From NCBI GenBank assembly GCA_013414765.1, contig CP058708.1:1545553-1609552 (forward strand): DNA of 64,000 nt, given 5' to 3'. Below, in pieces: positions 1 through 64,000 of this stretch. Origin of the DNA: Candidatus Accumulibacter cognatus (GTDB lineage: Bacteria > Pseudomonadota > Gammaproteobacteria > Burkholderiales > Rhodocyclaceae). Within the stretch, counting starts at the first letter, position 1, and each line of letters opens with the position of its first letter. The notes beneath the pieces are model-generated. The model ran no database searches and was not told the origin of the DNA. It worked only from the letters and a program-made list of their open reading frames with translations. A program made the translations under genes and the position numbers.

Positions 1-568
1 CACCACTACGCAGCTCAAGGAAGCGCTCGGCAAACTGGCGGTGCAGGCGCAGCGGGCGGGCCACATCATCCGCCGCGTGCACGACTTCGTGCGCAAGAGT
101 GAGCCCAAACTCGCTCCCTGCGACCTCGCCGAGGCGGTCGATGACAGCATCGGCTTCATCGAAGGGGCCGCCAAGAGCCGTGGCGTGCGCATCGTCCGCG
201 AGATCCCCGGGAGGCGTCCGGAACTGCTGGCCGATCAGGTGATGATCGAACAGGTTCTGCTCAACCTGATGCGTAACGGCATCGAAGCAATGGCTGAAGC
301 CCCGGCCGATCGACGTCGCCTGACGGTCAAGCTCAGCCAACGGGAGAATCAGATGGAAATCCGGGTGATCGATCATGGCCCCGGCATTCCGCCGGAAGTC
401 GAAGAAAAACTGTTCACCCCCCTGTTCTCGACCAAGGCGGACGGAATGGGGATGGGACTGAGCATCTGTCGTTCGATCATCGAGTTTCACCATGGCCGCC
501 TCTGGGTCGAGAGCAATCCCGAGGGCGGTTCGATCTTTGTCATGACGCTCCCGATCGGCCGGCAATGA
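1..568 (+). CDS. Sensor histidine kinase, C-terminal part (gene runs off the left edge)
   Basis: The reading frame is open from base 2, so the apparent GTG at 41 is internal and the N-terminal sensor part lies outside the window. What remains is the dimerisation region (HIIRRVHDFVRKSEP) followed by a HATPase domain: N box EQVLLNLMRNGIEAM, G1 box DHGPGIP and G2 box GMGMGLSICRSI. It should autophosphorylate and pass phosphate to the next gene product, whose start overlaps its stop by four bases (ATGA). The pairing resembles FixL/FixJ, DctS/DctR and TodS/TodT systems; the input signal cannot be told from this fragment. Confidence 0.9.
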   Translation, partial: TTTQLKEALGKLAVQAQRAGHIIRRVHDFVRKSEPKLAPCDLAEAVDDSIGFIEGAAKSRGVRIVREIPGRRPELLADQVMIEQVLLNLMRNGIEAMAEAPADRRRLTVKLSQRENQMEIRVIDHGPGIPPEVEEKLFTPLFSTKADGMGMGLSICRSIIEFHHGRLWVESNPEGGSIFVMTLPIGRQ

Positions 569-1164
569 CCCCGCACGCCTATCTCGTCGACGACGACGAG
601 GCCATCCGCGATTCACTCAGTTGGCTGCTCGAGTCACGTGGTGTCGCCTGCCTCAGCTACCCCTCGGCCGAGGACTTCCTGGACGTCTGGCAACCAGAGC
701 TCAGCGGCTGCCTGCTGCTTGACATCCGCATGGACGGAATGAGCGGTCCAGAGCTGTTTGATGTCTTGTGCGAGCGTGGCAACCGCCTGCCGGTGATCTT
801 TCTGACCGGTCATGGCGACGTGCCGATGGCCGTCTCGGCGCTCAAGAAAGGCGCTTTTGATTTTGTCGAGAAGCCCTGCAACGACAACGAACTCGTCAAT
901 CGCGTCATCGAAGCCCTGCAGCTCGACAAGGACCAGCGCGCTGCAGCATCGGGTGCGGATTCGGTCAATACCCTCTGCAGCCGCCTGACGACACGCGAGC
1001 GACAGGTCATGGAAAGGATTCTGGCCGGCAAGCTCAACAAGGTGATCGCCGACGAACTACAGATCAGCATGCGCACCGTCGAAGTCCATCGCGCCAATCT
1101 CTTCGAAAAAATGGGCGTCAGGACGGCTGTCGAACTGGCACAACTCCTGGCCGGAAAGCGTTGA
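565..1164 (+). CDS. FixJ-family response regulator
   Basis: This 199-residue protein has an N-terminal receiver domain and a C-terminal LuxR-type helix-turn-helix. The acidic pocket is at residues 9-11 (DDD), the likely phosphate acceptor is D53 (LLLDIRM), with T81 (LTGHGD) and K103 (EKP) as the conserved switch residues. The DNA-binding part holds TTRERQVMERILAGKLNKVI and a recognition helix near RTVEVHR. It overlaps the kinase gene by 4 bp and is very likely translationally coupled to it. It converges on tilS 22 bp downstream. Target genes are not visible here. Confidence 0.93.
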   Translation: MTPHAYLVDDDEAIRDSLSWLLESRGVACLSYPSAEDFLDVWQPELSGCLLLDIRMDGMSGPELFDVLCERGNRLPVIFLTGHGDVPMAVSALKKGAFDFVEKPCNDNELVNRVIEALQLDKDQRAAASGADSVNTLCSRLTTRERQVMERILAGKLNKVIADELQISMRTVEVHRANLFEKMGVRTAVELAQLLAGKR

Positions 1165-1186
1165 CCACACTGAGCGAGCGCCGCTT

Positions 1187-2593
1187 TCAGCGCTGCGAGA
1201 ACAGATGACCGGCGGGCGGCGGAACGACCCTCTGCCAGGCTAGCAGGAGTCCAGGCTCACCCGGAGGACAGGCAAAGGCCGCATCGACGCCGATCCCGGC
1301 CACCCAGACCAAATGCTCACCACTCCACAGCAGTGGCAGGCGGAACCGTTCCCAGGGTGGAACGGCGGCCTCCTGCAGCAGATTCTTGAGGGTTCTCAAG
1401 GGTCGCCGAGGGTCAGGTTGCAGGCGTTCACCGCCTTGCCGGGAAGTGATCCGGAGCGGCGCGCCGGAGAGCCTGTGACGGTTGATGCCGGCGCCCGTGG
1501 TCGGCGTGAATGTGACGCGGTCAGCCCCCCACGGTAGTTCCTCCTCACCACACCAGGGCAGGTCGCCCGCGGGAACGGCTGAAGGCCGGCGACAGACATG
1601 CAATTCTCCCCGGTAGGCGTGGATTTCCCCATCGGCTGAGCGGATGCAGGTTTCTGAAACCGCATCGACCGTCGACAACTGGCGCAAGGCCTCATCAAGC
1701 CAGCGCGCCGCGGGGGCACGAAAGCCCGCTGAAAGCAGCTCGGAACGCAACAGATTGCGCGCTCTTGGCGTGCTCAGCGAATTGAAACGGGCCAGACCGA
1801 TCCGCCCCGAGGAAGTCGCCGCCAGCGCCCGATCGGCCTGCGCCAGTTCCTCGAGCAGCAGCGCGGCTTCGGCAAAGTGGCGCCCGGCACGCGCCAGCGA
1901 CTCTGCCGCACCGGGAAACTGCATCTCGATGCGCGGCATCACCTCATGCCGCAAGTAGTTCCGGCGGTAGCGCGAATCGCCATTGCTCTCGTCTTCCACC
2001 CAGGCCAGCGACTGCTCTTGTGCGTAACGCGCGATCACCGCGCCTGGCACGTCAAGCAGCGGACGAATCAGCCGCGGGCCGCCGCTCTGTCCTCGTTCGG
2101 CGGGCATCCCGGTGGCACCACTGACCCCGGCACCGCGCAGCAATCTGAACAGCATCGTCTCGACCTGATCGTCGCGATGATGCGCCAGCGCCAGCCAGTC
2201 TGCAGAACAGCCGCCAAACACCGCATGTCGCAGGCGGCGCGCTGCGGCTTCCAGCCCTTCGGCACTGCCCCGCGGTACCTCGACGCGAACGATTGTGAGG
2301 GGCACGCCGCAACGCTTGCAGAAATCGCTACAGAATCCGGCCCAAGCGTCGGCACTGGCGCTCAGTCCATGATGGACATGCACCGCCGACAACTCAAAAG
2401 CCGGGTTCGACGAGCGCAACGCAACCAGCGCGTGCAACAGGACCAGCGAGTCGCGGCCACCGGAAAAACCGACGCACAAGCGCGCTCCAGGAGCCACGCG
2501 CGTGCCGAGGAATGCCGAGAGCGTCTGCTGGATCTGCCGAGTGGCTGGCAACTGGGAAAGTTCAGCGCTGCGCCTGCTCGGTGACCCGACCAT
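1187..2593 (-). CDS. tilS: tRNA(Ile)-lysidine synthase TilS
   Basis: TilS adds lysine to C34 of the CAU-anticodon tRNA-Ile, so that it reads AUA codons. The N-terminal PP-loop ATPase motif is FSGGRDS near residues 44-50, followed by the usual LVLLHAL, and the [20 protein letters not shown] stretch typical of the family is near the middle. The length (468 aa) fits the long TilS form with C-terminal substrate-binding domains. With the start at 2593 the gene overlaps accA by 32 bp; a slightly later start is possible. It is probably co-transcribed with accA, an order I recall from other betaproteobacteria. Confidence 0.93.
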
Positions 2594-3530
2594 AGCCCCT
2601 CAGGCGGTCCAGGCGTGCCTTGAGCAGATCGGCTGCCGGCAGCGTCTGCAGTTGCTGCAGCGCTTCCTGCAAAGCCTGCTGGAGATTCTGCGCCATCGCC
2701 TGATGATCACGATGGGCACCCCCGGCCGGTTCGCTGACGATGCGGTCGATCAAACCCAAGGAGTGCAGCCGCGCCGCGGTGATGCCCATGATTTCGGCTG
2801 CTTCACTCGCCTTTTCGGCACTCTTCCAGAGGATCGACGCACAGCCTTCCGGGGAAATCACCGAATAGGTCGAGTACTGCAGCATCTGCACCCAGTCACC
2901 GACGCCGATCGCCAGCGCTCCCCCAGACCCCCCCTCACCAATGATCGTGACGACGATCGGCACCTGCAATTCCGCCATCACATAGAGATTGCGTCCGATG
3001 GCCTCGGACTGGCCACGCTCTTCGGCATCGATGCCAGGATAGGCGCCAGGGGTGTCGATGAAGGTCAGCACCGGAATGCCGAACTTTTCGGCCAGGCGCA
3101 TCAGGCGCATGGCCTTCCGATAGCCCTCCGGGCGCGGCATGCCGAAGTTTCGGAAAATCTTCTCCCTGGTGTCTCGCCCCTTCTGGTGGCCGATCACCAT
3201 CACCGGATCGCCATGCAGGCGCGCCAGGCCGCCGACGATCGCGTGATCGTCGGCAAAAGCCCGGTCCCCGTGCAGTTCCTCGAAGTCGGTGAAGATCAGC
3301 CGCAGGTAATCGAGCGTGTAAGGCCGTTGTGGATGCCGTGCCACCTGGCAGACCTGCCAGGCCGAAAGCCGGTCATAGATCTCCCGGATGAGGTTCTGAC
3401 CCTTCTGTTCGAGGCGCGTGATGGCATCGGAAATATCGACGGCGGAATCCTCCTGCGCCGCGCGCAGCGATTCGATCCGCTCCTCGATCCTGGCCACGGG
3501 CTGTTCAAAGTCGAGAAAACTGGTTTTCAT
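2562..3530 (-). CDS. accA: Acetyl-CoA carboxylase carboxyltransferase subunit alpha
   Basis: AccA forms, with AccD, the carboxyltransferase that moves CO2 from biotin to acetyl-CoA in the first step of fatty acid synthesis. At 322 aa it matches the family. It opens with [19 protein letters not shown], and carries the crotonase-fold elements [38 protein letters not shown] and [15 protein letters not shown], the last including the glycine-rich oxyanion region. The alpha subunit lacks the zinc finger, which sits on AccD, and none is seen. It lies upstream of tilS on the same strand. Confidence 0.97.
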
Positions 3531-3624
3531 CTAAGGCAGTCTGAAATCATGCTGATCCGGAAGCGCCCTATTCTAACCTGAAAGGTCTTCCCGTCGCCTC
3601 GCTGAGGGGTGCTGGCGTGCCGGT

Positions 3625-4245
3625 TCAGTATTCGACGGGTAGCGGATCGAGGCTGCGCCAGAGATACCAGGTCGCCACAGAACGCCACGGCCGCCAGCGT
3701 TCGCCGTACTCGGCAAGCAATCGCCGCCCCGGCCGTTCTCCAGCGCAGTAGTGAATGGCCACGGCTTTCTGCAGGCCGAGGTCATCGAGGGGGAATACGT
3801 CTGGACGCAACTGATTGAAGATCAGGAACATCTCGGCGGTCCACACGCCAATGCCGCGCACTGTGGTCAATTCCGCAGTGATCTCGGCATCGCTCATCGT
3901 CGTCCAGCGATCAGGGTGAATCTGCCCGCCGTCGAAATGGCGCGCGAGATCCACCACATACTCGACCTTGCGCGCCGACAGTCCGCAGCGACGCAGCGTC
4001 GCGGCTTCAATGGCAAGCACCGCGGCCGGGGCAACCACCGGCGGCATGGCGGCCAGAAAGCGCGCCCAGACACTGTCGGCGGCCTGCACGGAAATCTGCT
4101 GACCGACGATCGAACGCAGCAGGGTCACGAAGGGGTCACCACGCGAAACCAGCGCGGTTCCGGCAAAACGCCCAACGAGGGTGGCCAGTACCGGGTCGAG
4201 CAGTGCGAGATCTGCAGAGGCCTGATGCCAGTAGCCAGGGGTCAT
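3625..4245 (-). CDS. DNA-3-methyladenine glycosylase II family (AlkA-like)
   Basis: This 206-residue protein is an HhH-GPD superfamily DNA glycosylase that removes alkylated bases. The helix-hairpin-helix is visible as LTTVRGIGVWTAEMFLIF, followed by the loop FPLDDLGLQKAV with the expected catalytic aspartate, and the N-terminal part contains LLRSIVGQQISVQAADSVW. It is shorter than E. coli AlkA (282 aa), lacking the extra N-terminal domain, like many environmental AlkA homologues. There is no FeS cysteine loop, which argues against Nth or MutY. It sits 94 bp upstream of accA on the same strand. Confidence 0.9.
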   Translation of the reverse strand: MTPGYWHQASADLALLDPVLATLVGRFAGTALVSRGDPFVTLLRSIVGQQISVQAADSVWARFLAAMPPVVAPAAVLAIEAATLRRCGLSARKVEYVVDLARHFDGGQIHPDRWTTMSDAEITAELTTVRGIGVWTAEMFLIFNQLRPDVFPLDDLGLQKAVAIHYCAGERPGRRLLAEYGERWRPWRSVATWYLWRSLDPLPVEY

Positions 4246-4359
4246 TGAAGAAGGATAATGATCAGCACAGATCGGCAGCGTGCGGCACCATGATTATGGC
4301 GTGGCGAAACAACGGTCCAGCCGAGTGCCACGGCTGCCAGCTGCGGTCATGCCCTTCGT

Positions 4360-4863
4360 TCAAGCCCTTTTCCGTTCCTTTTCGCGGGCTTTGGCCTTGC
4401 GGCGGCTTGCGTCGATCTCGGGCGGGCGGTAGACGAGAACCGGGATGCTGGAGTGGGTCAGCACCCGGTAGGTTTCACTGCCGAGGAGCAGCGAGGACAG
4501 ACCGCCGCGGCCATGTTTGGACATGAAGATGAGATCGCAGTTATGGTCCTCGGCGGCGTTGATGATCGCCTCCCAGGGGCTCTCACTCACCACCGCGAGC
4601 GCCGTGCACGCAACCCCGGCGTCCTTGCACAGTTTCTTGATGAAACCGAGATATTCCTTGGCCTTCCCTTCGGAACCCGAAACCATCTGCGCGAGCACGG
4701 CGGGCTCGACCATGCTGCCATAGCTCTCCGATTCCTGTCCGGGATGCTTGGCATACAGAGCAGTGATGGTGGCATTGGCCGCCTTGGCAAAGTCAACCGC
4801 GCGTTGTGCGGTATCTCGGGACAGTTGGCTGCCATCGGTCGGCAGCAAGATATGCTGAAACAT
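4360..4863 (-). CDS. Universal stress protein (UspA family)
   Basis: A single USP domain of about 145 residues starts MFQHILLPTDGSQLS and ends near the nucleotide-binding motif GRGGLSSLLLGSETYRVL, which matches the G-2x-G-9x-G(S/T) pattern of ATP-binding members. A basic tail (RRKAKAREKERKRA) follows and is unusual; it may be disordered or bind nucleic acid. A purine-rich GGGAGAACGAGG precedes the ATG. It lies downstream of the SulP gene on the same strand, a frequent pairing, but the 220 bp gap suggests its own promoter. Confidence 0.93.
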   Translation of the reverse strand: MFQHILLPTDGSQLSRDTAQRAVDFAKAANATITALYAKHPGQESESYGSMVEPAVLAQMVSGSEGKAKEYLGFIKKLCKDAGVACTALAVVSESPWEAIINAAEDHNCDLIFMSKHGRGGLSSLLLGSETYRVLTHSSIPVLVYRPPEIDASRRKAKAREKERKRA

Positions 4864-5085
4864 CCTCGTTCTCCCTCGGGTTGGCGGTATTCAATAGCCA
4901 TTGGCGCGCGTGATGAAAGCCCATTTTCATTCAGATTCCTTGCAAACACTGCAGATCCCTCTGAAAAAGTCGTTCGTGTTTCGCTGCGGAGGTATCGACC
5001 CGGCACATCCGCTCGGAACTACAGAACAGACCCGCCCACCATCGATCTGATGATGCCGGAGGTGGAGCAGTGGCTCCCAGATTAC

Positions 5086-7302
5086 CTATTCCTGCATGGC
5101 CATCAGTTCCTTGTCGGCATAGCGCAGGCGCAAGGCCAGCACCTTGGCAAGTTCCTCGACCAGGGTACACGCCAGACGTTTGTGCTCTTCCCTGAGAGTG
5201 ATGAACTGCTCGCGCTGGAGGACGAAGAGTTCGGTATTTTCGAGCGCAGTCGCATCGTTGAGGCGGGTCATCTGCGACAGGAAAGCCATGCCGCCGAAGA
5301 AGTCGCCGCGCCCGTAGGTCAGCGCGTGGTGGCCGCCTTCTTCGACAGGGCTCGGCAGCGTGATGCGGACTGCGCCCTTGCGAATCAGATAGAGCTCGTT
5401 GCCAGGGTCGCCAAACGCGTACACCTTCTCGTCCTTGGCCAGCGAGCGTCGCTGCAAGGCTGCTTCCAGGTCGATCAGGGTCTCTTCCTTGTGATCCTTG
5501 AAGAGTTCGAGATCCTTCAGTTCCAGTGCCGTCACTTCGGTTGTCGGCACGGTACTCTGACCCTGGTCAAGTATCTGGTCCTCAACCCACTCGACGGCGT
5601 CATCGAGTTGACCGAATACCTTGACATGGTCGGTCATCGTCGTCAGTTCCATCTGGTCGAAGAACTCGGCAATATTCCGGCCATTCGGCAGGGTATGCGA
5701 CAGGCTGCTGAAGATCAGGAAAGCATTGCGTTCGATCAGCGAATCACGTATCTGACTCAAGAGATGCACCGCCGTTACATCGACCGACTGTACGCGCCGC
5801 ATGTCGAGTACGATGTACTTGCGTTTGCCGAGTTCCGGTTCCAGTGCCGTGTACAACTGGTCCTTGGTGCCGAAGAAAAGGCTGCCCTGCAACTCGAGAA
5901 TGACCGACTGGTAACCCTCCTTTTCGAGGATGGCCATGTCCTTGCGCAGGCGCACGCGCTTCGAAAAACGGCTACCGCCGTCCATCTTGCGGCGAATCAC
6001 CGTACTGCTCAGTTGTTCTCGGATGAACAGGAACATCGCCAGGGCGATGCCGACGCCGGAGGCGGCGATCAGGCTGTAACCGACCGCCACGGCGACCACC
6101 GCCACGATGACGATGAAATCCATCAGGGTCCACGGCGACTCCAGCAGATGCAGGCTGTGCCGATCGATCATGCGGATGCCGACGACGATCAGGATGCCGG
6201 CCAGCGCTCCTACCGGAATCCAGGCGATGAACGCCCCCAGGGCGAGAAAGGCGATCAGGGACATGATCCCTTCGACGACCCCGGAGACGCGGGTCTGGCC
6301 ACCACTTGCCAGATTGACCAGCGTCGCCCCCATCTGACCAGCGCCGGGCATGCCGCCGGCACAGGCCGAAGCGACATTGCCAAGACCCTGTGCGATCAAC
6401 TCGCGGTTGGAATCATGGCGGCTGCGGGTCAGGGCATCGAGAACGACGGCGGTTTTCAGAGTGTCGATCGACAGCAGAACGGCCAGCGTAAAAGCCGGTC
6501 CGAGCAGACTGCCGATCTGGCTCAGCTTGAGTTCGCCGATTTCCTGCCAGCGGCCGGTGATCGCCTCGAACATGCTTGACGCCGTTCCCCCCAGCGGGCC
6601 GATGATCAGCTTGTTGCCTTCGACGACCAGCAGCGACTCGTCGACCGTGGCCAGTCCGAAATAGGTCAGCACCCCGGCCAACAGGCCGAGAATGGCCGCA
6701 GGCACGACGCGCGTGAGCATCGGTGCGGTGACCATCACCCCGGCCGTCACGGCGCCAATGAGCGCGCTCTGCCACTGCCACATTTCCGGTGAACTCAGTG
6801 CCCGCCACCACGCCGTACCACCGGGAGCCCCCAGGAGTTTCGGGATCTGACTGCCGATGATGATCAGACCAACACCGGTCAGATAGCCGCTGACTACCGG
6901 AAACGGAATGTACTTGATCAGGCTCCCGATCCCCATGAAACCCAGCATCAGTTGCACCAGCCCTGAAACCAGGCCGAGCGCGGTCAACATCAGTACGATC
7001 GACGGCGCAGCCACGCCATGCTGTACGAGTTCAATCGCAAAAGCCGAGAGAACCGCCGCAGCCGGAGCACACGGCGCCGTAATCAGGCGGTTGGTTCCCC
7101 CCATTGCTGGGGCCAGCAAGCCAAGCGCGGTGGCTCCGAGAATCCCGGCCAGGGCACCCAGGCCGGCGTATGCCGGGCCGATCGAGGCGTAGATGGTGAC
7201 GCCAAAAGCGATTGCCGACGGCAGAGCGACCAGCATCGCAGCCAACCCTCCCCAGAAATCGCCGACCAGCTTGTCATTCTTGAACTTGATTGCCAGTTCC
7301 AT
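5086..7302 (-). CDS. SulP-family anion transporter with STAS and cyclic-nucleotide-binding-like domains
   Basis: This 738-residue inner-membrane protein has the SulP transport core (about residues 10-420, starting KFKNDKLVGDFWGGLAAMLV with many hydrophobic segments), a STAS domain (about 445-560, with YIVLDMRRVQSVDVTAVHLL) and a C-terminal cyclic-nucleotide-binding fold (about 600-725, GDPGNELYLIRKGAVRI). SulP members carry sulfate, bicarbonate or dicarboxylates, and the substrate cannot be assigned here. In the last domain the phosphate-binding cassette, usually FGE...R(S/T)A, reads FFGGMAFLSQMTRLNDA, so real cAMP binding is doubtful. A perfect hairpin lies upstream (7395-7422). Confidence 0.93.
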   Translation of the reverse strand: MELAIKFKNDKLVGDFWGGLAAMLVALPSAIAFGVTIYASIGPAYAGLGALAGILGATALGLLAPAMGGTNRLITAPCAPAAAVLSAFAIELVQHGVAAPSIVLMLTALGLVSGLVQLMLGFMGIGSLIKYIPFPVVSGYLTGVGLIIIGSQIPKLLGAPGGTAWWRALSSPEMWQWQSALIGAVTAGVMVTAPMLTRVVPAAILGLLAGVLTYFGLATVDESLLVVEGNKLIIGPLGGTASSMFEAITGRWQEIGELKLSQIGSLLGPAFTLAVLLSIDTLKTAVVLDALTRSRHDSNRELIAQGLGNVASACAGGMPGAGQMGATLVNLASGGQTRVSGVVEGIMSLIAFLALGAFIAWIPVGALAGILIVVGIRMIDRHSLHLLESPWTLMDFIVIVAVVAVAVGYSLIAASGVGIALAMFLFIREQLSSTVIRRKMDGGSRFSKRVRLRKDMAILEKEGYQSVILELQGSLFFGTKDQLYTALEPELGKRKYIVLDMRRVQSVDVTAVHLLSQIRDSLIERNAFLIFSSLSHTLPNGRNIAEFFDQMELTTMTDHVKVFGQLDDAVEWVEDQILDQGQSTVPTTEVTALELKDLELFKDHKEETLIDLEAALQRRSLAKDEKVYAFGDPGNELYLIRKGAVRITLPSPVEEGGHHALTYGRGDFFGGMAFLSQMTRLNDATALENTELFVLQREQFITLREEHKRLACTLVEELAKVLALRLRYADKELMAMQE

Positions 7303-7394
7303 AAATCCAGGCCCCTCTTCGGTCCCGCATCAACACATCTCGCAACAGACCAGAAGACGGCCTGCACGAGCCAAGCGACGCCCTTTCCAGCAAA

Positions 7395-7422
7395 GTGGCC
7401 CAGGCTACGCAGCCTGGGCCAC
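7395..7422. repeat. Perfect 12-bp stem hairpin between the PhoU-like gene and the SulP gene
   Basis: GTGGCCCAGGCT is followed by a 4-base loop and its exact reverse complement. It lies in the 247-bp gap between two minus-strand genes. There is no good T run on either side (the minus strand reads CACTTTGC after the stem), so it may be a weak terminator, an RNA processing or stability element, or an attenuator ahead of the SulP gene. Confidence 0.6.
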
Positions 7423-7549
7423 ACGCGATGCTGCGACGAATCTGACACGGATGGTTCTTGTCCAAATCCTTGTTCAGCGCAAGGCCGGACCCCGGCAATG
7501 GACCACCGGATCAGGAACGGCCTGCTCAGCTTTGACCGCGATAAAGGAC

Positions 7550-8266
7550 TTAGTGCGTTTCTCCGGCATCGACAGTTGGCAGACCCGCCCGGAAGCGAGC
7601 TCGCAGCCCCTGGTCAATACCTTCGGCCTGGTCCGCCACGCGGTCGATCTCCTCGACGAGTTGCGCCAGCGGCAGCTTCACCTCGAGATCGAGGCTGTCG
7701 TCGGCAAAGATCTTTCTGAGGATCTGCATCGAGAGACGGTCTGCCTGATTTTCGTACCAACTGACGCCTCGCTCTGCCTTGCCCGGCGATGGTTGTTCCC
7801 ACCACAGCAACGACGGCCGATAGCTTTCGACCAACACATCAACCGCGGTGCACACCTCATCGGTCAGTTCCTGAACATCCGCAACCAGATTCGCAGGCAC
7901 ATAGCGGTGGGGACTGGAAAACCCCGATTCGATGGCAAAACCGGTGATCTGCCGCTTCATGTCCTTGAGCAAGCGGCTCACGCCGTTCAGCGGGTCGATC
8001 ATTCCGCACACCAGATTCCCCAGTGCCGATTGCGGGTGTATGCGGGTCTCGAATTTCTGTTGCAGGTCGTCGAGCAGGCGCAGGTGATCAGAAAGCTTTC
8101 CGGCGTGCCGCCAGCATGCCCCTTCCGATTCGCTGTTCAGGTAAGCGTCTACCGCTTCCCGGAAAATCGCCGTTGCGTCAGCGATGGCATCCAGATAGCT
8201 GTCGAGATCGCTTTCGATAGAACGCGAGGTGACGGACCTTGACGCAGCTTGCACTTGAGTTTCCAT
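7550..8266 (-). CDS. PhoU/DUF47-like helical protein
   Basis: The ATG at 8266 (METQVQAASR) is preceded by a good AGGAGA ribosome site; the frame is open for 77 more codons upstream but without family-like sequence. The 238-residue product is entirely helical. Its C-terminal part (SWYENQADRLSMQILRKIFA, then LVEEIDRVADQAEGI) has the spacing of acidic residues seen in PhoU and DUF47 proteins, which bind metal clusters and regulate or assist phosphate transport. It lies 112 bp downstream of another PhoU-like gene and near a Pit transporter. The family call rests on pattern only. Confidence 0.6.
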   Translation of the reverse strand: METQVQAASRSVTSRSIESDLDSYLDAIADATAIFREAVDAYLNSESEGACWRHAGKLSDHLRLLDDLQQKFETRIHPQSALGNLVCGMIDPLNGVSRLLKDMKRQITGFAIESGFSSPHRYVPANLVADVQELTDEVCTAVDVLVESYRPSLLWWEQPSPGKAERGVSWYENQADRLSMQILRKIFADDSLDLEVKLPLAQLVEEIDRVADQAEGIDQGLRARFRAGLPTVDAGETH

Positions 8267-8378
8267 GATGACTTCTCCTGCCTGAAATAAAAAAACTGCC
8301 ACCTGACCCGCTGGTAGGCAACTTGCCCTCAGCGGCCGGTACTTCTTGAAATGCGCGCCTGTCAGCGGGCCACAAACA

Positions 8379-9085
8379 CTATTGCGGCAAGCGGGCAGGA
8401 CTGACGGCCCCGTAAAGTTGCCGCGACCATACTTTGAGAATGACGCCGGCCCTAGAAAGTTCGCGAGCGATGTCGTAGAGATTTTCGTACAGACCATTCA
8501 GCCGGCACGAACGATCCGGAGAAACTCCCGATGGCGAAGTCCGGTGCCACCCCTCGGCGGCCGCCACCTCCCGCTGGTCGTCGAACGTCCGCCAGCAAAC
8601 CAGCGCACGCTGGCTGGCGATGGCCGCATCGGCATCGAACTCGGCAACGGTTGATCCATTAGCCAGCCGGGTGTAGCCATGCCGCAGGCTCTCGATCGCT
8701 TTCCGAATCACCCCCATCATCTGGAAGACGGTGGCGTCCGGGTTTGAGCCCCCCGAAAGGCAGTCGCGAGCGGTCCGGATCAGCACGGCTGCCGCCCGAT
8801 CCAGGGCTTCCATGGTCGAACGAATCTCTTCAAGTCCGGAATGCGGGAGTGAATCAACGACCGCCTGATGCCGCCGCTGCAGTTCCTGCCGGTGCTGCTC
8901 CAAATCGATCAGGCGCAGCGAATGCGCCGATTCCTTCCCCTGCAACACATCTCTGCAACAACTCTCGCCAGATTCACGATCATCCTTGCCTGTTGGTCGA
9001 TCATGCTGAAAAAGTCCGGGGTATCGGCCGCACCCACGGACGAACGGACTCTACTCACAACTTGCGATACGGCGATGGTGGTCAT
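8379..9085 (-). pseudogene. PhoU-like gene broken by a one-base frameshift
   Basis: The N-terminal frame starts at ATG 9085 (an AGGTGA site lies upstream; a GTG at 9094 is also possible), reads DFFSMIDQQARMIVNLARVV and ends early at about 8909. The following frame reads VLQGKESAHSLRLIDLEQ and continues to 8379. Adding one base near 8952 joins them as ...RVVAEM-VLQGKES..., giving about 235 residues, the same size as the PhoU-like neighbour downstream. Both halves look like one helical PhoU-type protein. It may be a true mutation, an assembly error or two overlapping genes; the joined reading seems most natural. Confidence 0.55.
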
Positions 9086-9094
9086 GGCATTCAC

Positions 9095-9774
9095 CTGTCT
9101 TCTGCTGCGATGTTGGTTGGAAAATGGTCATCAGTAAGCGATAGGTCGGACGGCGAGAACGGAATCCCGGTGGGTCCGTTTTCACATGATGGGCTTGAAG
9201 CATAATGCGTACCAGCTACAACAAAAATATTGTTCCCGCTTAAAATCAAAGTCCTGGAAGCAATCTCCGAAGCCTTAGCGAGGCCTTTGGGGGTGCAACA
9301 AAACACCATCAGAAACTCGCCGAAGAACCGGGAGGAGCTGTTATATCAACATTAATTCATGTAGTTAATGAACAAATCGAAGGACTGCCGGGCGACGCAG
9401 TGTTACACCTTCGAGCCATGCATGCCGCCTAAGGGTCATGACTTTTCCAACCCCCCTGATCATGAAAGCGATGACCATTTCCCCTCCCTTGAAGGGTGTA
9501 TTCCGGATTGCACGCCAGAATCACCCGATGTGCAAGGGGCATGGCTCCGCGAATTCCTCCTTTTACTTCCGACTCGGCTTCGGGATTCGAGAGCGGTGTA
9601 ACGTTTTCGTATTGCCTCTGCCCCTGATAGCAGACCGTAACTGACTGTTATGTATGGATGATAACGATCGTCGATAGATTGGGCGGCGGCCGATCCGGCC
9701 GATTTGTTGCACCCGTGCAAGTTCCGCTGGCTCCTCTGGCTGAACGCCTAGCGGCTTGATCTTTGGGAAGTCTT
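9095..9774. other. 680-bp region without a convincing gene
   Basis: Short open frames here have no family-like sequence. The region holds GGTGCAACA at 9292-9300, the reverse-complement motif TGTTACACC at 9401-9409 and GGTGTAACG at about 9595-9603. It also contains an AT-rich stretch near 9339-9372 and a partial copy of the dispersed intergenic repeat at 9435-9500. It ends at the IS1595 boundary. Promoters for the minus-strand PhoU-like genes would be expected at its left end. Confidence 0.6.
9435..9500 (+). repeat. Dispersed intergenic repeat, copy 1 (partial)
   Basis: It begins GTCATGACTTTTCCA and continues through CTGATCATGAA and ATGACCATTTC, matching the first half of the copies at 12923, 50199 (reverse) and 55264. 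The second half, including the CGTGAGTCGC stretch, is missing or too diverged to see. Confidence 0.6.
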
Positions 9775-10821
9775 GGCTCATTATGCGTTTCGGACGGCTA
9801 GGCCAAGAGGGCATGGAGGAGAGGTTTCAGCAAGCCTTTGCCACGAATTCTGGCGTTGTGCACGAACTGGAAGAAGCCCAGATAGAGCGGGAGTTTTTCT
9901 TGTGAGAGGCCACGATGGGGACGCAACCAAGAGCGCAGCAACGACCAGAAGCCTTCCATCGTATTGACATGGACTTCATGAAACCCGTCGCCGTCCTCAT
10001 CGCGGGCGTACTCGCCCCGACTATGGCACACGGTTTTGTGTCCGTACCCCCACTCGGGCAGGCGAGCGTAGATGTCATACTCATCGGTGTAGAGGGTCGT
10101 GCCTGGTACGATGACGGCCAAGATCAACGGCTTGAGGGTCGGCTGCTGGACGTTTTCGAGTATCCGCACCACGACCTCTCCACCGCGTTGAAGCATCCCG
10201 AAAATTGGTGGCTTCTCTTTTTCGAGGGTACCGCGCCCGCGAGCGCCCTTCAAGCGCCGCCGTCGGCCCTTACGGCCTTTTTTTTACTGCCTCGGGGTGG
10301 CCCTTGTGGCCTGCCACGACATAGACCTCGTCACACTCGACCTCGCCCGAAAGCGTCGGCTCCGCTTGCACCGCCACGATGCCCGTGCGCAATTGCGAGG
10401 TCATGCGGTGCGCATCATCTTTATTCAGACCCAACTCCTGCCCGATCTGCTCGTTGGAGAGGTTCAGACCCATCAAGTACAGGCACAAGATCCACACCCC
10501 CAACGGTTGATGGTGACCCGCGAAGATCGTGCCGGTCAAGTCGTCAAAGTAGCGTCGGCAAGCCGTGCAGCGATATTTCCGGCGCGACGGCTGGGTCGTG
10601 TCATGACCTTGCCTGGTCACTTCGGGTGAGGCACAATGCGGGCAGCACACTCCCTCCGGCCAGCGCCGTTCGCGTACTTCGTCGTAACACTTGGCATCGT
10701 CCAGCAAGTTCTGAAGGTGGAGCATCGGGCCATATCCTTACGGAATAACAACCCAAAATTCTATCGGAATGGGCGCCTCCCTGCACATAGATCTTCAACC
10801 GTCCGAAACGCATAAAGAGCC
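9775..10821 (-). mobile_element. IS1595-family insertion sequence, copy 1 (1047 bp)
   Basis: The ends carry inverted repeats of about 23 bp beginning GGCTCWTTATGCGTTTCGG. The element differs from the copy at 39548-40606 by a handful of substitutions, one extra A in a run and the lack of a 13-bp duplication (1047 against 1059 bp). The outermost 8 bp of flank (GAAGTCTT and ATTAGAAT) do not match, so no target duplication is visible. The transposase is read leftward and is frameshifted. Confidence 0.9.
9798..10725 (-). pseudogene. IS1595-type (ISXO2-like) transposase, frameshifted at an A8 run
   Basis: The first frame (10725 to 10270) carries the N-terminal zinc ribbon (CCPHC ... YRCTAC) and the start of the DDE core (GEVECDEVYVVAGHKG). 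It shifts at eight consecutive A residues near 10276-10283 and ends KKRP. The second frame (10253 to 9798) carries the rest: TLYTDEYDIYARLPEWGY and NTMEGFWSLLRSWLRPHRG. The other copy has seven A residues at this spot and reads through. Either this copy is inactive, or slippage on A8 restores a little full-length enzyme. Confidence 0.88.
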
Positions 10822-11054
10822 ATTAGAATTTGTACACACTTTGCTTATATCCGCAGCGCTGCAAGGGTGCCTTCGGGATGAATCGTGCGTTGGGGCAATC
10901 AGCGGCCGCGGCCAGCCAGATTCCGAATGGAAAGCAGACGCCGCACACCAGCCGTCAACAGGCCTGATGGCCATGCGACCGCCAGCCACGCAGGCGGGGA
11001 AAGGAACTGGCCGGCCGATTCCCCGGGTCTGACCCGACCAGGATGCGAGGGGGA

Positions 11055-11711
11055 TCAGCAGAGCTTGACGACGATGTCCAGCAGTGTGCTGTTGCAGATG
11101 TTCAGACGTTCTGCCGCACCCAGCAGTTGATTGTAGATTTCTTTGCGGCGGAAGATATGGTGGAAATCCTCGTCGTGGAACAGCTCGGCCAGGGCGCGTC
11201 GGTGGGTGCGCGTCAACTTCCGGACCGCCTGGTCGGATTTCTCGGCGTCGGCGCGGCCGAGTTTGGGTTCGCTGCCCAGACGGCCATACCCGGCGGCCAC
11301 CGCCTCGGCGCCTTCCTTGAGGTACACGGCCATTTCCAGACAGTATTTGTCGGCCTTCAAGGCGAGCAAATTCGCGTCCATCTCGGCAACCACCGTCTTG
11401 CAACTGTTGATGATTTCATCGAGGTTGATGATCGCCCGGTGCAGATCCTCACGGTCGATCGGCGTCGAAAAAGCTTCATTGAGCAACGTCAGATTGCGAA
11501 CCTTGAGGCGGTCGCCTTCATGTTCGGCCTCGACCACCCGTTTGGCGACTTCGGTGGTGCCGGAACCCATGTACTCGACCAGCAGGGCGGCGCTGATCCC
11601 GACTTGCGTGCTTTGTTCGGCCAGCAGGGCGAAGAAATTGGGTACTTTCGGAAATACCCGATGCAGGATTCGGCGAGTGAAGGAGGGGGATGCGGTGCTT
11701 GCGTTCGACAT
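11055..11711 (-). CDS. DUF47 (PhoU-like) protein paired with the Pit transporter
   Basis: The ATG at 11711 (MSNASTASPSF) is chosen because it lies 4 bp after the pit stop and has an AAGG site; longer upstream frame overlaps pit. The 218-residue protein has typical DUF47 features: FPKVPNFFALLAEQ, VVEAEHEGDRLKVRNLTLL, AFSTPIDREDLHRAIINLDE and FRRKEIYNQLLGAAERLN. Such proteins are commonly encoded with Pit phosphate permeases and are thought to modulate them. Being the second gene of this pair, it is expected in fixed ratio with Pit. Confidence 0.93.
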   Translation of the reverse strand: MSNASTASPSFTRRILHRVFPKVPNFFALLAEQSTQVGISAALLVEYMGSGTTEVAKRVVEAEHEGDRLKVRNLTLLNEAFSTPIDREDLHRAIINLDEIINSCKTVVAEMDANLLALKADKYCLEMAVYLKEGAEAVAAGYGRLGSEPKLGRADAEKSDQAVRKLTRTHRRALAELFHDEDFHHIFRRKEIYNQLLGAAERLNICNSTLLDIVVKLC

Positions 11712-11715
11712 GAGA

Positions 11716-12756
11716 TTAGACCTTTCCGATGAAGAGATTGACGAGAGCGAATGTCTGAATGGCAACCAGTGCCGAGCCGGGGATGGTGATGACCCAGGTA
11801 ATGGCAATGTCCTTGGCCTTCTTCCAGCGTACGGCTTTCGGCCGCTCCGAGGAACCGATGCCCATGATCGAAGTCGCGACGACGTGGGTGGTCGACACCG
11901 GCGCACCGATGAATGAGGCGGTGAGGATGACCGCTGCCGAGGTCAGTTGCGAACTGAGTGCATGAATCGGGCGGACGCGGTAAATCGCGAAGCCGAGGGT
12001 GCGAACGATCCGCCAGCCGCCCGAGAGAATGCCCAGGGTAATCGCGATGGCGCAGGCCAGCATCACCCAGAAGGGCACTTCAAAGGTCGGGATGAATCCG
12101 CCCAGCAGTAACGCCAGGGTCAGCATGCCCATGCTCTTCTGCGCGTCGTTGGCGCCGTGCGAGAAGGCGAGGCCGGCAGCGGTGACGAACTGCGCGTAGC
12201 GCAAACCGGTATTCGCCGAAGGAGTGGCAGTGAACAGCAGAATGCTCAGCAGGCGCAACATCAGGAAACCCGCCCAGAATCCGATGATCGGTGACAGGAT
12301 CAGACTGGCCAGAACCTTCATGATGCCGGTCAACTGGCCGTGCATCAGTTGCGAGAAACCCCATACGACATTGTCCATGCCGGCAGAGACGACGACAGCG
12401 CCGATCAACCCGCCGACCAGCGCGTGCGACGAGGACGATGGAATGCCGAAATACCAGGTCGCGAGGTTCCAGACGATGGCGCCGACCAGACCGCTGATCA
12501 GGATGGCCAGCGAGAGAACCGCCTGGACATCACCCAGAGTGACGAACTTGCCGATGGTATTGGCGACCGCCGTTCCGCCCAGCAGAGGGCCGAGAAACTC
12601 GAAAGTGCCGACGATGATCACCGCCTGCACGGGCGTCATCGCTCGCGACGCGATGATTGTCGCCACGATGTTGGCCGCGTCATGAAAACCGTTGGTATAG
12701 TCGAAGAAGAGGACGATGACGACAGTCAAAATCGTCAAAATCAATAATGTACTCAT
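11716..12756 (-). CDS. pit: Low-affinity inorganic phosphate transporter, Pit family
   Basis: The 346-residue inner-membrane protein shows the inverted-repeat signatures of the PiT family: FFDYTNGFHDAANIVATIIA near the N-terminus and GAPVSTTHVVATSIMGIG in the second half, with FSHGANDAQKSMGML between. Pit proteins move metal-phosphate complexes with protons in either direction. In polyphosphate-accumulating bacteria Pit export of phosphate is thought to help energise acetate uptake; whether this organism is one is an inference. It is upstream of and coupled to the DUF47 gene. Confidence 0.95.
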   Translation of the reverse strand: MSTLLILTILTVVIVLFFDYTNGFHDAANIVATIIASRAMTPVQAVIIVGTFEFLGPLLGGTAVANTIGKFVTLGDVQAVLSLAILISGLVGAIVWNLATWYFGIPSSSSHALVGGLIGAVVVSAGMDNVVWGFSQLMHGQLTGIMKVLASLILSPIIGFWAGFLMLRLLSILLFTATPSANTGLRYAQFVTAAGLAFSHGANDAQKSMGMLTLALLLGGFIPTFEVPFWVMLACAIAITLGILSGGWRIVRTLGFAIYRVRPIHALSSQLTSAAVILTASFIGAPVSTTHVVATSIMGIGSSERPKAVRWKKAKDIAITWVITIPGSALVAIQTFALVNLFIGKV

Positions 12757-13502
12757 GAAGAGGCCCTATGGTGGTGGTCGTGGGTTGAGGTGCGGCGGCC
12801 AGACATCCGGGGGCTGCAAAGCGCACCTGGCAGGATCCGACGGGTGAGGTATTCGTGTTCGCGTGCGGTCGATCCTCCTGGCATTGATAAAGGGCTGCGG
12901 TGATCGCCGGGAACAACTCACGGCCATGACTTTTCCATGCACGCCAGACCATGAAAATGTCATTACTGTTTCTCTCCCCCGGCCCTTTCCCGCAAGCGGG
13001 AAAGGACGATTCGTGAGTCGCTGACGCGATTTTCACACTCCCCTTCAGTGCGAAGCGACGCTCATCTCACCGTCGTAAGCATTATTCATGCCAAAACCCT
13101 GGAAGTCGGACAGAGCTCTGTTAAAACAATTGCTTGGTGAACGCCAGCGGCAGTGATTCGGGAACTCGAAGGGGTGTAACAAAACGCGTCGCAAATCATG
13201 CAATTGATTTTTTATTTATTTTAAAAATCAATTTACATCAACATGTTGAAAGCGGCGATGCGGAATGTATCAAGGTGTCGAAAGGTAACACCCTAGAAGA
13301 ATAAGGAAAACTGCGGTCTGGCAGTTCCTCCGCAGGCTGATGGCCGGCCGATCCGGCAAATCAATGGCCCCACCCCCCTCGTTCCGAGCTTGTCAAGAGC
13401 CCTGATTGATCATCACGATCACCTGCTTCAACAAGCCCACCGCGAACGCTGATGGTTGTTCCGGAACGATCGATGCGGCCGCGGGGTGCAGATTTCGCCG
13501 CT
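12757..13502. other. 746-bp intergenic region upstream of pit
   Basis: No convincing gene. It contains a full copy of the dispersed repeat (12923-13037), the motif GGTGTAACA (13173-13181) and GGTAACACC (13284-13292) about 111 bp apart, and a very AT-rich 11-bp inverted repeat (AATTGATTTTT at 13202-13212 and its complement at 13223-13233). The pit promoter should lie at its left end. The right end abuts the stop of the NtrC-type regulator. Confidence 0.6.
12923..13037 (+). repeat. Dispersed intergenic repeat, copy 2
   Basis: This 115-bp copy starts GCCATGACTTTTCCATG, has CATGAAAATGTCATTACTG, then a variable core that forms a perfect hairpin (CCTTTCCCGC, 2-base loop, GCGGGAAAGG at 12984-13005), and closes with TTCGTGAGTCGCTGACGCGA and TTTCACA. 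The closing part is itself a stem (GTGAGTCGC / GCGA-TTTTCAC). Confidence 0.75.
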
Positions 13503-14933
<1,431 letters not shown>

Positions 14934-17537
14934 TCACTCCTCCGTGCTGATCGGCAGGTCGATGCTGACCGTGGTGCCAAGATGGTGGTTGGCTTCGAAA
15001 CGCAGTACGCCACCGTGTTTTTCGACAATCGACAACGAAATCGACAGGCCCAGACCGGTGCCACCGCTGTCGGCCTTGGTGGTGAAGAAGGGCTCGCCAA
15101 TCTGCGCCATGACCTCCTCGGCGATGCCTTTTCCCTGATCCTCGACCTGTACGATCAGCCGATTTCCAGCCTGCTCCGTCCGCGCCGAAACCTTGACCGA
15201 GCTACTGCGATCAGGCAAGGACTCGAGGGCGTTGACGATGACGTTGATGAACACCTGCTCGAGCTGCTGCACATTGCCCTTGACCGTCGGCAACGCTGTC
15301 GGCAAGTCCAGCGTAAAGGCATCGGTATGTTTGTGGATACGGGTATCGAGCAGGATCACCACGGCATGCAGGATCTTCCCGATGTCGGCGAGTTCGTTCA
15401 TATGTCCGCGATCCTGCTTCCCGAGGTGCTTGAGATTATCGACGATCTTCTGAATCCGTTTGGCGTTTTCGGCGATGTCGCGCATCCCTCTCGAAATGGT
15501 CTGGCGCGCCTGCTCGAAACTCAGGCCGGCAAGCATGAAGCTGCCCTGCTCCTGTTCATACTCGTTGAGGATCGGCAGGGCATCCTGCCAGATGCGGGCC
15601 AACAGGGGTGCATTCGCCAGAATGGCGTGATTGGGGTTGTTGATTTCGTGGGCGATGCCCGCCGAGAGGACACCGAGGGAAGCCAGGCGAGCGCTGCGGA
15701 TCGCCTGCCACTGCAGCTTGCGATTCTCGGTGATGTCGGTAATCACCACCATTGCCGCCATCACCGTAGTCACCACATTCGCCGAACTGATCGGCACCAT
15801 GCGGATCTCCCACCAAGTGGCATCACTCGAGTTGTACTGGAAATGCTCGATGCGTCCGCTCCGGAACACCTGCCGCAGTTTCTCGAGGTAACCCTCGCGA
15901 ACCTCCGCAGGGAGGATCAGTTCCGATCGTTTCTCGCCGACCCCGCCGACCGGATACGGTAGCGGCCGGTTGGTGAGCAAGATCCGGGCCTCGCCATCGA
16001 CCGTAAAGATCAGGTCCGGCGAATGATTGAACAGCGTACGCAACTTCGCTTCCGAATCGCGCAGCGCATCCTCGGCCAGCTTGTGCTCGGTAATGTCCTC
16101 GAGAAAACCGACGATGCGGCTCAGCGGACTGCCCGCTTCGCGTACCGGGAAGCCGCAGACCCGCAGCCAGCGCAAGCCCCGTTCGCCACGTGAAACCGGC
16201 AAAACGACGGTAAAACGCTCGCCCTCGGCCTGCAACTGGCGGATTGCCTCAAGCAGCGTGTGCCGGTCGTCGGACGCGAAGACGTCGAGCAGCAGCGACG
16301 GCGCGGCACCGGCGAGGCCATCGAGCATTGCCTCGCGGCCTGCAAGTTGTCTGAAAGCCGGACCAATGTATTCGATCCGTGTCGCCTCGGCATTGATCGC
16401 CCAGAATACGACATCGACGGTTTCGGCCAGCTGGCGAAACAGTTCCTCGCGCTCATAGATGGTCAGCGTCAGCTGGATTCGATTCTCCAGTTCGCGACGG
16501 CTGCGCACCAGGTAGAAAGTGAGCAGTGCGGTGAACAGGAAGCCTCCGACGAGAACCGTCCAGTGCGCCTCGGTGAAGGCCTCGGCACTCCGGAAATTAT
16601 GGGTGGCAACGCAGATGATCGACCAGTTACGGTCGCCGACGGGAATCCTGGCCTCCATGCGTGGCTGATCCTCGTCGTAAACCGGCATCCGGCCACTGGC
16701 TGTGGAAGTGGCACGCGGCTCCAGCCTACTGGCATAAAAGTGAAGAAACTGCTTGTCACTGCCAGCCGAATCGTCCCGCACCAGAACTTCGACCCCGCGC
16801 GGCTCAAGCAGATTGATGGCAACATGCACGAGTTCCTCAATGTCGTAGACGCCCACCACGAATCCCAGCGGATCGGCCTGCCGGCGGGCACCGAGTGTGG
16901 CAGCAGTGCTGTGCGAATGGCCGGGAGAATAGACCGGCAGCACCGCATAAATCACCGGCACTGTTGCGTTGCCGGGCTGCACGAGGTCGATACGGCTGCT
17001 GACCGCGATGTTGCCACTCTCTCTGGCCCGCCGCAGCAATGCCGCAAGCTCAACCGTCAAGTTCAGGTCGACGCCCTGGGCAGCCGCCGACTCGGTGCGC
17101 GCAGCGGCAAGAAGCACCGGCACGCGCGGTGGTCCGGCGATTGCATCCTCGCGGCCATTTGCCACCGCGGGATCTGCCGGCGACGTACCGGTTGCCGCTC
17201 CGGGCAGTGCACGCTGCGATGCATTTGGCAACGGGGCCCACAACAGGCTATGGATGTAGGGCCGGCGCTTGAGGATGGAATCGGTAAAGACCCGGAACGC
17301 CTGCTCTTCGATCCCCTTGGCGGCGTAAAACAGTCCGCGGATTTCCAGTAGTGCGTCGAGCCCCTGGTCGACGACCGAATGTACAGCCTGAATGCGGTCG
17401 CCGGCCGCCCACTGGAATTCCTTGAAATGGCTGGTCTGCAGCTCCTGACGGACATTCCACGATGACAGACAGGTCATGAGGAGGCCCCCAATTGCCACGG
17501 CATAGGCGGCAGTATATCTTCGCAAGTTGTCGAACAT
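14934..17537 (-). CDS. Membrane sensor histidine kinase with CHASE and PAS domains
   Basis: The 867-residue protein has an N-terminal membrane helix (about 12-27), a periplasmic CHASE-type sensor (QGLDALLEIRGLFYAAKGIE, then RRPYIHSLLWAPLP), a second helix near residue 330 (LVGGFLFTALLTFYLV), two PAS regions (one ending LRWLRVCGFPVREAG, one starting SEAKLRTLFNHSPDLIFTVD), the H box AGIAHEINNPNHAI and a HATPase domain with GGTGLGLSISLSIVEKHGG. CHASE domains often bind small molecules such as adenine derivatives or peptides; the ligand here is unknown. It works with the NtrC-type regulator encoded directly downstream. Confidence 0.93.
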   Translation of the reverse strand: MFDNLRRYTAAYAVAIGGLLMTCLSSWNVRQELQTSHFKEFQWAAGDRIQAVHSVVDQGLDALLEIRGLFYAAKGIEEQAFRVFTDSILKRRPYIHSLLWAPLPNASQRALPGAATGTSPADPAVANGREDAIAGPPRVPVLLAAARTESAAAQGVDLNLTVELAALLRRARESGNIAVSSRIDLVQPGNATVPVIYAVLPVYSPGHSHSTAATLGARRQADPLGFVVGVYDIEELVHVAINLLEPRGVEVLVRDDSAGSDKQFLHFYASRLEPRATSTASGRMPVYDEDQPRMEARIPVGDRNWSIICVATHNFRSAEAFTEAHWTVLVGGFLFTALLTFYLVRSRRELENRIQLTLTIYEREELFRQLAETVDVVFWAINAEATRIEYIGPAFRQLAGREAMLDGLAGAAPSLLLDVFASDDRHTLLEAIRQLQAEGERFTVVLPVSRGERGLRWLRVCGFPVREAGSPLSRIVGFLEDITEHKLAEDALRDSEAKLRTLFNHSPDLIFTVDGEARILLTNRPLPYPVGGVGEKRSELILPAEVREGYLEKLRQVFRSGRIEHFQYNSSDATWWEIRMVPISSANVVTTVMAAMVVITDITENRKLQWQAIRSARLASLGVLSAGIAHEINNPNHAILANAPLLARIWQDALPILNEYEQEQGSFMLAGLSFEQARQTISRGMRDIAENAKRIQKIVDNLKHLGKQDRGHMNELADIGKILHAVVILLDTRIHKHTDAFTLDLPTALPTVKGNVQQLEQVFINVIVNALESLPDRSSSVKVSARTEQAGNRLIVQVEDQGKGIAEEVMAQIGEPFFTTKADSGGTGLGLSISLSIVEKHGGVLRFEANHHLGTTVSIDLPISTEE

Positions 17538-17766
17538 AGGCGGCGTTCACCAGGTCACTTACTGTATGTAGCGGGCGGCACCAGAAGATCAGAGATTTCC
17601 TTCAGGGCAGGAAAACATGATGCTGCCAGTGATCTGCGACGAAATGCTGCCGGCCAGGCCTGCTGCAGACGCAGGCTGAAACCCGGGCGAATCTCGCCAC
17701 GGCTCAGCCTGGTCTCACTCAACCCAGGCCAGAGTGTCTCGGCGAGTGTCCAGAGACATGATTTGT

Positions 17767-17840
17767 TGGAGGCGCGAGCGGGAGTCGAACCCACCTACAC
17801 GGATTTGCAATCCGGTGCATAACCGCTTTGCTATCGCGCC
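17767..17840 (-). tRNA. tRNA-Cys (GCA)
   Basis: The minus strand folds into a cloverleaf of 74 nt including an encoded CCA. The acceptor stem is GGCGCGA paired with TCGCGCC, the anticodon loop TTGCAAA gives anticodon GCA, and the T arm contains GGTTCGACTCC. It follows tRNA-Gly and pgsA on the same strand, the same order as glyW-cysT after pgsA in E. coli. No tRNA-Leu follows. Confidence 0.95.
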
Positions 17841-17925
17841 GCGCCTATCTGACGACAGGGTCTTTGGCCGTTGATTCGTCTTATCGGTGAGTCCGTGAGC
17901 CCACAATGGCCTGTTGCGGAAAATG

Positions 17926-18001
17926 TGGAGCGGGAGAAGAGTCTCGAACTCTCGACCTATACCTTGGCAAGGTATCGCTCTACCAACTGAGCTACTCCCG
18001 C
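17926..18001 (-). tRNA. tRNA-Gly (GCC)
   Basis: The minus strand gives a 76-nt cloverleaf with encoded CCA: acceptor stem GCGGGAG / CTCCCGC, D arm AGCTCAGTTGGTAGAGC, anticodon loop TTGCCAA (anticodon GCC) and T arm GAGTTCGAGACTC. It starts 85 bp after the pgsA stop and is probably transcribed with pgsA and processed. Confidence 0.96.
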
Positions 18002-18086
18002 GTGAAGCGAGTGCGCATTATAAAGGCCTATCCCTGGCTGTCAATGCCTTCTTTTGTCCGCGCACCGCTGGCGCAACTGTTGGGGA

Positions 18087-18665
18087 TCACCGTTGGCGAT
18101 CCTCTTCGATCAGGTATGGCCACGCCATCCGCATGTAATAACCCATCGACCAGAGCGTCAGCACGGCCGCCACGTAGATCAACCAGACACCCCACTGATA
18201 GATATCGAGACCAAGCAACGGTGCGTAATAAAGCAGCATCGGGATGGCGGCCATCTGTGCAGTGGTCTTGATCTTGCCAATCATCGACACGGCGACACTC
18301 TTGTGGGCACCGATCCGCGCCATCCACTCGCGCAAGGCGGAAATCGTGATCTCGCGACCGATGATGATCATCGCCAGAGTGGCGTCGAGACGGCCGAGCT
18401 GGACGAGGATAATCAGCGCTGCGGCAACCATCAGCTTATCGGCGACCGGGTCAAGGAAGGCGCCAAATGCCGAAGTCTGCCGCCAGCGTCGTGCGAGATA
18501 GCCGTCAAGCCAATCGGTCATGGCAGCGGCAACAAAGATCAACGTTGCCGCACAGTCACGCCCGATACCCTGAATCCATCCCTCCGGAACGTAGTAGATG
18601 GCGATCAGAAGTGGGATCAAAATGATTCGCAGCCAGGTCAACAGGATGGGTATGTTCAGTGGCAT
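18087..18665 (-). CDS. pgsA: CDP-diacylglycerol-glycerol-3-phosphate 3-phosphatidyltransferase
   Basis: PgsA makes phosphatidylglycerol phosphate, the committed step to phosphatidylglycerol and cardiolipin. The 192-residue membrane protein starts MPLNIPILLTWLRIILIPLL and contains the CDP-alcohol phosphotransferase motif as DWLDGYLARRW, then FGAFLDPVADK, with the D-G-x2-AR-x8-G-x3-D-x3-D spacing. Its ATG shares one base with the uvrC stop (TGATG), showing translational coupling. The uvrC-pgsA-tRNA order is conserved across many proteobacteria. Confidence 0.96.
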   Translation of the reverse strand: MPLNIPILLTWLRIILIPLLIAIYYVPEGWIQGIGRDCAATLIFVAAAMTDWLDGYLARRWRQTSAFGAFLDPVADKLMVAAALIILVQLGRLDATLAMIIIGREITISALREWMARIGAHKSVAVSMIGKIKTTAQMAAIPMLLYYAPLLGLDIYQWGVWLIYVAAVLTLWSMGYYMRMAWPYLIEEDRQR

Positions 18666-20491
18666 CAGTGCAACGCTGCGTAAATTTTCTCGGCCAGCTC
18701 CCGACTGATTCCAGGAACTGCTGTCAGTTGGTCTATCCCGGCATCGGAGATTCCCTGCAGACCTCCAAAACGGGAAATCAGCGCCTTGCGCCGCTTGGGT
18801 CCGATACCGCCGATCTCTTCCAGGCGTGAACTGCGCGAAGCCTTGCCACGCCGAGCGCGATGACCGGAAACCGCGAAGCGGTGCGCCTCGTCTCGGACTT
18901 CCTGAATCAGGTGCAGGGCGTGATCTTCAGGAGACAATTGTAACGGCTCACGGCCATCTGCGAAAACCAGGGTTTCCAGGCCCGGCTTGCGCGTTTCTCC
19001 CTTGGCGACACCGAGCATCGGCAGGTGGCCCAGCCCGAGTTCAGCGAGGGCTGCGGCTGCAGCACTGACCTGGCTGCTGCCGCCATCGATCAGGATCAGC
19101 GTCGGTACGACGCCGTCACTGCGCAACAGCTTTTCGTAACGGCGGTGGACCACCTGCCGGATGGCTGCGTGGTCGTCACCGGGTTGGATACCCTCGACAT
19201 TGAAGCGGCGATATTCGGACTTGCGCATGCCACTTCCCTGATAGACCACACAGGCCGCCACGGTCGAATCTCCTTGGGTGTGGCTGATGTCGAAACACTC
19301 GATGCGTGCCTCCTTGCCGTCCTCGATGTCGAGACCCAGCGTCTGACGCAGCGCTTCAAGCCGTGCGCCCTGCCGTGACAGCACGCTGCGGCGCGCGTCG
19401 ATTGCCAGGCGGGCGTTCTGTTCGGCCATTTCGACCCAGACGCGCTGCAGGGTCAGTCTCGCTTTACCTACCCTGATCGGCTGCCTCGCCGTAGCACTGA
19501 GCCAATCAGCAAGCTCCTCATCAGACAGGGCCAGATTGACGAGAATTCTCGGCGGGATCGGGTGTAGGGGATAATGCTGATAGAGAAATGCAGTCAGCGC
19601 CTCAGGCGGCGACGAGGCCACGCAATCGACGGTACTGACCGGAAATTGCGGTCGGTCGCCGAGATGCCGACCACCACGAACCATCGCCAGGTTCACGCAC
19701 AGCAGGCCGGTATATTCAATGGCGACGACGATATCCACATCGCCCGCGTTGCCGCTCTCGACGTACTGTTTTTCCTGCACCTGCCGCAAGGACTGGATCT
19801 GGTCACGGTAGACCGCAGCCTGTTCGAAAGCGAGCCTGGCTGCCGCCTGATCCATGGCGGCCGACAGACTGCCGATCACATCCTGTTGTCGTCCCTGCAG
19901 AAACATTGCCGCCCTCTGCACATCCTCGGCGTAGCGCGCTGGCTCGACGAGTCCGACGCAGGGTCCGGAGCAACGCTTGATCTGGTACAACAGGCACGGT
20001 CGTGAACGGTTGTTGAACACCGAATTCTCACAGGTACGCAGACGAAACATTTTCTGAAGCAGATGGATGCTCTCGCGCACCGCCGGTGAAGACGGAAAAG
20101 GACCGAAATAGTCGGCATGCCGGTCGGTGGCGCCTCGGAAGAAACCCAGGCGCGGGTAATTGTCGTGCGTGAGGACGATGTAGGGATAGGACTTGTCGTC
20201 ACGAAAGAGAATGTTGTAGCGTGGCGACAGGCTCTTGATGAGATTATTTTCAAGCAGCAGCGCTTCGGCCTCGGAACGCGTCACGGTAGTCTCGACGCGG
20301 GCTATCTGTGCCACCATCATGGCGATGCGCGGGCTCGGAGGATTGTCGCGGAAGTACGAAGCAAGCCGCTTGCGGAGATTTTTTGCCTTGCCGACGTAGA
20401 GCACCTGACCAGCGCCGTCGAGCATCCGATAAACGCCCGGCAATTCGGTCACGGTGGCAAGCAGGGATTTGGCGTCGAAGGGTTCGGTCAT
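18665..20491 (-). CDS. uvrC: Excinuclease ABC subunit C
   Basis: UvrC makes the dual incisions in nucleotide excision repair. The N-terminal GIY-YIG nuclease domain is seen as GVYRMLDGAGQVLYVGKAKNLRKRL, a UVR motif follows (DVIGSLSAAMDQAAARLAFEQAAVYRDQI), the RNase H-like C-terminal nuclease starts near IECFDISHTQGD, and tandem HhH motifs end the protein (EEIGGIGPKRRKALISRFGG). The length, about 608 aa, is normal. Its start (ATG 20491 or GTG 20494) is only a few bases after the stop of the Wzz-recombinase fusion gene, so the two are coupled. Confidence 0.97.
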   Translation of the reverse strand: MTEPFDAKSLLATVTELPGVYRMLDGAGQVLYVGKAKNLRKRLASYFRDNPPSPRIAMMVAQIARVETTVTRSEAEALLLENNLIKSLSPRYNILFRDDKSYPYIVLTHDNYPRLGFFRGATDRHADYFGPFPSSPAVRESIHLLQKMFRLRTCENSVFNNRSRPCLLYQIKRCSGPCVGLVEPARYAEDVQRAAMFLQGRQQDVIGSLSAAMDQAAARLAFEQAAVYRDQIQSLRQVQEKQYVESGNAGDVDIVVAIEYTGLLCVNLAMVRGGRHLGDRPQFPVSTVDCVASSPPEALTAFLYQHYPLHPIPPRILVNLALSDEELADWLSATARQPIRVGKARLTLQRVWVEMAEQNARLAIDARRSVLSRQGARLEALRQTLGLDIEDGKEARIECFDISHTQGDSTVAACVVYQGSGMRKSEYRRFNVEGIQPGDDHAAIRQVVHRRYEKLLRSDGVVPTLILIDGGSSQVSAAAAALAELGLGHLPMLGVAKGETRKPGLETLVFADGREPLQLSPEDHALHLIQEVRDEAHRFAVSGHRARRGKASRSSRLEEIGGIGPKRRKALISRFGGLQGISDAGIDQLTAVPGISRELAEKIYAALH

Positions 20492-20496
20492 CACGG

Positions 20497-22584
20497 TCAG
20501 GCAGCGATCTCTCGCAAGGCGGGCATCAGCGGGTCGATCTCCGAAATTGTCCGACGTGGCCCCTGGGGTGCCAGATCGGCGTAGAAGGCCAGCGCTTCAG
20601 CGTTCGGACGTCCGACCAAAGAGGCAAGATCGGAGAAACGTACGCCCTGCCGCACCAGCCAGGCTACGCAGGTATGCCGCAGGGCCGCGGCGGTGACCTC
20701 CGCCGAGCGGGCAAGTCCGGCGTCGAAAGCGGCGCAGGCCAGTACCGATTCAATCTCATTCGGTGTGATTGGCGCTCCGACCGCGTCCGTCACCAAGGAA
20801 GCCTGCGCACCATTGCCCGGTGGCGACTGGCAGGCTGCCAGCCAGGCTGGGACCGTGAGCGTGCGCGGTGCGTGGCCCCTGACTCGCAGGGTGTTGGCCA
20901 CGGGATCGAGATCCTCCTGGCGCAGATCAATGGTCTCCTCCGGCGTCAACCCCATGAGCAGAACCGAAATGATGAAACGGACCTCGCCGACCGACGCCGT
21001 CAACAAGGCTTTCGCCTCGCTCTGGGTCAACTCGCGTGCAATCGATGACCTGGCAGGCAGCAGGACAGTGCTGTGCGCATTGGCGACCGGCAGGAGTTGC
21101 TGCGATTCGGTGGTCTGCTCCAGCAAGTGAGGCATTGCCCAGGGTTGCGGAATGACGACCGTCGTGCCTGCCGGAGCCTGCGTGGGCGGCGACCGGTTGA
21201 ACAGCTCGACGAACCACATGGCCAACAATCCGCAAACGAAAGCGGCGGCAACAACAAGCGCCGCATCCCTCAGATATGGTGGCCGAAAGGATGACTGGGG
21301 AACGCTCGCCAGTTCCACCAGATTGAGTGCAGGCAGCCGGCTGCGCTCACTGGCTTCGAGTTTGACCAGACGTTCCTGGGCTTCCCGGTTGGCCTTTTCA
21401 ATCTGGGCGAGGTCGTCTTCAAGTGACTTGGCCTGAGTGAAACGTTCGGAGTACGTTTGCACGCCTCGGCGTTGCTCGTTAATTTGTGCCTGCAGGTGGC
21501 TGACGGTTTCTCGTGCACTGGCCAATTCTTCCTGTGCCGTAGCAAGGGACGCCTGTCGACCCGCCGAACGCTGCCCCTCTATCTGCTGCTCCAGCTCTTT
21601 AAGACGTGCCTGCAGGGCCTTCGCACCGGGATCGATGCTCATGAATCTGGAAGTGTAGGTATGTTCCATATCGCGTATTTGCTCACGCAGAGCCGACGCT
21701 CGCTGCTCCATGTTGGCCAGCGTCGGATCATCCTTTGCCCGGCTGCTTCCGCTATTGCCGGCTGCAATAGCCTCCCTCAGGGTGCGCACATGCGCTTCGG
21801 CTAGCGCGGCCTTCTCGCTGGCCGTGGCAAGTGCGGTGGTGAGTCCTTTCATTCGACCCACGGCCTCGTTGCCATCGCGTTCGGATGACCACACGCCATG
21901 CTGGCTGCGAAAAGCCTCCAGGCGCGCACGGCGCTCGTGCACCGCCCGGTCGAGCAGCGCGGCCTCCGTACGCGCCTGTGTCAGAGTGACGCCGGTAGCG
22001 GCTTCGTAAGAAGCTTTCAACTCTTCACGATAGGCATCCAGCAAGGTATTCAGCGCTGCTGCGAGGAGTTCCGGGGGGGCACCGGTCGCCTGCAACTCGA
22101 CGATTTCAGTACCACTCACTGGCACCACCGTGATCATTTTCTGCAATTCTGTGACCTCGTCTGCCGCCCCAACCAGGTAACCCGCCTGAGCGAGCAACTC
22201 ACTTACCCTGGCCAGCAGGGGCCGGCTGGTGAGTACCTGCACCTGCGTCAGAAGATCGGAGGCAGTGTGCGGGGACGGTTCAGCGTTCTCCCTTGCTGAC
22301 AAGGAAGGGTGTGGTTCAATGCTCCCAGGGCTGATCTGTACCCTGGCCGTGGCACGGTATTCGGCAGGTCGGAGGAAATCCCAGGTGAGCCCGGTCAGTA
22401 GCACCACGCAAAATGCCATCAGGAAAACCCTGAGGCGCCGCCGATTACCTCGCCGGGCCAGTGCGGATTCTCCGCCATCAGAGTTCACAGAGTGTTCGAT
22501 AGAGCCATGCAAAGAAGAATGGATGTGCATCTTGCCATCGCCCAACAAAAAGATAAGAGAATCGGGCGCAGGTCGCGAGATCAT
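20497..22584 (-). CDS. Wzz/GumC-like chain-length protein fused to a degenerate tyrosine-recombinase domain
   Basis: This 695-residue protein has a Wzz-type N-terminal part: membrane helix at about 52-69, then LRPAEYRATARVQISPGSIE, a long periplasmic coiled coil, and a second helix at about 441-460. Where related proteins carry a BY-kinase, this one has a cytoplasmic segment (about 519-690) that reads like a tyrosine recombinase: LLMGLTPEETIDLRQEDLD, then VTAAALRHTCVAWLV and FYADLAP. The second arginine (R636), the following histidine (H637) and a candidate tyrosine (Y668) are kept. The first arginine is T547, the HxxR histidine is A, and the late H/W is R, so recombinase activity is doubtful. 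ATG 22530 is an alternative start. It lies between nagZ and uvrC. Confidence 0.75.
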   Translation of the reverse strand: MISRPAPDSLIFLLGDGKMHIHSSLHGSIEHSVNSDGGESALARRGNRRRLRVFLMAFCVVLLTGLTWDFLRPAEYRATARVQISPGSIEPHPSLSARENAEPSPHTASDLLTQVQVLTSRPLLARVSELLAQAGYLVGAADEVTELQKMITVVPVSGTEIVELQATGAPPELLAAALNTLLDAYREELKASYEAATGVTLTQARTEAALLDRAVHERRARLEAFRSQHGVWSSERDGNEAVGRMKGLTTALATASEKAALAEAHVRTLREAIAAGNSGSSRAKDDPTLANMEQRASALREQIRDMEHTYTSRFMSIDPGAKALQARLKELEQQIEGQRSAGRQASLATAQEELASARETVSHLQAQINEQRRGVQTYSERFTQAKSLEDDLAQIEKANREAQERLVKLEASERSRLPALNLVELASVPQSSFRPPYLRDAALVVAAAFVCGLLAMWFVELFNRSPPTQAPAGTTVVIPQPWAMPHLLEQTTESQQLLPVANAHSTVLLPARSSIARELTQSEAKALLTASVGEVRFIISVLLMGLTPEETIDLRQEDLDPVANTLRVRGHAPRTLTVPAWLAACQSPPGNGAQASLVTDAVGAPITPNEIESVLACAAFDAGLARSAEVTAAALRHTCVAWLVRQGVRFSDLASLVGRPNAEALAFYADLAPQGPRRTISEIDPLMPALREIAA

Positions 22585-22661
22585 GATCGTTCACTCGCTC
22601 CGGCGATTGCCAACCCAGCCTGCGCTGGCCGTGCGGAGAACGTTGATCGCAAACTGTTCGC

Positions 22662-23684
22662 TCAGGCCAGCAGGCTGCTGGCTGTCGCTACCCCGGTCCA
22701 GTATAGCCAATCCTGCTGCAGATCGGTCCAGTCGACAGCAGGGCTGGTCGGCACAAGACGCTCGACGCGCTGTGACCGCAATGGGTCGCCTGGAGGTTGC
22801 CAGTTCGCCAGTAATTCGCCGACCGCATCCGGCGAGTTGCATACCAGCAACAGGTCGCAGCCCGCATCCCAGGCAGCGGTACAACGCTCGCAGATGCCGC
22901 CGGCAACGCTGGCGCCGGCCATCGACAGATCGTCACTGAAGATGACGCCGTTGAAACCAAGCTGATTACGCAGCATGCCTGTCCAGAAACGCGAGAAACC
23001 TGCAGGACGCGGGTCCAGCCGCCGATAGATGACATGTGCCGGCATCACCGCGTCGAGTTCGAGCCGGCGGTAGGGTTCGATGTCTGGCGCCAGTTCTTCG
23101 AGTTCGCGTTCGTCGACCGGCAGCGCGACATGCGAATCGGCCTCGACCCAGCCATGCCCCGGAAAGTGCTTTCCGCAGGCGGCCATCCCGGCTCGGTGCA
23201 GGCCTTCGATCAGCGCACCGGCCAGCCGCACCACCGCAACCGGGTTGGCGTGCAACGAGCGATCGCCGATCACGCTGCTGCGCCCCCAGTCGAGATCAAG
23301 TACTGGCGTGAATGACAGGTCGACCCCGCGCGCGCGCAATTCCGCGGCGAGAACATAGCCAATCCCGCGCGCAGCCAGCCAGGCTGCTTGTGGGTCGCGG
23401 TCCCATTGCTCGCCGAGACGGCGCATCGCCGGCAAGCGGGTGAAACCGTCACGACAGCGTTGCACCCGGCCCCCTTCATGGTCGATGGCAATCGGCAGTG
23501 CCGGTGAGCGCAAGGCATGCACCGCAGCCGTGAGTTGCTCGAGTTGCTGCGGCGAGGCGTAATTGCGTGCGAACAGGATCAGGCCACCGACCAGAGGGTG
23601 GCACAAGCGCTCTTGTTCAAGGTCGGACAATTGCAGCCCGGCAATGTCGATCATCAGCGGGCCAAGCGGGAGTCGGGTATTCAT
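22662..23684 (-). CDS. nagZ: Beta-N-acetylhexosaminidase NagZ
   Basis: NagZ, a cytoplasmic glycoside hydrolase family 3 enzyme, removes N-acetylglucosamine from anhydro-muropeptides during cell wall recycling. The 340-residue protein has the expected GGLILFARNYASPQQLEQL, LPIAIDHEGGRVQR and KHFPGHGWVEADSHVALP stretches; the last contains the catalytic His/Asp loop, and IFSDDLSMAGA holds the nucleophile aspartate. Its ATG overlaps the acpS stop (ATGA). It belongs to the long minus-strand cluster. Confidence 0.96.
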   Translation of the reverse strand: MNTRLPLGPLMIDIAGLQLSDLEQERLCHPLVGGLILFARNYASPQQLEQLTAAVHALRSPALPIAIDHEGGRVQRCRDGFTRLPAMRRLGEQWDRDPQAAWLAARGIGYVLAAELRARGVDLSFTPVLDLDWGRSSVIGDRSLHANPVAVVRLAGALIEGLHRAGMAACGKHFPGHGWVEADSHVALPVDERELEELAPDIEPYRRLELDAVMPAHVIYRRLDPRPAGFSRFWTGMLRNQLGFNGVIFSDDLSMAGASVAGGICERCTAAWDAGCDLLLVCNSPDAVGELLANWQPPGDPLRSQRVERLVPTSPAVDWTDLQQDWLYWTGVATASSLLA

Positions 23685-24058
23685 TGCTGCTCCATGATCA
23701 CAAAAGCGACCGCGAAGTCGTGCTCGTCACTGATGGTCAGGTGCGCGACGAGCCGGCGCTGCGCGAGGTGGGCGGCGAGTGGCGCCGCGTATTCGAACAA
23801 CGGTCGGCCCAGCGAATCGTGGTCAATGCCGATGCTTGGCAGGGTGGCGGGCGCGACCAAGCCGATACCGAGCGCTTTGCCAAAAGCTTCCTTGGCGGCA
23901 AAACGCTTGGCAAGAAACCTGGCCGGATCGCGAACGCCAGCAAATTCGGCATGTTCCCTCGGCGACAGGAGTTTCACCAGGGCACGCTGACCGTGCCGCT
24001 CGTATAGCTTGCCAAGGCGAGCCACGGCGACGATGTCGGTACCAATGCCTGCGATCAT
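23681..24058 (-). CDS. acpS: Holo-[acyl-carrier-protein] synthase
   Basis: AcpS transfers phosphopantetheine from CoA to apo-ACP. The start at 24058 (MIAGIGTDIVAVARLGKLYE) is the family start and follows the pdxJ stop by two bases; a further in-frame start at 24085 would overlap pdxJ. The Mg-binding aspartate is in GIGTDIV and the second signature is RFAAKEAFGKALGIG. The product has 125 residues, normal for AcpS. Gene order pdxJ-acpS-nagZ is typical of betaproteobacteria. Confidence 0.96.
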   Translation of the reverse strand: MIAGIGTDIVAVARLGKLYERHGQRALVKLLSPREHAEFAGVRDPARFLAKRFAAKEAFGKALGIGLVAPATLPSIGIDHDSLGRPLFEYAAPLAAHLAQRRLVAHLTISDEHDFAVAFVIMEQQ

Positions 24059-24060
24059 GA

Positions 24061-24828
24061 CTATAAAGGCCGTGCCAGCGAGCAAGCTTGCGCCTCTCGC
24101 AGCAGGCGCTTCATTTCCCTTACCGCCTCACGCAGGCCGATGAAGATGGCACGGCTGATGATCGCATGCCCGATATGAAGTTCGCGGATGCCGGCGAGTT
24201 GGGCAACCGGTTGCACATTGAAGTAGTTGAGCGCATGGCCGGCGTTGAATCGCATTCCGAGTCGTCGTGCCAGGTCTCCGGCGATGCGAATTTTTTCGAG
24301 TTCGGCGAGCACGGCCGGACTTTCGGCATCGCGTCCCTGTGTATAGAAGGCGTGTGCATACGGACCGGTGTGCATTTCGCAGACGCGCGCGCCAATGCGT
24401 GCCGCGGCTTCCACCTGTGCCGGGTCGGCATCGATGAACACGCTGCTGACGATGCCGGTATCGCGGAGTCGGGCCACCGAATCGGTGAGCCGGGCTTCTT
24501 GGGCGGCGATATCGAGCCCGCCTTCGGTGGTCACTTCATGGCGCCCCTCGGGCACCAGCATGGCCATTTGTGGCTTGATCCGGCAGGCAATCGCGATCAT
24601 CTCGTCGGTCGCTGCCATTTCGAGGTTGAGCTTGATCTGTGCCAGGTCGCGCAGTTTCTCGACGTCGGCATCCTGGATGTGTCGCCGGTCCTCGCGCAGG
24701 TGGATGGTGATGCCATCGGCGCCGCCGAGATGCGCTTCGACGGCCGCCCAGACCGGGTCGGGCTCGTAGGTGCAGCGTGCCTGCCGGATCGTCGCCACAT
24801 GGTCGATGTTGACGCCAAGTTCGATCAT
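24061..24828 (-). CDS. pdxJ: Pyridoxine 5'-phosphate synthase
   Basis: PdxJ condenses 1-deoxy-xylulose 5-phosphate and 3-amino-2-oxopropyl phosphate in vitamin B6 synthesis. The 255-residue TIM barrel starts [18 protein letters not shown] and contains [42 protein letters not shown] and [16 protein letters not shown], all characteristic. It overlaps recO by four bases and precedes acpS. No change in key residues was seen. Confidence 0.97.
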
Positions 24829-25541
24829 AGTTCGTGTAGCTCCCTAAAAATCCTGCGGCTGGCGAGACTCTTGCCATCGGTATAATGGTTGATCAAGGTG
24901 CGCATCAGTTGCTTGGCTTCGGCCAGCGAGCGCGGATCGGAGAAATCCTCGCGCGCCAAGTCAAGCAGCGTCCGGCCGCTGACCGCCGACACCGAGCCAC
25001 CGGGTGCCGGCAGTCGCACCGGACCACGCTCGATCTCGTAAGCGTAGGCTGCATGGATGTCGATAGCGACACCCGCGGCATCGGTTTCAAGCGTCAGGCC
25101 GTATCCGAGTTCCTGCAGCAGCGCCCGCTCGAAACAGCGCAGATCGGACTCCTGAGCGCCATCTGCGAAACGCCGCAAGGTTTCGGCATAGACCGCGAAA
25201 AGTCGGGCATGCGCGTCCTCGCGCGGCAACAGGTGCATCAACAGCTCGTTCAGGTAGTAGCCGCAGAACAGCGCCTTGCCTGCCAGCAGCGGTTGCCCGC
25301 CCTGCCACTCGGCCTTGATCAGCGTTTGCACCTCACCGCGACCTGTCCAGCCGAGTTCGAGTGGCTGAAACGCTTGCAGGAGACCGCGCAGGACCGAACG
25401 TGGCCGGCGCGCGCCGCGCGCCATGAGCGCGACACGACCATGGTCGCGAGAAAAGACGTCGACGATCAGGCTGGTTTCGCTGTAAGGATAGGCGTGCAGG
25501 ACGAAAGCCGGCTGGGCATCGACCTTGGGTCGCTGCGTCAC
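24825..25541 (-). CDS. recO: DNA repair protein RecO
   Basis: RecO helps load RecA on gapped DNA with RecF and RecR. The GTG start at 25541 opens [20 protein letters not shown], followed by [20 protein letters not shown], the OB-fold start of the family. The middle has [17 protein letters not shown], typical of the helical domain. The length (238 aa) is normal; zinc-binding cysteines are absent, as in many gram-negative RecO proteins. It lies between era and pdxJ in a conserved order. Confidence 0.94.
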
Positions 25542-25568
25542 TTCCCGACTCGTTCGCGAGCACGCGAT

Positions 25569-26462
25569 CTAGTCGTAGCCAAGAGTCTTGAGCATTCGCT
25601 CATCGTCGGCCCAGCCTGACTTGACCTTGACAAAGACTTCGAGAAACACCTGACCATCGAACATCCGCTGCATGTCCTGGCGTGCCTCGGAGGCAATGCG
25701 TTTGATGATTGCGCCGCCGCTGCCGATGATGATCGGCTTGTGCCCTTCGCGATCGACCAGAATGGCGGCGCTGATACGCCGCAATGCCCCGTCGACGACG
25801 AACTTTTCGATCTCGACGGCAGCAACATAGGGCAGCTCGTCGCCGATCAGGCGAAAGAGTTTTTCGCGAATGTACTCGGCGGCCAGAAATCTTTCACTGC
25901 GGTCGGTCATTTCATCCTCGCCATACAGCCACTCGGTGTTCGGCAAATGCTTGCGCGTCTCGCTGAGCAGGGCTTCAGTCTGTACGCCGCGCATCGCGCT
26001 GACCGGAACGATCGCCGTGAACCGACCTTCACCGGCGAGGCGGGCGAGGAACGGCAGGAGTTGCGCCTTGTTCTTGCACTGGTCGATCTTGTTCACCACG
26101 ATGATCACTGGACGGTCATCCGGGATGAGCTGGCGCACCACCCGGTCGCGATCGTCAAAGCGCCCAGCCTCGACAACAAACAGGACAACGTCGACTTCGG
26201 CCAGCGCCTGTCGAACGTCGCGATTCATCGCCCGGTTCAGCGCATTGCCATAACGCGTCTGGAAACCTGGCGTATCGACAAAAACGTACTGTGCATCCGG
26301 TCTGGTGAGAATGCCCAGGATGCGGTGACGGGTGGTCTGTGCCCGCCGAGAGACGATGCTGAGCTTCTCGCCAATCAGCTGGTTAAGCAGGGTCGACTTG
26401 CCGACGTTAGGGCGGCCGACAATGGCGATCTGCCCACTACGGGTTTCATTCATGGTTTTCAT
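25569..26462 (-). CDS. era: GTPase Era
   Basis: Era is an essential GTPase for 16S rRNA maturation. The 297-residue protein has all G motifs: GRPNVGKSTLLN (G1), TTRHRILG (G2 region), VDTPGFQ (G3) and VNKIDQCK (G4), and the C-terminal KH domain with IIIGSGGAIIKRIASEARQD. Its ATG overlaps the rnc stop (ATGA). The rnc-era-recO arrangement is highly conserved and links RNA processing with ribosome assembly. Confidence 0.97.
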   Translation of the reverse strand: MKTMNETRSGQIAIVGRPNVGKSTLLNQLIGEKLSIVSRRAQTTRHRILGILTRPDAQYVFVDTPGFQTRYGNALNRAMNRDVRQALAEVDVVLFVVEAGRFDDRDRVVRQLIPDDRPVIIVVNKIDQCKNKAQLLPFLARLAGEGRFTAIVPVSAMRGVQTEALLSETRKHLPNTEWLYGEDEMTDRSERFLAAEYIREKLFRLIGDELPYVAAVEIEKFVVDGALRRISAAILVDREGHKPIIIGSGGAIIKRIASEARQDMQRMFDGQVFLEVFVKVKSGWADDERMLKTLGYD

Positions 26463-27157
26463 GATCTTTGCAGCCGGGAATGGTCATGAGCGCTTTCCAG
26501 GCTTTCCAGCGCACGTTCGGCGGCCATCTGTTCAGCCGCCCGGCGACTGCCACCGCGGCCTTCGGTCCGGATTTGCAGGGACTCGATCACACAGACCACC
26601 CTGAACTGTTGGGCATGCGCCTCGCCTTCGGCACCTGCCAGAGAATACTGCGGCAAGGCCAGTCGTATGCCCTGGAGATACTCCTGCAAGCGCGTCTTGG
26701 CATCCTTGATCCCCTGTCCGGAAGTAAGGCGTTTCAGGACTCCGGCATAGACATGGACGATCACCTGGCTAGCAAGATCAAAACCGGCATCCAGCCACAG
26801 CGCGCCAAACAGCGCTTCGAGGGCATCGGCCAGAATGGAGGGTCGTTGCTGTCCGCCACTCTTCTGCTCGCCCTCACCCAGACGTAAGCATTCTCCCAGC
26901 GATAGATCCACCGCAAGCTGGTGCAGGCTGTCCTGACGTACCAGACTGGCTCGCAGTCGCGAGAGATCGCCTTCGGGAAGCAGGGGAAAACGTTCGAACA
27001 GGCAGCGCGCGATGACGGCATTGAGTATTGCATCGCCAAGAAACTCGAGTCGCTCATTGTGGGGCGAGGTGAAGCTGCGATGCGTCAGCGCCAGTTGCAG
27101 CAGATCACGATTCTGGAAGGTATGCCCGAGCGCCTGCTCGAGACGTGAAACGGTCAT
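26459..27157 (-). CDS. rnc: Ribonuclease III
   Basis: RNase III cleaves double-stranded RNA in rRNA and mRNA processing. The 232-residue protein starts SRLEQALGHTFQNRDLLQLA and has the signature NERLEFLGDAIL with the catalytic acidic residues, DALEALFGALWLDAG with the second set, and a C-terminal dsRNA-binding domain (DAKTRLQEYLQG to EGRGGSRRAAEQMAAERAL). It follows the DUF4845 gene by two bases and overlaps era. Confidence 0.97.
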   Translation of the reverse strand: MTVSRLEQALGHTFQNRDLLQLALTHRSFTSPHNERLEFLGDAILNAVIARCLFERFPLLPEGDLSRLRASLVRQDSLHQLAVDLSLGECLRLGEGEQKSGGQQRPSILADALEALFGALWLDAGFDLASQVIVHVYAGVLKRLTSGQGIKDAKTRLQEYLQGIRLALPQYSLAGAEGEAHAQQFRVVCVIESLQIRTEGRGGSRRAAEQMAAERALESLESAHDHSRLQRS

Positions 27158-27159
27158 TG

Positions 27160-27525
27160 CTAGAAACCGCGGCCTGATGACGAACCCCGAAAATCGATTA
27201 ACAGGCTGACATTGGCGACTAGGGGAATCCGCCTCTCGTAAGCAAAGGCAATGATTAGCCGGTTGTCCTCCTTGAAGATATCGAGATCAGCCGGGCTGAT
27301 CGTTTTGATGTGCTCTATTTCCAGATATTTCCCAAAAGCCTGCCGGATCTCGGGCACCGTCCTGCCGTTGGATTCTTCAGCCACCGCCTTGAGCGCATGC
27401 CGGATCTTGTAATATTCAATGACATCGGGAAGCACTCGGATCACGAGAACGGCTACCAAACTAATCAGAACACCCCAGACTATCAGGCCCGAAAGGGCCA
27501 CACCACGCTGACGATTCATAGCCAC
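27160..27525 (-). CDS. DUF4845 membrane-anchored protein
   Basis: This 121-residue protein has one N-terminal membrane helix (LSGLIVWGVLISLVAVLVI) and a small periplasmic domain with YYKIRHALKAVAEESN and IAFAYERRIPLVANVSLLID. It matches the DUF4845 family as I recall it, which sits between lepB and rnc in many beta- and gammaproteobacteria. The function is unknown. Position 6 bp after lepB and 2 bp before rnc indicates an operon. Confidence 0.88.
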   Translation of the reverse strand: MAMNRQRGVALSGLIVWGVLISLVAVLVIRVLPDVIEYYKIRHALKAVAEESNGRTVPEIRQAFGKYLEIEHIKTISPADLDIFKEDNRLIIAFAYERRIPLVANVSLLIDFRGSSSGRGF

Positions 27526-27531
27526 CGCTCC

Positions 27532-28320
27532 TTACCTGAATGAGCCGATCCGTTTCAGATCACTGAAATTCAACCAGATGAAAAACGCCTTCCCAACGAT
27601 GTTTTGTTCCGGAACGAAACCCCAATAACGGCTATCGCGGCTGTTGTCGCGATTGTCGCCCATCACGAAGTACTGACCCGGCGGTACCTTGCAGATTACC
27701 CCTGCCGCATTGTAGGAACAATCCTGTCGGTTGGGAAACTGCACCGGACCTTGAATATACGGCGGAGCATCTTCATCGTTGAGGGTTTGATGCTGTGCTG
27801 AGTCCAGCCTCTCGATGAACTGCCGCGAATAGTAAAGACGCTCCGAGTGCAGATAATCGTCGATCCGCGTGGTCGGCACCGGCTGACCGTTGATCGTCAG
27901 TTTCTTGTTCAAATAAGCGATGCTGTCACCCGGCACGCCGATCACCCGTTTGATATAGTCGAGAGAAGGATCCTCGGGATAACGGAAGACCATCACATCC
28001 CCGCGTTGCGGATTGTTGATGTCGATGATCTTGCGGTTCAGTACCGGCAGGCGAATGCCATAGGTGTATTTGTTGACCAGAATGAAATCACCGACCTGCA
28101 GGGTCGGGATCATTGATCCCGAGGGAATCTTGAACGGTTCGACGAGAAACGAACGCAGAACGAAAACCACCAGAATCACCGGGAAGAAACTCGCCCCGTA
28201 CTCGACCCACCAAGGGTCCTTGGCACCGGCCGGGCGTCGCTTGCGCAGAAAACAGGCATCGACTGCCCAGATCGCGCCACTGATCAGCAACAGGACAAAC
28301 AGAATCAACGCAAAATTCAC
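27532..28320 (-). CDS. lepB: Signal peptidase I
   Basis: LepB removes signal peptides from secreted proteins. The 262-residue protein has two N-terminal membrane segments (about 3-20 and 45-60), the catalytic serine S69 in IPSGSMIPTLQVGD and the general-base lysine K124 in LDYIKRVIGVPGD. Box E is visible as VMGDNRDNSRDSRYWGFV. It sits 12 bp downstream of lepA, the classic lepA-lepB pair. Confidence 0.97.
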   Translation of the reverse strand: MNFALILFVLLLISGAIWAVDACFLRKRRPAGAKDPWWVEYGASFFPVILVVFVLRSFLVEPFKIPSGSMIPTLQVGDFILVNKYTYGIRLPVLNRKIIDINNPQRGDVMVFRYPEDPSLDYIKRVIGVPGDSIAYLNKKLTINGQPVPTTRIDDYLHSERLYYSRQFIERLDSAQHQTLNDEDAPPYIQGPVQFPNRQDCSYNAAGVICKVPPGQYFVMGDNRDNSRDSRYWGFVPEQNIVGKAFFIWLNFSDLKRIGSFR

Positions 28321-28332
28321 TCGATTACTCCT

Positions 28333-30129
28333 TTACTTGCCGACACGCAACACAGCAAGGAAAGCTTCCTGGGGAATCTCGACCGAGCCGACCTGTTTCA
28401 TGCGCTTCTTGCCAGCCTTCTGCTTTTCGAGCAGCTTCTTCTTGCGCGAAATGTCGCCACCATAACACTTGGCCAGGACGTCCTTGCGCATCGCCTTGAC
28501 ATTTTCACGGGCAATGATGTTGGTGCCGATGGCCGCCTGAATGGCGACGTCGTACATCTGACGCGGAATAAGTTCGCGCATCTTGGCGGCCAGTTCGCGG
28601 CCACGATAGACCGAGTTGACACGATGCAGGATCACCGACAGGGCATCGACACGTTCGCCGTTGATCAGCACGTCGAGCTTGACCACGTCCGCCGCCCGAT
28701 ATTCCTTGAATTCGTAATCGAGAGAGGCGTAGCCGCGTGAAACGGATTTCAGGCGATCGAAGAAATCCATCACCACTTCGGCCATCGGCATTTCGTAAAC
28801 CAGTTGCACCTGCCGGCCGTGATAGTTCATGTCGACCTGGTTGCCACGCTTCTGATTACACAGCGTAATGACGTTGCCCAGATATTCCTGCGGAACGAAT
28901 ATCGTGGTGGTGATGATCGGTTCGCGAATCTCCTCGATCTTCGATAGTTCGGGCAGCTTGGCCGGGTTTTCGACATTGACCAGGTTGCCATCCCGCAGCA
29001 GGACTTCATAAACGACGGTTGGCGCGGTGGTGATCAGGTCCTGATCGAACTCGCGTTCGAGACGCTCCTGGACGATCTCCATGTGCAACAGCCCGAGGAA
29101 ACCGCAGCGAAAACCGAACCCGAGTGCTTGCGAGACCTCGGGTTCATAGCGCAGCGACGCGTCGTTGAGTTTCAGCTTTTCCAGCGATTCGCGCAGCGAG
29201 TCGTACTGATTCGACTCGACCGGATAAAGCCCGGCGAAGACCTGCGACTTGATCTCCTTGAATCCGGGCAGTGCCGTACTCGCCGGTCGCTCGTGCAGCG
29301 TCAGGGTATCGCCGACCTGGGCCGCCTGCAGTTCCTTGATTCCCGAGATGACGTAACCGACCTCGCCGGCACGCAGCGCATCGCGTTGCAGCGCCTTGGG
29401 AGTGAACACGCCAACCTGTTCACAGAGGTGAGTCGAGCCGGCAGCCATCAGACGAATCCGGTCCTTGGGCCTGAGTGTGCCATCGAAGACTCGCACCAGC
29501 ATGACCACCCCGACATAATTGTCGAACCAGGCATCCACTAGCAGGGCCTTGAGCGGCGCATCGGGATCGCCCGTCGGAGCGGGAATGCGCTCGATGATCG
29601 CTTCCAGGATGTCCTCGACGCCCAGACCGGTCTTGGCCGAAGCGAGGATCGCCTCGGAAGCATCGAGGCCGATGACGTCCTCGATCTCTTGGCGAGCATG
29701 GTCAGGCATCGCCGACGGCAGATCGATCTTGTTCAGTACGGGCACGACATCGACACCGAGTTCGATCGCCGTATAGCAGTTGGCGACGGTCTGCGCCTCG
29801 ACTCCCTGCGAGGCATCGACCACCAGCAGGGCCCCCTCACAGGCGGAAAGCGAACGCGAGACCTCGTACGAAAAATCGACGTGACCCGGCGTGTCGATCA
29901 GGTTCAGGTTGTAGACTTTGCCGCTGCGCGCCCGGTACTGCAGGGCCGCGGTCTGCGCCTTGATGGTGATGCCGCGCTCGCGCTCGATATCCATCGAGTC
30001 GAGTACCTGCGCTTCCATCTCGCGATCGGAAAGACCACCGCAAAGATGAATGATGCGGTCGGCGAGAGTTGACTTTCCGTGATCGATATGCGCGATGATG
30101 GAAAAATTGCGGATCAGTTGCATGGACAT
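28333..30129 (-). CDS. lepA: Elongation factor 4 (LepA)
   Basis: LepA is a ribosome-associated translational GTPase that acts in initiation and back-translocation. I choose ATG 30129 ([20 protein letters not shown]); ATG 30123 is equally likely, and the longer frame to 30189 runs into a terminator. G motifs are [18 protein letters not shown] and NKIDLP. The C-terminal LepA-specific domain ends [20 protein letters not shown]. About 598 residues is standard. A Rho-independent terminator (30161-30193) separates it from the upstream gene. Confidence 0.97.
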
Positions 30130-30160
30130 GGTGTGGGCTCTATCGCGACCGAGCCGCCCC

Positions 30161-30193
30161 TGAAAAGAAAGGGTGCCGACGGCGGGCACCCTT
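30161..30193 (-). terminator. Rho-independent terminator between the glutaredoxin-like gene and lepA
   Basis: On the minus strand a 9-bp stem (AAGGGTGCC and GGCACCCTT, 7-base loop) is followed by TTTCTTTTC. It lies just after the glutaredoxin-like gene and about 40 bp before the lepA start, so it should end the rpoE-rseC-degP transcript and lepA should have its own promoter, possibly overlapping the hairpin. Confidence 0.75.
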
Positions 30194-30219
30194 GGTCGAA
30201 CTGCCTGAAGGCGCGGATT

Positions 30220-30468
30220 CTAGCGGATTTCGCTCAAATAATCACGGACTTTGCTAGTGTCGAGAAAGTAATGGCAAAGCTCACGGCCTTCATGCAGGAG
30301 GACCGGGACGAGTTCGTCGTAGAGCGCTTCGAGAGTCGCGTCGGCGTCGACGTCGACAACCTCGACGGCCACGCCGAATTCGGCAGCCAATGTTTCAAGC
30401 GCCACGGCCATCTCTGTACAGAGGTGGCAGTAGCGACGCGAGACTAGGGTCAGCTTCGCCGTGTGCAT
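30220..30468 (-). CDS. Glutaredoxin-like thiol protein (DUF836 type)
   Basis: The ATG at 30468 shares one base with the degP stop (TGATG), so the gene is coupled to degP. The 82-residue product has a thioredoxin-like fold start (KLTLVSRRYCHLCTEM) with a CxxC pair, then VAVEVVDVDAD, as in the small glutaredoxin-like family often found beside degP and lepA. A cis-proline region is seen near LVPVLLHEGRELCHY. The probable role is thiol-disulfide exchange; partners are unknown. Confidence 0.85.
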   Translation of the reverse strand: MHTAKLTLVSRRYCHLCTEMAVALETLAAEFGVAVEVVDVDADATLEALYDELVPVLLHEGRELCHYFLDTSKVRDYLSEIR

Positions 30469-31901
30469 CACTCGCCACGACGCTCGGTCAGTCCTTTGAT
30501 GGTGACGAAGGTCTGCAACTCGCCGCGGCGGACCAGCAAGGTCACGTTGGCCGACTTGTCGAACTGCGCGAGCAAACGGTTGAACTGGTCGCTGCTCTTG
30601 ATTTCGATGTTCTCGCCACGCGTGATCAGCGCCAGGATGACATCCCCCGGCCGCAGATCGACACGCGCGGCATTATTGCGAACATCCTCGATTAGCAAAC
30701 CGCCATTGACCTTGAGTTCGCGCTTCTGCTCGGCAGTCAGCTCAGAAACCACCAACCCGAGACGATTGGCCGTCCGATCAGGTGATTTTGCACTTCTGCT
30801 GCTGCGGGAAGCAACCTTCTCTTCTGCGATTTCACCGATGACGACCGATACATCCCGGATCGCTCCCTTGCGCCAGATCTGAATCGTGACCCGGCTTCCC
30901 GGTTTGGTACTGCCGACGATGCGTGGCAAATCGCTGGAACTGCCAATCGTCTTTCCGTCGAATCTAAGGATGACATCACCCGCTTCAATGCCCGCCTTCT
31001 CCGCCGGACCACCCTTCTCGACAGCATTGACCGCTGCGCCTTGGGCTTTGCTCAAACCAAAGGATTCGGCCAGTTCCTTCGTCACTTCCTGAATGACCAC
31101 ACCGATTCGACCGCGGCTGACCCTGCCATTGGCGCGAAGTTGCGCCTGTATCTCCATTGCCACATCGATTGGAATGGCAAAGGAGATCCCCATGAAACCG
31201 CCCGAGCGGCTGTAAATCTGCGAGTTGATGCCGACCACTTCACCCTTCATGTTGAACAAGGGGCCGCCCGAGTTGCCCGGATTGACCGCCGTATCGGTCT
31301 GGATGAAGGGGACATAGTTCTCCTGCGGCAAGGAGCGGCCCTTGGCGCTGACAATGCCGGCCGTCACACTGTTTTCGAAACCGAACGGCGAACCGATCGC
31401 GATCACCCATTCACCGACCTTGAGTCCACCCGGGTCACCCAGACGAACGGTCGGCAAACCGGTCGCTTCGATCTTGATCAGCGCCACGTCGGTGCGCTTG
31501 TCCGTGCCGATGACCCGTGCCTTGAACTCACGCTTGTCGGTCAGTCGAACGAGAATTTCGTCAGCCGAGTCCACGACATGCGCATTGGTCAGCAGATAAC
31601 CGTCGGTACTGATAACGAATCCGGAACCGAGGGATCTGCTTTCGTAGTCGCGGGGGACGCCAGGAATTCCCGGCTGGCGAGGAATGAAGCGCCGGAAGAA
31701 CTCATACATCGGATCGCTTTCGTCGAAGGGGAACGGCTGTGCATTTCGCCCACTGCTCCGCACCGACTGGGTTGTACTGATATTGACGACCGCCGGCCCC
31801 TGCCTCTCGACTAGCTCGGTGAAGTCGGGCAATCCTCGACTGTCGGCTTGTGCCAGTACCGAGGACACTGTCAAAAAGAAAGCCACAAGCAACTGTTTCA
31901 T
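30468..31901 (-). CDS. degP: Periplasmic serine protease, DegP/MucD family
   Basis: This envelope quality-control protease (477 aa) has a signal peptide (MKQLLVAFFLTVSSVLAQA) and a trypsin-like domain with catalytic H108 (LLTNAHVVDS), D138 (RTDVALIK) and S211 (NPGNSGGPLFN). Two PDZ domains follow, with RGRIGVVIQEVTKELAESFG and RPGDVILALITRGENIEIKS. A location in the rpoE cluster is typical and suggests control by sigma-E. The gene could equally be called mucD or degQ. Confidence 0.95.
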   Translation of the reverse strand: MKQLLVAFFLTVSSVLAQADSRGLPDFTELVERQGPAVVNISTTQSVRSSGRNAQPFPFDESDPMYEFFRRFIPRQPGIPGVPRDYESRSLGSGFVISTDGYLLTNAHVVDSADEILVRLTDKREFKARVIGTDKRTDVALIKIEATGLPTVRLGDPGGLKVGEWVIAIGSPFGFENSVTAGIVSAKGRSLPQENYVPFIQTDTAVNPGNSGGPLFNMKGEVVGINSQIYSRSGGFMGISFAIPIDVAMEIQAQLRANGRVSRGRIGVVIQEVTKELAESFGLSKAQGAAVNAVEKGGPAEKAGIEAGDVILRFDGKTIGSSSDLPRIVGSTKPGSRVTIQIWRKGAIRDVSVVIGEIAEEKVASRSSRSAKSPDRTANRLGLVVSELTAEQKRELKVNGGLLIEDVRNNAARVDLRPGDVILALITRGENIEIKSSDQFNRLLAQFDKSANVTLLVRRGELQTFVTIKGLTERRGE

Positions 31902-31961
31902 GGCAGCAATAGCCTCCTGAACGTCTGAATGACCAACAAGATGCGGGTACAGGGCGCCAAA

Positions 31962-32381
31962 TCAAGATCGGATCGAGATCTGCAAACGGGGGTCATGCTG
32001 GCTCTGCCGCTGCGCTCGCCGCAGGCCCAGCCAGCCGACCAGCAAACCGCCCATGGCACCGCCGATCGCCCCCGCCTCGCCGCCACAGGCCGATCCCGAC
32101 AGCGCACCGGCAAACAGCGCCAGCAATGGAGATGTATATGCATACAGCACGCTGCGGCTCAGCGAGCCCTCGGCCACAGTCACCTGCACGCGCGCACCGA
32201 CGTCACAATGATCGGGATTCAGCACCCGGAAAGTGCGTGGCGAGCCACACCACAACGGACCTAGATGGTTGCCCCCACACCCTCCCGGCTGTCTGCAGCG
32301 ACCACAGCCGCTTTCGTCCATGCGAAGGTATGCGTACTGGCCATCCACCGCGGTAACTGTTCCCCAGGCATCAGTCATCAT
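31962..32381 (-). CDS. rseC: RseC/MucC family membrane protein
   Basis: This 139-residue protein starts WGTVTAVDGQYAYLRMDESG and has the cysteine-rich segment GCGRCRQPGGCGG typical of RseC, which in other bacteria modulates sigma-E activity or reduces SoxR. Two membrane segments follow (LYAYTSPLLALFAGALSGSA and AIGGAMGGLLVGWLGL). It starts only 34 bp after the rpoE stop; the usual anti-sigma genes rseA and rseB are not between them. Confidence 0.88.
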   Translation of the reverse strand: MMTDAWGTVTAVDGQYAYLRMDESGCGRCRQPGGCGGNHLGPLWCGSPRTFRVLNPDHCDVGARVQVTVAEGSLSRSVLYAYTSPLLALFAGALSGSACGGEAGAIGGAMGGLLVGWLGLRRAQRQSQHDPRLQISIRS

Positions 32382-32415
32382 TCATCCTCTCTAGCAGCAG
32401 CCCACTATTACCGGG

Positions 32416-33015
32416 TTACCATCTGCGATCCTGCGAGGTGTCAAGTAGCGGTCGCAACTTTTCTGCGACCGCCTCGCGGGCACGAAAAATCCGTGAACGC
32501 ACCGTGCCAATCGGACAACTCATGGCCTCGGCAATTTCCTCATAACTCAGGCCATCGATCTCGCGCAGGAGAATCGCATGACGCAATTCCTCGGGGAGTG
32601 CGTCCATTGCCGCGTTGATCGTAGCACCCGTCTGCTTGGATTGCAGTAGGCTCTCCGGCGTGTTGATGTCCTGCAACTGAGTGGCATCCTCGAAGCCTTC
32701 GGCTTCTTCAGCGTCAAATTCGGTCGAAGTCGGAGCGCGGCGCCCCTGTGCAACGAGATGATTTTTGGCCGCGTTGATGGCAATCCGGTACAACCAGGTG
32801 TAAAACGCACTGTCCCCGCGAAACAAGGGCAACGCCCGATAAGCCTTGATGAATGCCTCCTGAGTCACGTCCTCGATCTCGGCGTGATCATAAAGAAAAC
32901 GAGACAACAGGCGCGCCACCTTGCGCTGGTATTTTACGACCAGCGCGTCGAACGCGTGTTTGTCACCGCCCTGGGCGCTCTCGACCAGTTTCTGGTCAAT
33001 TTCGCGTTCGCTCAT
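32416..33015 (-). CDS. rpoE: RNA polymerase sigma factor RpoE (ECF sigma-E)
   Basis: This 199-residue ECF sigma factor has region 2 (DALVVKYQRKVARLLSRFL to AEIEDVTQEAFIKAYRAL, FYTWLYRIAINAAKNHL) and region 4 (LPEELRHAILLREIDGLSYE, CPIGTVRSRIFRAREAVAEK). The C-terminus ends LRPLLDTSQDRRW as in other betaproteobacterial RpoE proteins. It would direct the envelope stress response. It is the first gene of the rpoE-rseC-degP-glutaredoxin cluster and no anti-sigma gene is seen in the window. Confidence 0.96.
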   Translation of the reverse strand: MSEREIDQKLVESAQGGDKHAFDALVVKYQRKVARLLSRFLYDHAEIEDVTQEAFIKAYRALPLFRGDSAFYTWLYRIAINAAKNHLVAQGRRAPTSTEFDAEEAEGFEDATQLQDINTPESLLQSKQTGATINAAMDALPEELRHAILLREIDGLSYEEIAEAMSCPIGTVRSRIFRAREAVAEKLRPLLDTSQDRRW

Positions 33016-33218
33016 GCTCTATGCTTTTCCTTTGGCATACGAAAATCCGCGCCGAAGTATAGCGCAAGCATCAAAGTGCCATCGTAACAGTGCATGACCA
33101 GCCATGCCGAGCCATCGGATCTGTGCATCATCCTGAAGAGAGCCGTCAAAAAGCGGGAATGGGCTGGCCCATTTCAGCTTGGTCAACAGGGCGGCTCCTC
33201 CCCCCTGCCAGTCGGGGC

Positions 33219-33776
33219 CTACGCAGTGTCGGCAAGCCAGGCGTCGCGCGGCAAGTCGGGTACGCCGGGAGTGATCACGAAGCGGGTCATGGCATGTGGA
33301 TTCATCAGGCCAACGCCGCCGTGCGCCAAGCGATAGGTGATCATCGGACGCTCAAAGAGACTGGTCAGGCTCATCAGGCGCTCGGCAAGCGCCGGCTTGC
33401 GGATGCCTTCGGCGAGGGTACACAAGACATGGCCGCCCGTAAAGAAAAACGCTATCCGCCGCGTGAACTGCTCTCCTTCGAGATGGCCTGCGAACGGTTC
33501 GGCGTACTGCTTGGCCGTCAGTGCCGTCAGGGTCAGGTTGCCAGGGCTCGGCAGGTAGCCGCTGAGATCGTGAGTCGTTTCGATCTCTAGGCAGGCGATC
33601 GCCGCCGCGGCAAACACTTCGGTCTGATCCGCCGAGCCAATGATCAGCGGAGTGCCGGAGAAGAGCTGTGCGCTGCGCTGGAGGCTTGAAAAAATCTGCT
33701 CGAAAGCGGTCGCGTCGGTCTGGAAAAAGCGCCGCACTTGGTTGGTCGTGGTAATGACCGTAATGCCGATCGCCAT
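33219..33776 (-). CDS. Hypothetical protein, unrecognised
   Basis: The ATG at 33776 (MAIGITVITTTNQ) has a strong GGAGG ribosome site 7 bp upstream, so I prefer it to the longer frame from 33815. The 185-residue product has no signal peptide or membrane segment and no motif I recognise. It contains alternating hydrophobic strands (PLIIGSADQTEVFAAAAIAC, RRIAFFFTGGHVLCTL) and ends VPDLPRDAWLADTA. It stands alone between the rpoE cluster and the adenosyltransferase gene. Codon use looks native. Confidence 0.7.
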   Translation of the reverse strand: MAIGITVITTTNQVRRFFQTDATAFEQIFSSLQRSAQLFSGTPLIIGSADQTEVFAAAAIACLEIETTHDLSGYLPSPGNLTLTALTAKQYAEPFAGHLEGEQFTRRIAFFFTGGHVLCTLAEGIRKPALAERLMSLTSLFERPMITYRLAHGGVGLMNPHAMTRFVITPGVPDLPRDAWLADTA

Positions 33777-33837
33777 GCTGATCCTCCGTGAAAGATGTCT
33801 TGCCTGGGTTGGCATTCGCCTGCCAGCATGCGCGCGC

Positions 33838-34398
33838 TCAGTCGCTGTCGCGGTTCCTGGCCTGTACCCACAATACGTCTTGCCGCCCGCTAACCTTGTT
33901 GAGGGCGCGGCCCAGGATAAACATTAGGTCCGAGAGGCGATTGAGATACTTGCGTGCAAAATCGGAAACCGGTTCGGTATCCGCCAGACGCACGATGCAA
34001 CGCTCGGCGCGGCGGCAGACGGTACGCGCAAGATGCGCAACGGCAGCGGCGCGGGTCCCCCCGGGCAGGATGAATTCCTTGAGCGGCGATAGATCGGCAT
34101 TGAACTGCTCGACGAGATCTTCGAGTCGACCAATATGGGCCTCGCCGATGACGTTCATCCCCGGCATGCACAATTCGCCCCCGAGATCAAAGAGGTCATG
34201 CTGGACGCGCAGCATGGCCTGCCGGATGTCATCCGGCATCTCTTCGGTCAGCAACAGCCCGATCATCGAGTTGAGTTCGTCGACCTGTCCCATGGTCTCG
34301 ATGCGCAAGCTGTCCTTAGTCACCCGGCTGCCATCGCCGAGACCGGTGGTGCCGGCGTCACCGGTGCGAGTCACAATTTTGGAAAGTCGATTGCCCAT
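33838..34398 (-). CDS. Cob(I)alamin adenosyltransferase, PduO type
   Basis: The enzyme transfers adenosyl from ATP to cob(I)alamin to make coenzyme B12. I take ATG 34398 (MGNRLSKIVTRTGDAGTTGL); ATG 34416 is possible. The ATP-binding N-terminal signature TRTGDAGTTGLGDGSRV is intact, as are the GQVDELNSMIGLLL and CRRAERCIVRL helices of the trimeric ATR fold. About 186 residues is normal. No other cobalamin genes lie nearby; a B12-dependent mutase elsewhere is the likely customer. Confidence 0.94.
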   Translation of the reverse strand: MGNRLSKIVTRTGDAGTTGLGDGSRVTKDSLRIETMGQVDELNSMIGLLLTEEMPDDIRQAMLRVQHDLFDLGGELCMPGMNVIGEAHIGRLEDLVEQFNADLSPLKEFILPGGTRAAAVAHLARTVCRRAERCIVRLADTEPVSDFARKYLNRLSDLMFILGRALNKVSGRQDVLWVQARNRDSD

Positions 34399-34451
34399 GC
34401 CGGAATTCCTGATCAAATAAGGATGATTATAGCGGAAGGCGCATGCACGCC

Positions 34452-36203
34452 TCAGCCCGCAGCAAAAGCATTACAAAACCGCAGATCTTCGGGATAGGGG
34501 AAAAAATCCTCGAGATGACCGGCACGGATCTTGTCTTGCGCGCTCTTCCAGAACTTCACATCCAGCAGCGCACGATGGTACTTGAGAAAAGCCGAGCGCA
34601 CCTTCGGCGAACCGAGCAGAAAACCGGCAAATTCCTCGGGAAAGACATCGTGTCGTCCGACCGAATACCAAGGTTCTCCGGACATCTCCATTTCCGGGTA
34701 CGGCGCTTCGGGAATGACGCGGAAGTTGATGTCGGTCATGTATTCGATCTCGTCGTAGTCGTAAAAAACGACGCGATTGTAGCGGGTCACGCCAAAATTC
34801 TTCCAGAGCATGTCGCCCGGAAAAATATTGGCAATGGCCAGTTCCTTGATGGCGTTACCGTATTCGAGAACGGCGTGATCGATCTGCGCCGGTGTCGCCG
34901 AGTCCAGATAAAGATTGAGTGGCGTCAGGCGGCGTTCGATGTAGAGGTGCTTGATCACCAGGTCTTCGCCCTCTTCCTCGAGCAGGGACGGTGTCAGGGT
35001 GCGCAGTGCCTCGAGGAGTTCAGCCGAGAAACGTTTCTTTGGCAGCGCCACATGCGAGAACTCGAGCGTGTCCGACATGCGGCCGACCCGGTCCACCTGC
35101 TTGACCAACAGATATTTCCGTTTCACGGTTGCCCGATCCATTTCCTTCGAAGCGCCGAAGACGTCCTTGATCATCTTGAACACATAGGGATACGACGGCA
35201 AGGTGAACACCAGCATGACCAGGCCGGCGATCCCCGGCGCAATGATGAACTGGTCTTCGGAATGACGGAGGTGCTGCTTGAGGTCGCGGAAGAAAAGCGT
35301 CTTGCCCTGTTTGCCCAGGCCCAGCATGGTGTAAATCTCGGAAGGTGGTTTGTTCGGCATGATGCTGCGCAGGAAGGCCACGTAGCCCGAAGGCACTTCC
35401 ATATCCACCATGAAATAGGCACGCGATAGCGAGAACAGGACGCTGATCAGCCAGCCGTGGAGCAGGATCGTGTCGACCACCAGTTTGCCGGCCGGATTGT
35501 GCACGACGGCGATGGCAAAGGGTAATTCATCATGGCCATTGATCGCCTTGCCGAAGAGATAGGCCGCCTTGTTGCGGTAGAAGGCCGAATGCAGAATCTG
35601 GATCTGCGCGTTGGCCTCGGCCCTCGGCCAGTCGCCGAGGCGCTTCCGGGCGGTACGCAGGATGTAATCGACGTCCCGGTCGAGATCCTCGAAAGGCCTT
35701 TGCCAGTCGAAGTCGGCGATGATCTGCCTGACCGTCCGGCGCAGGCCGTGCTGCACCGGGTAGTAGCTCCGGTAGGTCGGCGGGTAGGACTGGATGTACT
35801 CCGTCGACACCGCCGGCCTCGCGAAGATGTAGTCGTTGTTGAAATACGTGCGGTGCAGGATTTTCGAACATACCGAATTGAAGAAGGTCTCCGCAAGTTC
35901 AGGCTGCTTGTGGTTGATCAATTGTCCAATATAGAACAGTTTGAGCTGCTGCCAGGTAGCATCGTCCAGCGACGCGGCACCGAAGTTGGAACACAGCAGC
36001 TCGGCAGTCTCGCTGACGCGGTCATCGTAGGAACGAATCCGTTCGCGAACGGCATCATGGACGCCCTTCCAGTCGGCACTTTCGAACAGCAGCTTGGCTT
36101 GCTGACCGTAGCGACGGATCAGTCGATAGTGCCGGTTGAAGCCATCGATCATCGCCTCGGCAATACGCTGGGCGAGCACGTTTGCAACAGTCGAAATGTC
36201 CAT
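34452..36203 (-). CDS. aceK: Isocitrate dehydrogenase kinase/phosphatase
   Basis: AceK phosphorylates and inactivates isocitrate dehydrogenase, sending carbon into the glyoxylate shunt, and reverses this. The 583-residue protein matches the family in length and in segments such as AEAMIDGFNRHYRLIRRYGQ, YDYDEIEYMTDINFR and PEAPYPEMEMSGEPWYSVGR; the DxE-type catalytic stretch is in YDYDEIEYMTD. It is divergent from icd, its substrate, 308 bp away, so both could be regulated from the same region. Confidence 0.97.
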   Translation of the reverse strand: MDISTVANVLAQRIAEAMIDGFNRHYRLIRRYGQQAKLLFESADWKGVHDAVRERIRSYDDRVSETAELLCSNFGAASLDDATWQQLKLFYIGQLINHKQPELAETFFNSVCSKILHRTYFNNDYIFARPAVSTEYIQSYPPTYRSYYPVQHGLRRTVRQIIADFDWQRPFEDLDRDVDYILRTARKRLGDWPRAEANAQIQILHSAFYRNKAAYLFGKAINGHDELPFAIAVVHNPAGKLVVDTILLHGWLISVLFSLSRAYFMVDMEVPSGYVAFLRSIMPNKPPSEIYTMLGLGKQGKTLFFRDLKQHLRHSEDQFIIAPGIAGLVMLVFTLPSYPYVFKMIKDVFGASKEMDRATVKRKYLLVKQVDRVGRMSDTLEFSHVALPKKRFSAELLEALRTLTPSLLEEEGEDLVIKHLYIERRLTPLNLYLDSATPAQIDHAVLEYGNAIKELAIANIFPGDMLWKNFGVTRYNRVVFYDYDEIEYMTDINFRVIPEAPYPEMEMSGEPWYSVGRHDVFPEEFAGFLLGSPKVRSAFLKYHRALLDVKFWKSAQDKIRAGHLEDFFPYPEDLRFCNAFAAG

Positions 36204-36511
36204 GAATTGAGCCCGATGATCTGACGTGGAATGATTGTAGCACCCGCCGTGCTGCGCCGCACCACACCGTCGCCAGTCGCCGCAGGCGAGCAGGCCAGGT
36301 GCTTCTCCGGCCCTGAATATGTTGGCAAATCACCTGCGTTTGCGACATAATCGCGAGTGGTGCCGCAGGCGAATTGGCTTCAGACAGATCCCGCGTGCCC
36401 ACGTACGCAGCATCGTTCGATCTTCGGGCTCCGAGTCACTGCAGAGAGCTGCACAACACCGCTGTTGACGCCCGAATCGGCCACAAGCAAATCACACTAT
36501 ATGGAGTCGGC
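36204..36511. other. Divergent intergenic region between aceK and icd
   Basis: This 308-bp region holds the promoters of two opposing genes that act on the same enzyme. A possible sigma-70 promoter toward icd is seen at 36322-36351. No gene or strong repeat is visible. Confidence 0.6.
36322..36351 (+). promoter_or_regulatory. Possible sigma-70 promoter for icd
   Basis: TTGGCA at 36322-36327 and CATAAT at 36346-36351 are separated by 18 bp. This is a reasonable but not ideal match to the consensus, about 160 bp upstream of the icd start. Confidence 0.35.
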
Positions 36512-37741
36512 ATGAGCGCAAGTCTGATCAAAATCCCGCAGGGCGGCCAGAAAATCATTCCGGGGGAAGCCATCCCCGATCACCCGATCATCCCGTTCAT
36601 CGAAGGCGACGGTATCGGCGTCGACATTACGCCGGTGATGATCAAGGTCGTCGATGCGGCAGTTGCCAAGGCCTATGGCGGCGTCAAGAAGATCCACTGG
36701 ATGGAAGTGTACGCTGGCGAAAAATCGACCCAGATGTACGGTTCAGACGTCTGGTTGTCGGCCGAGACCCTCGACACGCTCAAGGAATACTCGGTGTCGA
36801 TCAAGGGGCCGATGACTACTCCGGTCGGTGGCGGCATCCGTTCGCTGAATGTGGCCTTGCGTCAGGAACTCGACCTCTACCAGTGCGTCCGCCCGATCCA
36901 GTACTTCCGCGGCGTCCCCTCGCCGCTCAAGGATCCCTCGAAGACCAATATGGTGATCTTCCGCGAGAACACCGAGGATATCTACGCCGGCATTGAATGG
37001 GAATCCGGTTCGGATGGCTGCAACAAGGTCATCAGGTTCCTGCAGGACGAGATGGGGGTCAAGAAGATCCGCTTCCCGGCCACTTCCGGCATCGGCATCA
37101 AGCCGATTTCGAAGGAGGGCACCGAGCGTCTGGTGCGTGCCGCGATCAAATACGCGATCGCCAACAAGCGTCGCTCGGTCACCATCGTACACAAGGGCAA
37201 CATCATGAAGTTCACCGAAGGGGCCTTCCGTGACTGGTCCTACGCCCTTGCCAAGAATGAGTTCGGGGGGGTCGAGATCGACGGCGGACCATGGCTCAAA
37301 CTTCCCAATGGGATTGTCATCAAGGACTCGATCGCTGATGCCTTCCTGCAGCAGATTCTCCTGCGCCCGGCGGAATACGACGTGATCTGCACTACCAACT
37401 TGAACGGCGATTACATTTCTGATGCACTGGCTGCACAGGTCGGCGGTATCGGCATCGCTCCGGGTGCCAACATCTCCGACCAGTATGCCTGCTTCGAAGC
37501 CACGCACGGCACCGCGCCGAAATACGCCGGCCTCGACAAGGTGAACCCGGGTTCGCTGATCCTCTCTGCCGAGATGATGCTGCGTCACCTCGGCTGGATC
37601 GAAGCCGCCGACCTGATCATCACGGCAATGGAAGCGGCGATTGGCGACAAGGTCGTGACCTACGATTTTGCGCGTCTGATGGATGGTGCGACCGAGGTGT
37701 CCTGCTCCGAGTTCGGCGACGCGATGATTGCCCGCATGTAG
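36512..37741 (+). CDS. icd: Isocitrate dehydrogenase (NADP+)
   Basis: This TCA-cycle enzyme oxidises isocitrate to 2-oxoglutarate. The ATG at 36512 has GGAG nine bases upstream and gives a 409-residue protein of the E. coli Icd type: [20 protein letters not shown], the phospho-loop region [20 protein letters not shown] (containing the serine normally phosphorylated by AceK), [14 protein letters not shown] and [12 protein letters not shown] frame open upstream to 36374 lacks family sequence. A strong terminator follows. Confidence 0.97.
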
Positions 37742-37770
37742 GCAGTGCCTTGACTGCCCTGCCGTATTGA

Positions 37771-37799
37771 CAAAGCCCCCGCAAGGGGGCTTTGTTCTT
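37771..37799 (+). terminator. Rho-independent terminator after icd
   Basis: CAAAGCCCCC, a 4-base GCAA loop and GGGGGCTTTG form a perfect 10-bp stem, followed by TTCTT. It lies 30 bp after the icd stop and 14 bp before the next gene start. Confidence 0.9.
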
Positions 37800-37812
37800 C
37801 CAGGACTGATTC

Positions 37813-39027
37813 ATGAACCCATCGAACAAACCACTTGCCGGCCTGACGGTCATCGAACTCGGCAGCCTGATTGCCGGCCCTTTCGCCGCACGCATTCTCG
37901 CCGAATTCGGTGCCGAGGTGATCAAGATCGAATCGCCAGACGGCGGCGACCCCCTGCGCAAATGGCGCAAACTCTACGAAGGTACCTCTCTGTGGTGGTA
38001 TGTGCAATCGCGCAACAAGAAATCGCTGACGGTGAATCTCAAGCATCCGGCGGGGCGTGAGATTGTCCGCAAGCTCATTCCCGAGGCCGACATCGTCGTC
38101 GAAAACTTCCGCCCCGGCGTACTCGAAAAGCTCGGGCTTGGCTGGGATGCCCTGTCGGCAATCAATCCCGGACTGGTAATGCTGCGTCTTTCGGGTTTTG
38201 GCCAGAATGGCCCGATGGCGCAGCAACCCGGCTTCGGTGCGATCGGCGAATCGATGGGCGGACTGCGTTACGTGACCGGTTTCCCCGATCGGCCTCCGGT
38301 CAAGACCGGAATTTCGATTGGCGATTCGATTGCCGCACTCTGGGGAGTGATCGGCACCTTGATGGCCCTTCGCCACAAGGAGCGGGGTGACACCGACGGT
38401 AACGGCGGCCGTGGACAGGTGGTCGATGTCGCGCTGTACGAAGCGGTGTTCGCGATGATGGAATCACTGCTGCCCGAGTTCGACGTCTTCGACTTCATTC
38501 GCGAGCGTACCGGCAACATCATGCCCGGCATCACTCCTTCGAACACCCACCGCACTCGCGACGGCAGGCATGTGACGATTGGTGCCAATGGCGATGCGAT
38601 CTTCAAGCGCCTGATGGGAGCGATCGGTCGCGACGATCTGGCCAACGATGCAGAACTTGCCGACAATGCCGGTCGCGATGCCCGCCGCAGCGAACTCTAC
38701 GCGGCCATCGACGCCTGGACGAGCACGCATGACGAAGCCGAGGTGCTTGGCGTCCTCACCGCTGCCGAAGTCCCAGCCTCGCGCGTCTACTCGATCGCCG
38801 ACATTGTCGCCGATCCGCAGTATCTGGCCCGGCAAATGATCGAATCGGCCACCCTGCCCGACGGCAGGCCATTCAAGATCCCGGGCATTGTTCCCAAGCT
38901 CTCGGAGACGCCGGGCAGCACCGAATGGCTGGGACCGGCACTCGGCGAACACACCGACGCGATGCTCATGCGGCTCGGCTACTCGGCCATCGAGATCGGT
39001 GCCCTGCGCGATGCGGGCACCATATGA
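37813..39027 (+). CDS. CaiB/BaiF (class III) CoA-transferase
   Basis: The 404-residue protein has the family start PLAGLTVIELGSLIAGPFAA, the EVIKIESPDGGDPLRKW segment, FRPGVLEKLGLGWDAL and the catalytic-aspartate region VVDVALYEAVFAMMESLLPE. Family members move CoA between carboxylic acids such as formate/oxalate, succinate/mesaconyl or carnitine. The specific substrate cannot be told: flanking icd and a thioredoxin-like gene give no pathway. Its start directly follows the icd terminator, so it needs its own promoter or read-through. Confidence 0.93.
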   Translation: MNPSNKPLAGLTVIELGSLIAGPFAARILAEFGAEVIKIESPDGGDPLRKWRKLYEGTSLWWYVQSRNKKSLTVNLKHPAGREIVRKLIPEADIVVENFRPGVLEKLGLGWDALSAINPGLVMLRLSGFGQNGPMAQQPGFGAIGESMGGLRYVTGFPDRPPVKTGISIGDSIAALWGVIGTLMALRHKERGDTDGNGGRGQVVDVALYEAVFAMMESLLPEFDVFDFIRERTGNIMPGITPSNTHRTRDGRHVTIGANGDAIFKRLMGAIGRDDLANDAELADNAGRDARRSELYAAIDAWTSTHDEAEVLGVLTAAEVPASRVYSIADIVADPQYLARQMIESATLPDGRPFKIPGIVPKLSETPGSTEWLGPALGEHTDAMLMRLGYSAIEIGALRDAGTI

Positions 39028-39049
39028 ATCACCGGCACAGGGGACCAGA

Positions 39050-39376
39050 ATGAACCGGCAATTTGCAGCCGTCGAACCTTCGCGTTCGCAGATCGATTCG
39101 CTGCCGGGTCCGGCGCTGATCGAATTCGGGACGCCGTGGTGCGGCTACTGTCTCGCGGTGCAGCCCCTGCTTGAAGCTGCATTGGCGGCCTACCCGAACT
39201 TGCCGCATGTCAAGATCGAGGATGGTCCGGGGCGCCGCCTGGGTCGTTCGTTTCGGGTCAAACTGTGGCCGACGCTGATCTTTATCGAGCAGGGACGGGA
39301 ACTTGCGCGGCTGGTCAGACCAACGACTGTCGACGAAATCGTTCAGGCGCTGCGCCGCTTTCCAGGCCAGGTTTAA
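39050..39376 (+). CDS. Thioredoxin-like protein with CGYC motif
   Basis: The ATG at 39050 is 22 bp after the CoA-transferase stop. The 108-residue protein has a thioredoxin fold with the active site TPWCGYCLAVQPLL, the strand KLWPTLIFIEQG containing the cis-proline, and a closing helix. No signal peptide is seen, so it is probably cytoplasmic. The CGYC pair differs from the CGPC of thioredoxin and may set a different redox potential. Its role is unknown. Confidence 0.88.
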   Translation: MNRQFAAVEPSRSQIDSLPGPALIEFGTPWCGYCLAVQPLLEAALAAYPNLPHVKIEDGPGRRLGRSFRVKLWPTLIFIEQGRELARLVRPTTVDEIVQALRRFPGQV

Positions 39377-39547
39377 CGGTGGGGTGGAACGCCGTCAGGC
39401 GGTTCCACCACCCAAACCTCAGGCCTCAGAGGCTGTGAATTTTTGAATTTTCGCGCCCGTCGTGGTCGGTCTGGATGACTCACCCCACCACGGGAAGAAA
39501 TATGTAATCAGCATCTTTTTCCTGCTTCTGACCGTACATTTGTCGAT

Positions 39548-40606
39548 GGCTCTTTATGCGTTTCGGACGGTTGAAGATCTATGTGCAGGGAGGCACCCAT
39601 TCCGATAGAATTTTGGGTTGTTATTCCGTAAGGATATGGCCCGATGCTCCACCTTCAGAACTTGCTGGACGATGCCAAGTGTTACGACGAAGTACGCGAA
39701 CGGCGCTGGCCGGAGGGAGTGTGCTGCCCGCATTGTGCCTCACCCGAAGTGACCCGGCAAGGTCATGACACGACCCAGCCGTCGCGCCGGAAATATCGCT
39801 GCACGGCTTGCCGACGCTACTTTGACGACTTGACCGGCACGATCTTCGCGGGTCACCATCAACCGTTGGGGGTGTGGATCTGGTGCCTGTACTTGATGGG
39901 TCTGAACCTCTCCAACGAGCAGATCGGGCAGGAGTGGGGTCTGAATAAAGATGATGCGCACCGCATGACCTCGCCATTGCGCACGGGCATCGTGGCGGTG
40001 CAAGCGGAGCCGACGCTTTCGGGCGAGGTCGAGTGTGACGAGGTCTATGTCGTGGCCGGCCACAAGGGCCACCCCGAGGCAGTAAAAAAAGGCCGTAAGG
40101 GCCGACGGCGGCGCTTGAAGGGCGCTCGCGGGCGCGGTACCCTCGAAAAAGAGAAGCCACCAATTTTCGGGATGCTTCAACGCGGTGGAGAGGTCCTGGT
40201 GCGGATGCTCGAAAACGTCCAGCAGCCGACCCTCAAGCCGTTGATCTTGGCCGTTGATCTTGGCCGTCATCGTACCCGGCACGACCCTCTACACCGATGA
40301 GTATGACATCTACGCTCGCCTGCCCGAGTGGGGGTACGGACACAAAACCGTGTGCCATAGTCGGGGCGAGTACGCCCGCGATGAGGACGGCGACGGGTTT
40401 CATGAAGTCCCTGTCAATACGATGGAAGGCTTCTGGTCGTTGCTGCGCTCTTGGTTGCGTCCCCATCGTGGCCTCTCACAAGAAAAACTCCCGCTCTATC
40501 TGGGCTTCTTCCAGTTCGTGCACAACGCCAGAATTCGTGGCAAAGGCTTGCTGAAACCTCTCCTCCATGCCCTCTTGGCCTAGCCGTCCGAAACGCATAA
40601 TGAGCC
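39548..40606 (+). mobile_element. IS1595-family insertion sequence, copy 2 (1059 bp)
   Basis: It has the same inverted ends (GGCTCWTTATGCGTTTCGG...) as the copy at 9775-10821 but opposite orientation. The size difference of 12 bp is fully explained by a 13-bp tandem duplication and one fewer A. The flanking 8-mers (TTGTCGAT, AATGGGTT) do not match, so no target duplication is visible. Confidence 0.9.
39644..40583 (+). pseudogene. IS1595-type transposase, frameshifted by a 13-bp tandem duplication
   Basis: The zinc ribbon (CCPHC, YRCTAC) and the first DDE part (GEVECDEVYVVAGHKG) are read through the seven-A run into KKGRKGRRRRLKGARGRG. The frame is lost where TTGATCTTGGCCG occurs twice in tandem near 40243-40268, giving LILAVDLGRHRTRHDPLHR and a stop at 40300. 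The C-terminal part continues in another frame to 40583. Compared with copy 1, a few residues differ (for example W for L in the IGQE-LGL region). Confidence 0.9.
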
Positions 40607-40678
40607 AATGGGTTTTGCATTCGCAAGACTGGAGCACCGGGTGTGATCGCGTCCAGCGACGGCAGGTTGACGCCATAG

Positions 40679-41086
40679 GTACCGATTCAGATCAAGCACC
40701 GCTGCGAGCGGAAACTGGGTACCCTGCCGAATGGTGAGGCCGTACAGCCCAGGCCCTGGAATGTGGCCGTCACGCAAATGCAACTGGCGCTCGCCCGCGG
40801 CCATCGTTGGTTGGCGATGCTTGAATCCGGCGAAGCGAAATTCATCACCGAACTCGCGGCCCGCGAGAAGATCGACAACAGCTACATGTGCCGCATGCTC
40901 AACATGGCCACGCTCGCGCCCGACATCGTGGTGTCCATCTTGGATGAGACCTTGCCTCCTCACGTAGGCGTACATGACCTTGCGATCAGCCCGCTGGTGT
41001 TGTGGGAGGAGCAGCGGTTGAGGATTGGTGTGACTGGCGAAGGCATTCAGGGATGGTCGGCCGCATCCAGATCCAATCGGGTGTGG
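40679..41086 (+). pseudogene. Remnant of a mobile-element-associated helix-turn-helix protein
   Basis: After an in-frame stop at 40676 the frame reads IQIKHRCERKLGTLPNGEAV, then MQLALARGHRWLAMLESGEA, KFITELAAREKIDNSYMCRM and LAPDIVVSILDETLPPHV. I recall this pattern from small proteins encoded next to serine recombinases in mobile elements; the helix-turn-helix is around TELAAREKIDNSYMCRML. The partner recombinase and a proper start are missing and similarity fades after WEEQR, so it is a fragment. Confidence 0.5.
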
Positions 41087-41199
41087 TGACCGCGAACGAT
41101 CCGGAGTGTCCCTGAGAAAGGCATTCAGCTTCCGTTCGCCGCAACAACGTACTTGGCAACGGCCGCTTTGGGACGTGATGCTTGCAGGGCACCTCACCT

Positions 41200-41478
41200 G
41201 AGAGCCTGTGAAAATATTCCGCCAAGTCCGCCCGCCAGCTTGGCGCGCCCTGTATAATGACAATATCATTTTCGCAGTGCGCCCTGCTCATGACTCAGAC
41301 GGCAGTTTTGTTCCCCGACGAACCGACACCGCCGGCCAGACCAGGCGGCGAAGGCGCTGCGAGAAGCGCTCTGCCCAAGCCTGCAGCCCGTGTTCTGATG
41401 CCCAATCGCAATCCACTGGAACTGCGGGCAAGCGATCTGGAGTCGCTGGTGCCGCCCGGGCATCGAGCACGGTTGGTT
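41200..41478 (+). mobile_element. IS1182-family remnant (5' end only)
   Basis: The left end GAGAGCCTGTGAAAATATTC resembles the end of the other IS1182 copy (46111 leftward). ATG 41290 opens a transposase N-terminus reading PAARVLMPNRNPLELRASDL and ESLVPPGHRARLV, then a stop where similarity to IS1182 is lost at about 41478. The truncation point is the left boundary of the unrecognised 505-codon module. Confidence 0.7.
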
Positions 41479-41920
41479 TAGTCTCTTATGACTCAGGTCT
41501 TTACATTTCGTGAGCAGATTCTGTCAAGGGGTCGCGTGGGCGAGTGCCGGAACGATGCTTTCTTCCGTGATTCGACAAGCGGCGGCGATGGTAGAGCGGC
41601 CAAGGCGGGTAAGGTAATAGCGATAGCCATGAACGACCTTCTTGATGAGACCGAACTGGCGCAGGCGCCAAAGATAGCGCGTGATGCTGGCCGGCGAGAT
41701 CTGGCGCAAGAAGGGAGCGAGGTCGGCACGGCGGATACCACGGATGTTGAATTCGGGACGCTGAAGCGCGCGCAGCAAGGCTTGCTGAGTGGCGTCGAAG
41801 AAGTTGAAGCCCTTGAGGCTATGGCCATTGACGATTTGGGGGCTGGTCAGTCGATGCAGGTTGCGATCGCCGGCGGAGAAGTCGTCCAGTGCGGAGAGAT
41901 ATTCGAGATAGCGGCGATTA

Positions 41921-43242
41921 GGTGATCTCCGCAAATCCTTATACCAAGCAAGCCGGTCGGATCAAGATGTCCCACTTGGGTAGAAGCGGGTTTCGTTCCA
42001 GTCTGGATTCGACAGCTTGCATGGCGTCTTTGCCGAGGGAAACTCCTTTCTGATAGGCTGTGCGGCTCAACTCGACGATGGGATGAAGCCCTTTCCAGGT
42101 CATGCTCTTGGCCCACTCGAGCATCGTTTGCGTATCGGTCAGTTTGGCGCCGTTCCAGTGCTTTTCGAGGATTCCCCAGCAACGCTCGACGGGATTGTAT
42201 TTGCTGTGGTAGGGCGGATAGTACAGAAGGTGGATGGACTTGCCGGTGTGATCGGCAAACTCGACCATTCGCTTGAGGACTTGGGTGCGTCGGCCGCTGC
42301 TCTCCGGCCCGTTATCGGTCTTGATCTGCAGGTCCGTGACACGAGCCTGCTCCTTTGGCGATTGACACTTCCACCAGGCGTAGAGGCTGTCGACGAGGAA
42401 ATCGCTGGTCTTGGCCGAGCTTCCGAAGGACAGGTGCAGTTGTCCGCTGTCTTCGTTGACCACGCCAAACGGGGGGTGTTTTTCCTCGCATCCCATATCG
42501 TGGTCGGCCGCTTTAGGGTCGCCCCGCGTCTGGCCGCCTCGCGAGTACTCGCCAATCTTCACCGTCGCCTTGCAGTCGATGCTCAAGCGCATCACGGCTT
42601 TGCCTTCGCAAGCCCGGTCCTGTCGCTGGATGTTGGTAAAGATGGCGTCGGTTTCGGGGACTTTTTTTGGGGTTTGGCCTTGATCACCGGACGCAGCCGG
42701 TACCCATTACGGTTCAACACTTCCGACATGCAGCTCCTGGAGGGCAGCACGTCCTCGGCAAATCCTTGCGCCCGCAACTGCTTGATCGCTTCCTCGGCCG
42801 TCAAGCGGGTGAACGACAGCGTCGGGCGAAAGGTCGGATCCTGTTGGGAATGGCTGCGTGCCACTGCCCAGAGGGCCTGTGCCACCTCCGGGTGCTTCTC
42901 TTCCCACAATTTGGCTCCGCAGCAGAACTGGTGATGCCCCAAACAAACCATCCCGCTACGCTTCTCGTGCAAGCCAAGCTGCGCCGCCTTCCGGCTCCAT
43001 CCGAAGACGTCCTCCGCGCGTCGAGGATTGCCGCCACAGTACTTCAACGCCATCTCCGCCTGAAACGCCCGGCGGTCCGCACCCGTCATCTTGCTCGAAG
43101 CAAGTTGGATATCTTCCAGGTGACTGGCCTCGAGACGAACGTGACTTCCTTCATCAGTACCGAGCTTCATCCCTAACATCCCTCCACTCAGAATCTACTC
43201 TAAGTATCGCACACAAAGGTATAGAAAAATGAGGAAATCACC
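41921..43242 (-). mobile_element. ISAzo13-family insertion sequence (1322 bp) with TTA target repeat
   Basis: The ends are imperfect inverted repeats of about 25 bp: GGTGATCTCCGCAAATCC at the left and GGTGATTTCCTCATTTTTC read inward from the right. A 3-bp direct repeat TTA flanks it (41918-41920 and 43243-43245). Excision restores the interrupted host frame exactly, which fixes both boundaries. Confidence 0.92.
41939..43179 (-). CDS. ISAzo13-type transposase, probably made by -1 frameshifting
   Basis: The first frame starts at 43179 (MLGMKLGTDEGSHVRLEASH), includes GGNPRRAEDVFGWSRKAAQL and ends after the shift site in a short tail (LAKAKP). The second frame carries the DDE core: MRLSIDCKATVKIGEYSRGG, TDNGPESSGRRTQVLKRMVE and YPPYHSKYNPVERCWGILEK. 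A canonical slippery heptamer A AAA AAG lies in the correct zero frame at 42667-42661; slipping by -1 continues as KKVPETDAIFTNIQRQDR into the DDE frame without a stop. The full product would be about 410 residues. Confidence 0.85.
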
Positions 43243-44386
43243 TTACACCCGAGCAGGATCTCGCGCAAATCGATGAGGCTGTAGATGGTCTTTCGGAGGG
43301 GAGCGATCTCGCGCGAGTCGTGACCATCCCGATGTTCCACCTTGCGGTGGTGCTTGAAGAAGGAAACGTTATTGGTCGTGGTCTCCAGACGCAGCACGCG
43401 GTTGAACTTGTCGTACATCTTGACCGATACTTTGCCAAAATGGTGCTTGATGCAAGTGCCCTCGATGCGCGTCGTGAAGCGGCTGCCGAGTTCCTGCGCC
43501 AGTTGCGGTGTGATCTTCTTGCCCAGGAAGTTGGCGACCTGGTCTGCCTTGACCGAGAAGATCGCCTGCCGGGAGAGTTCCTCGTAGAGCGACTTCAGGA
43601 TCGTATCGGAGCGGAACAGCAGATCGGTCGAGTACTCCACCTGCATCAGGCTCCAGTGATAGGACTGTCCAAAGACCTCGAGGATCGGGCAGCACTGCTC
43701 GGCGTAGCGGTCCAGGAGAGCGTGCAGGGTGTCCGGCGAGAAGGCGTCCGCGAGTTGCTGAGCCCGCTCCCAATCGGCGATACGGATGAAAGCATTGTCC
43801 GCCATCGCGTAGTCGATACCTGCCGTTGTCAGCGAGTGTGCCAACCGACTGTGGCCATTGCAGTAGAACTGCAGCCGGAATGGACTCCACGTCGGCACGC
43901 GCAGGTAGATGAGTCCGAGGGTTTCGTCCATCCAGTAGAAATAGTAGTGCAGGCACTTGCCCGAGGTGTGGCGCAGAAAGGTTGGGTGACTTTGCTTGTC
44001 GTGCCAGGGTTCGTAGGCGTCGCAGGCTTCCATGGCGGAGAGCACATGCACCAGTCCTGGATGATCCCCACGCTCCTTGAGCACCGCGGCAACGAGGTCT
44101 TCCTTGCGGATCTGCGCCTTGGCAACGTGCTCGATTCGCGCTCCCTGCGCGGTCGCCAGAGCCAGTGCGGCTTCACGAATGCGGTCACGCAGCGGCTCGG
44201 CAAAGCGCGGATAGTCAAAAATTCGAATGTGCCTGGCATTGAGAAAACTCGTCATCCCCGCCGCGTAGCACACACCGGGCAACGTCCCCGTAATCACGAT
44301 CCGGTCGTAGCAGGAGAGCGTTCCTGCAAGCCGGTCGTGATATCGATCCGTCAGCATCTGTGTCATGGCCGCCTCCGATTACTTGC

Positions 44387-44697
44387 TAAGGCTATGACCA
44401 AAACCTTGACCTGTTTGGTTCCGGCTTCGCCGGCTTAGGTCATAGCCTTATACACAACTCATCTGACATCATAAATATCGTTATGAAACAATAAGTTACC
44501 GAATTGCATAAAAACCTGCTCGTTTGAGCATGTTTCATCTAAAAATCAACGATTTAGATCGCTTTTTTGCTCATGCTGAATGAGTTGTGTATAAGGCTAT
44601 GGGCTTAGGTGGCGCAAGAAAGTCAGGGTCGCGTTAGCGACCCTGTTTAGCCGCTTTGAGCGGCTCACATATTGAAAGCCCCCGGCTCTGCCGGGGG
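44387..44697. repeat. Palindrome-rich segment upstream of the 505-codon gene
   Basis: Five perfect inverted repeats are seen. (1) 44387-44399 with 44438-44450, 13 bp (TAAGGCTATGACC type), enclosing the small hairpin CCGGCTTCGCCGG at 44421-44433. (2) 44441-44462 with 44580-44601, 22 bp, sharing CATAGCCTTA with the first. (3) 44624-44645, CAGGGTCGC stem. (4) 44649-44665, AGCCGCT stem. (5) 44679-44697, CCCCCGGC stem. The sequence inside repeat 2 is strikingly AT-rich compared with the surroundings. Repeats 1 and 2 cannot form at the same time. Confidence 0.85.
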
Positions 44698-46018
44698 AAG
44701 GTTACTCCACGCACCGGCAACAGCACCAGTCCGAGATTCCTGGCCTGGGCATTGACACATTCGGCCGTGGCTGCACGTGCCTTATCAAGCGCCTTGGCCT
44801 CGTCTGTGCCCATCCGTTCCCGCCAGTCTCCCACGGCCGTACTGTCTCCGGGTTTCCTCTGGTGCGGATCGACCGCCACTTTCGGCGTCACCGAAACATC
44901 GCCCGCAGCCTCGTGTCCCGCCGTTTCGTCCGTCGTTGTCTTCTTGGCTTTCGGCTTGGGCACGGGAGCCATCACTCGCGTTGGTGTGGTCACGGAATCC
45001 ATCTGGTCGTGCGCCGGAAATCCACCATCCATCAACCAGTCGTCGGGTGCCCGTCCGCAACGATCCACGACCTGCTCCACCATGGGCACCATCTGCCCCA
45101 TGTCACTGCCCGTGGTGACGACATCAACGCCTACGATCACCTGACTTGCCGTGTCGCGGCCAAATTCGATGTGGTACACCGGCCGGAATCCGCCATCCCC
45201 CATCTTCATGACCGTCGCCTCGGCGTCAGTCGTCGAGCGACGGGCGTCCTCGGGTTTCTGGCCTGGCTTCTTTTTGATGGCCGCCAGTTCAGGGAGGCGG
45301 GCCAGAGCAGCTTCAAGATACGCTTCACGTTCTTCTGCCGCACGCCGCTGCGCCGCTTGCTTACGAGGGCTTTCGCCCACAGGATCGTCGACGTAGGCCT
45401 TGAGTTGGGCAACTCTTTTCCGAGCCGTTTCAAGATGATCCTTGAGTTTGTCTTCTCGGCGAAAGGAAGCGGCACCGGCACTGGCTCGTACTCGCATGCC
45501 GTCCTGTGCCACTGCCTTCAGTTTGACGGCGCCTGCCGCCATCAGGCTGGAGATGCTGTCCGTCAGCAGTTCGTCCATCGCCTCGACCTCGTGGCGAAAA
45601 TCAGCCAGGGTATGGTAATTCACGTCCACGCCCCCACAGATCCCCCGGTAGGCGTCGTCTTCCCCAGTCAACTGCTCAAGCCTTCGGGCACTGCCCACAC
45701 CTTCCCATGTCGCAAAAAGCCACAGGGCGAACAGAATTTCAGGGGCAATCGCCGGTCGCCCCGGCCCGCCTTCAACGGCTTTGATCCCAGCATACAGCCG
45801 TGACATGTTCTGCCGCTCCACATAACCCCAGACCATCCGTGCCCAGTGCCCCGGCAGCAACAGGGATTCCAGACTGCTCGCGCGCGGCACCACTTGGTTA
45901 CGATCAGGCATCAGAACAAGCGCAGCAGCCTTCAGCACCAAGTCACTGCCAGAATTCGGGCGTTTGCGTTTGCGGGTGTCGTTCCATCAGAGAAAATGAA
46001 GGAGGAAGTCTCAGTCAT
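44634..46018 (-). pseudogene. IS1182-family transposase, frameshifted and truncated
   Basis: ATG 46018 opens MTETSSFIFSDGTT, which then loses frame; the main frame resumes as RKRKRPNSGSDLVLKAAALV and runs to 44634. The DDE transposase features are VWGYVERQNMSRLYAGIKAV, PEILFALWLFATWEGVGSAR, LKAVAQDGMRVRASAGAASF and VDVVTTGSDMGQMVPMVEQV. After LVLLPVRG the sequence (VTFPRQSRGLSICEPLKA) is foreign and encoded by the hairpin region. Both defects suggest an inactive copy. Confidence 0.85.
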
Positions 46019-46111
46019 TGCCGTCACCTCGTAATCAACATGATCACTTCCCCACTGTACTCCCGCCACAGGCTTCAGCCCGAATCTTGCAGGATATTTT
46101 CACAGGTTCTC
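44703..46111 (-). mobile_element. IS1182-family element, truncated at its 3' end
   Basis: The 5' end (46111 leftward: GAGAACCTGTGAAAATATCC) matches the IS1182 remnant at 41200. The 3' end is missing: transposase similarity stops at LLPVRG near 44706, where the palindrome-rich segment begins. The last ~30 codons of the transposase and the right terminal repeat are lost. Confidence 0.75.
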
Positions 46112-46267
46112 ACTCCCTGGCAAGTCAAGTCGACGGATCGACCAGGACCGCTACCATGGTCAGGTCGTTCACCACCTCATCAAGCACGTGCCCACTTTGG
46201 GCCTCCAACAAGATCGGTGACAAGGGCATCACTCCCCTCGGTCTTGCTGCGCGCATGTTGGCCAGGC

Positions 46268-46870
46268 CTATTTGCGTTGGGGGGGAACACCCTCCGGCGG
46301 CAGCGTATTCGGCGGCGGATAGTTCGGCGGGGGTTTGGGCTGCGGTGGCAGGTCCGGTGCAGGCGTGCCGGGCGGCGGATAGCCCGGTGGAGGCGCTCCG
46401 GGTGGCAGGTAATTCGCCGGTGCCTGGCGGTACACGGCCGACCCCGGCACTTGGTTCCCACGCGAGTACATGCACTGAACATAGGCCATGTTGTAGCGCC
46501 GCTGCAGCTCGTAGGAAGTCAGATAGGCAGTGTGGCCACTCGCCGAGCTGCCAAAAACCAGTCCGGTCCCCGCACCGATCGCGGCACCCTGGCCCGCTCG
46601 GCCGGTCGCTGAACCGATGATCGCACCCGCGGCAGCGCCAATGGCGGTCGCCACCACGGCAGGGCTGACGGCCGCATCGGCAGCCGCCTGGCTGACGGGC
46701 GCCGTCAGCGCCCATGCGTATTGCTGGCAAGCGATGTCATCGTCCCGGAAATGCTCGAAGGATTTTTGTTGCCCCGGCAGGACCAGCACCGTGGGACCGG
46801 TCGGTATGGTCACGCACCCTGTCATGAACAAGCTGGCCGCAAGCAACCGCAAAAACATTCGTTTTTCCAT
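46268..46870 (-). CDS. Glycine-zipper lipoprotein with proline-rich tail
   Basis: The 200-residue product has a lipoprotein signal (MFLRLLAASLFMTGC, lipobox FMTGC), then a glycine-zipper-like membrane segment (TAIGAAAGAIIGSATGRAGQ, GAAIGAGTGLVFGSSASGHT), the motif YNMAYVQCMYSRGNQVPG and a C-terminal tail of about 50 residues made largely of proline repeats (PPGYPPPGTPAPDLPP). Similar YMQCMY glycine-zipper lipoproteins are widespread in betaproteobacteria. It is probably an envelope protein; the function is unknown. It lies 19 bp after the next gene on the same strand. Confidence 0.85.
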   Translation of the reverse strand: MEKRMFLRLLAASLFMTGCVTIPTGPTVLVLPGQQKSFEHFRDDDIACQQYAWALTAPVSQAAADAAVSPAVVATAIGAAAGAIIGSATGRAGQGAAIGAGTGLVFGSSASGHTAYLTSYELQRRYNMAYVQCMYSRGNQVPGSAVYRQAPANYLPPGAPPPGYPPPGTPAPDLPPQPKPPPNYPPPNTLPPEGVPPQRK

Positions 46871-46889
46871 GATGAGTCTCCGTTGCGGC

Positions 46890-47396
46890 CTATTGCGCCA
46901 GCTTGGGTCGCGTCTTCACACTCGTGTCCGCCTGCGGCAGCACCCGTATCCAGGCCTGGCTGCAATCCCGAACGTAAGGGTAGTAGCCCGCAGGTTGGGT
47001 GCAATAAAACCAGAACGTCGGTGGCGAGCCGGCATTGCCTGCAACGGATGGCGGATCCGGATGGGATTGAGCAGGCAGCGGAGCTCCCTCGACTGGCTGC
47101 TCAACATAAACTGTTGGGGCTACCGCGTAGCTTGTGGCATAGGGGATGTATCCGTAAGAATAAGCATAGGGCCAACCACCCCAATAAGCGGGCGCACCAA
47201 TATAAAACCCGGCGCCTGGACCCCAGTAGGCTCCTCTCCATCCGCCATGGTAGCCTTGCCAGCCACCGTAATAGTCTACTCTTCCGTGACCTCCGTAGAA
47301 GCCACCTACGACGACACGGCCATACGCCATTGCGGTGCCGCTCCAGATCGCGCACAGCGTCAGCGCTGCCAACCACCCAAGCAGACGTCTCTTCAT
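46890..47396 (-). CDS. Secreted Gly/Tyr-rich protein with C-terminal WxxV-type domain
   Basis: The 168-residue product has a signal peptide (MKRRLLGWLAALTLCAIWSG, cleavage near AMA-YG), a Gly/Tyr/Trp-rich region (YYGGWQGYHGGWRGAYWGPG) and a C-terminal part FWFYCTQPAGYYPYVRDCSQ followed by AWIRVLP, a pattern common to small periplasmic proteins of betaproteobacteria. Two cysteines may form a disulfide. It probably shares a transcript with the lipoprotein gene downstream. The role is unknown. Confidence 0.85.
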   Translation of the reverse strand: MKRRLLGWLAALTLCAIWSGTAMAYGRVVVGGFYGGHGRVDYYGGWQGYHGGWRGAYWGPGAGFYIGAPAYWGGWPYAYSYGYIPYATSYAVAPTVYVEQPVEGAPLPAQSHPDPPSVAGNAGSPPTFWFYCTQPAGYYPYVRDCSQAWIRVLPQADTSVKTRPKLAQ

Positions 47397-47805
47397 TGCG
47401 GCTACTCCTTTGCCTCATGCGTGCGTGACAAGCAACCCAGCCACATCAGGCACGAATGCGCCCATTATCTTCGCTTTTTCCCAGCTCGGAAACATCCCGT
47501 TATGCACACCGCTGACCCCCACTCGGTTGCAGGATGACCCCGTGGCGCCGCTCAGGCGGCACGGCCCGCAACTGATCGATTGCCCGTGATGATTGGAAAG
47601 GCAAGCGGCATATCGTCATCGGCTTGCTGACGCCGGAGGCTGGGGAACCTCTGGTGGCGCATGTCTTTGAAGGTGGTACGTCAGACCCGACGACGGTAGC
47701 CAATTAGATCACGTGCTTGCCGATCAGGGTTCGCCAACGCCGTCGGGCATGGAACCGTTCGGCCCGAGCTCGCCTTGCCTCACCTTTTGGTTGAGCCATG
47801 GCAAC
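47397..47805. other. Gap with a short transposase remnant
   Basis: This 409-bp stretch has no complete gene. It contains a decayed transposase fragment at 47585-47707; the rest shows nothing recognisable. It lies between the secreted-protein gene and the alpha-E gene. Confidence 0.6.
47585..47707 (+). pseudogene. Transposase fragment, IS1634-like
   Basis: The frame reads RDDWKGKRHIVIGLLTPEAG and EPLVAHVFEGGTSDPTTVAN before a stop. The pattern GLLT-x-E-G-x-P-x3-x-VFEGxTxDPxTV is typical of IS1634-type DDE transposases. About 40 codons remain, with no ends visible. Confidence 0.55.
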
Positions 47806-48741
47806 TCAACCCGGCACCAGGAAGTCGCGGCTGACGCCGTCGCCCAGCTCGAAGATACGATCCATGAAATCGGTCAGGTACTCGTGCAGTCCCCCGGCCA
47901 GAACATCTTCGATGCGCGCGAAATGCAGGCGGGCATGCAGCACACCGGCCTGCCGTACAGTCTCGGCAGAGGCCTTGTTGGCAACCAGTTGCAGCATGCG
48001 AACGATGCCGTCAGCGCAGGCATGCAAGGATCTTGGCAGGTCCTCGCGCAGGATCAGCAATTCGGCAACTCGCCCCGGCGTGATGGCGTCACGGTACACC
48101 TTGCGATAGACCTGGAATGCGGATACTGAGCGCAATAGCGCACCCCAGCGATAGAAGTCGCTGGCCCCTTCGTCGTCATTCTGGCGCAGGATGTGATATT
48201 GCATATCGAGAATGCGCGCGGTGTTATCTCCCCGTTCAAGCAGTCCGCCGAGGCGGATGAAGTGCAGCGCATCGTCCTTGAGCATGGTCCCGAAAGTCAC
48301 GCCGCGCGTGACCGCCGAACGTAGCTTGACCCAGTCGAAGAACTCGCTGATGCCGCGCGCGAGAATATGTTCGAAGTTCTGCTGCCGCAGTTCTATCCAG
48401 GTCGCATTGACGCTCTCCCACATCTCGGCAGTCATGGTGCCGCGAACGGCATGCGCATTTTCGCGCGCGGCGCGTAGACAATTGAAGATCGACGAAGGAT
48501 TGGCGGGGTCAGAAACCATGAAACGCAGGACACTCTCGACGTTGACCTCGCGGTTGGTCTCCGCAAAAGCGGCTTCCAGGCTGTTCAATGCAAGTATGGC
48601 ACGCCAGTTTTCATTGCGTGAGGCAACGGATTGGGGTACCAGCGACATCTGGTAGGAGACATCGAGCAGACGCGCGAGGTTCTCGGCGCGTTCGGTATAA
48701 CGCGCCATCCAGTAAAGGTGATCAGCTGTGCGGCTCAACAT
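47806..48741 (-). CDS. Alpha-E domain protein (DUF403)
   Basis: The start at 48741 (MLSRTADHLYWMARYTERAE) is the family start. The 311-residue helical protein shows the alpha-E pattern: NLARLLDVSYQMSLVPQSVA, NCLRAARENAHAVRGTMTAE, MWESVNATWIELRQ and FIRLGGLLERGDNTARILDM. Alpha-E proteins are nearly always encoded with circularly permuted ATP-grasp proteins and transglutaminases, in a system predicted to make or modify peptides. It lies 19 bp downstream of such an ATP-grasp gene. In the second locus (58839-61400) this domain is fused to the ATP-grasp. Confidence 0.92.
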   Translation of the reverse strand: MLSRTADHLYWMARYTERAENLARLLDVSYQMSLVPQSVASRNENWRAILALNSLEAAFAETNREVNVESVLRFMVSDPANPSSIFNCLRAARENAHAVRGTMTAEMWESVNATWIELRQQNFEHILARGISEFFDWVKLRSAVTRGVTFGTMLKDDALHFIRLGGLLERGDNTARILDMQYHILRQNDDEGASDFYRWGALLRSVSAFQVYRKVYRDAITPGRVAELLILREDLPRSLHACADGIVRMLQLVANKASAETVRQAGVLHARLHFARIEDVLAGGLHEYLTDFMDRIFELGDGVSRDFLVPG

Positions 48742-48760
48742 TTCGGCTCTCCCTGTATGC

Positions 48761-50179
48761 TCAGTTTTCCAGTACCCAGGTGTCCTTGGTCCCGCCACCC
48801 TGCGAGGAGTTGACGACCAGTGAGCCTTCTCGAAGCGCTACCCGGGTCAGGCCGCCTGGAACCATCCGGATACCACGCTTGCCTGACAGGACAAAGGGAC
48901 GCAGGTCGAGGTGACGTGGCGCGACTCCAGCCTCGACGAACGTGGGGCAATTGGATAGAGCCAGCGTAGGCTGTGCGATGTATTTCTCGGGCGAAGCCAG
49001 GATCCGGGTACGGAATTCCTCGATCTCGGATTTGCTCGACGCCGGCCCGACCAGCATGCCGTAGCCGCCAGCGCCATGCACTTCCTTGACCACCAGTTCC
49101 GGCAGGTGCGCCAGCACATACTTCAGGTCATCCGGCTTGCGCAGCATCCAGGTTGGGACATTGTTGAGTTTCGGTTCCTCCCCGAGGTAGAAGCGGATCA
49201 TCTCCGGTACGTAAGGGTAGATCGACTTGTCATCGGCAACACCCGTGCCGATGGCGTTGGCCAGCGTGACATGGCCGGCGCGATAGGCGGCAAGCAGTCC
49301 CGGCACACCCAGCATCGACTCTTTGTTGAATACCACCGGATCCAGAAAGTCGTCATCAAGCCTGCGGTAGATCACATCGACCCGCTGCGGACCCTGCGTA
49401 GTGCGCATGAATACTGTTTCGTCCTTGACGAAGAGGTCCCTTCCCTCGACCAGTTCGATACCCATCTGCTGTGCCAGGAAGGTATGTTCGAAATAGGCGC
49501 TGTTATAGGCACCCGGCGTCAGCAACACGACGGTCGGATCGGTTACCCCTTTGGGCGCCACGGTACGTAAGTTTTCCAGCAGCATATCCGGATAATGCTG
49601 AACCGGTGCGATCATCTGACGTGAAAAAAGCTCGGGGAAAAGCCGCATCATCATCTTGCGGTCTTCGATCATGTATGAGACACCCGATGGTACACGCAGA
49701 TTGTCTTCGAGGACGTAGAACTCACCGGCTCCGGCACGCACGATATCTACCCCGGCGATATGGGCGTAAATGTCCGACGGTACGTCGATGCCGATCATCT
49801 CGGGGCGAAACTGCGCGTTGTCCACTACTTGCTCGGACGGAATGCGACCGGTCTTGAGGATCGCCTGCTCATGGTAGATGTCGTTCAGAAACGCATTGAG
49901 TGCCTTGACCCGCTGCCATAGCCCTGCCTCCAGCGACTGCCATTCAGCCGCCGGGATGATGCGCGGGATGATGTCGAAGGGAATCAGGCGTTCGGTGCCG
50001 GCTTCCTCGCCGTAGACAGCAAAGGTGATCCCGACACGGTGAAATGCGGTATCGGCTTCGACCCGCTTGCGCTCAAGACGCTCGGCCGACATCGCTGCCA
50101 GCCATTCGGCAAAGGCCCGGTAATGGGGCCGCAGCGTGTCTGTCGAATCGTACATCTCGTTGTAGAAATCTGCGCTCAT
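48761..50179 (-). CDS. Circularly permuted ATP-grasp protein (DUF404/DUF407)
   Basis: The start at 50179 (MSADFYNEMYDSTDTLRPHY) follows a GGTGAG site; a GTG/ATG four codons earlier is possible. The 472-residue protein has ITFAVYGEEAGTERLIPFDI, PRIIPAAEWQSLEAGLWQRV, GVDIVRAGAGEFYVLEDNLR, VPSGVSYMIEDRKMMMRLFP and VVKEVHGAGGYGMLVGP, and ends VNSSQGGGTKDTWVLEN, all typical. The family is predicted to be an ATP-dependent amide ligase with unknown substrate. It forms a pair with the alpha-E gene downstream. Confidence 0.93.
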   Translation of the reverse strand: MSADFYNEMYDSTDTLRPHYRAFAEWLAAMSAERLERKRVEADTAFHRVGITFAVYGEEAGTERLIPFDIIPRIIPAAEWQSLEAGLWQRVKALNAFLNDIYHEQAILKTGRIPSEQVVDNAQFRPEMIGIDVPSDIYAHIAGVDIVRAGAGEFYVLEDNLRVPSGVSYMIEDRKMMMRLFPELFSRQMIAPVQHYPDMLLENLRTVAPKGVTDPTVVLLTPGAYNSAYFEHTFLAQQMGIELVEGRDLFVKDETVFMRTTQGPQRVDVIYRRLDDDFLDPVVFNKESMLGVPGLLAAYRAGHVTLANAIGTGVADDKSIYPYVPEMIRFYLGEEPKLNNVPTWMLRKPDDLKYVLAHLPELVVKEVHGAGGYGMLVGPASSKSEIEEFRTRILASPEKYIAQPTLALSNCPTFVEAGVAPRHLDLRPFVLSGKRGIRMVPGGLTRVALREGSLVVNSSQGGGTKDTWVLEN

Positions 50180-50570
50180 TTTACTCACCACCAGTCAATG
50201 TGAAAGTCGCGTCAGTGACTCACGAATCTCCTCTCTCCCGAACCTAGGCGAGGGGTAGGGTGAGGGAAACGGCCATGGCATTCATGATCAAGAGTGTCTG
50301 CAATCGCCATGGCCGTCGGGCTACGAAAATCAAGCACAAACCGTGCCTGGAAAACAACTACACAAATACTCGCATCCGGAGGCGCTAAAGACTGCGCCAA
50401 CGCCAGAAAACAGTGCGGCACTACCGTAACAGGCACCTGTCTGGTGCGTCGCTGACACAAATTCTGGTGGCACCAACATTCTGCGATCTCTCCAGATTCG
50501 GACGAGATCTCTGTCGAAGCCTGAATCGCCCATGGTAGCTCATGGTTCATGGTATTTCCGTCGGCATCGC
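50180..50570. other. Intergenic region with a dispersed repeat copy
   Basis: This 391-bp region between the citrate synthase stop and the ATP-grasp start contains repeat copy 3 (50199-50313). The remainder shows no gene and no clear terminator. The promoter of the ATP-grasp/alpha-E pair should lie here. Confidence 0.6.
50199..50313 (-). repeat. Dispersed intergenic repeat, copy 3
   Basis: Read on the minus strand this 115-bp copy starts GCCATGGCGATTGCAGACAC, has GATCATGAATGCCATGGCCG and TTTC, a diverged core ending GGGAGAGAGG, and closes ATTCGTGAGTCACTGACGCG and ACTTTCACA. Its ends match copies 2 and 4 closely, and its length equals that of copy 2. Confidence 0.75.
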
Positions 50571-51860
50571 TCAGGCTGATGACGACAGGTTGCGTCTGTT
50601 TACGCCGATGTAGAGCTGACGCGGTCGCGCGATCTTGTACTCGGGATCGCTCAGCATTTCCTCCCATTGTGCCATCCATCCCGCCGTGCGGGCCAGCGAA
50701 ATGATGCAGGTAAACATCGAGGTCGGGATACCCAGCGCCTTTTGCACAAGGGCAGAGTAGAAGTCCAGATTCGGGTAGAGCTTGTTCTCGACAAAAAACG
50801 GATCTTCGAATGCGATATTCTCGATGGCCTTGGCCACTTTGAACAGACGGTGATCCTCCAGTCCCAGATCCTTCAGCAACTCGTTGTACGCTGCGCGCAT
50901 CACCTGTGTCCTTGGGTCGAAAGTCGTGCAAACAGGATGGCCAAAGCCGACCTGCAGGAGACTGCCGCTGTCAACGCGGGCGAGAGCGATGAATTCAGCA
51001 ACCCGGGTAACGTCGCCTACCGCTTCGAGCATGGCCAGACAGGCTTCGCTGGCTCCCGCATGCGCTGGCCCTGACAGACAGGCAATGGCCGCAGCGACGC
51101 AGGCAAACGGGTTGGCACCCGAGGAACCCGCCATTCGCACCGTCGAGGTTGCTGCATCCTGTCCCTGTTCGGCCTGTACGATGAACAGCTTGTTGAGTGC
51201 GCGTACCATGGCCGGAATCGGCATGTACGTTTCGCGCGGTGTGCCGAACATCATATACAGGAAGTTGGCGGTGTAGCCGAGATCGTAGCGAGGACTCATG
51301 AACGGCTCACCGATCGAATACTTGTAAGCCATGGCGACAATCGTCGGCATGCGCGCGACAATGCGATGGAAGCTGAGATTTCGCCGCTCAGCGTCGGAAA
51401 AGTCGGCCGCATCATGATGAAAAGCTGACAGGGCGCCGACCACGCCAACCATCACCGCCATTGGGCGAGCATCCCGACGGAAGCCCTGATAGAACTTCAC
51501 CATCTGCTCATGCATCGATGCCTGCTTCCTGATCGCAGACTCGAAGGAGTGTTTCTGCACGGCATTTGGCAGTTCGCCATTTTTCAGAAGATAAGCCACC
51601 TCTAGAAAGTCACATTGCTCAGCGAGTTGCTCGATCGGGTAGCCGTAATGGAGAACTTCGCCCTTCTCGCCATCGATACACGTGATCCTCGACTTGCAAC
51701 CGGCAGTCGACTCGAAGCCCGAATCGTAGGCGAAATAACCGCTTCTGCCGCCTAGTGTGCGAATGTCAAGACAATTTGCGCCCTGTGTCGGCGCCAGGAT
51801 TGAAATAGGCCAGGAGGCCTCGCCATGAATGGTCAATGTGGCCTTGCGTTCTGTGATCAT
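50571..51860 (-). CDS. gltA: Citrate synthase (type II, divergent)
   Basis: The ATG at 51860 has a strong AAGGAGG site. The 429-residue protein has the family catalytic residues: histidine in LSGPAHAGASEA (usually GPAHGGA), histidine in GFGHPVCTTFDPR (usually GFGHRVYKNYDPR) and aspartate in NLDFYSALVQKALG, plus IARPRQLYIG near the C-terminus. The start TLTIHGEASWPISIL fits GltA. Changes next to both histidines make it a diverged form, perhaps a second citrate synthase besides a canonical gltA elsewhere. It stands alone on the minus strand. Confidence 0.88.
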   Translation of the reverse strand: MITERKATLTIHGEASWPISILAPTQGANCLDIRTLGGRSGYFAYDSGFESTAGCKSRITCIDGEKGEVLHYGYPIEQLAEQCDFLEVAYLLKNGELPNAVQKHSFESAIRKQASMHEQMVKFYQGFRRDARPMAVMVGVVGALSAFHHDAADFSDAERRNLSFHRIVARMPTIVAMAYKYSIGEPFMSPRYDLGYTANFLYMMFGTPRETYMPIPAMVRALNKLFIVQAEQGQDAATSTVRMAGSSGANPFACVAAAIACLSGPAHAGASEACLAMLEAVGDVTRVAEFIALARVDSGSLLQVGFGHPVCTTFDPRTQVMRAAYNELLKDLGLEDHRLFKVAKAIENIAFEDPFFVENKLYPNLDFYSALVQKALGIPTSMFTCIISLARTAGWMAQWEEMLSDPEYKIARPRQLYIGVNRRNLSSSA

Positions 51861-52287
51861 GGTATTCCTCCTTGTCAGATTAGGTTCTTCCAATGGCGCC
51901 ATTTCAGTTCTCATGCATTCCGGCTAAACGGGCTCATGGTCCCGATCAACGCACCCCATAGCGCACTGTCGTAGGGAGGTATGCGTCAAATTTGCACCGA
52001 TACTGTGCCCACCGCTCTTCGTACCACAACTCCTTTCTCTTGCCCGCACCCGCTCCAAGCGCCCAGGAAGCACTGTTGCCGGCACTTAGCTGCAATCAAT
52101 GACACCTACAGCCACCCTGATACCAGCAAGACACATACCAGCCAGGATTTCGGCGCGCACGATTCTTGCTTGACTGGTGGGTGCCTGTCTGAAGCACCAC
52201 ATCTGGTCTCTCGTGGCAGCACATCGCCGCACCCGTGGAGGTCATACGACCGACACCTGCCGGCATCGTTGAAAAGGCTGATACAAG
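51861..52287. other. 427-bp divergent intergenic region
   Basis: It separates the citrate synthase from the small gene ahead of glnD and should hold both promoters. An open frame starting at 51981 on the plus strand lacks coding character. No repeat or structured element was noticed. Confidence 0.5.
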
Positions 52288-52596
52288 ATGAAGACACCAA
52301 TGATTCTTCCCTGGCTAGCGAGCAAGACCGGCGTGAGCGACCACCGTGCCGAGGAACTGTGGCGGGCTGCCTGTCGCCAAGCGGAATGGTTCACCGGCAA
52401 ACGAGACGATTCGTCCTACTGGGGTGTCGTGCTGCAGAACCTGCTGGACCTGCTCGAACAGGAACGCTTGCGAGCGTATCCGCTGCTTGTCTGGCCTAGC
52501 TTGCTCATGCAGGGAGGCCTGCAGTACTGGTCCTTGCTGACGCAGCACTGGCTGCTGGCCGCTTCCCGGTCTTTACAATCCGGACGGCAGCGATGA
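52288..52596 (+). CDS. Small hypothetical protein coupled to glnD
   Basis: The 102-residue product ([20 protein letters not shown] start) is rich in W and [41 protein letters not shown] and [20 protein letters not shown]. It is probably helical and possibly membrane-associated. An AAAAGG site lies before the ATG. Its stop overlaps the glnD start (ATGA), which supports it as real and co-translated with glnD. I do not recognise a family; a role connected to nitrogen signalling is only a guess from position. Confidence 0.65.
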
Positions 52597-55193
52597 CAGC
52601 AGAGGCAGTAGCGCGTAGCGCCTTGATCACGCGCTTGAAGGTTCGTTTACGGGACGGTCAGCGGACGATCCGCGAACGTTTCCTTGCAGGGGGCGACGCC
52701 GTATGTTTATTGCATGAACGCAGCCAACTAGTCGACAAAGTGCTGTGCGAACTCTGGAACGACCTTTCCTTGCCGGCTTCGCTGGCGTTGATTGCGGTCG
52801 GCGGCTATGGACGCGGCGAGCTCTACCCGGCCTCGGACGTCGATCTATTGATCCTGCTGCCAGAACAAGCGGATGACGTACTGACAACCCGGATCGAACA
52901 ACTGATCTGCGTGTTCTGGGACGTCGGGCTGGAAACCGGCCACAGCGTGCGCACCATCGAGCAGTGTCTGGAGGAAGCGGCTGGCGACATCACGGTACAG
53001 ACGGCGATGCTCGAAGCTCGCCTGCTGATCGGAAGCAGCAGCCTGTTTCGGGGGCTAACCGTGCTCATCCGGAGTAGCCTCGACGCACCGGCGTTCTTCC
53101 AGAGCAAGCGTATCCAGCAGGAAGACCGGCATCAGCGTTTCAGCGATACCTCCTACAGCCTTGAAGCAAACTGCAAGGAAGGACCGGGCGGACTGCGCGA
53201 CCTGCAGCTCATCCTGTGGATTGCGCAGGCTGCAGGCTACGGCAAGAGCTGGAAAGATCTCGAGCTCTGTGGCTTCATCACTGACGAAGAGGCGCAGCTT
53301 CTGACCGCCTGCGAAGCCTTTCTGTGCCGCCTGCGCATTCATTTGCACCTGCACGCCGGACGCCGCGAAGATCGACTGCTCTTCGAATACCAGACAGCCC
53401 TGGCCGAAAAGCTCGGGTTTAACGCCACGGCCGATCTTCGCGCCAGCGAAACACTGATGCAGCAATACTACCGAACAGCCAAAACGGTTACCCAGATCAA
53501 CGCCATCATCCTGCAGAACATCGGCACCGCCTTGTTCCCCCCTCCTGAACTCCCGCCGCGACGAATCAACGAACGCTTCCAGAATGCGCATGAGTTTCTC
53601 GACGTGGTCCATGAGGAGGTGTTCAGGCAAACTCCAAGCGCCATCCTTGAGGCTTTTCTATTGCTCCAGACACATGCCGAGTTGAAGGGCATGAGTGCGC
53701 GCACGCAGCGCGCTCTGTGGCGAGCACGACAACTGATCGACGAGGATTTCCGCTGCAATCCAGAGCACCGGGCGCTTTTTCTGCAGATTTTCAAGCAGGA
53801 GCGCCGTCTGGTCCAGGAGTTCCGGCGCATGAATCAACTGGGTGTGCTGGGCCGCTATCTACCCTGTTTCGGACGCATCGTCGGGCAGATGCAGCACGAT
53901 CTGTTCCACGTCTACACCGTTGACCAGCATATCCTGCAGGTCATTCGCCGGCTGCGCCGCTTCTCGATGGAAGAGTTCGCGCATGAGTATCCATTCTGCA
54001 CTCGTCTGATCAGCGACCTCGGTAATCCCTGGCTCCTCTACATTGCCGCCCTGTTTCACGACATCGCCAAAGGGCGTGGCGGTGACCACTCTGAACTTGG
54101 CGCACTCGATGCGCGGGAATTCTGCAAACAGCACGGCTTGGCGGCGGAAGATACAGAACTGGTCGTCTGGCTGGTTCGCCAGCATCTGGTGATGTCCCGT
54201 GTCGCGCAGAAGCAGGACATCACCGATCCTGGCGTGGTGGCTCAATTCGCCAACATCGTTGGCGACGAAAGGCATCTGATCGCGCTCTACCTGCTGACCG
54301 TTGCCGACATCCGCGGCACCAGCCCGAAGGTCTGGAATGCCTGGAAGGGACAACTGCTCGAGCAGCTGTTCAAGGCCACCCAGCGCTTCCTGCAGGCGAG
54401 TGACGAAACGCTGATGACGCATGGCATAATTGCGCAGCGACAACAGGAAGCACTGCGTCTGATGCGCTTTCTCACGCTCCCCGAGGCGGCGCATGAGCCC
54501 TTGTGGAATCAACTCGATACGGTTTATTTCCTGCGTCAATCGGCCGAAGAAATCGCGTGGCACGCTCGCGCCCTGCACGAGCGAATAGAGACGGATCGAC
54601 CGCTGGTTGTCGCCCGCCTGAATCCGCTTGGCGAGGGGCTCGAAGTGATGGTCTATACGCACGATCAGGCGGACCTCTTCGTGCGTATGGTCGGATTCTT
54701 CAGCCGTGCCGGTTACAGCATCGTCGACGCCAAGATTCACACCACGCGGCATGGCTACGCGCTCGACACCTTCATGCTGCTCGATGTCTCCAAACGCGAC
54801 AGTGACCGGGCGATGATCAGCTATATCGAGCACGAACTCAGTGACCGGCTGGCTCACCAGGCCCCGCTGGATGTCCCCGCAAACGGACGCATCTCGCGGC
54901 AGGTGAAACATTTCCCGATTCAAACGCAGGTGAGCATCCAGCCGCTGGTCAGTCTGGAAGCCGACGAAACCGGGAAATTGTTCGTCCTCACCGTCATTGC
55001 CGCCGATCGTCCCGGCTTACTGTTTGTCATCGCCAGCGAACTAGCTAGACATCGGGCCAATCTGCACACGGCCAAAATCGCTACGCTCGGTGAGCGGGTC
55101 GAGGACACTTTTCTGATCAGAGGTGGACATCTCGAGGAAAGCGCTGGACGTGTCAAACTGGAAACTGATCTGCTGCAGCACCTGCAGGGTTGA
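52593..55193 (+). CDS. glnD: [Protein-PII] uridylyltransferase/uridylyl-removing enzyme
   Basis: GlnD senses glutamine and adds or removes UMP on PII proteins. The 866-residue protein has the nucleotidyltransferase motif [20 protein letters not shown], the PII-UTase domain ([20 protein letters not shown]), an HD domain ([20 protein letters not shown]) for UMP removal and two C-terminal ACT domains ([40 protein letters not shown]). All expected parts are in order. It is translationally coupled to the small gene upstream. Confidence 0.96.
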
Positions 55194-55263
55194 TTGGGCT
55201 AGGCATCCTTGCCCTTACGTACGTAAGCTTGCGCCAGATCGTACTGCAATGACGAGACCACCG

Positions 55264-55366
55264 GTCATGACATTTCCAGACACTCCCGATGATGAATATC
55301 ATGGCCGTTTCTCTCTACTGCAAGAGGAGAGAGGGAGGTTCGTGAGTCGCCGATGCGACTTGCACA
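55264..55366 (+). repeat. Dispersed intergenic repeat, copy 4
   Basis: This 103-bp copy starts GTCATGACATTTCCAGACAC, continues CGATGATGAATATCATGGCC and GTTTCTCTC, has a short CTCTC/GAGAG hairpin core, and closes GTTCGTGAGTCGCCGATGCG and ACTTGCACA. It lies in the gap between glnD and the transglutaminase gene. Confidence 0.75.
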
Positions 55367-55420
55367 TCAAGTAGCGTGATTCTTGCTAGAAAAAATTGAT
55401 ATTTTGTCCCGGAGCTGACC

Positions 55421-58400
55421 GTGTCCATACATGTTGCCCTCAATCACCTTACACACTATCGCTACGACCGTCCGATCAGTTTGTCTCCGCAAATCGTTCG
55501 GCTGCGTCCGGCACCGCATTCGCGCACACCGATCCTCAGCTACTCACTGAAGGTCAGTCCCGCACAGCATTTCATCAACTGGCAACAGGATCCGCAAGCG
55601 AATTATCTGGCGCGTCTGGTCTTCCCTGAGAAGACGCGCGAGTTTTGTGTTGAAGTCGATCTGCTGGTCAACATATCAGTGATCAATCCGTTCGATTTCT
55701 TTCCTGAGCCCTATGCGACGACCTTTCCCTTTCAATACGAAACGTGGCAGCAGGAAGAACTCGAACCCTATCTGCACCGATTGCCGCTGACACCGCTGCT
55801 TCGCCGCTTTCTGGCAACCATTCCCTCCGCGCCGCGCCACAGCGTCGATTTTCTGGTCGACCTGAACCGCCAGATACAGCGCACGGTGAGCTACGTCATT
55901 CGTCTTGAGCCCGGTGTGCAGACACCGGAGCAAACTCTCGAACTGGCGAGCGGCTCTTGCCGTGACTCAGCCTGGTTGCTGGTGCAAGTGCTACGCCATC
56001 TCGGCTTGGCGGCACGCTTCGTTTCGGGTTACCTGATCCAGCTGGTGCCCGACGTCAAATCGCTGGACGGTCCATCCGGAACCGACCATGATTTCACCGA
56101 CCTGCACGCCTGGTGCGAGGTATACCTGCCAGGCGCCGGCTGGATCGGCCTCGATCCGACCTCTGGCCTGTTCGCCGGGGAAGGGCATATTCCGCTGGCG
56201 TGTTCGCCGCAACCGTCTTCGGCGGCTCCGATCACGGGCTTCACCGAGTCCTGTGAATGCGAGTTCGAACACCACATGAAAATCGAGCGCGTCTGGGAGG
56301 CGCCCAGGGTCACCAAACCCTATGACGAAGCGCAATGGTCGGCGATCGAGGCGCTGGGCCATCAGATCGACGCCGATCTGGTCAGTGCCGACGTACGCCT
56401 GACGATGGGCGGCGAACCAACTTTCGTCTCGATTGATGACCACGACGGCGCCGAATGGAACATCGACGCACTCGGACCGACCAAACGTCTGCGTGCCGCG
56501 GAAATTTTTCAGCGTCTGCGCGCGCGGTACGCGCCGCAGGGCCTGCAGCATTTTGGGCAGGGCAAATGGTATCCCGGCGAACAGTTGCCGCGCTGGTCAC
56601 TGAACTGCTTCTGGCGACGCGATGGCCAGCCGGTGTGGAACAACCCGGCGCTGTATGCCGATGAAAACCGCGACTACGGTGCTGACGAAGTCCTTGCCGG
56701 CCGCTTTCTGAACAAGCTCGCTGAGTTACTGGCGATCGACCCGCAGCATGTGTTTCCAGCCTGCGAAGATGTGTACTACTACCTCTGGCGCGAACATCGC
56801 CTGCCGATCAATGTCGACCCCTTTGATGCCCGCCTTGATGATCCGATTGAACGCGACCGCCTAGCTAGGGTTTTTCGTCAGGGACTCGACAAGGTAGTCG
56901 GATATGTCCTGCCGCTCAAGCGCCGACCGCAGGGTGGCTGGCAAAGCGGGCCGTGGTTCCTGCGCGCAGGTCGTTGCTATCTGATACCGGGCGATTCGCC
57001 AATCGGCTACCGACTGCCGCTGGATTCGCAGCCCTGGGTGGCCAAATCCGACTATCCGTACATTCATTCTCCCGATCCGACGCAAAGATTTTCTGCGCTA
57101 CCCGATCATGCACAGATGCAGGCCCGCTATGCGGTCAGCGGCAGCGCGAACTTGCACGCAGAAGCTGCCGCGGTCACTGGCGAACACTTTTCTGAGCAGG
57201 CGCTCGACCGTGCAGCCGAGTCGCTGACGCATGCAGCCGGGAATGTCGACGCACAGGGAACCCTGTCGCCGACATTGGTCATACGCACCTCCTTATCGGC
57301 GCAGGCGCGCAATGGCGTGCTGTATATCTTCATGCCGCCGACCGAAACGCTCGATGACTACCTAGAACTGGTGACCGCCGTCGAGGCCACGGCCAGGACA
57401 CTGGCCACACCGGTCATCGTCGAAGGTTACGAGCCGCCCTCGGATCCACGCTTGACCAACTTCAGGGTAACCCCAGACCCTGGGGTAATCGAAGTCAACA
57501 TTCAGCCATCAGCAAGCTGGGATGAACTCGTCGAACGGACGACCCATCTCTATGAAGCGGCTCATCTGTCACGTCTCTGTACCGAAAAGTTCATGCTCGA
57601 CGGTCGCCATACCGGCACCGGCGGTGGCAACCACTTCGTCTTCGGTGGCGCCAGCGTACTCGACTCGCCCTTCCTGCGCCGCCCAGACCTATTACGAAGC
57701 CTGATCAGTTACTGGCACAACCACCCATCGCTGTCGTATCTCTTCTCCGGCCTGTTCATTGGCCCGACCAGCCAGTCGCCGCGTGTCGACGAAGCGCGCA
57801 ACGATTCGGTATATGAACTGGAGATTGCCTTCAGCCAGTTCCCAAAGACGACGTCAGATGGGACGGAGTGCATCGCCCCCTGGATCATCGACCGCGTACT
57901 GCGCAACCTGTTGATCGACTCGACGGGCAATACGCACCGCGCAGAATTCTGCATCGACAAGCTGTACTCTCCCGAAGGTCCCACCGGCCGCCTCGGTCTG
58001 CTAGAAATGCGCGCTTTCGAAATGCCCCCGCACGCGCGCATGTCGCTGGCCCAGCAACTGCTGCTGCGGGCGCTGATCGCCCGCTTCTGGCGTACGCCCT
58101 ACGCACCGGAGCGACTGGTGCGCTGGGGAACCGAGCTGCATGACCGCTTCATGCTGCCGCACTTCGTGCAACAGGATTTCGAAGATGTTCTGAGTGAACT
58201 GCGTGGCGCCGGCTATGCGCTGGAAAGTGCTTGGTTTGCGCCTCACTTCGAGTTCCGTTTTCCTCTGCATGGCAGCATCACGGCGCAGGGCATCGAACTG
58301 GAACTGCGGCATGCCCTTGAACCCTGGCATGTCATGGGTGAGCAGGGATCGGTCGGAACTACCGTGCGCTACGTCGACTCTTCGCTGGAACGGGTGCAGC

Positions 58401-58798
58401 TCAAGGTGACCGGCATGGCCAGTGATCGTTATGTGATAGGTTGCAACGGCCGCGCCTTGCCGATGCGCTCGACCGGCAGGCCAGGCGAGTTTGTGGCCGG
58501 TGTGCGTTACCGGGCCTGGCATCCGCCATCGGCGCTGCATCCGACGATCGGCGTGCACGCACCGCTGGTTTTCGACCTCGTCGATACCTGGATGAAGCGC
58601 TCACTAGGAGGCTGCCAATATCACGTCGAGCACCCCGGCGGACGCAACCCCGACCGCTACCCGGTCAACGCCAACGAGGCTGAAGGTCGCCGCCTGGCGC
58701 GCTTTACGCCATTTGGCCACACGCCCGGCCAAATTGATATTCAGCCAGCACCAGTCAATACCGGCTTCCCGTTTACGTTAGACTTGCGGCGATCCTGA
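55421..58798 (+). CDS. Transglutaminase-like protein fused to DUF2126
   Basis: The GTG at 55421 has GGAG ten bases upstream. The 1125-residue protein has a bacterial transglutaminase-like N-terminal domain (HVALNHLTHYRYDRPISLSP) with the triad C180 (SGSCRDSAWLLVQVLRHLGL), H229 (DLHAWCEVYLP) and D245 (GLDPTSGLF). The large remainder matches DUF2126 (RLTMGGEPTFVSIDDHDGAE; GGNHFVFGGASVLDSPFLRR). These proteins occur with circularly permuted ATP-grasp and alpha-E proteins and are thought to act as peptidases or amide-forming enzymes. No signal peptide is seen. A terminator follows. Confidence 0.93.
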   Translation: MSIHVALNHLTHYRYDRPISLSPQIVRLRPAPHSRTPILSYSLKVSPAQHFINWQQDPQANYLARLVFPEKTREFCVEVDLLVNISVINPFDFFPEPYATTFPFQYETWQQEELEPYLHRLPLTPLLRRFLATIPSAPRHSVDFLVDLNRQIQRTVSYVIRLEPGVQTPEQTLELASGSCRDSAWLLVQVLRHLGLAARFVSGYLIQLVPDVKSLDGPSGTDHDFTDLHAWCEVYLPGAGWIGLDPTSGLFAGEGHIPLACSPQPSSAAPITGFTESCECEFEHHMKIERVWEAPRVTKPYDEAQWSAIEALGHQIDADLVSADVRLTMGGEPTFVSIDDHDGAEWNIDALGPTKRLRAAEIFQRLRARYAPQGLQHFGQGKWYPGEQLPRWSLNCFWRRDGQPVWNNPALYADENRDYGADEVLAGRFLNKLAELLAIDPQHVFPACEDVYYYLWREHRLPINVDPFDARLDDPIERDRLARVFRQGLDKVVGYVLPLKRRPQGGWQSGPWFLRAGRCYLIPGDSPIGYRLPLDSQPWVAKSDYPYIHSPDPTQRFSALPDHAQMQARYAVSGSANLHAEAAAVTGEHFSEQALDRAAESLTHAAGNVDAQGTLSPTLVIRTSLSAQARNGVLYIFMPPTETLDDYLELVTAVEATARTLATPVIVEGYEPPSDPRLTNFRVTPDPGVIEVNIQPSASWDELVERTTHLYEAAHLSRLCTEKFMLDGRHTGTGGGNHFVFGGASVLDSPFLRRPDLLRSLISYWHNHPSLSYLFSGLFIGPTSQSPRVDEARNDSVYELEIAFSQFPKTTSDGTECIAPWIIDRVLRNLLIDSTGNTHRAEFCIDKLYSPEGPTGRLGLLEMRAFEMPPHARMSLAQQLLLRALIARFWRTPYAPERLVRWGTELHDRFMLPHFVQQDFEDVLSELRGAGYALESAWFAPHFEFRFPLHGSITAQGIELELRHALEPWHVMGEQGSVGTTVRYVDSSLERVQLKVTGMASDRYVIGCNGRALPMRSTGRPGEFVAGVRYRAWHPPSALHPTIGVHAPLVFDLVDTWMKRSLGGCQYHVEHPGGRNPDRYPVNANEAEGRRLARFTPFGHTPGQIDIQPAPVNTGFPFTLDLRRS

Positions 58799-58805
58799 AA
58801 CTAAC

Positions 58806-58837
58806 TAGCGCAGGAGCAAACCCTCCTGCGCTTTTTT
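58806..58837 (+). terminator. Hairpin with T run ending at the start codon of the next gene
   Basis: AGCGCAGGAG, a short loop and CTCCTGCGCT form a 10-bp stem followed by six T residues. The next gene's ATG (58839) begins one base after the T run. It looks like a classic Rho-independent terminator, yet the position suggests attenuation; the only purine-rich AGGAG is buried in the stem. Confidence 0.8.
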
Positions 58838-58838
58838 C

Positions 58839-61400
58839 ATGCCGCCATCCCTGCTTTCCAGTTATCAGAAGAAAACCGACCGTTTCGACGAAATGCTCGC
58901 CGAGGACGGCAGCGTTCGTCCTGCGTGGCAACCGTTTCTTGCCCACCTCGATGCGGCGACACCGGAGCAGATGCGCCACCGAGTGGATTACGTACGCCGA
59001 CGCATTCTCGAAAATGGTATCACCTATAATGTCTATGCCGACCCGAAAGGCGCCGATCGGCCATGGGAACTCGATCCGCTGCCGTTGATCCTGTCACCTG
59101 GCGAGTGGCAGGAACTGGCCAGCGCCGTGACGCAACGTGCACGCCTGCTCAACGCCGTGCTCAAGGATCTGTATGGTCCGCAGGAGTTGCTGAGGGACGG
59201 CAGCCTGCCACCGGCGCTGGTCTTTGGTCATAACAACTTTCTCTGGCCATGCCAGGGGGTCAGACCAGCCGGTGATACCTACCTGCATCTTTGCGCCGTA
59301 GACCTCGCACGTTCACCTGATGGTCGCTGGTGGGTGATCGCCGATCGAACGCAGGCGCCCTCGGGTGCGGGTTATGCACTTGAAAACCGGACCATCATTG
59401 GCCGAGTTTTCCCCGAACAGTTCCGCGACCTGCATGTCCAGCATCTCGCGTCATTCTTCCGTCAACTCCAGGACAGCCTTGCCTATTGGGCAGCCCCTGC
59501 CAGCGAGGCCCCGTTGATCGTGCTCCTGACACCGGGACCCTATAACGAGACCTACTTCGAACACACCTATCTGGCGCGCTATCTCGGTTTTCCACTGGTC
59601 GAAGGACATGATTTGACGGTACGCGGCGACTGCGTCTACCTCCGAACACTCAGCGGCTTGCGCCGGGTGCATGCGATTCTGCGCCGACTCGACGATGACT
59701 ACTGCGATCCGCTTGAACTGCGCGGTAATTCGGCACTCGGTGTGCCAGGGCTCTTGCAGGCCGTACGGGCCGGCAAGGTGCTGATTGCCAATGCCCTCGG
59801 CAGCGGCCTGCTCGAATCCGCGGCGCTACCGGGATTTTTGCCCGGCGCCTGCGAAAAGCTGCTCGGCGAGGCGCTGGCCATGCCCTCGGTGGCCACCTGG
59901 TGGTGCGGCGAGCAGGCGGCGCTCGAGTTCACCATCGAGCACCTCGACGAACTGGTGATCAAGGGCTCGTATCCCTCACAGCGTTTCGATCCGGTCTTTG
60001 GTAACGAACTGATCGGCAGCCCGCGCGAAGAAATGATCGCCCGCCTGAAAACACGACCACAGGCCTATGTCGCCCAGGAACTGGTCAATTTCTCCGAAGC
60101 GCCGACCTGGAGTACCCGCCATGACCGGCATCTGCTGCCGCGCGGCGTGGGTCTGCGTGTATTTGTTGCCGCCACCCCAAGCGGTTACGTGGTGATGCCG
60201 GGAGGCCTGACGCGTGTCTCAGCGGTTTCCAATGCGCGGGTCATCTCGATGCAGCGCGGCGGCTCAAGCAAGGACACCTGGATACTGACAGACCAGGCGG
60301 TCAATACCTTCAGCCTGCTCAAGCCCCAGGTCGGCAAAGCAGACCTGGTTCGCGGCGGTCGCAACCTGTCGTCGCGAGTGGTCGAGAACCTGTACTGGTT
60401 CGGCCGTTACGCCGAACGAACCGACAAGACCTCGCGCCTCCTGCGCGTCGCGTTGTCACGTCTGGTCGATACCGGCGCCGACATTCTGCCTGCACTGACA
60501 TCGGCTTTCGACCTTTGCCGTGCCATGCAGTTGTTGCCGGCCGTCAGCGAAGCCGAAGCGGGCGGCCCTGCAAAGATCGGCTCGCCAGCGCCCGAGCTGT
60601 CACTCGAAGCGCAACTGCTTGCCGCAGTTTGTGGCACCGAGTTGAACGAGGGCCTAGCGGGTGACATTCGCCGTCTACTATGGGTGGCCACGCAGGTACG
60701 CGAGCGTTTCTCGCTTGACAACTGGCATGCGATCAATCGCCTGCAACAACAATTGCAACGCTACGGAAAAATCGTGGCCGAGGTCAGCCAACCCGAGCTC
60801 AGCGAGGTACTGGCCTTCCTCGACCAGGTTCTGCTCGTTTCCTCCTCGCTGGCCGGTTTTGCAATGGACAACATGACCCGTGACGACGGCTGGCGTTTTC
60901 TGATCATCGGCAGGCGAATTGAAAGACTCGTTTTCCTTGCCAACGCCGTCGCGCAATTCCTGCTCCTGGACTCGACGCGTGCTTCCGGCAGCCTGGAATG
61001 GCTGCTCGAACTGACCGACAGCATCATCACCTATCGTTCGCGCTACATGACCCAGCCACAGATCCTGCCGACCCTCGACCTGATCGTTTTCGACGAGGGA
61101 AACCCGCATTCGGTGGCATTTCAATTGCAGATCCTCATCCGTTACCTCGACAACCTGGCGCGCCTGCTCGGAGGTCCGCGTGACCTGGCACTGCGGCAAG
61201 AACTGGCATGCCTGCAGGGTTTCGACCTCGGGCGTTTCGAGGGGCAAAGCTTCAGCGACTGTCGTGCCTGCGATCCCTGCCTCGCCCTGGCAGCGATCCT
61301 CGGCGAAGTGTCACTCGCTGCGGCAACGCTTTCGGATCGCCTGGCAATGCGCTATTTCAGTCATGTCGGCGATGTCAGTCGGCCCACCCTCGCCTCTTAA
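58839..61400 (+). CDS. Circularly permuted ATP-grasp fused to alpha-E domain
   Basis: This 853-residue protein combines the two parts that are separate at 48761 and 47806. The N-terminal ATP-grasp part has GITYNVYADPKGADRPWELD, RTQAPSGAGYALENRTIIGR, DELVIKGSYPSQ and SMQRGGSSKDTWILTDQAVN; the alpha-E part starts RVVENLYWFGRYAERTDKTS near residue 520 and includes FLIIGRRIERLVFLANAVAQ. The start is uncertain: ATG 58839 lies immediately after a terminator hairpin with no free ribosome site. It is followed 5 bp later by a transglutaminase gene. Confidence 0.92.
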   Translation: MPPSLLSSYQKKTDRFDEMLAEDGSVRPAWQPFLAHLDAATPEQMRHRVDYVRRRILENGITYNVYADPKGADRPWELDPLPLILSPGEWQELASAVTQRARLLNAVLKDLYGPQELLRDGSLPPALVFGHNNFLWPCQGVRPAGDTYLHLCAVDLARSPDGRWWVIADRTQAPSGAGYALENRTIIGRVFPEQFRDLHVQHLASFFRQLQDSLAYWAAPASEAPLIVLLTPGPYNETYFEHTYLARYLGFPLVEGHDLTVRGDCVYLRTLSGLRRVHAILRRLDDDYCDPLELRGNSALGVPGLLQAVRAGKVLIANALGSGLLESAALPGFLPGACEKLLGEALAMPSVATWWCGEQAALEFTIEHLDELVIKGSYPSQRFDPVFGNELIGSPREEMIARLKTRPQAYVAQELVNFSEAPTWSTRHDRHLLPRGVGLRVFVAATPSGYVVMPGGLTRVSAVSNARVISMQRGGSSKDTWILTDQAVNTFSLLKPQVGKADLVRGGRNLSSRVVENLYWFGRYAERTDKTSRLLRVALSRLVDTGADILPALTSAFDLCRAMQLLPAVSEAEAGGPAKIGSPAPELSLEAQLLAAVCGTELNEGLAGDIRRLLWVATQVRERFSLDNWHAINRLQQQLQRYGKIVAEVSQPELSEVLAFLDQVLLVSSSLAGFAMDNMTRDDGWRFLIIGRRIERLVFLANAVAQFLLLDSTRASGSLEWLLELTDSIITYRSRYMTQPQILPTLDLIVFDEGNPHSVAFQLQILIRYLDNLARLLGGPRDLALRQELACLQGFDLGRFEGQSFSDCRACDPCLALAAILGEVSLAAATLSDRLAMRYFSHVGDVSRPTLAS

Positions 61401-61405
61401 TCGCC

Positions 61406-62425
61406 GTGTCCCCGAACGCCGCCCGTTATCACATTGTTCACGAAACGATCTACAGCTACGACAGCCCGGTATCGCTTTCGCGCCAGCTCCTGCATCTGAC
61501 CCCGCGCGATTGCGCCTGGCAACGCTGCCTGGCGCATCAGATCAATGTGACTCCCGAAGTGACTGCTGAGCGCGAGCGCTACGATTGCTTTGGCAATCCG
61601 GTGCGGGAGCTTGCGATCGAATTTCCTCACGACACCCTCAGCGTCCGGGCTGAGAGCACCATCGAGGTACTTCCGCACTTGCCGCTTGACGCACTGGCTG
61701 CCCTGATGGGGAAAGCGGCCACGAATGCGGGCCAAGCCAGGCCGCCGCAACCGGCATCGCCCCACTACCTGCGCGCTTCTCCGGCGTGGGAAACGGTGCG
61801 CGATGCACTCGCCTACGGTGCTCGTCCCGTTCTGCTCGAAGCCAGCTGTTTCCAGTTCGAATCGCCCTATGTACGCGTCAAGCGAGAGTTTGCCGCTTAT
61901 GCCAGGCCCTGCTTCACTCCCGGTCGACCCGTACTGGAAGCGGTGCAAGCGCTGATGAGCCGCATCTACAACGAGTTCGAGTTCGACCCCGAGGCAACGA
62001 CCGTCGCCACCCCGGTTCTTGAGGTACTGGCCGACAAACGCGGCGTCTGTCAGGACTTCGCACACCTGATGCTATCCTGCCTGCGTTCGCAGGGTATCGC
62101 CGCGCGTTACGTCAGCGGCTACCTGCTCACCCATCCGCCACCGGGGAAGCCGCGCATGGTAGGCGCCGATGCTTCGCACGCATGGGTTTCAGTGTATTGC
62201 CCGGGACTCGAAGGCGGGCGCTGGGTGGACTTCGACCCGACCAACAACCTGTTACCCGACACGCAGCACATCACGCTCGCCTGGGGACGGGATTTTGCCG
62301 ACGTCTCTCCGCTACGTGGCGTCATTCTCGGTGGTGACGCGCATGAACTCGACGTCGCCGTCACCGTCACCCCGGTCAGTGAAACCTGCGATGACGTGGC
62401 TGCCTTGAGTGCAAGCCGGCCATAG
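61406..62425 (+). CDS. Transglutaminase-like cysteine protease family protein
   Basis: I start at GTG 61406 (MSPNAARYHIVHETIYSYDS), five bases after the previous stop; the frame is open upstream inside the preceding gene but without family sequence. The 339-residue protein has an N-terminal beta domain and the triad C215 (KRGVCQDFAHLMLSCLRSQG), H258 (ASHAWVSVYCP) and D277 (WVDFDPTNNLLP). It completes the ATP-grasp/alpha-E/transglutaminase set. Substrates may be the peptides made by the ATP-grasp partner. No signal peptide is seen. Confidence 0.92.
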   Translation: MSPNAARYHIVHETIYSYDSPVSLSRQLLHLTPRDCAWQRCLAHQINVTPEVTAERERYDCFGNPVRELAIEFPHDTLSVRAESTIEVLPHLPLDALAALMGKAATNAGQARPPQPASPHYLRASPAWETVRDALAYGARPVLLEASCFQFESPYVRVKREFAAYARPCFTPGRPVLEAVQALMSRIYNEFEFDPEATTVATPVLEVLADKRGVCQDFAHLMLSCLRSQGIAARYVSGYLLTHPPPGKPRMVGADASHAWVSVYCPGLEGGRWVDFDPTNNLLPDTQHITLAWGRDFADVSPLRGVILGGDAHELDVAVTVTPVSETCDDVAALSASRP

Positions 62426-62514
62426 GCAGGCCCGCACGGATGGGCAAGCGTCGGGGTTGGCGCAGTCATGCCTCCCTGTGCTTACCGGCCAAGTCCGGGA
62501 ACCGCCACGCATGC

Positions 62515-62541
62515 TACAATTCAAGCCTTTTCAAGGCTTGA
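62515..62541 (+). promoter_or_regulatory. Possible -10 box and inverted repeat ahead of glyA
   Basis: TACAAT at 62515-62520 fits a -10 element; no good -35 is seen. It is followed at once by a perfect 9-bp inverted repeat (TCAAGCCTT, 3-base loop, AAGGCTTGA, 62521-62541), which would be the first bases of the mRNA or an operator. The glyA ATG is 11 bp further. Confidence 0.4.
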
Positions 62542-62551
62542 GAGGCGCATC

Positions 62552-63811
62552 ATGTTTTCCGAAAAAGACACCCTGGCGAAAGTGGATCCCGAGCTCTGGA
62601 GGGTCATCGAGAACGAAAATCAGCGTCAGGAAGAGCATATCGAGCTGATCGCCTCCGAAAACTATGTCAGCCGCGCGGTGATGGCCGCACAGGGTTCTCA
62701 ACTGACCAACAAGTATGCCGAAGGCTATCCCGGCAAGCGCTATTACGGCGGTTGCGAGCATGTCGACGACGCCGAGCAACTGGCCATCGACCGCCTCAAG
62801 AAACTGTTTGCTGCCGAGGCCGCCAACGTTCAGGCCCATTCCGGGTCGCAGGCCAACCAGGCGGTGCTGATGGCTTTTGCCAAACCGGGCGACACCATCA
62901 TGGGAATGAGTCTGGCCGAAGGCGGCCATCTCACGCACGGCATGCCACTCAACATGTCCGGCAAATGGTTCAAGGTCGTGGCCTATGGTCTCGACCGGAA
63001 CGAAGCAATCGACTACGCGAAGATGGAAGCGCTGGCGCGCGAGCACAAGCCGCGCATCCTGATCGCCGGCGCGTCGGCGTACTCGCTGCATATCGACTTC
63101 GAGCGTTTTGCCAACGTTGCCAAGGAAATCGGCGCGATCTTCATGGTCGACATGGCGCACTACGCAGGCCTGATCGCTGCCGGTTGTTATCCCAACCCGG
63201 TGCCCTACGCCGATGTCGTGACCTCGACGACGCACAAGACGCTGCGCGGCCCGCGCGGCGGCGTCATCCTGATGAAGGCCGAACATGAAAAGGCGATCAA
63301 TTCGGCAATTTTCCCCGGTCTGCAGGGCGGCCCCCTGATGCACGTGATCGCTGCCAAGGCAGTCGCCTTCAAGGAGGCCCTGACGCCGGCTTTCCGTCGT
63401 TACCAGGAACAGGTGGTCGCCAACGCTCGCGTGCTATCAAGGGTGTTGGCAGATGAGCGGGGACTGCGCATCGTCTCGGGTCGAACCGAATCGCATGTCT
63501 TTCTGGTCGATCTGCGCGCCAAGAACATCACCGGCAAGGAAGCCGAGGCGCTGCTCGGCGCCGCACACATGACGGTCAACAAGAATGCCATTCCGAACGA
63601 TCCCCAAAAGCCCTTCGTGACCTCGGGTATCCGCCTCGGCTCGCCGGCGATGACCACGCGCGGTTTCACCGAGATCGAATCCGAGCAGGTTGCCCACCTG
63701 ATCGCCGATGTGCTCGACGCGCCCACCGACGCCGAGGTGCTGGCGAGAGTGCGCGCCGATGTCTTGAAGCTGTGCCGGAAATTCCCGGTCTATGGCGGCT
63801 TGGCGAGATGA
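62552..63811 (+). CDS. glyA: Serine hydroxymethyltransferase
   Basis: GlyA interconverts serine and glycine with tetrahydrofolate, feeding one-carbon metabolism. The ATG at 62552 has GAGAGG nearby and opens [20 protein letters not shown]. The 419-residue protein has [40 protein letters not shown], the PLP lysine region [16 protein letters not shown], and [15 protein letters not shown]. Its stop overlaps the nrdR start (ATGA), the common glyA-nrdR pair. Confidence 0.98.
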
Positions 63812-64000
63812 AATGCCCGTTCTGCGGCGCTGACGAAACCGCCGTCGCCGACACCCGCATCAACGACGACGGCGACATCGTGCGGCGGCGGCGGCGCTGT
63901 CTGACCTGCGACAAGCGCTTCACGACTTATGAGCGGGCCGGTCTGCGCCTGCCGCAAGTCATCAAGAAGAACGGCTCGCGGGTCGATTTCGACCGCGAGA
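63808..64000 (+). CDS. nrdR: Transcriptional repressor NrdR (partial, runs off the right edge)
   Basis: The frame opens [20 protein letters not shown], with the zinc ribbon CPFC and, further on, [15 protein letters not shown]; then [18 protein letters not shown], the start of the ATP-cone domain, before the window ends. NrdR represses ribonucleotide reductase genes in response to ATP/dATP. It overlaps glyA by four bases. Confidence 0.95.

Follow-up and report, generated by a model that had tools for sequence, protein, structure and literature searches.

The window, a stretch of 64,000 nucleotides of Candidatus Accumulibacter cognatus (contig CP058708.1, positions 1,545,553 to 1,609,552), holds a gene whose product is predicted to join a polysaccharide co-polymerase to a domain related to tyrosine recombinases. 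The host genome (G000) is 5.17 Mb long and forms a single contig. The gene, its parts and its two neighbours are listed below by window coordinates.

18665..20494, reverse strand: uvrC, whose GTG start follows the fusion stop codon by 2 bases, or by 5 when the next ATG is taken as start
20497..22584, reverse strand: fusion gene for a 695-residue protein (co-polymerase plus predicted pseudo-recombinase), ATG start, stop codon included
22369..22437, reverse strand: transmembrane helix 1, residues 50-72, by hydropathy
21280..22368, reverse strand: periplasmic Wzz-type region with a long coiled coil, residues 73-435, by TIGR03007, EpsF and Wzz matches and alignment
21196..21279, reverse strand: transmembrane helix 2, residues 436-463, by hydropathy
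21049..21195, reverse strand: cytoplasmic linker, residues 464-512, poorly conserved (mean pairwise identity 0.18, raised dN/dS)
20500..21048, reverse strand: predicted pseudo-recombinase domain, residues 513-695, by profile matches, profile-profile comparison and tree
20944..20946, reverse strand: codon T547, place of the first catalytic Arg (Arg in 0/22 relatives)
20686..20688, reverse strand: codon A633, place of the HxxR histidine (His in 0/22)
20677..20679, reverse strand: codon R636, second catalytic Arg, kept (19/22)
20608..20610, reverse strand: codon R659, late His/Trp place (His in 1/22)
20581..20583, reverse strand: codon Y668, nucleophilic Tyr position (Tyr in 18/22)
22662..23684, reverse strand: nagZ-like open reading frame, named by reading its sequence; lies upstream of the fusion here and in Ca. 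A. vicinus

By predicted topology and family matches the protein is a PCP-2-like polysaccharide co-polymerase, with two membrane helices around a periplasmic coiled coil. A proline-containing stretch closes the periplasmic region just before helix 2. The first-pass annotation had described two membrane helices and a Wzz-type coiled coil, and both were recovered, the helices by hydropathy and the coiled coil through Wzz-type family matches. It had also given the cytoplasmic recombinase-like domain about 175 residues: the domain is present, and its size is corrected to about 183 residues. Hydropathy marked a third hydrophobic stretch inside this domain (residues 526-546), which lies near a helix of both low-confidence structural models described below.

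A search for proteins pairing a Wzz-type with an integrase-like domain, as the first-pass annotation had suggested, returned at least 22 full-length relatives, all lacking the first catalytic Arg and the HxxR histidine. Full-length relatives were present in 9 of 101 genomes in the relatives search, and in at least 10 of 399, 6 of 369 and 3 of 398 genomes in the order, class and phylum searches; the search sets overlap, with G000 counted in each, and the last three counts are lower bounds because scoring was limited to three candidates per genome. In total at least 22 genomes carry the fusion, from 11 genera and seven family codes (f1, f16, f6, f218, f106, f142, f189). All 22 fall inside the window's class; within its genus, 6 of 28 genomes have the fusion. 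One of the 22 members, L039, has its N-terminus cut by a contig end. The closest named record, from Ca. Accumulibacter vicinus, is 91% identical over residues 2-695. The fusion had no match at E 1e-8 among 72,556 plasmid records, and among the matches listed no paper described a co-polymerase/recombinase fusion in its title or the start of its abstract.

The N-terminal half of the window protein matched TIGR03007, the chain-length determinant of the XrtA system, best among curated families (E 4e-12; 45 bits, where the cut-off is 279). EpsF matched at E 5e-9, also under its curated cut-off, and Wzz (PF02706) at E 0.0046 (17.7 bits against 25.5). Across the family TIGR03007 was found at E ≤ 0.01 in 22/22 members, PF02706 in 11/22 and GNVR in 2/22. 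A quick tree placed 21 fusion N-halves on one side of a branch from 35 other co-polymerase rows (SH-aLRT 99); three of these 35 were duplicates, and L039 was left out of this tree only.

Profile matches to the C-terminal domain were individually modest. Residues 513-671 matched the XerA family NF040815 (E 5e-6, under cut-off) and residues 520-672 matched Phage_integrase (E 0.0015; 18.8 bits against a Pfam cut-off of 27.1). At E ≤ 0.01 the Phage_integrase model was matched by 18/22 of the fusions. Profile-profile comparison by hhalign of the 22 domains with 18 recombinases gave a probability of 99.3% (E 8.3e-21, 170 columns), and each fusion clade alone gave 97.4-99.4. Fifty column shuffles reached at most 1.5%, the reversed alignment 0.28, and comparisons of the domain with BY-kinases, the N-half and the linker 0.04-0.17. 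These shuffled, reversed and unrelated-domain controls ruled out chance similarity. Residues 513-695 are, on these comparisons, homologous to the catalytic domain found in tyrosine recombinases of the Xer type, and the recombinase-like C-terminal domain of the earlier reading was thereby confirmed. The comparison set of 18 was drawn from 26 examined loci. Three loci with wrong or fragment frames (L016, L017, L093) were left out, as were five integrases from the window's genome that were weaker and more divergent (L086, L091, L092, L094, L095); among the 18 retained, L018 and L104 have short frames.

When the 22-domain profile was run against PDB sequences, 14 matches were obtained at E ≤ 0.01, 12 of them named recombinase, integrase or Int. 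The best were XerC-like 4a8e (1.8e-13), XerA (1.9e-12) and XerD (1.8e-8); one further match was the phage protein Gp33, which we take to be an integrase. Another PDB chain, 9i5v_14, is labelled ribosome-associated inhibitor RaiA (401 aa) and matched over residues 140-285 at E 2.7e-5: either its label is wrong or it is a further case of a recombinase domain put to use outside DNA. The integrase model had 16 matches in the window's genome, some of them fragments, with 13 over the Pfam cut-off and the fusion gene below it. Three matches in pieces at G000:C1:2505934-2506549, one with an internal stop, look like a broken tyrosine recombinase.

AlphaFold2 run with two sequences returned low-confidence models (pLDDT 48 and 45). 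Foldseek with the first of these gave 22 weak matches, 19 of them recombinases (best E 0.036, TM 0.24), and no match at E ≤ 0.001. The recombinase fold is therefore predicted from sequence homology.

Several of the catalytic residues have been replaced. In the comparison set the first Arg, the His and Arg of HxxR, and the Tyr were invariant (18/18). At the first Arg position the 22 fusions have no Arg (T in 14, A in 3, S in 2, G in 2, K in 1); the HxxR motif has His in 0/22 and Arg in 19/22, and the late His/Trp position has His in 1/22 and Trp in 0/22, with Arg in the window. The nucleophilic Tyr is present in the window and in 18/22 fusions and absent in four, and R574 is kept in 21/22. The first-pass annotation had noted that some catalytic residues were replaced, and this holds: T547 stands for the first Arg, A633 for the HxxR His and R659 for the late His, with R636, H637 and Y668 kept, a mapping backed by joint alignment with the 18 recombinases. 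The three f6 members (L037, L038, L039) have lost all tallied catalytic residues, including second Arg to His and Tyr to Leu, and L061 has also lost the Tyr. Positive charge has been lost as well. Net charge of the domain ranges from -11 to +1 and is negative in 21/22, against +4 to +17 for the comparison catalytic regions (positive in 18/18). Between helix 2 and the domain there are 40-59 residues, short for a recombinase core-binding domain, and no profile matched a core-binding domain in the linkers of the 22 members. We predict from these residues that the C-terminal domain is a catalytically dead pseudo-recombinase.

In a tree with the 18 recombinases, the 22 C-terminal domains lay on one side of a branch with 100/100 support. 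Each half therefore forms one clade, which fits one fusion event, and the fusion family probably owes its recombinase domain to a single acquisition by its common ancestor. Distances in the two halves were correlated (r 0.87; 0 of 5000 Mantel permutations), and mean pairwise identity was 0.34 in both the N-half and the C-domain, compared with 0.18 in the linker. For seven hand-chosen pairs the C-domain dN/dS was 0.22, 0.24, 0.32, 0.22, 0.18, 0.20 and 0.09, with dS saturated in the seventh. The N-half gave 0.04-0.26, and the linker 0.32-1.0 in its six computable pairs; in 5/7 pairs constraint on the C-domain was slightly weaker than on the N-half. The f6 domain had a dN/dS of 0.18 and 0.20 in two pairs, despite loss of every tallied catalytic residue. 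These ratios indicate a pseudo-recombinase domain evolving under purifying selection. Five positions are conserved in the fusions and unconserved in the recombinase set (D621 in 21/22, Q646 in 21, R/K649 in 22, D/E652 in 22, P688 in 22), and their conservation suggests a new interface.

In the window the fusion gene and uvrC are probably co-transcribed. The gene had been placed inside a conserved nagZ-uvrC-pgsA run, which did not hold. The pair uvrC-pgsA was kept in 16/16 genus genomes examined, but of 14 fusion-free genus sites with upstream sequence available, only one (G020) had nagZ no more than 1.5 kb upstream of uvrC. At these 14 sites, with genes named by reading frames alone, the position upstream of uvrC is taken by an opposite-strand EarP-like gene in nine and by nagZ in one (L128); the rest have a long opposite-strand frame (L124, L125), a MutS-like opposite-strand gene (L126) or nothing clear (L116). 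Among the stretches examined, the fusion lies between nagZ and uvrC only in the window and in its closest relative, Ca. A. vicinus (G026), and neither nagZ nor uvrC was found in the other stretches around fusion genes. A conserved operon with nagZ and uvrC was ruled out, since the neighbours of the fusion differ between genomes.

These neighbours are mostly unrelated, with some common to L071 and L073 and others to L075, L076 and L081. In a Pfam scan of 20 selected neighbours, the polysaccharide genes were a glycosyltransferase at G701, a Wzx-like gene at G360 and, one gene from the fusion at G114, a UDP-sugar dehydrogenase, whose cluster also has a member close to the fusion in G159. As neighbours vary between genomes, the fusion gene appears to be an orphan that moves. 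In G075 a transposase-domain (DUF772) gene at L028:7170-8066 is directly upstream of the fusion, which hints at how such a gene may be moved.

Systems of the PEP-CTERM/EpsH type are tied to exopolysaccharide loci in the available excerpts of PMC1569441. An exosortase over the Pfam cut-off was present in 22/22 fusion genomes and in 18/20 of a hand-chosen comparison set. A separate TIGR03007 gene over cut-off was present in 21/22 fusion genomes, G159 being the exception, and in 12/20 of the comparison set (genus 12/14, f16 0/5, f6 0/1; fusion genomes of f16, 5/5). The link is weak inside the genus because most genus genomes have TIGR03007 anyway. In the evenly drawn order sample, TIGR03007 at E ≤ 1e-70 was found in 9/10 fusion genomes versus 100/389 others (Fisher p 5e-5, kinship ignored); 100 of the 109 TIGR03007 genomes there lack the fusion. 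The fusion gene sits outside the XrtA cluster. In a simple scoring against a consensus, no sigma-54 (Prs) promoter stood out upstream of the window gene, 0.38 of shuffles being equally good; of the 21 members that could be scored, L009 (0.08) and L036 (0.04) were the exceptions. The promoter scan gave no general support for membership in the Prs sigma-54 regulon. Judged from co-occurrence, the fusion is probably an accessory co-polymerase of the XrtA/PEP-CTERM exopolysaccharide system.

Our preferred reading, which we hold with some confidence, is that a recombinase fold that has lost its activity stands in for the BY-kinase and serves XrtA/PEP-CTERM exopolysaccharide as a scaffold that needs no phosphorylation; the mechanism is inferred. 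The dead domain would act as a protein-protein scaffold in contact with adjacent subunits or with a partner in the cytoplasm. Through this binding, by analogy with what is proposed for pseudokinases of other co-polymerases, it would steer how the co-polymerase ring assembles and comes apart, with no need for phosphorylation. The pseudo-recombinase domain may thus be a binding module controlling co-polymerase assembly. The first-pass annotation had offered a binding module or a tyrosine to be phosphorylated. The former is supported in direction, with the first Arg and the HxxR His gone in 22/22 and new residues conserved; the latter fails as a general role, because four of the 22 relatives that keep the domain lack the Tyr, three of them in the f6 clade, where dN/dS is about 0.2. 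In Xer recombinases the C-terminal tail is passed to the neighbouring subunit. More speculatively, and with odds we would put on the low side, this ancestral ring-forming habit was taken over for the XrtA/PEP-CTERM co-polymerase ring, the tail with P688 being exchanged in a new phosphorylation-independent class. If this were true, a DNA enzyme would have become a membrane-bound structural regulator.

A residual active-site role is conceivable because R636 and Y668 persist in most members: the Tyr might be a substrate of a separate BY-kinase, or the Tyr/Arg pair might support some other reaction. Retention of Tyr in 18/22 and Arg in 19/22, in a family with neither the first Arg nor the HxxR His, speaks for this. 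We nevertheless consider it unlikely, as three f6 members lack both residues and L061 the Tyr, the f6 domain remains constrained (dN/dS 0.18, 0.20), and packing could also preserve both residues. The domain might instead bind DNA uncut and tether a chromosomal site, for example a dif-like one, to the membrane exopolysaccharide machinery. Xer homology, the second Arg (19/22) and R574 (21/22) would fit such a tether, but net charge has turned negative in 21/22, the first Arg is gone throughout, and the place of the core-binding domain is taken by a 40-59 residue linker with no profile match; this is distinctly improbable.

A chance-joined integrase relic drifting to loss would account for the decayed catalytic residues, for a dN/dS somewhat above that of the N-half in 5/7 pairs and for a domain with no defined partner. 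Equal conservation of the two halves, dN/dS well under 1, the new conserved residues and the lack of an internal stop in any of the 22 matched stretches make this very improbable. Least credible, to the point of being negligible, is an assembly error joining two separate genes: nothing was found in its favour, the same full-length frame recurs in 22 genomes from 11 genera, and the tree of each half shows a single fusion clade. The misjoin that the first-pass annotation had raised is refuted by these relatives, and the fusion is genuine.

If the scaffold reading is right, a site-specific recombinase domain lost catalysis and DNA binding and was kept across families as a regulatory module of a membrane protein, in the position held elsewhere by a kinase that is proposed to control the cycling of co-polymerases. 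The domain would be a third kind of cytoplasmic controller, after kinase and pseudokinase, would make testable which features of the domain the co-polymerase needs, and would add a new component beside the poorly understood XrtA/PEP-CTERM matrix system. Automatic annotation could mislabel such fusion genes as integrases.

The fusion resembles PCP-2a co-polymerases of the Wzc type in having two membrane helices, a periplasmic coiled coil and a C-terminal cytoplasmic domain. In PCP-2a that domain is a BY-kinase, whereas in the fusion it is a degenerate recombinase domain; hhalign against nine kinase domains gave 0.17%, and no BY-kinase with P-loop and Tyr-rich tail was found in the alignment of the 22 or among the window's Pfam and NCBIfam matches. 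The earlier statement that the recombinase-related domain stands where relatives have a BY-kinase agreed with the other co-polymerase frames longer than 700 residues in the N-half tree, 9/12 of which (8/11 distinct genes) have a P-loop kinase pattern there; L044, L064 and L083 are long frames without it, and two of these, L083 (738 aa) and L064 (741 aa), are possibly fused BY-pseudokinases.

In the available excerpts of PMC11986026 and PMC12004946, the octamer of Wzc-type co-polymerases forms and dissociates, driven by phosphorylation of the kinase tail. The excerpts of PMC12004946 also propose that the dead kinase EcpK of Myxococcus xanthus acts on its PCP-2 by binding alone. Like EpsV/EcpK as presented there, the fusion has a catalytically dead cytoplasmic module for which phosphorylation-free guidance of a co-polymerase is proposed; unlike it, the fusion would carry a fused recombinase relic, whereas the kinase relic is on a separate protein in the excerpted account of EpsV/EcpK (PMC12004946). 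The fusion also differs from the TIGR03007 determinant, both in the score of its N-half (45 bits against 279) and in the separate TIGR03007 gene of 21/22 fusion genomes. With XerC, XerD and XerA it shares catalytic-domain homology over about 170 columns; unlike them it lacks the first Arg, the HxxR His and a detectable core-binding domain, and its domain is acidic and predicted to be membrane-anchored, whereas XerC, XerD and XerA are basic.
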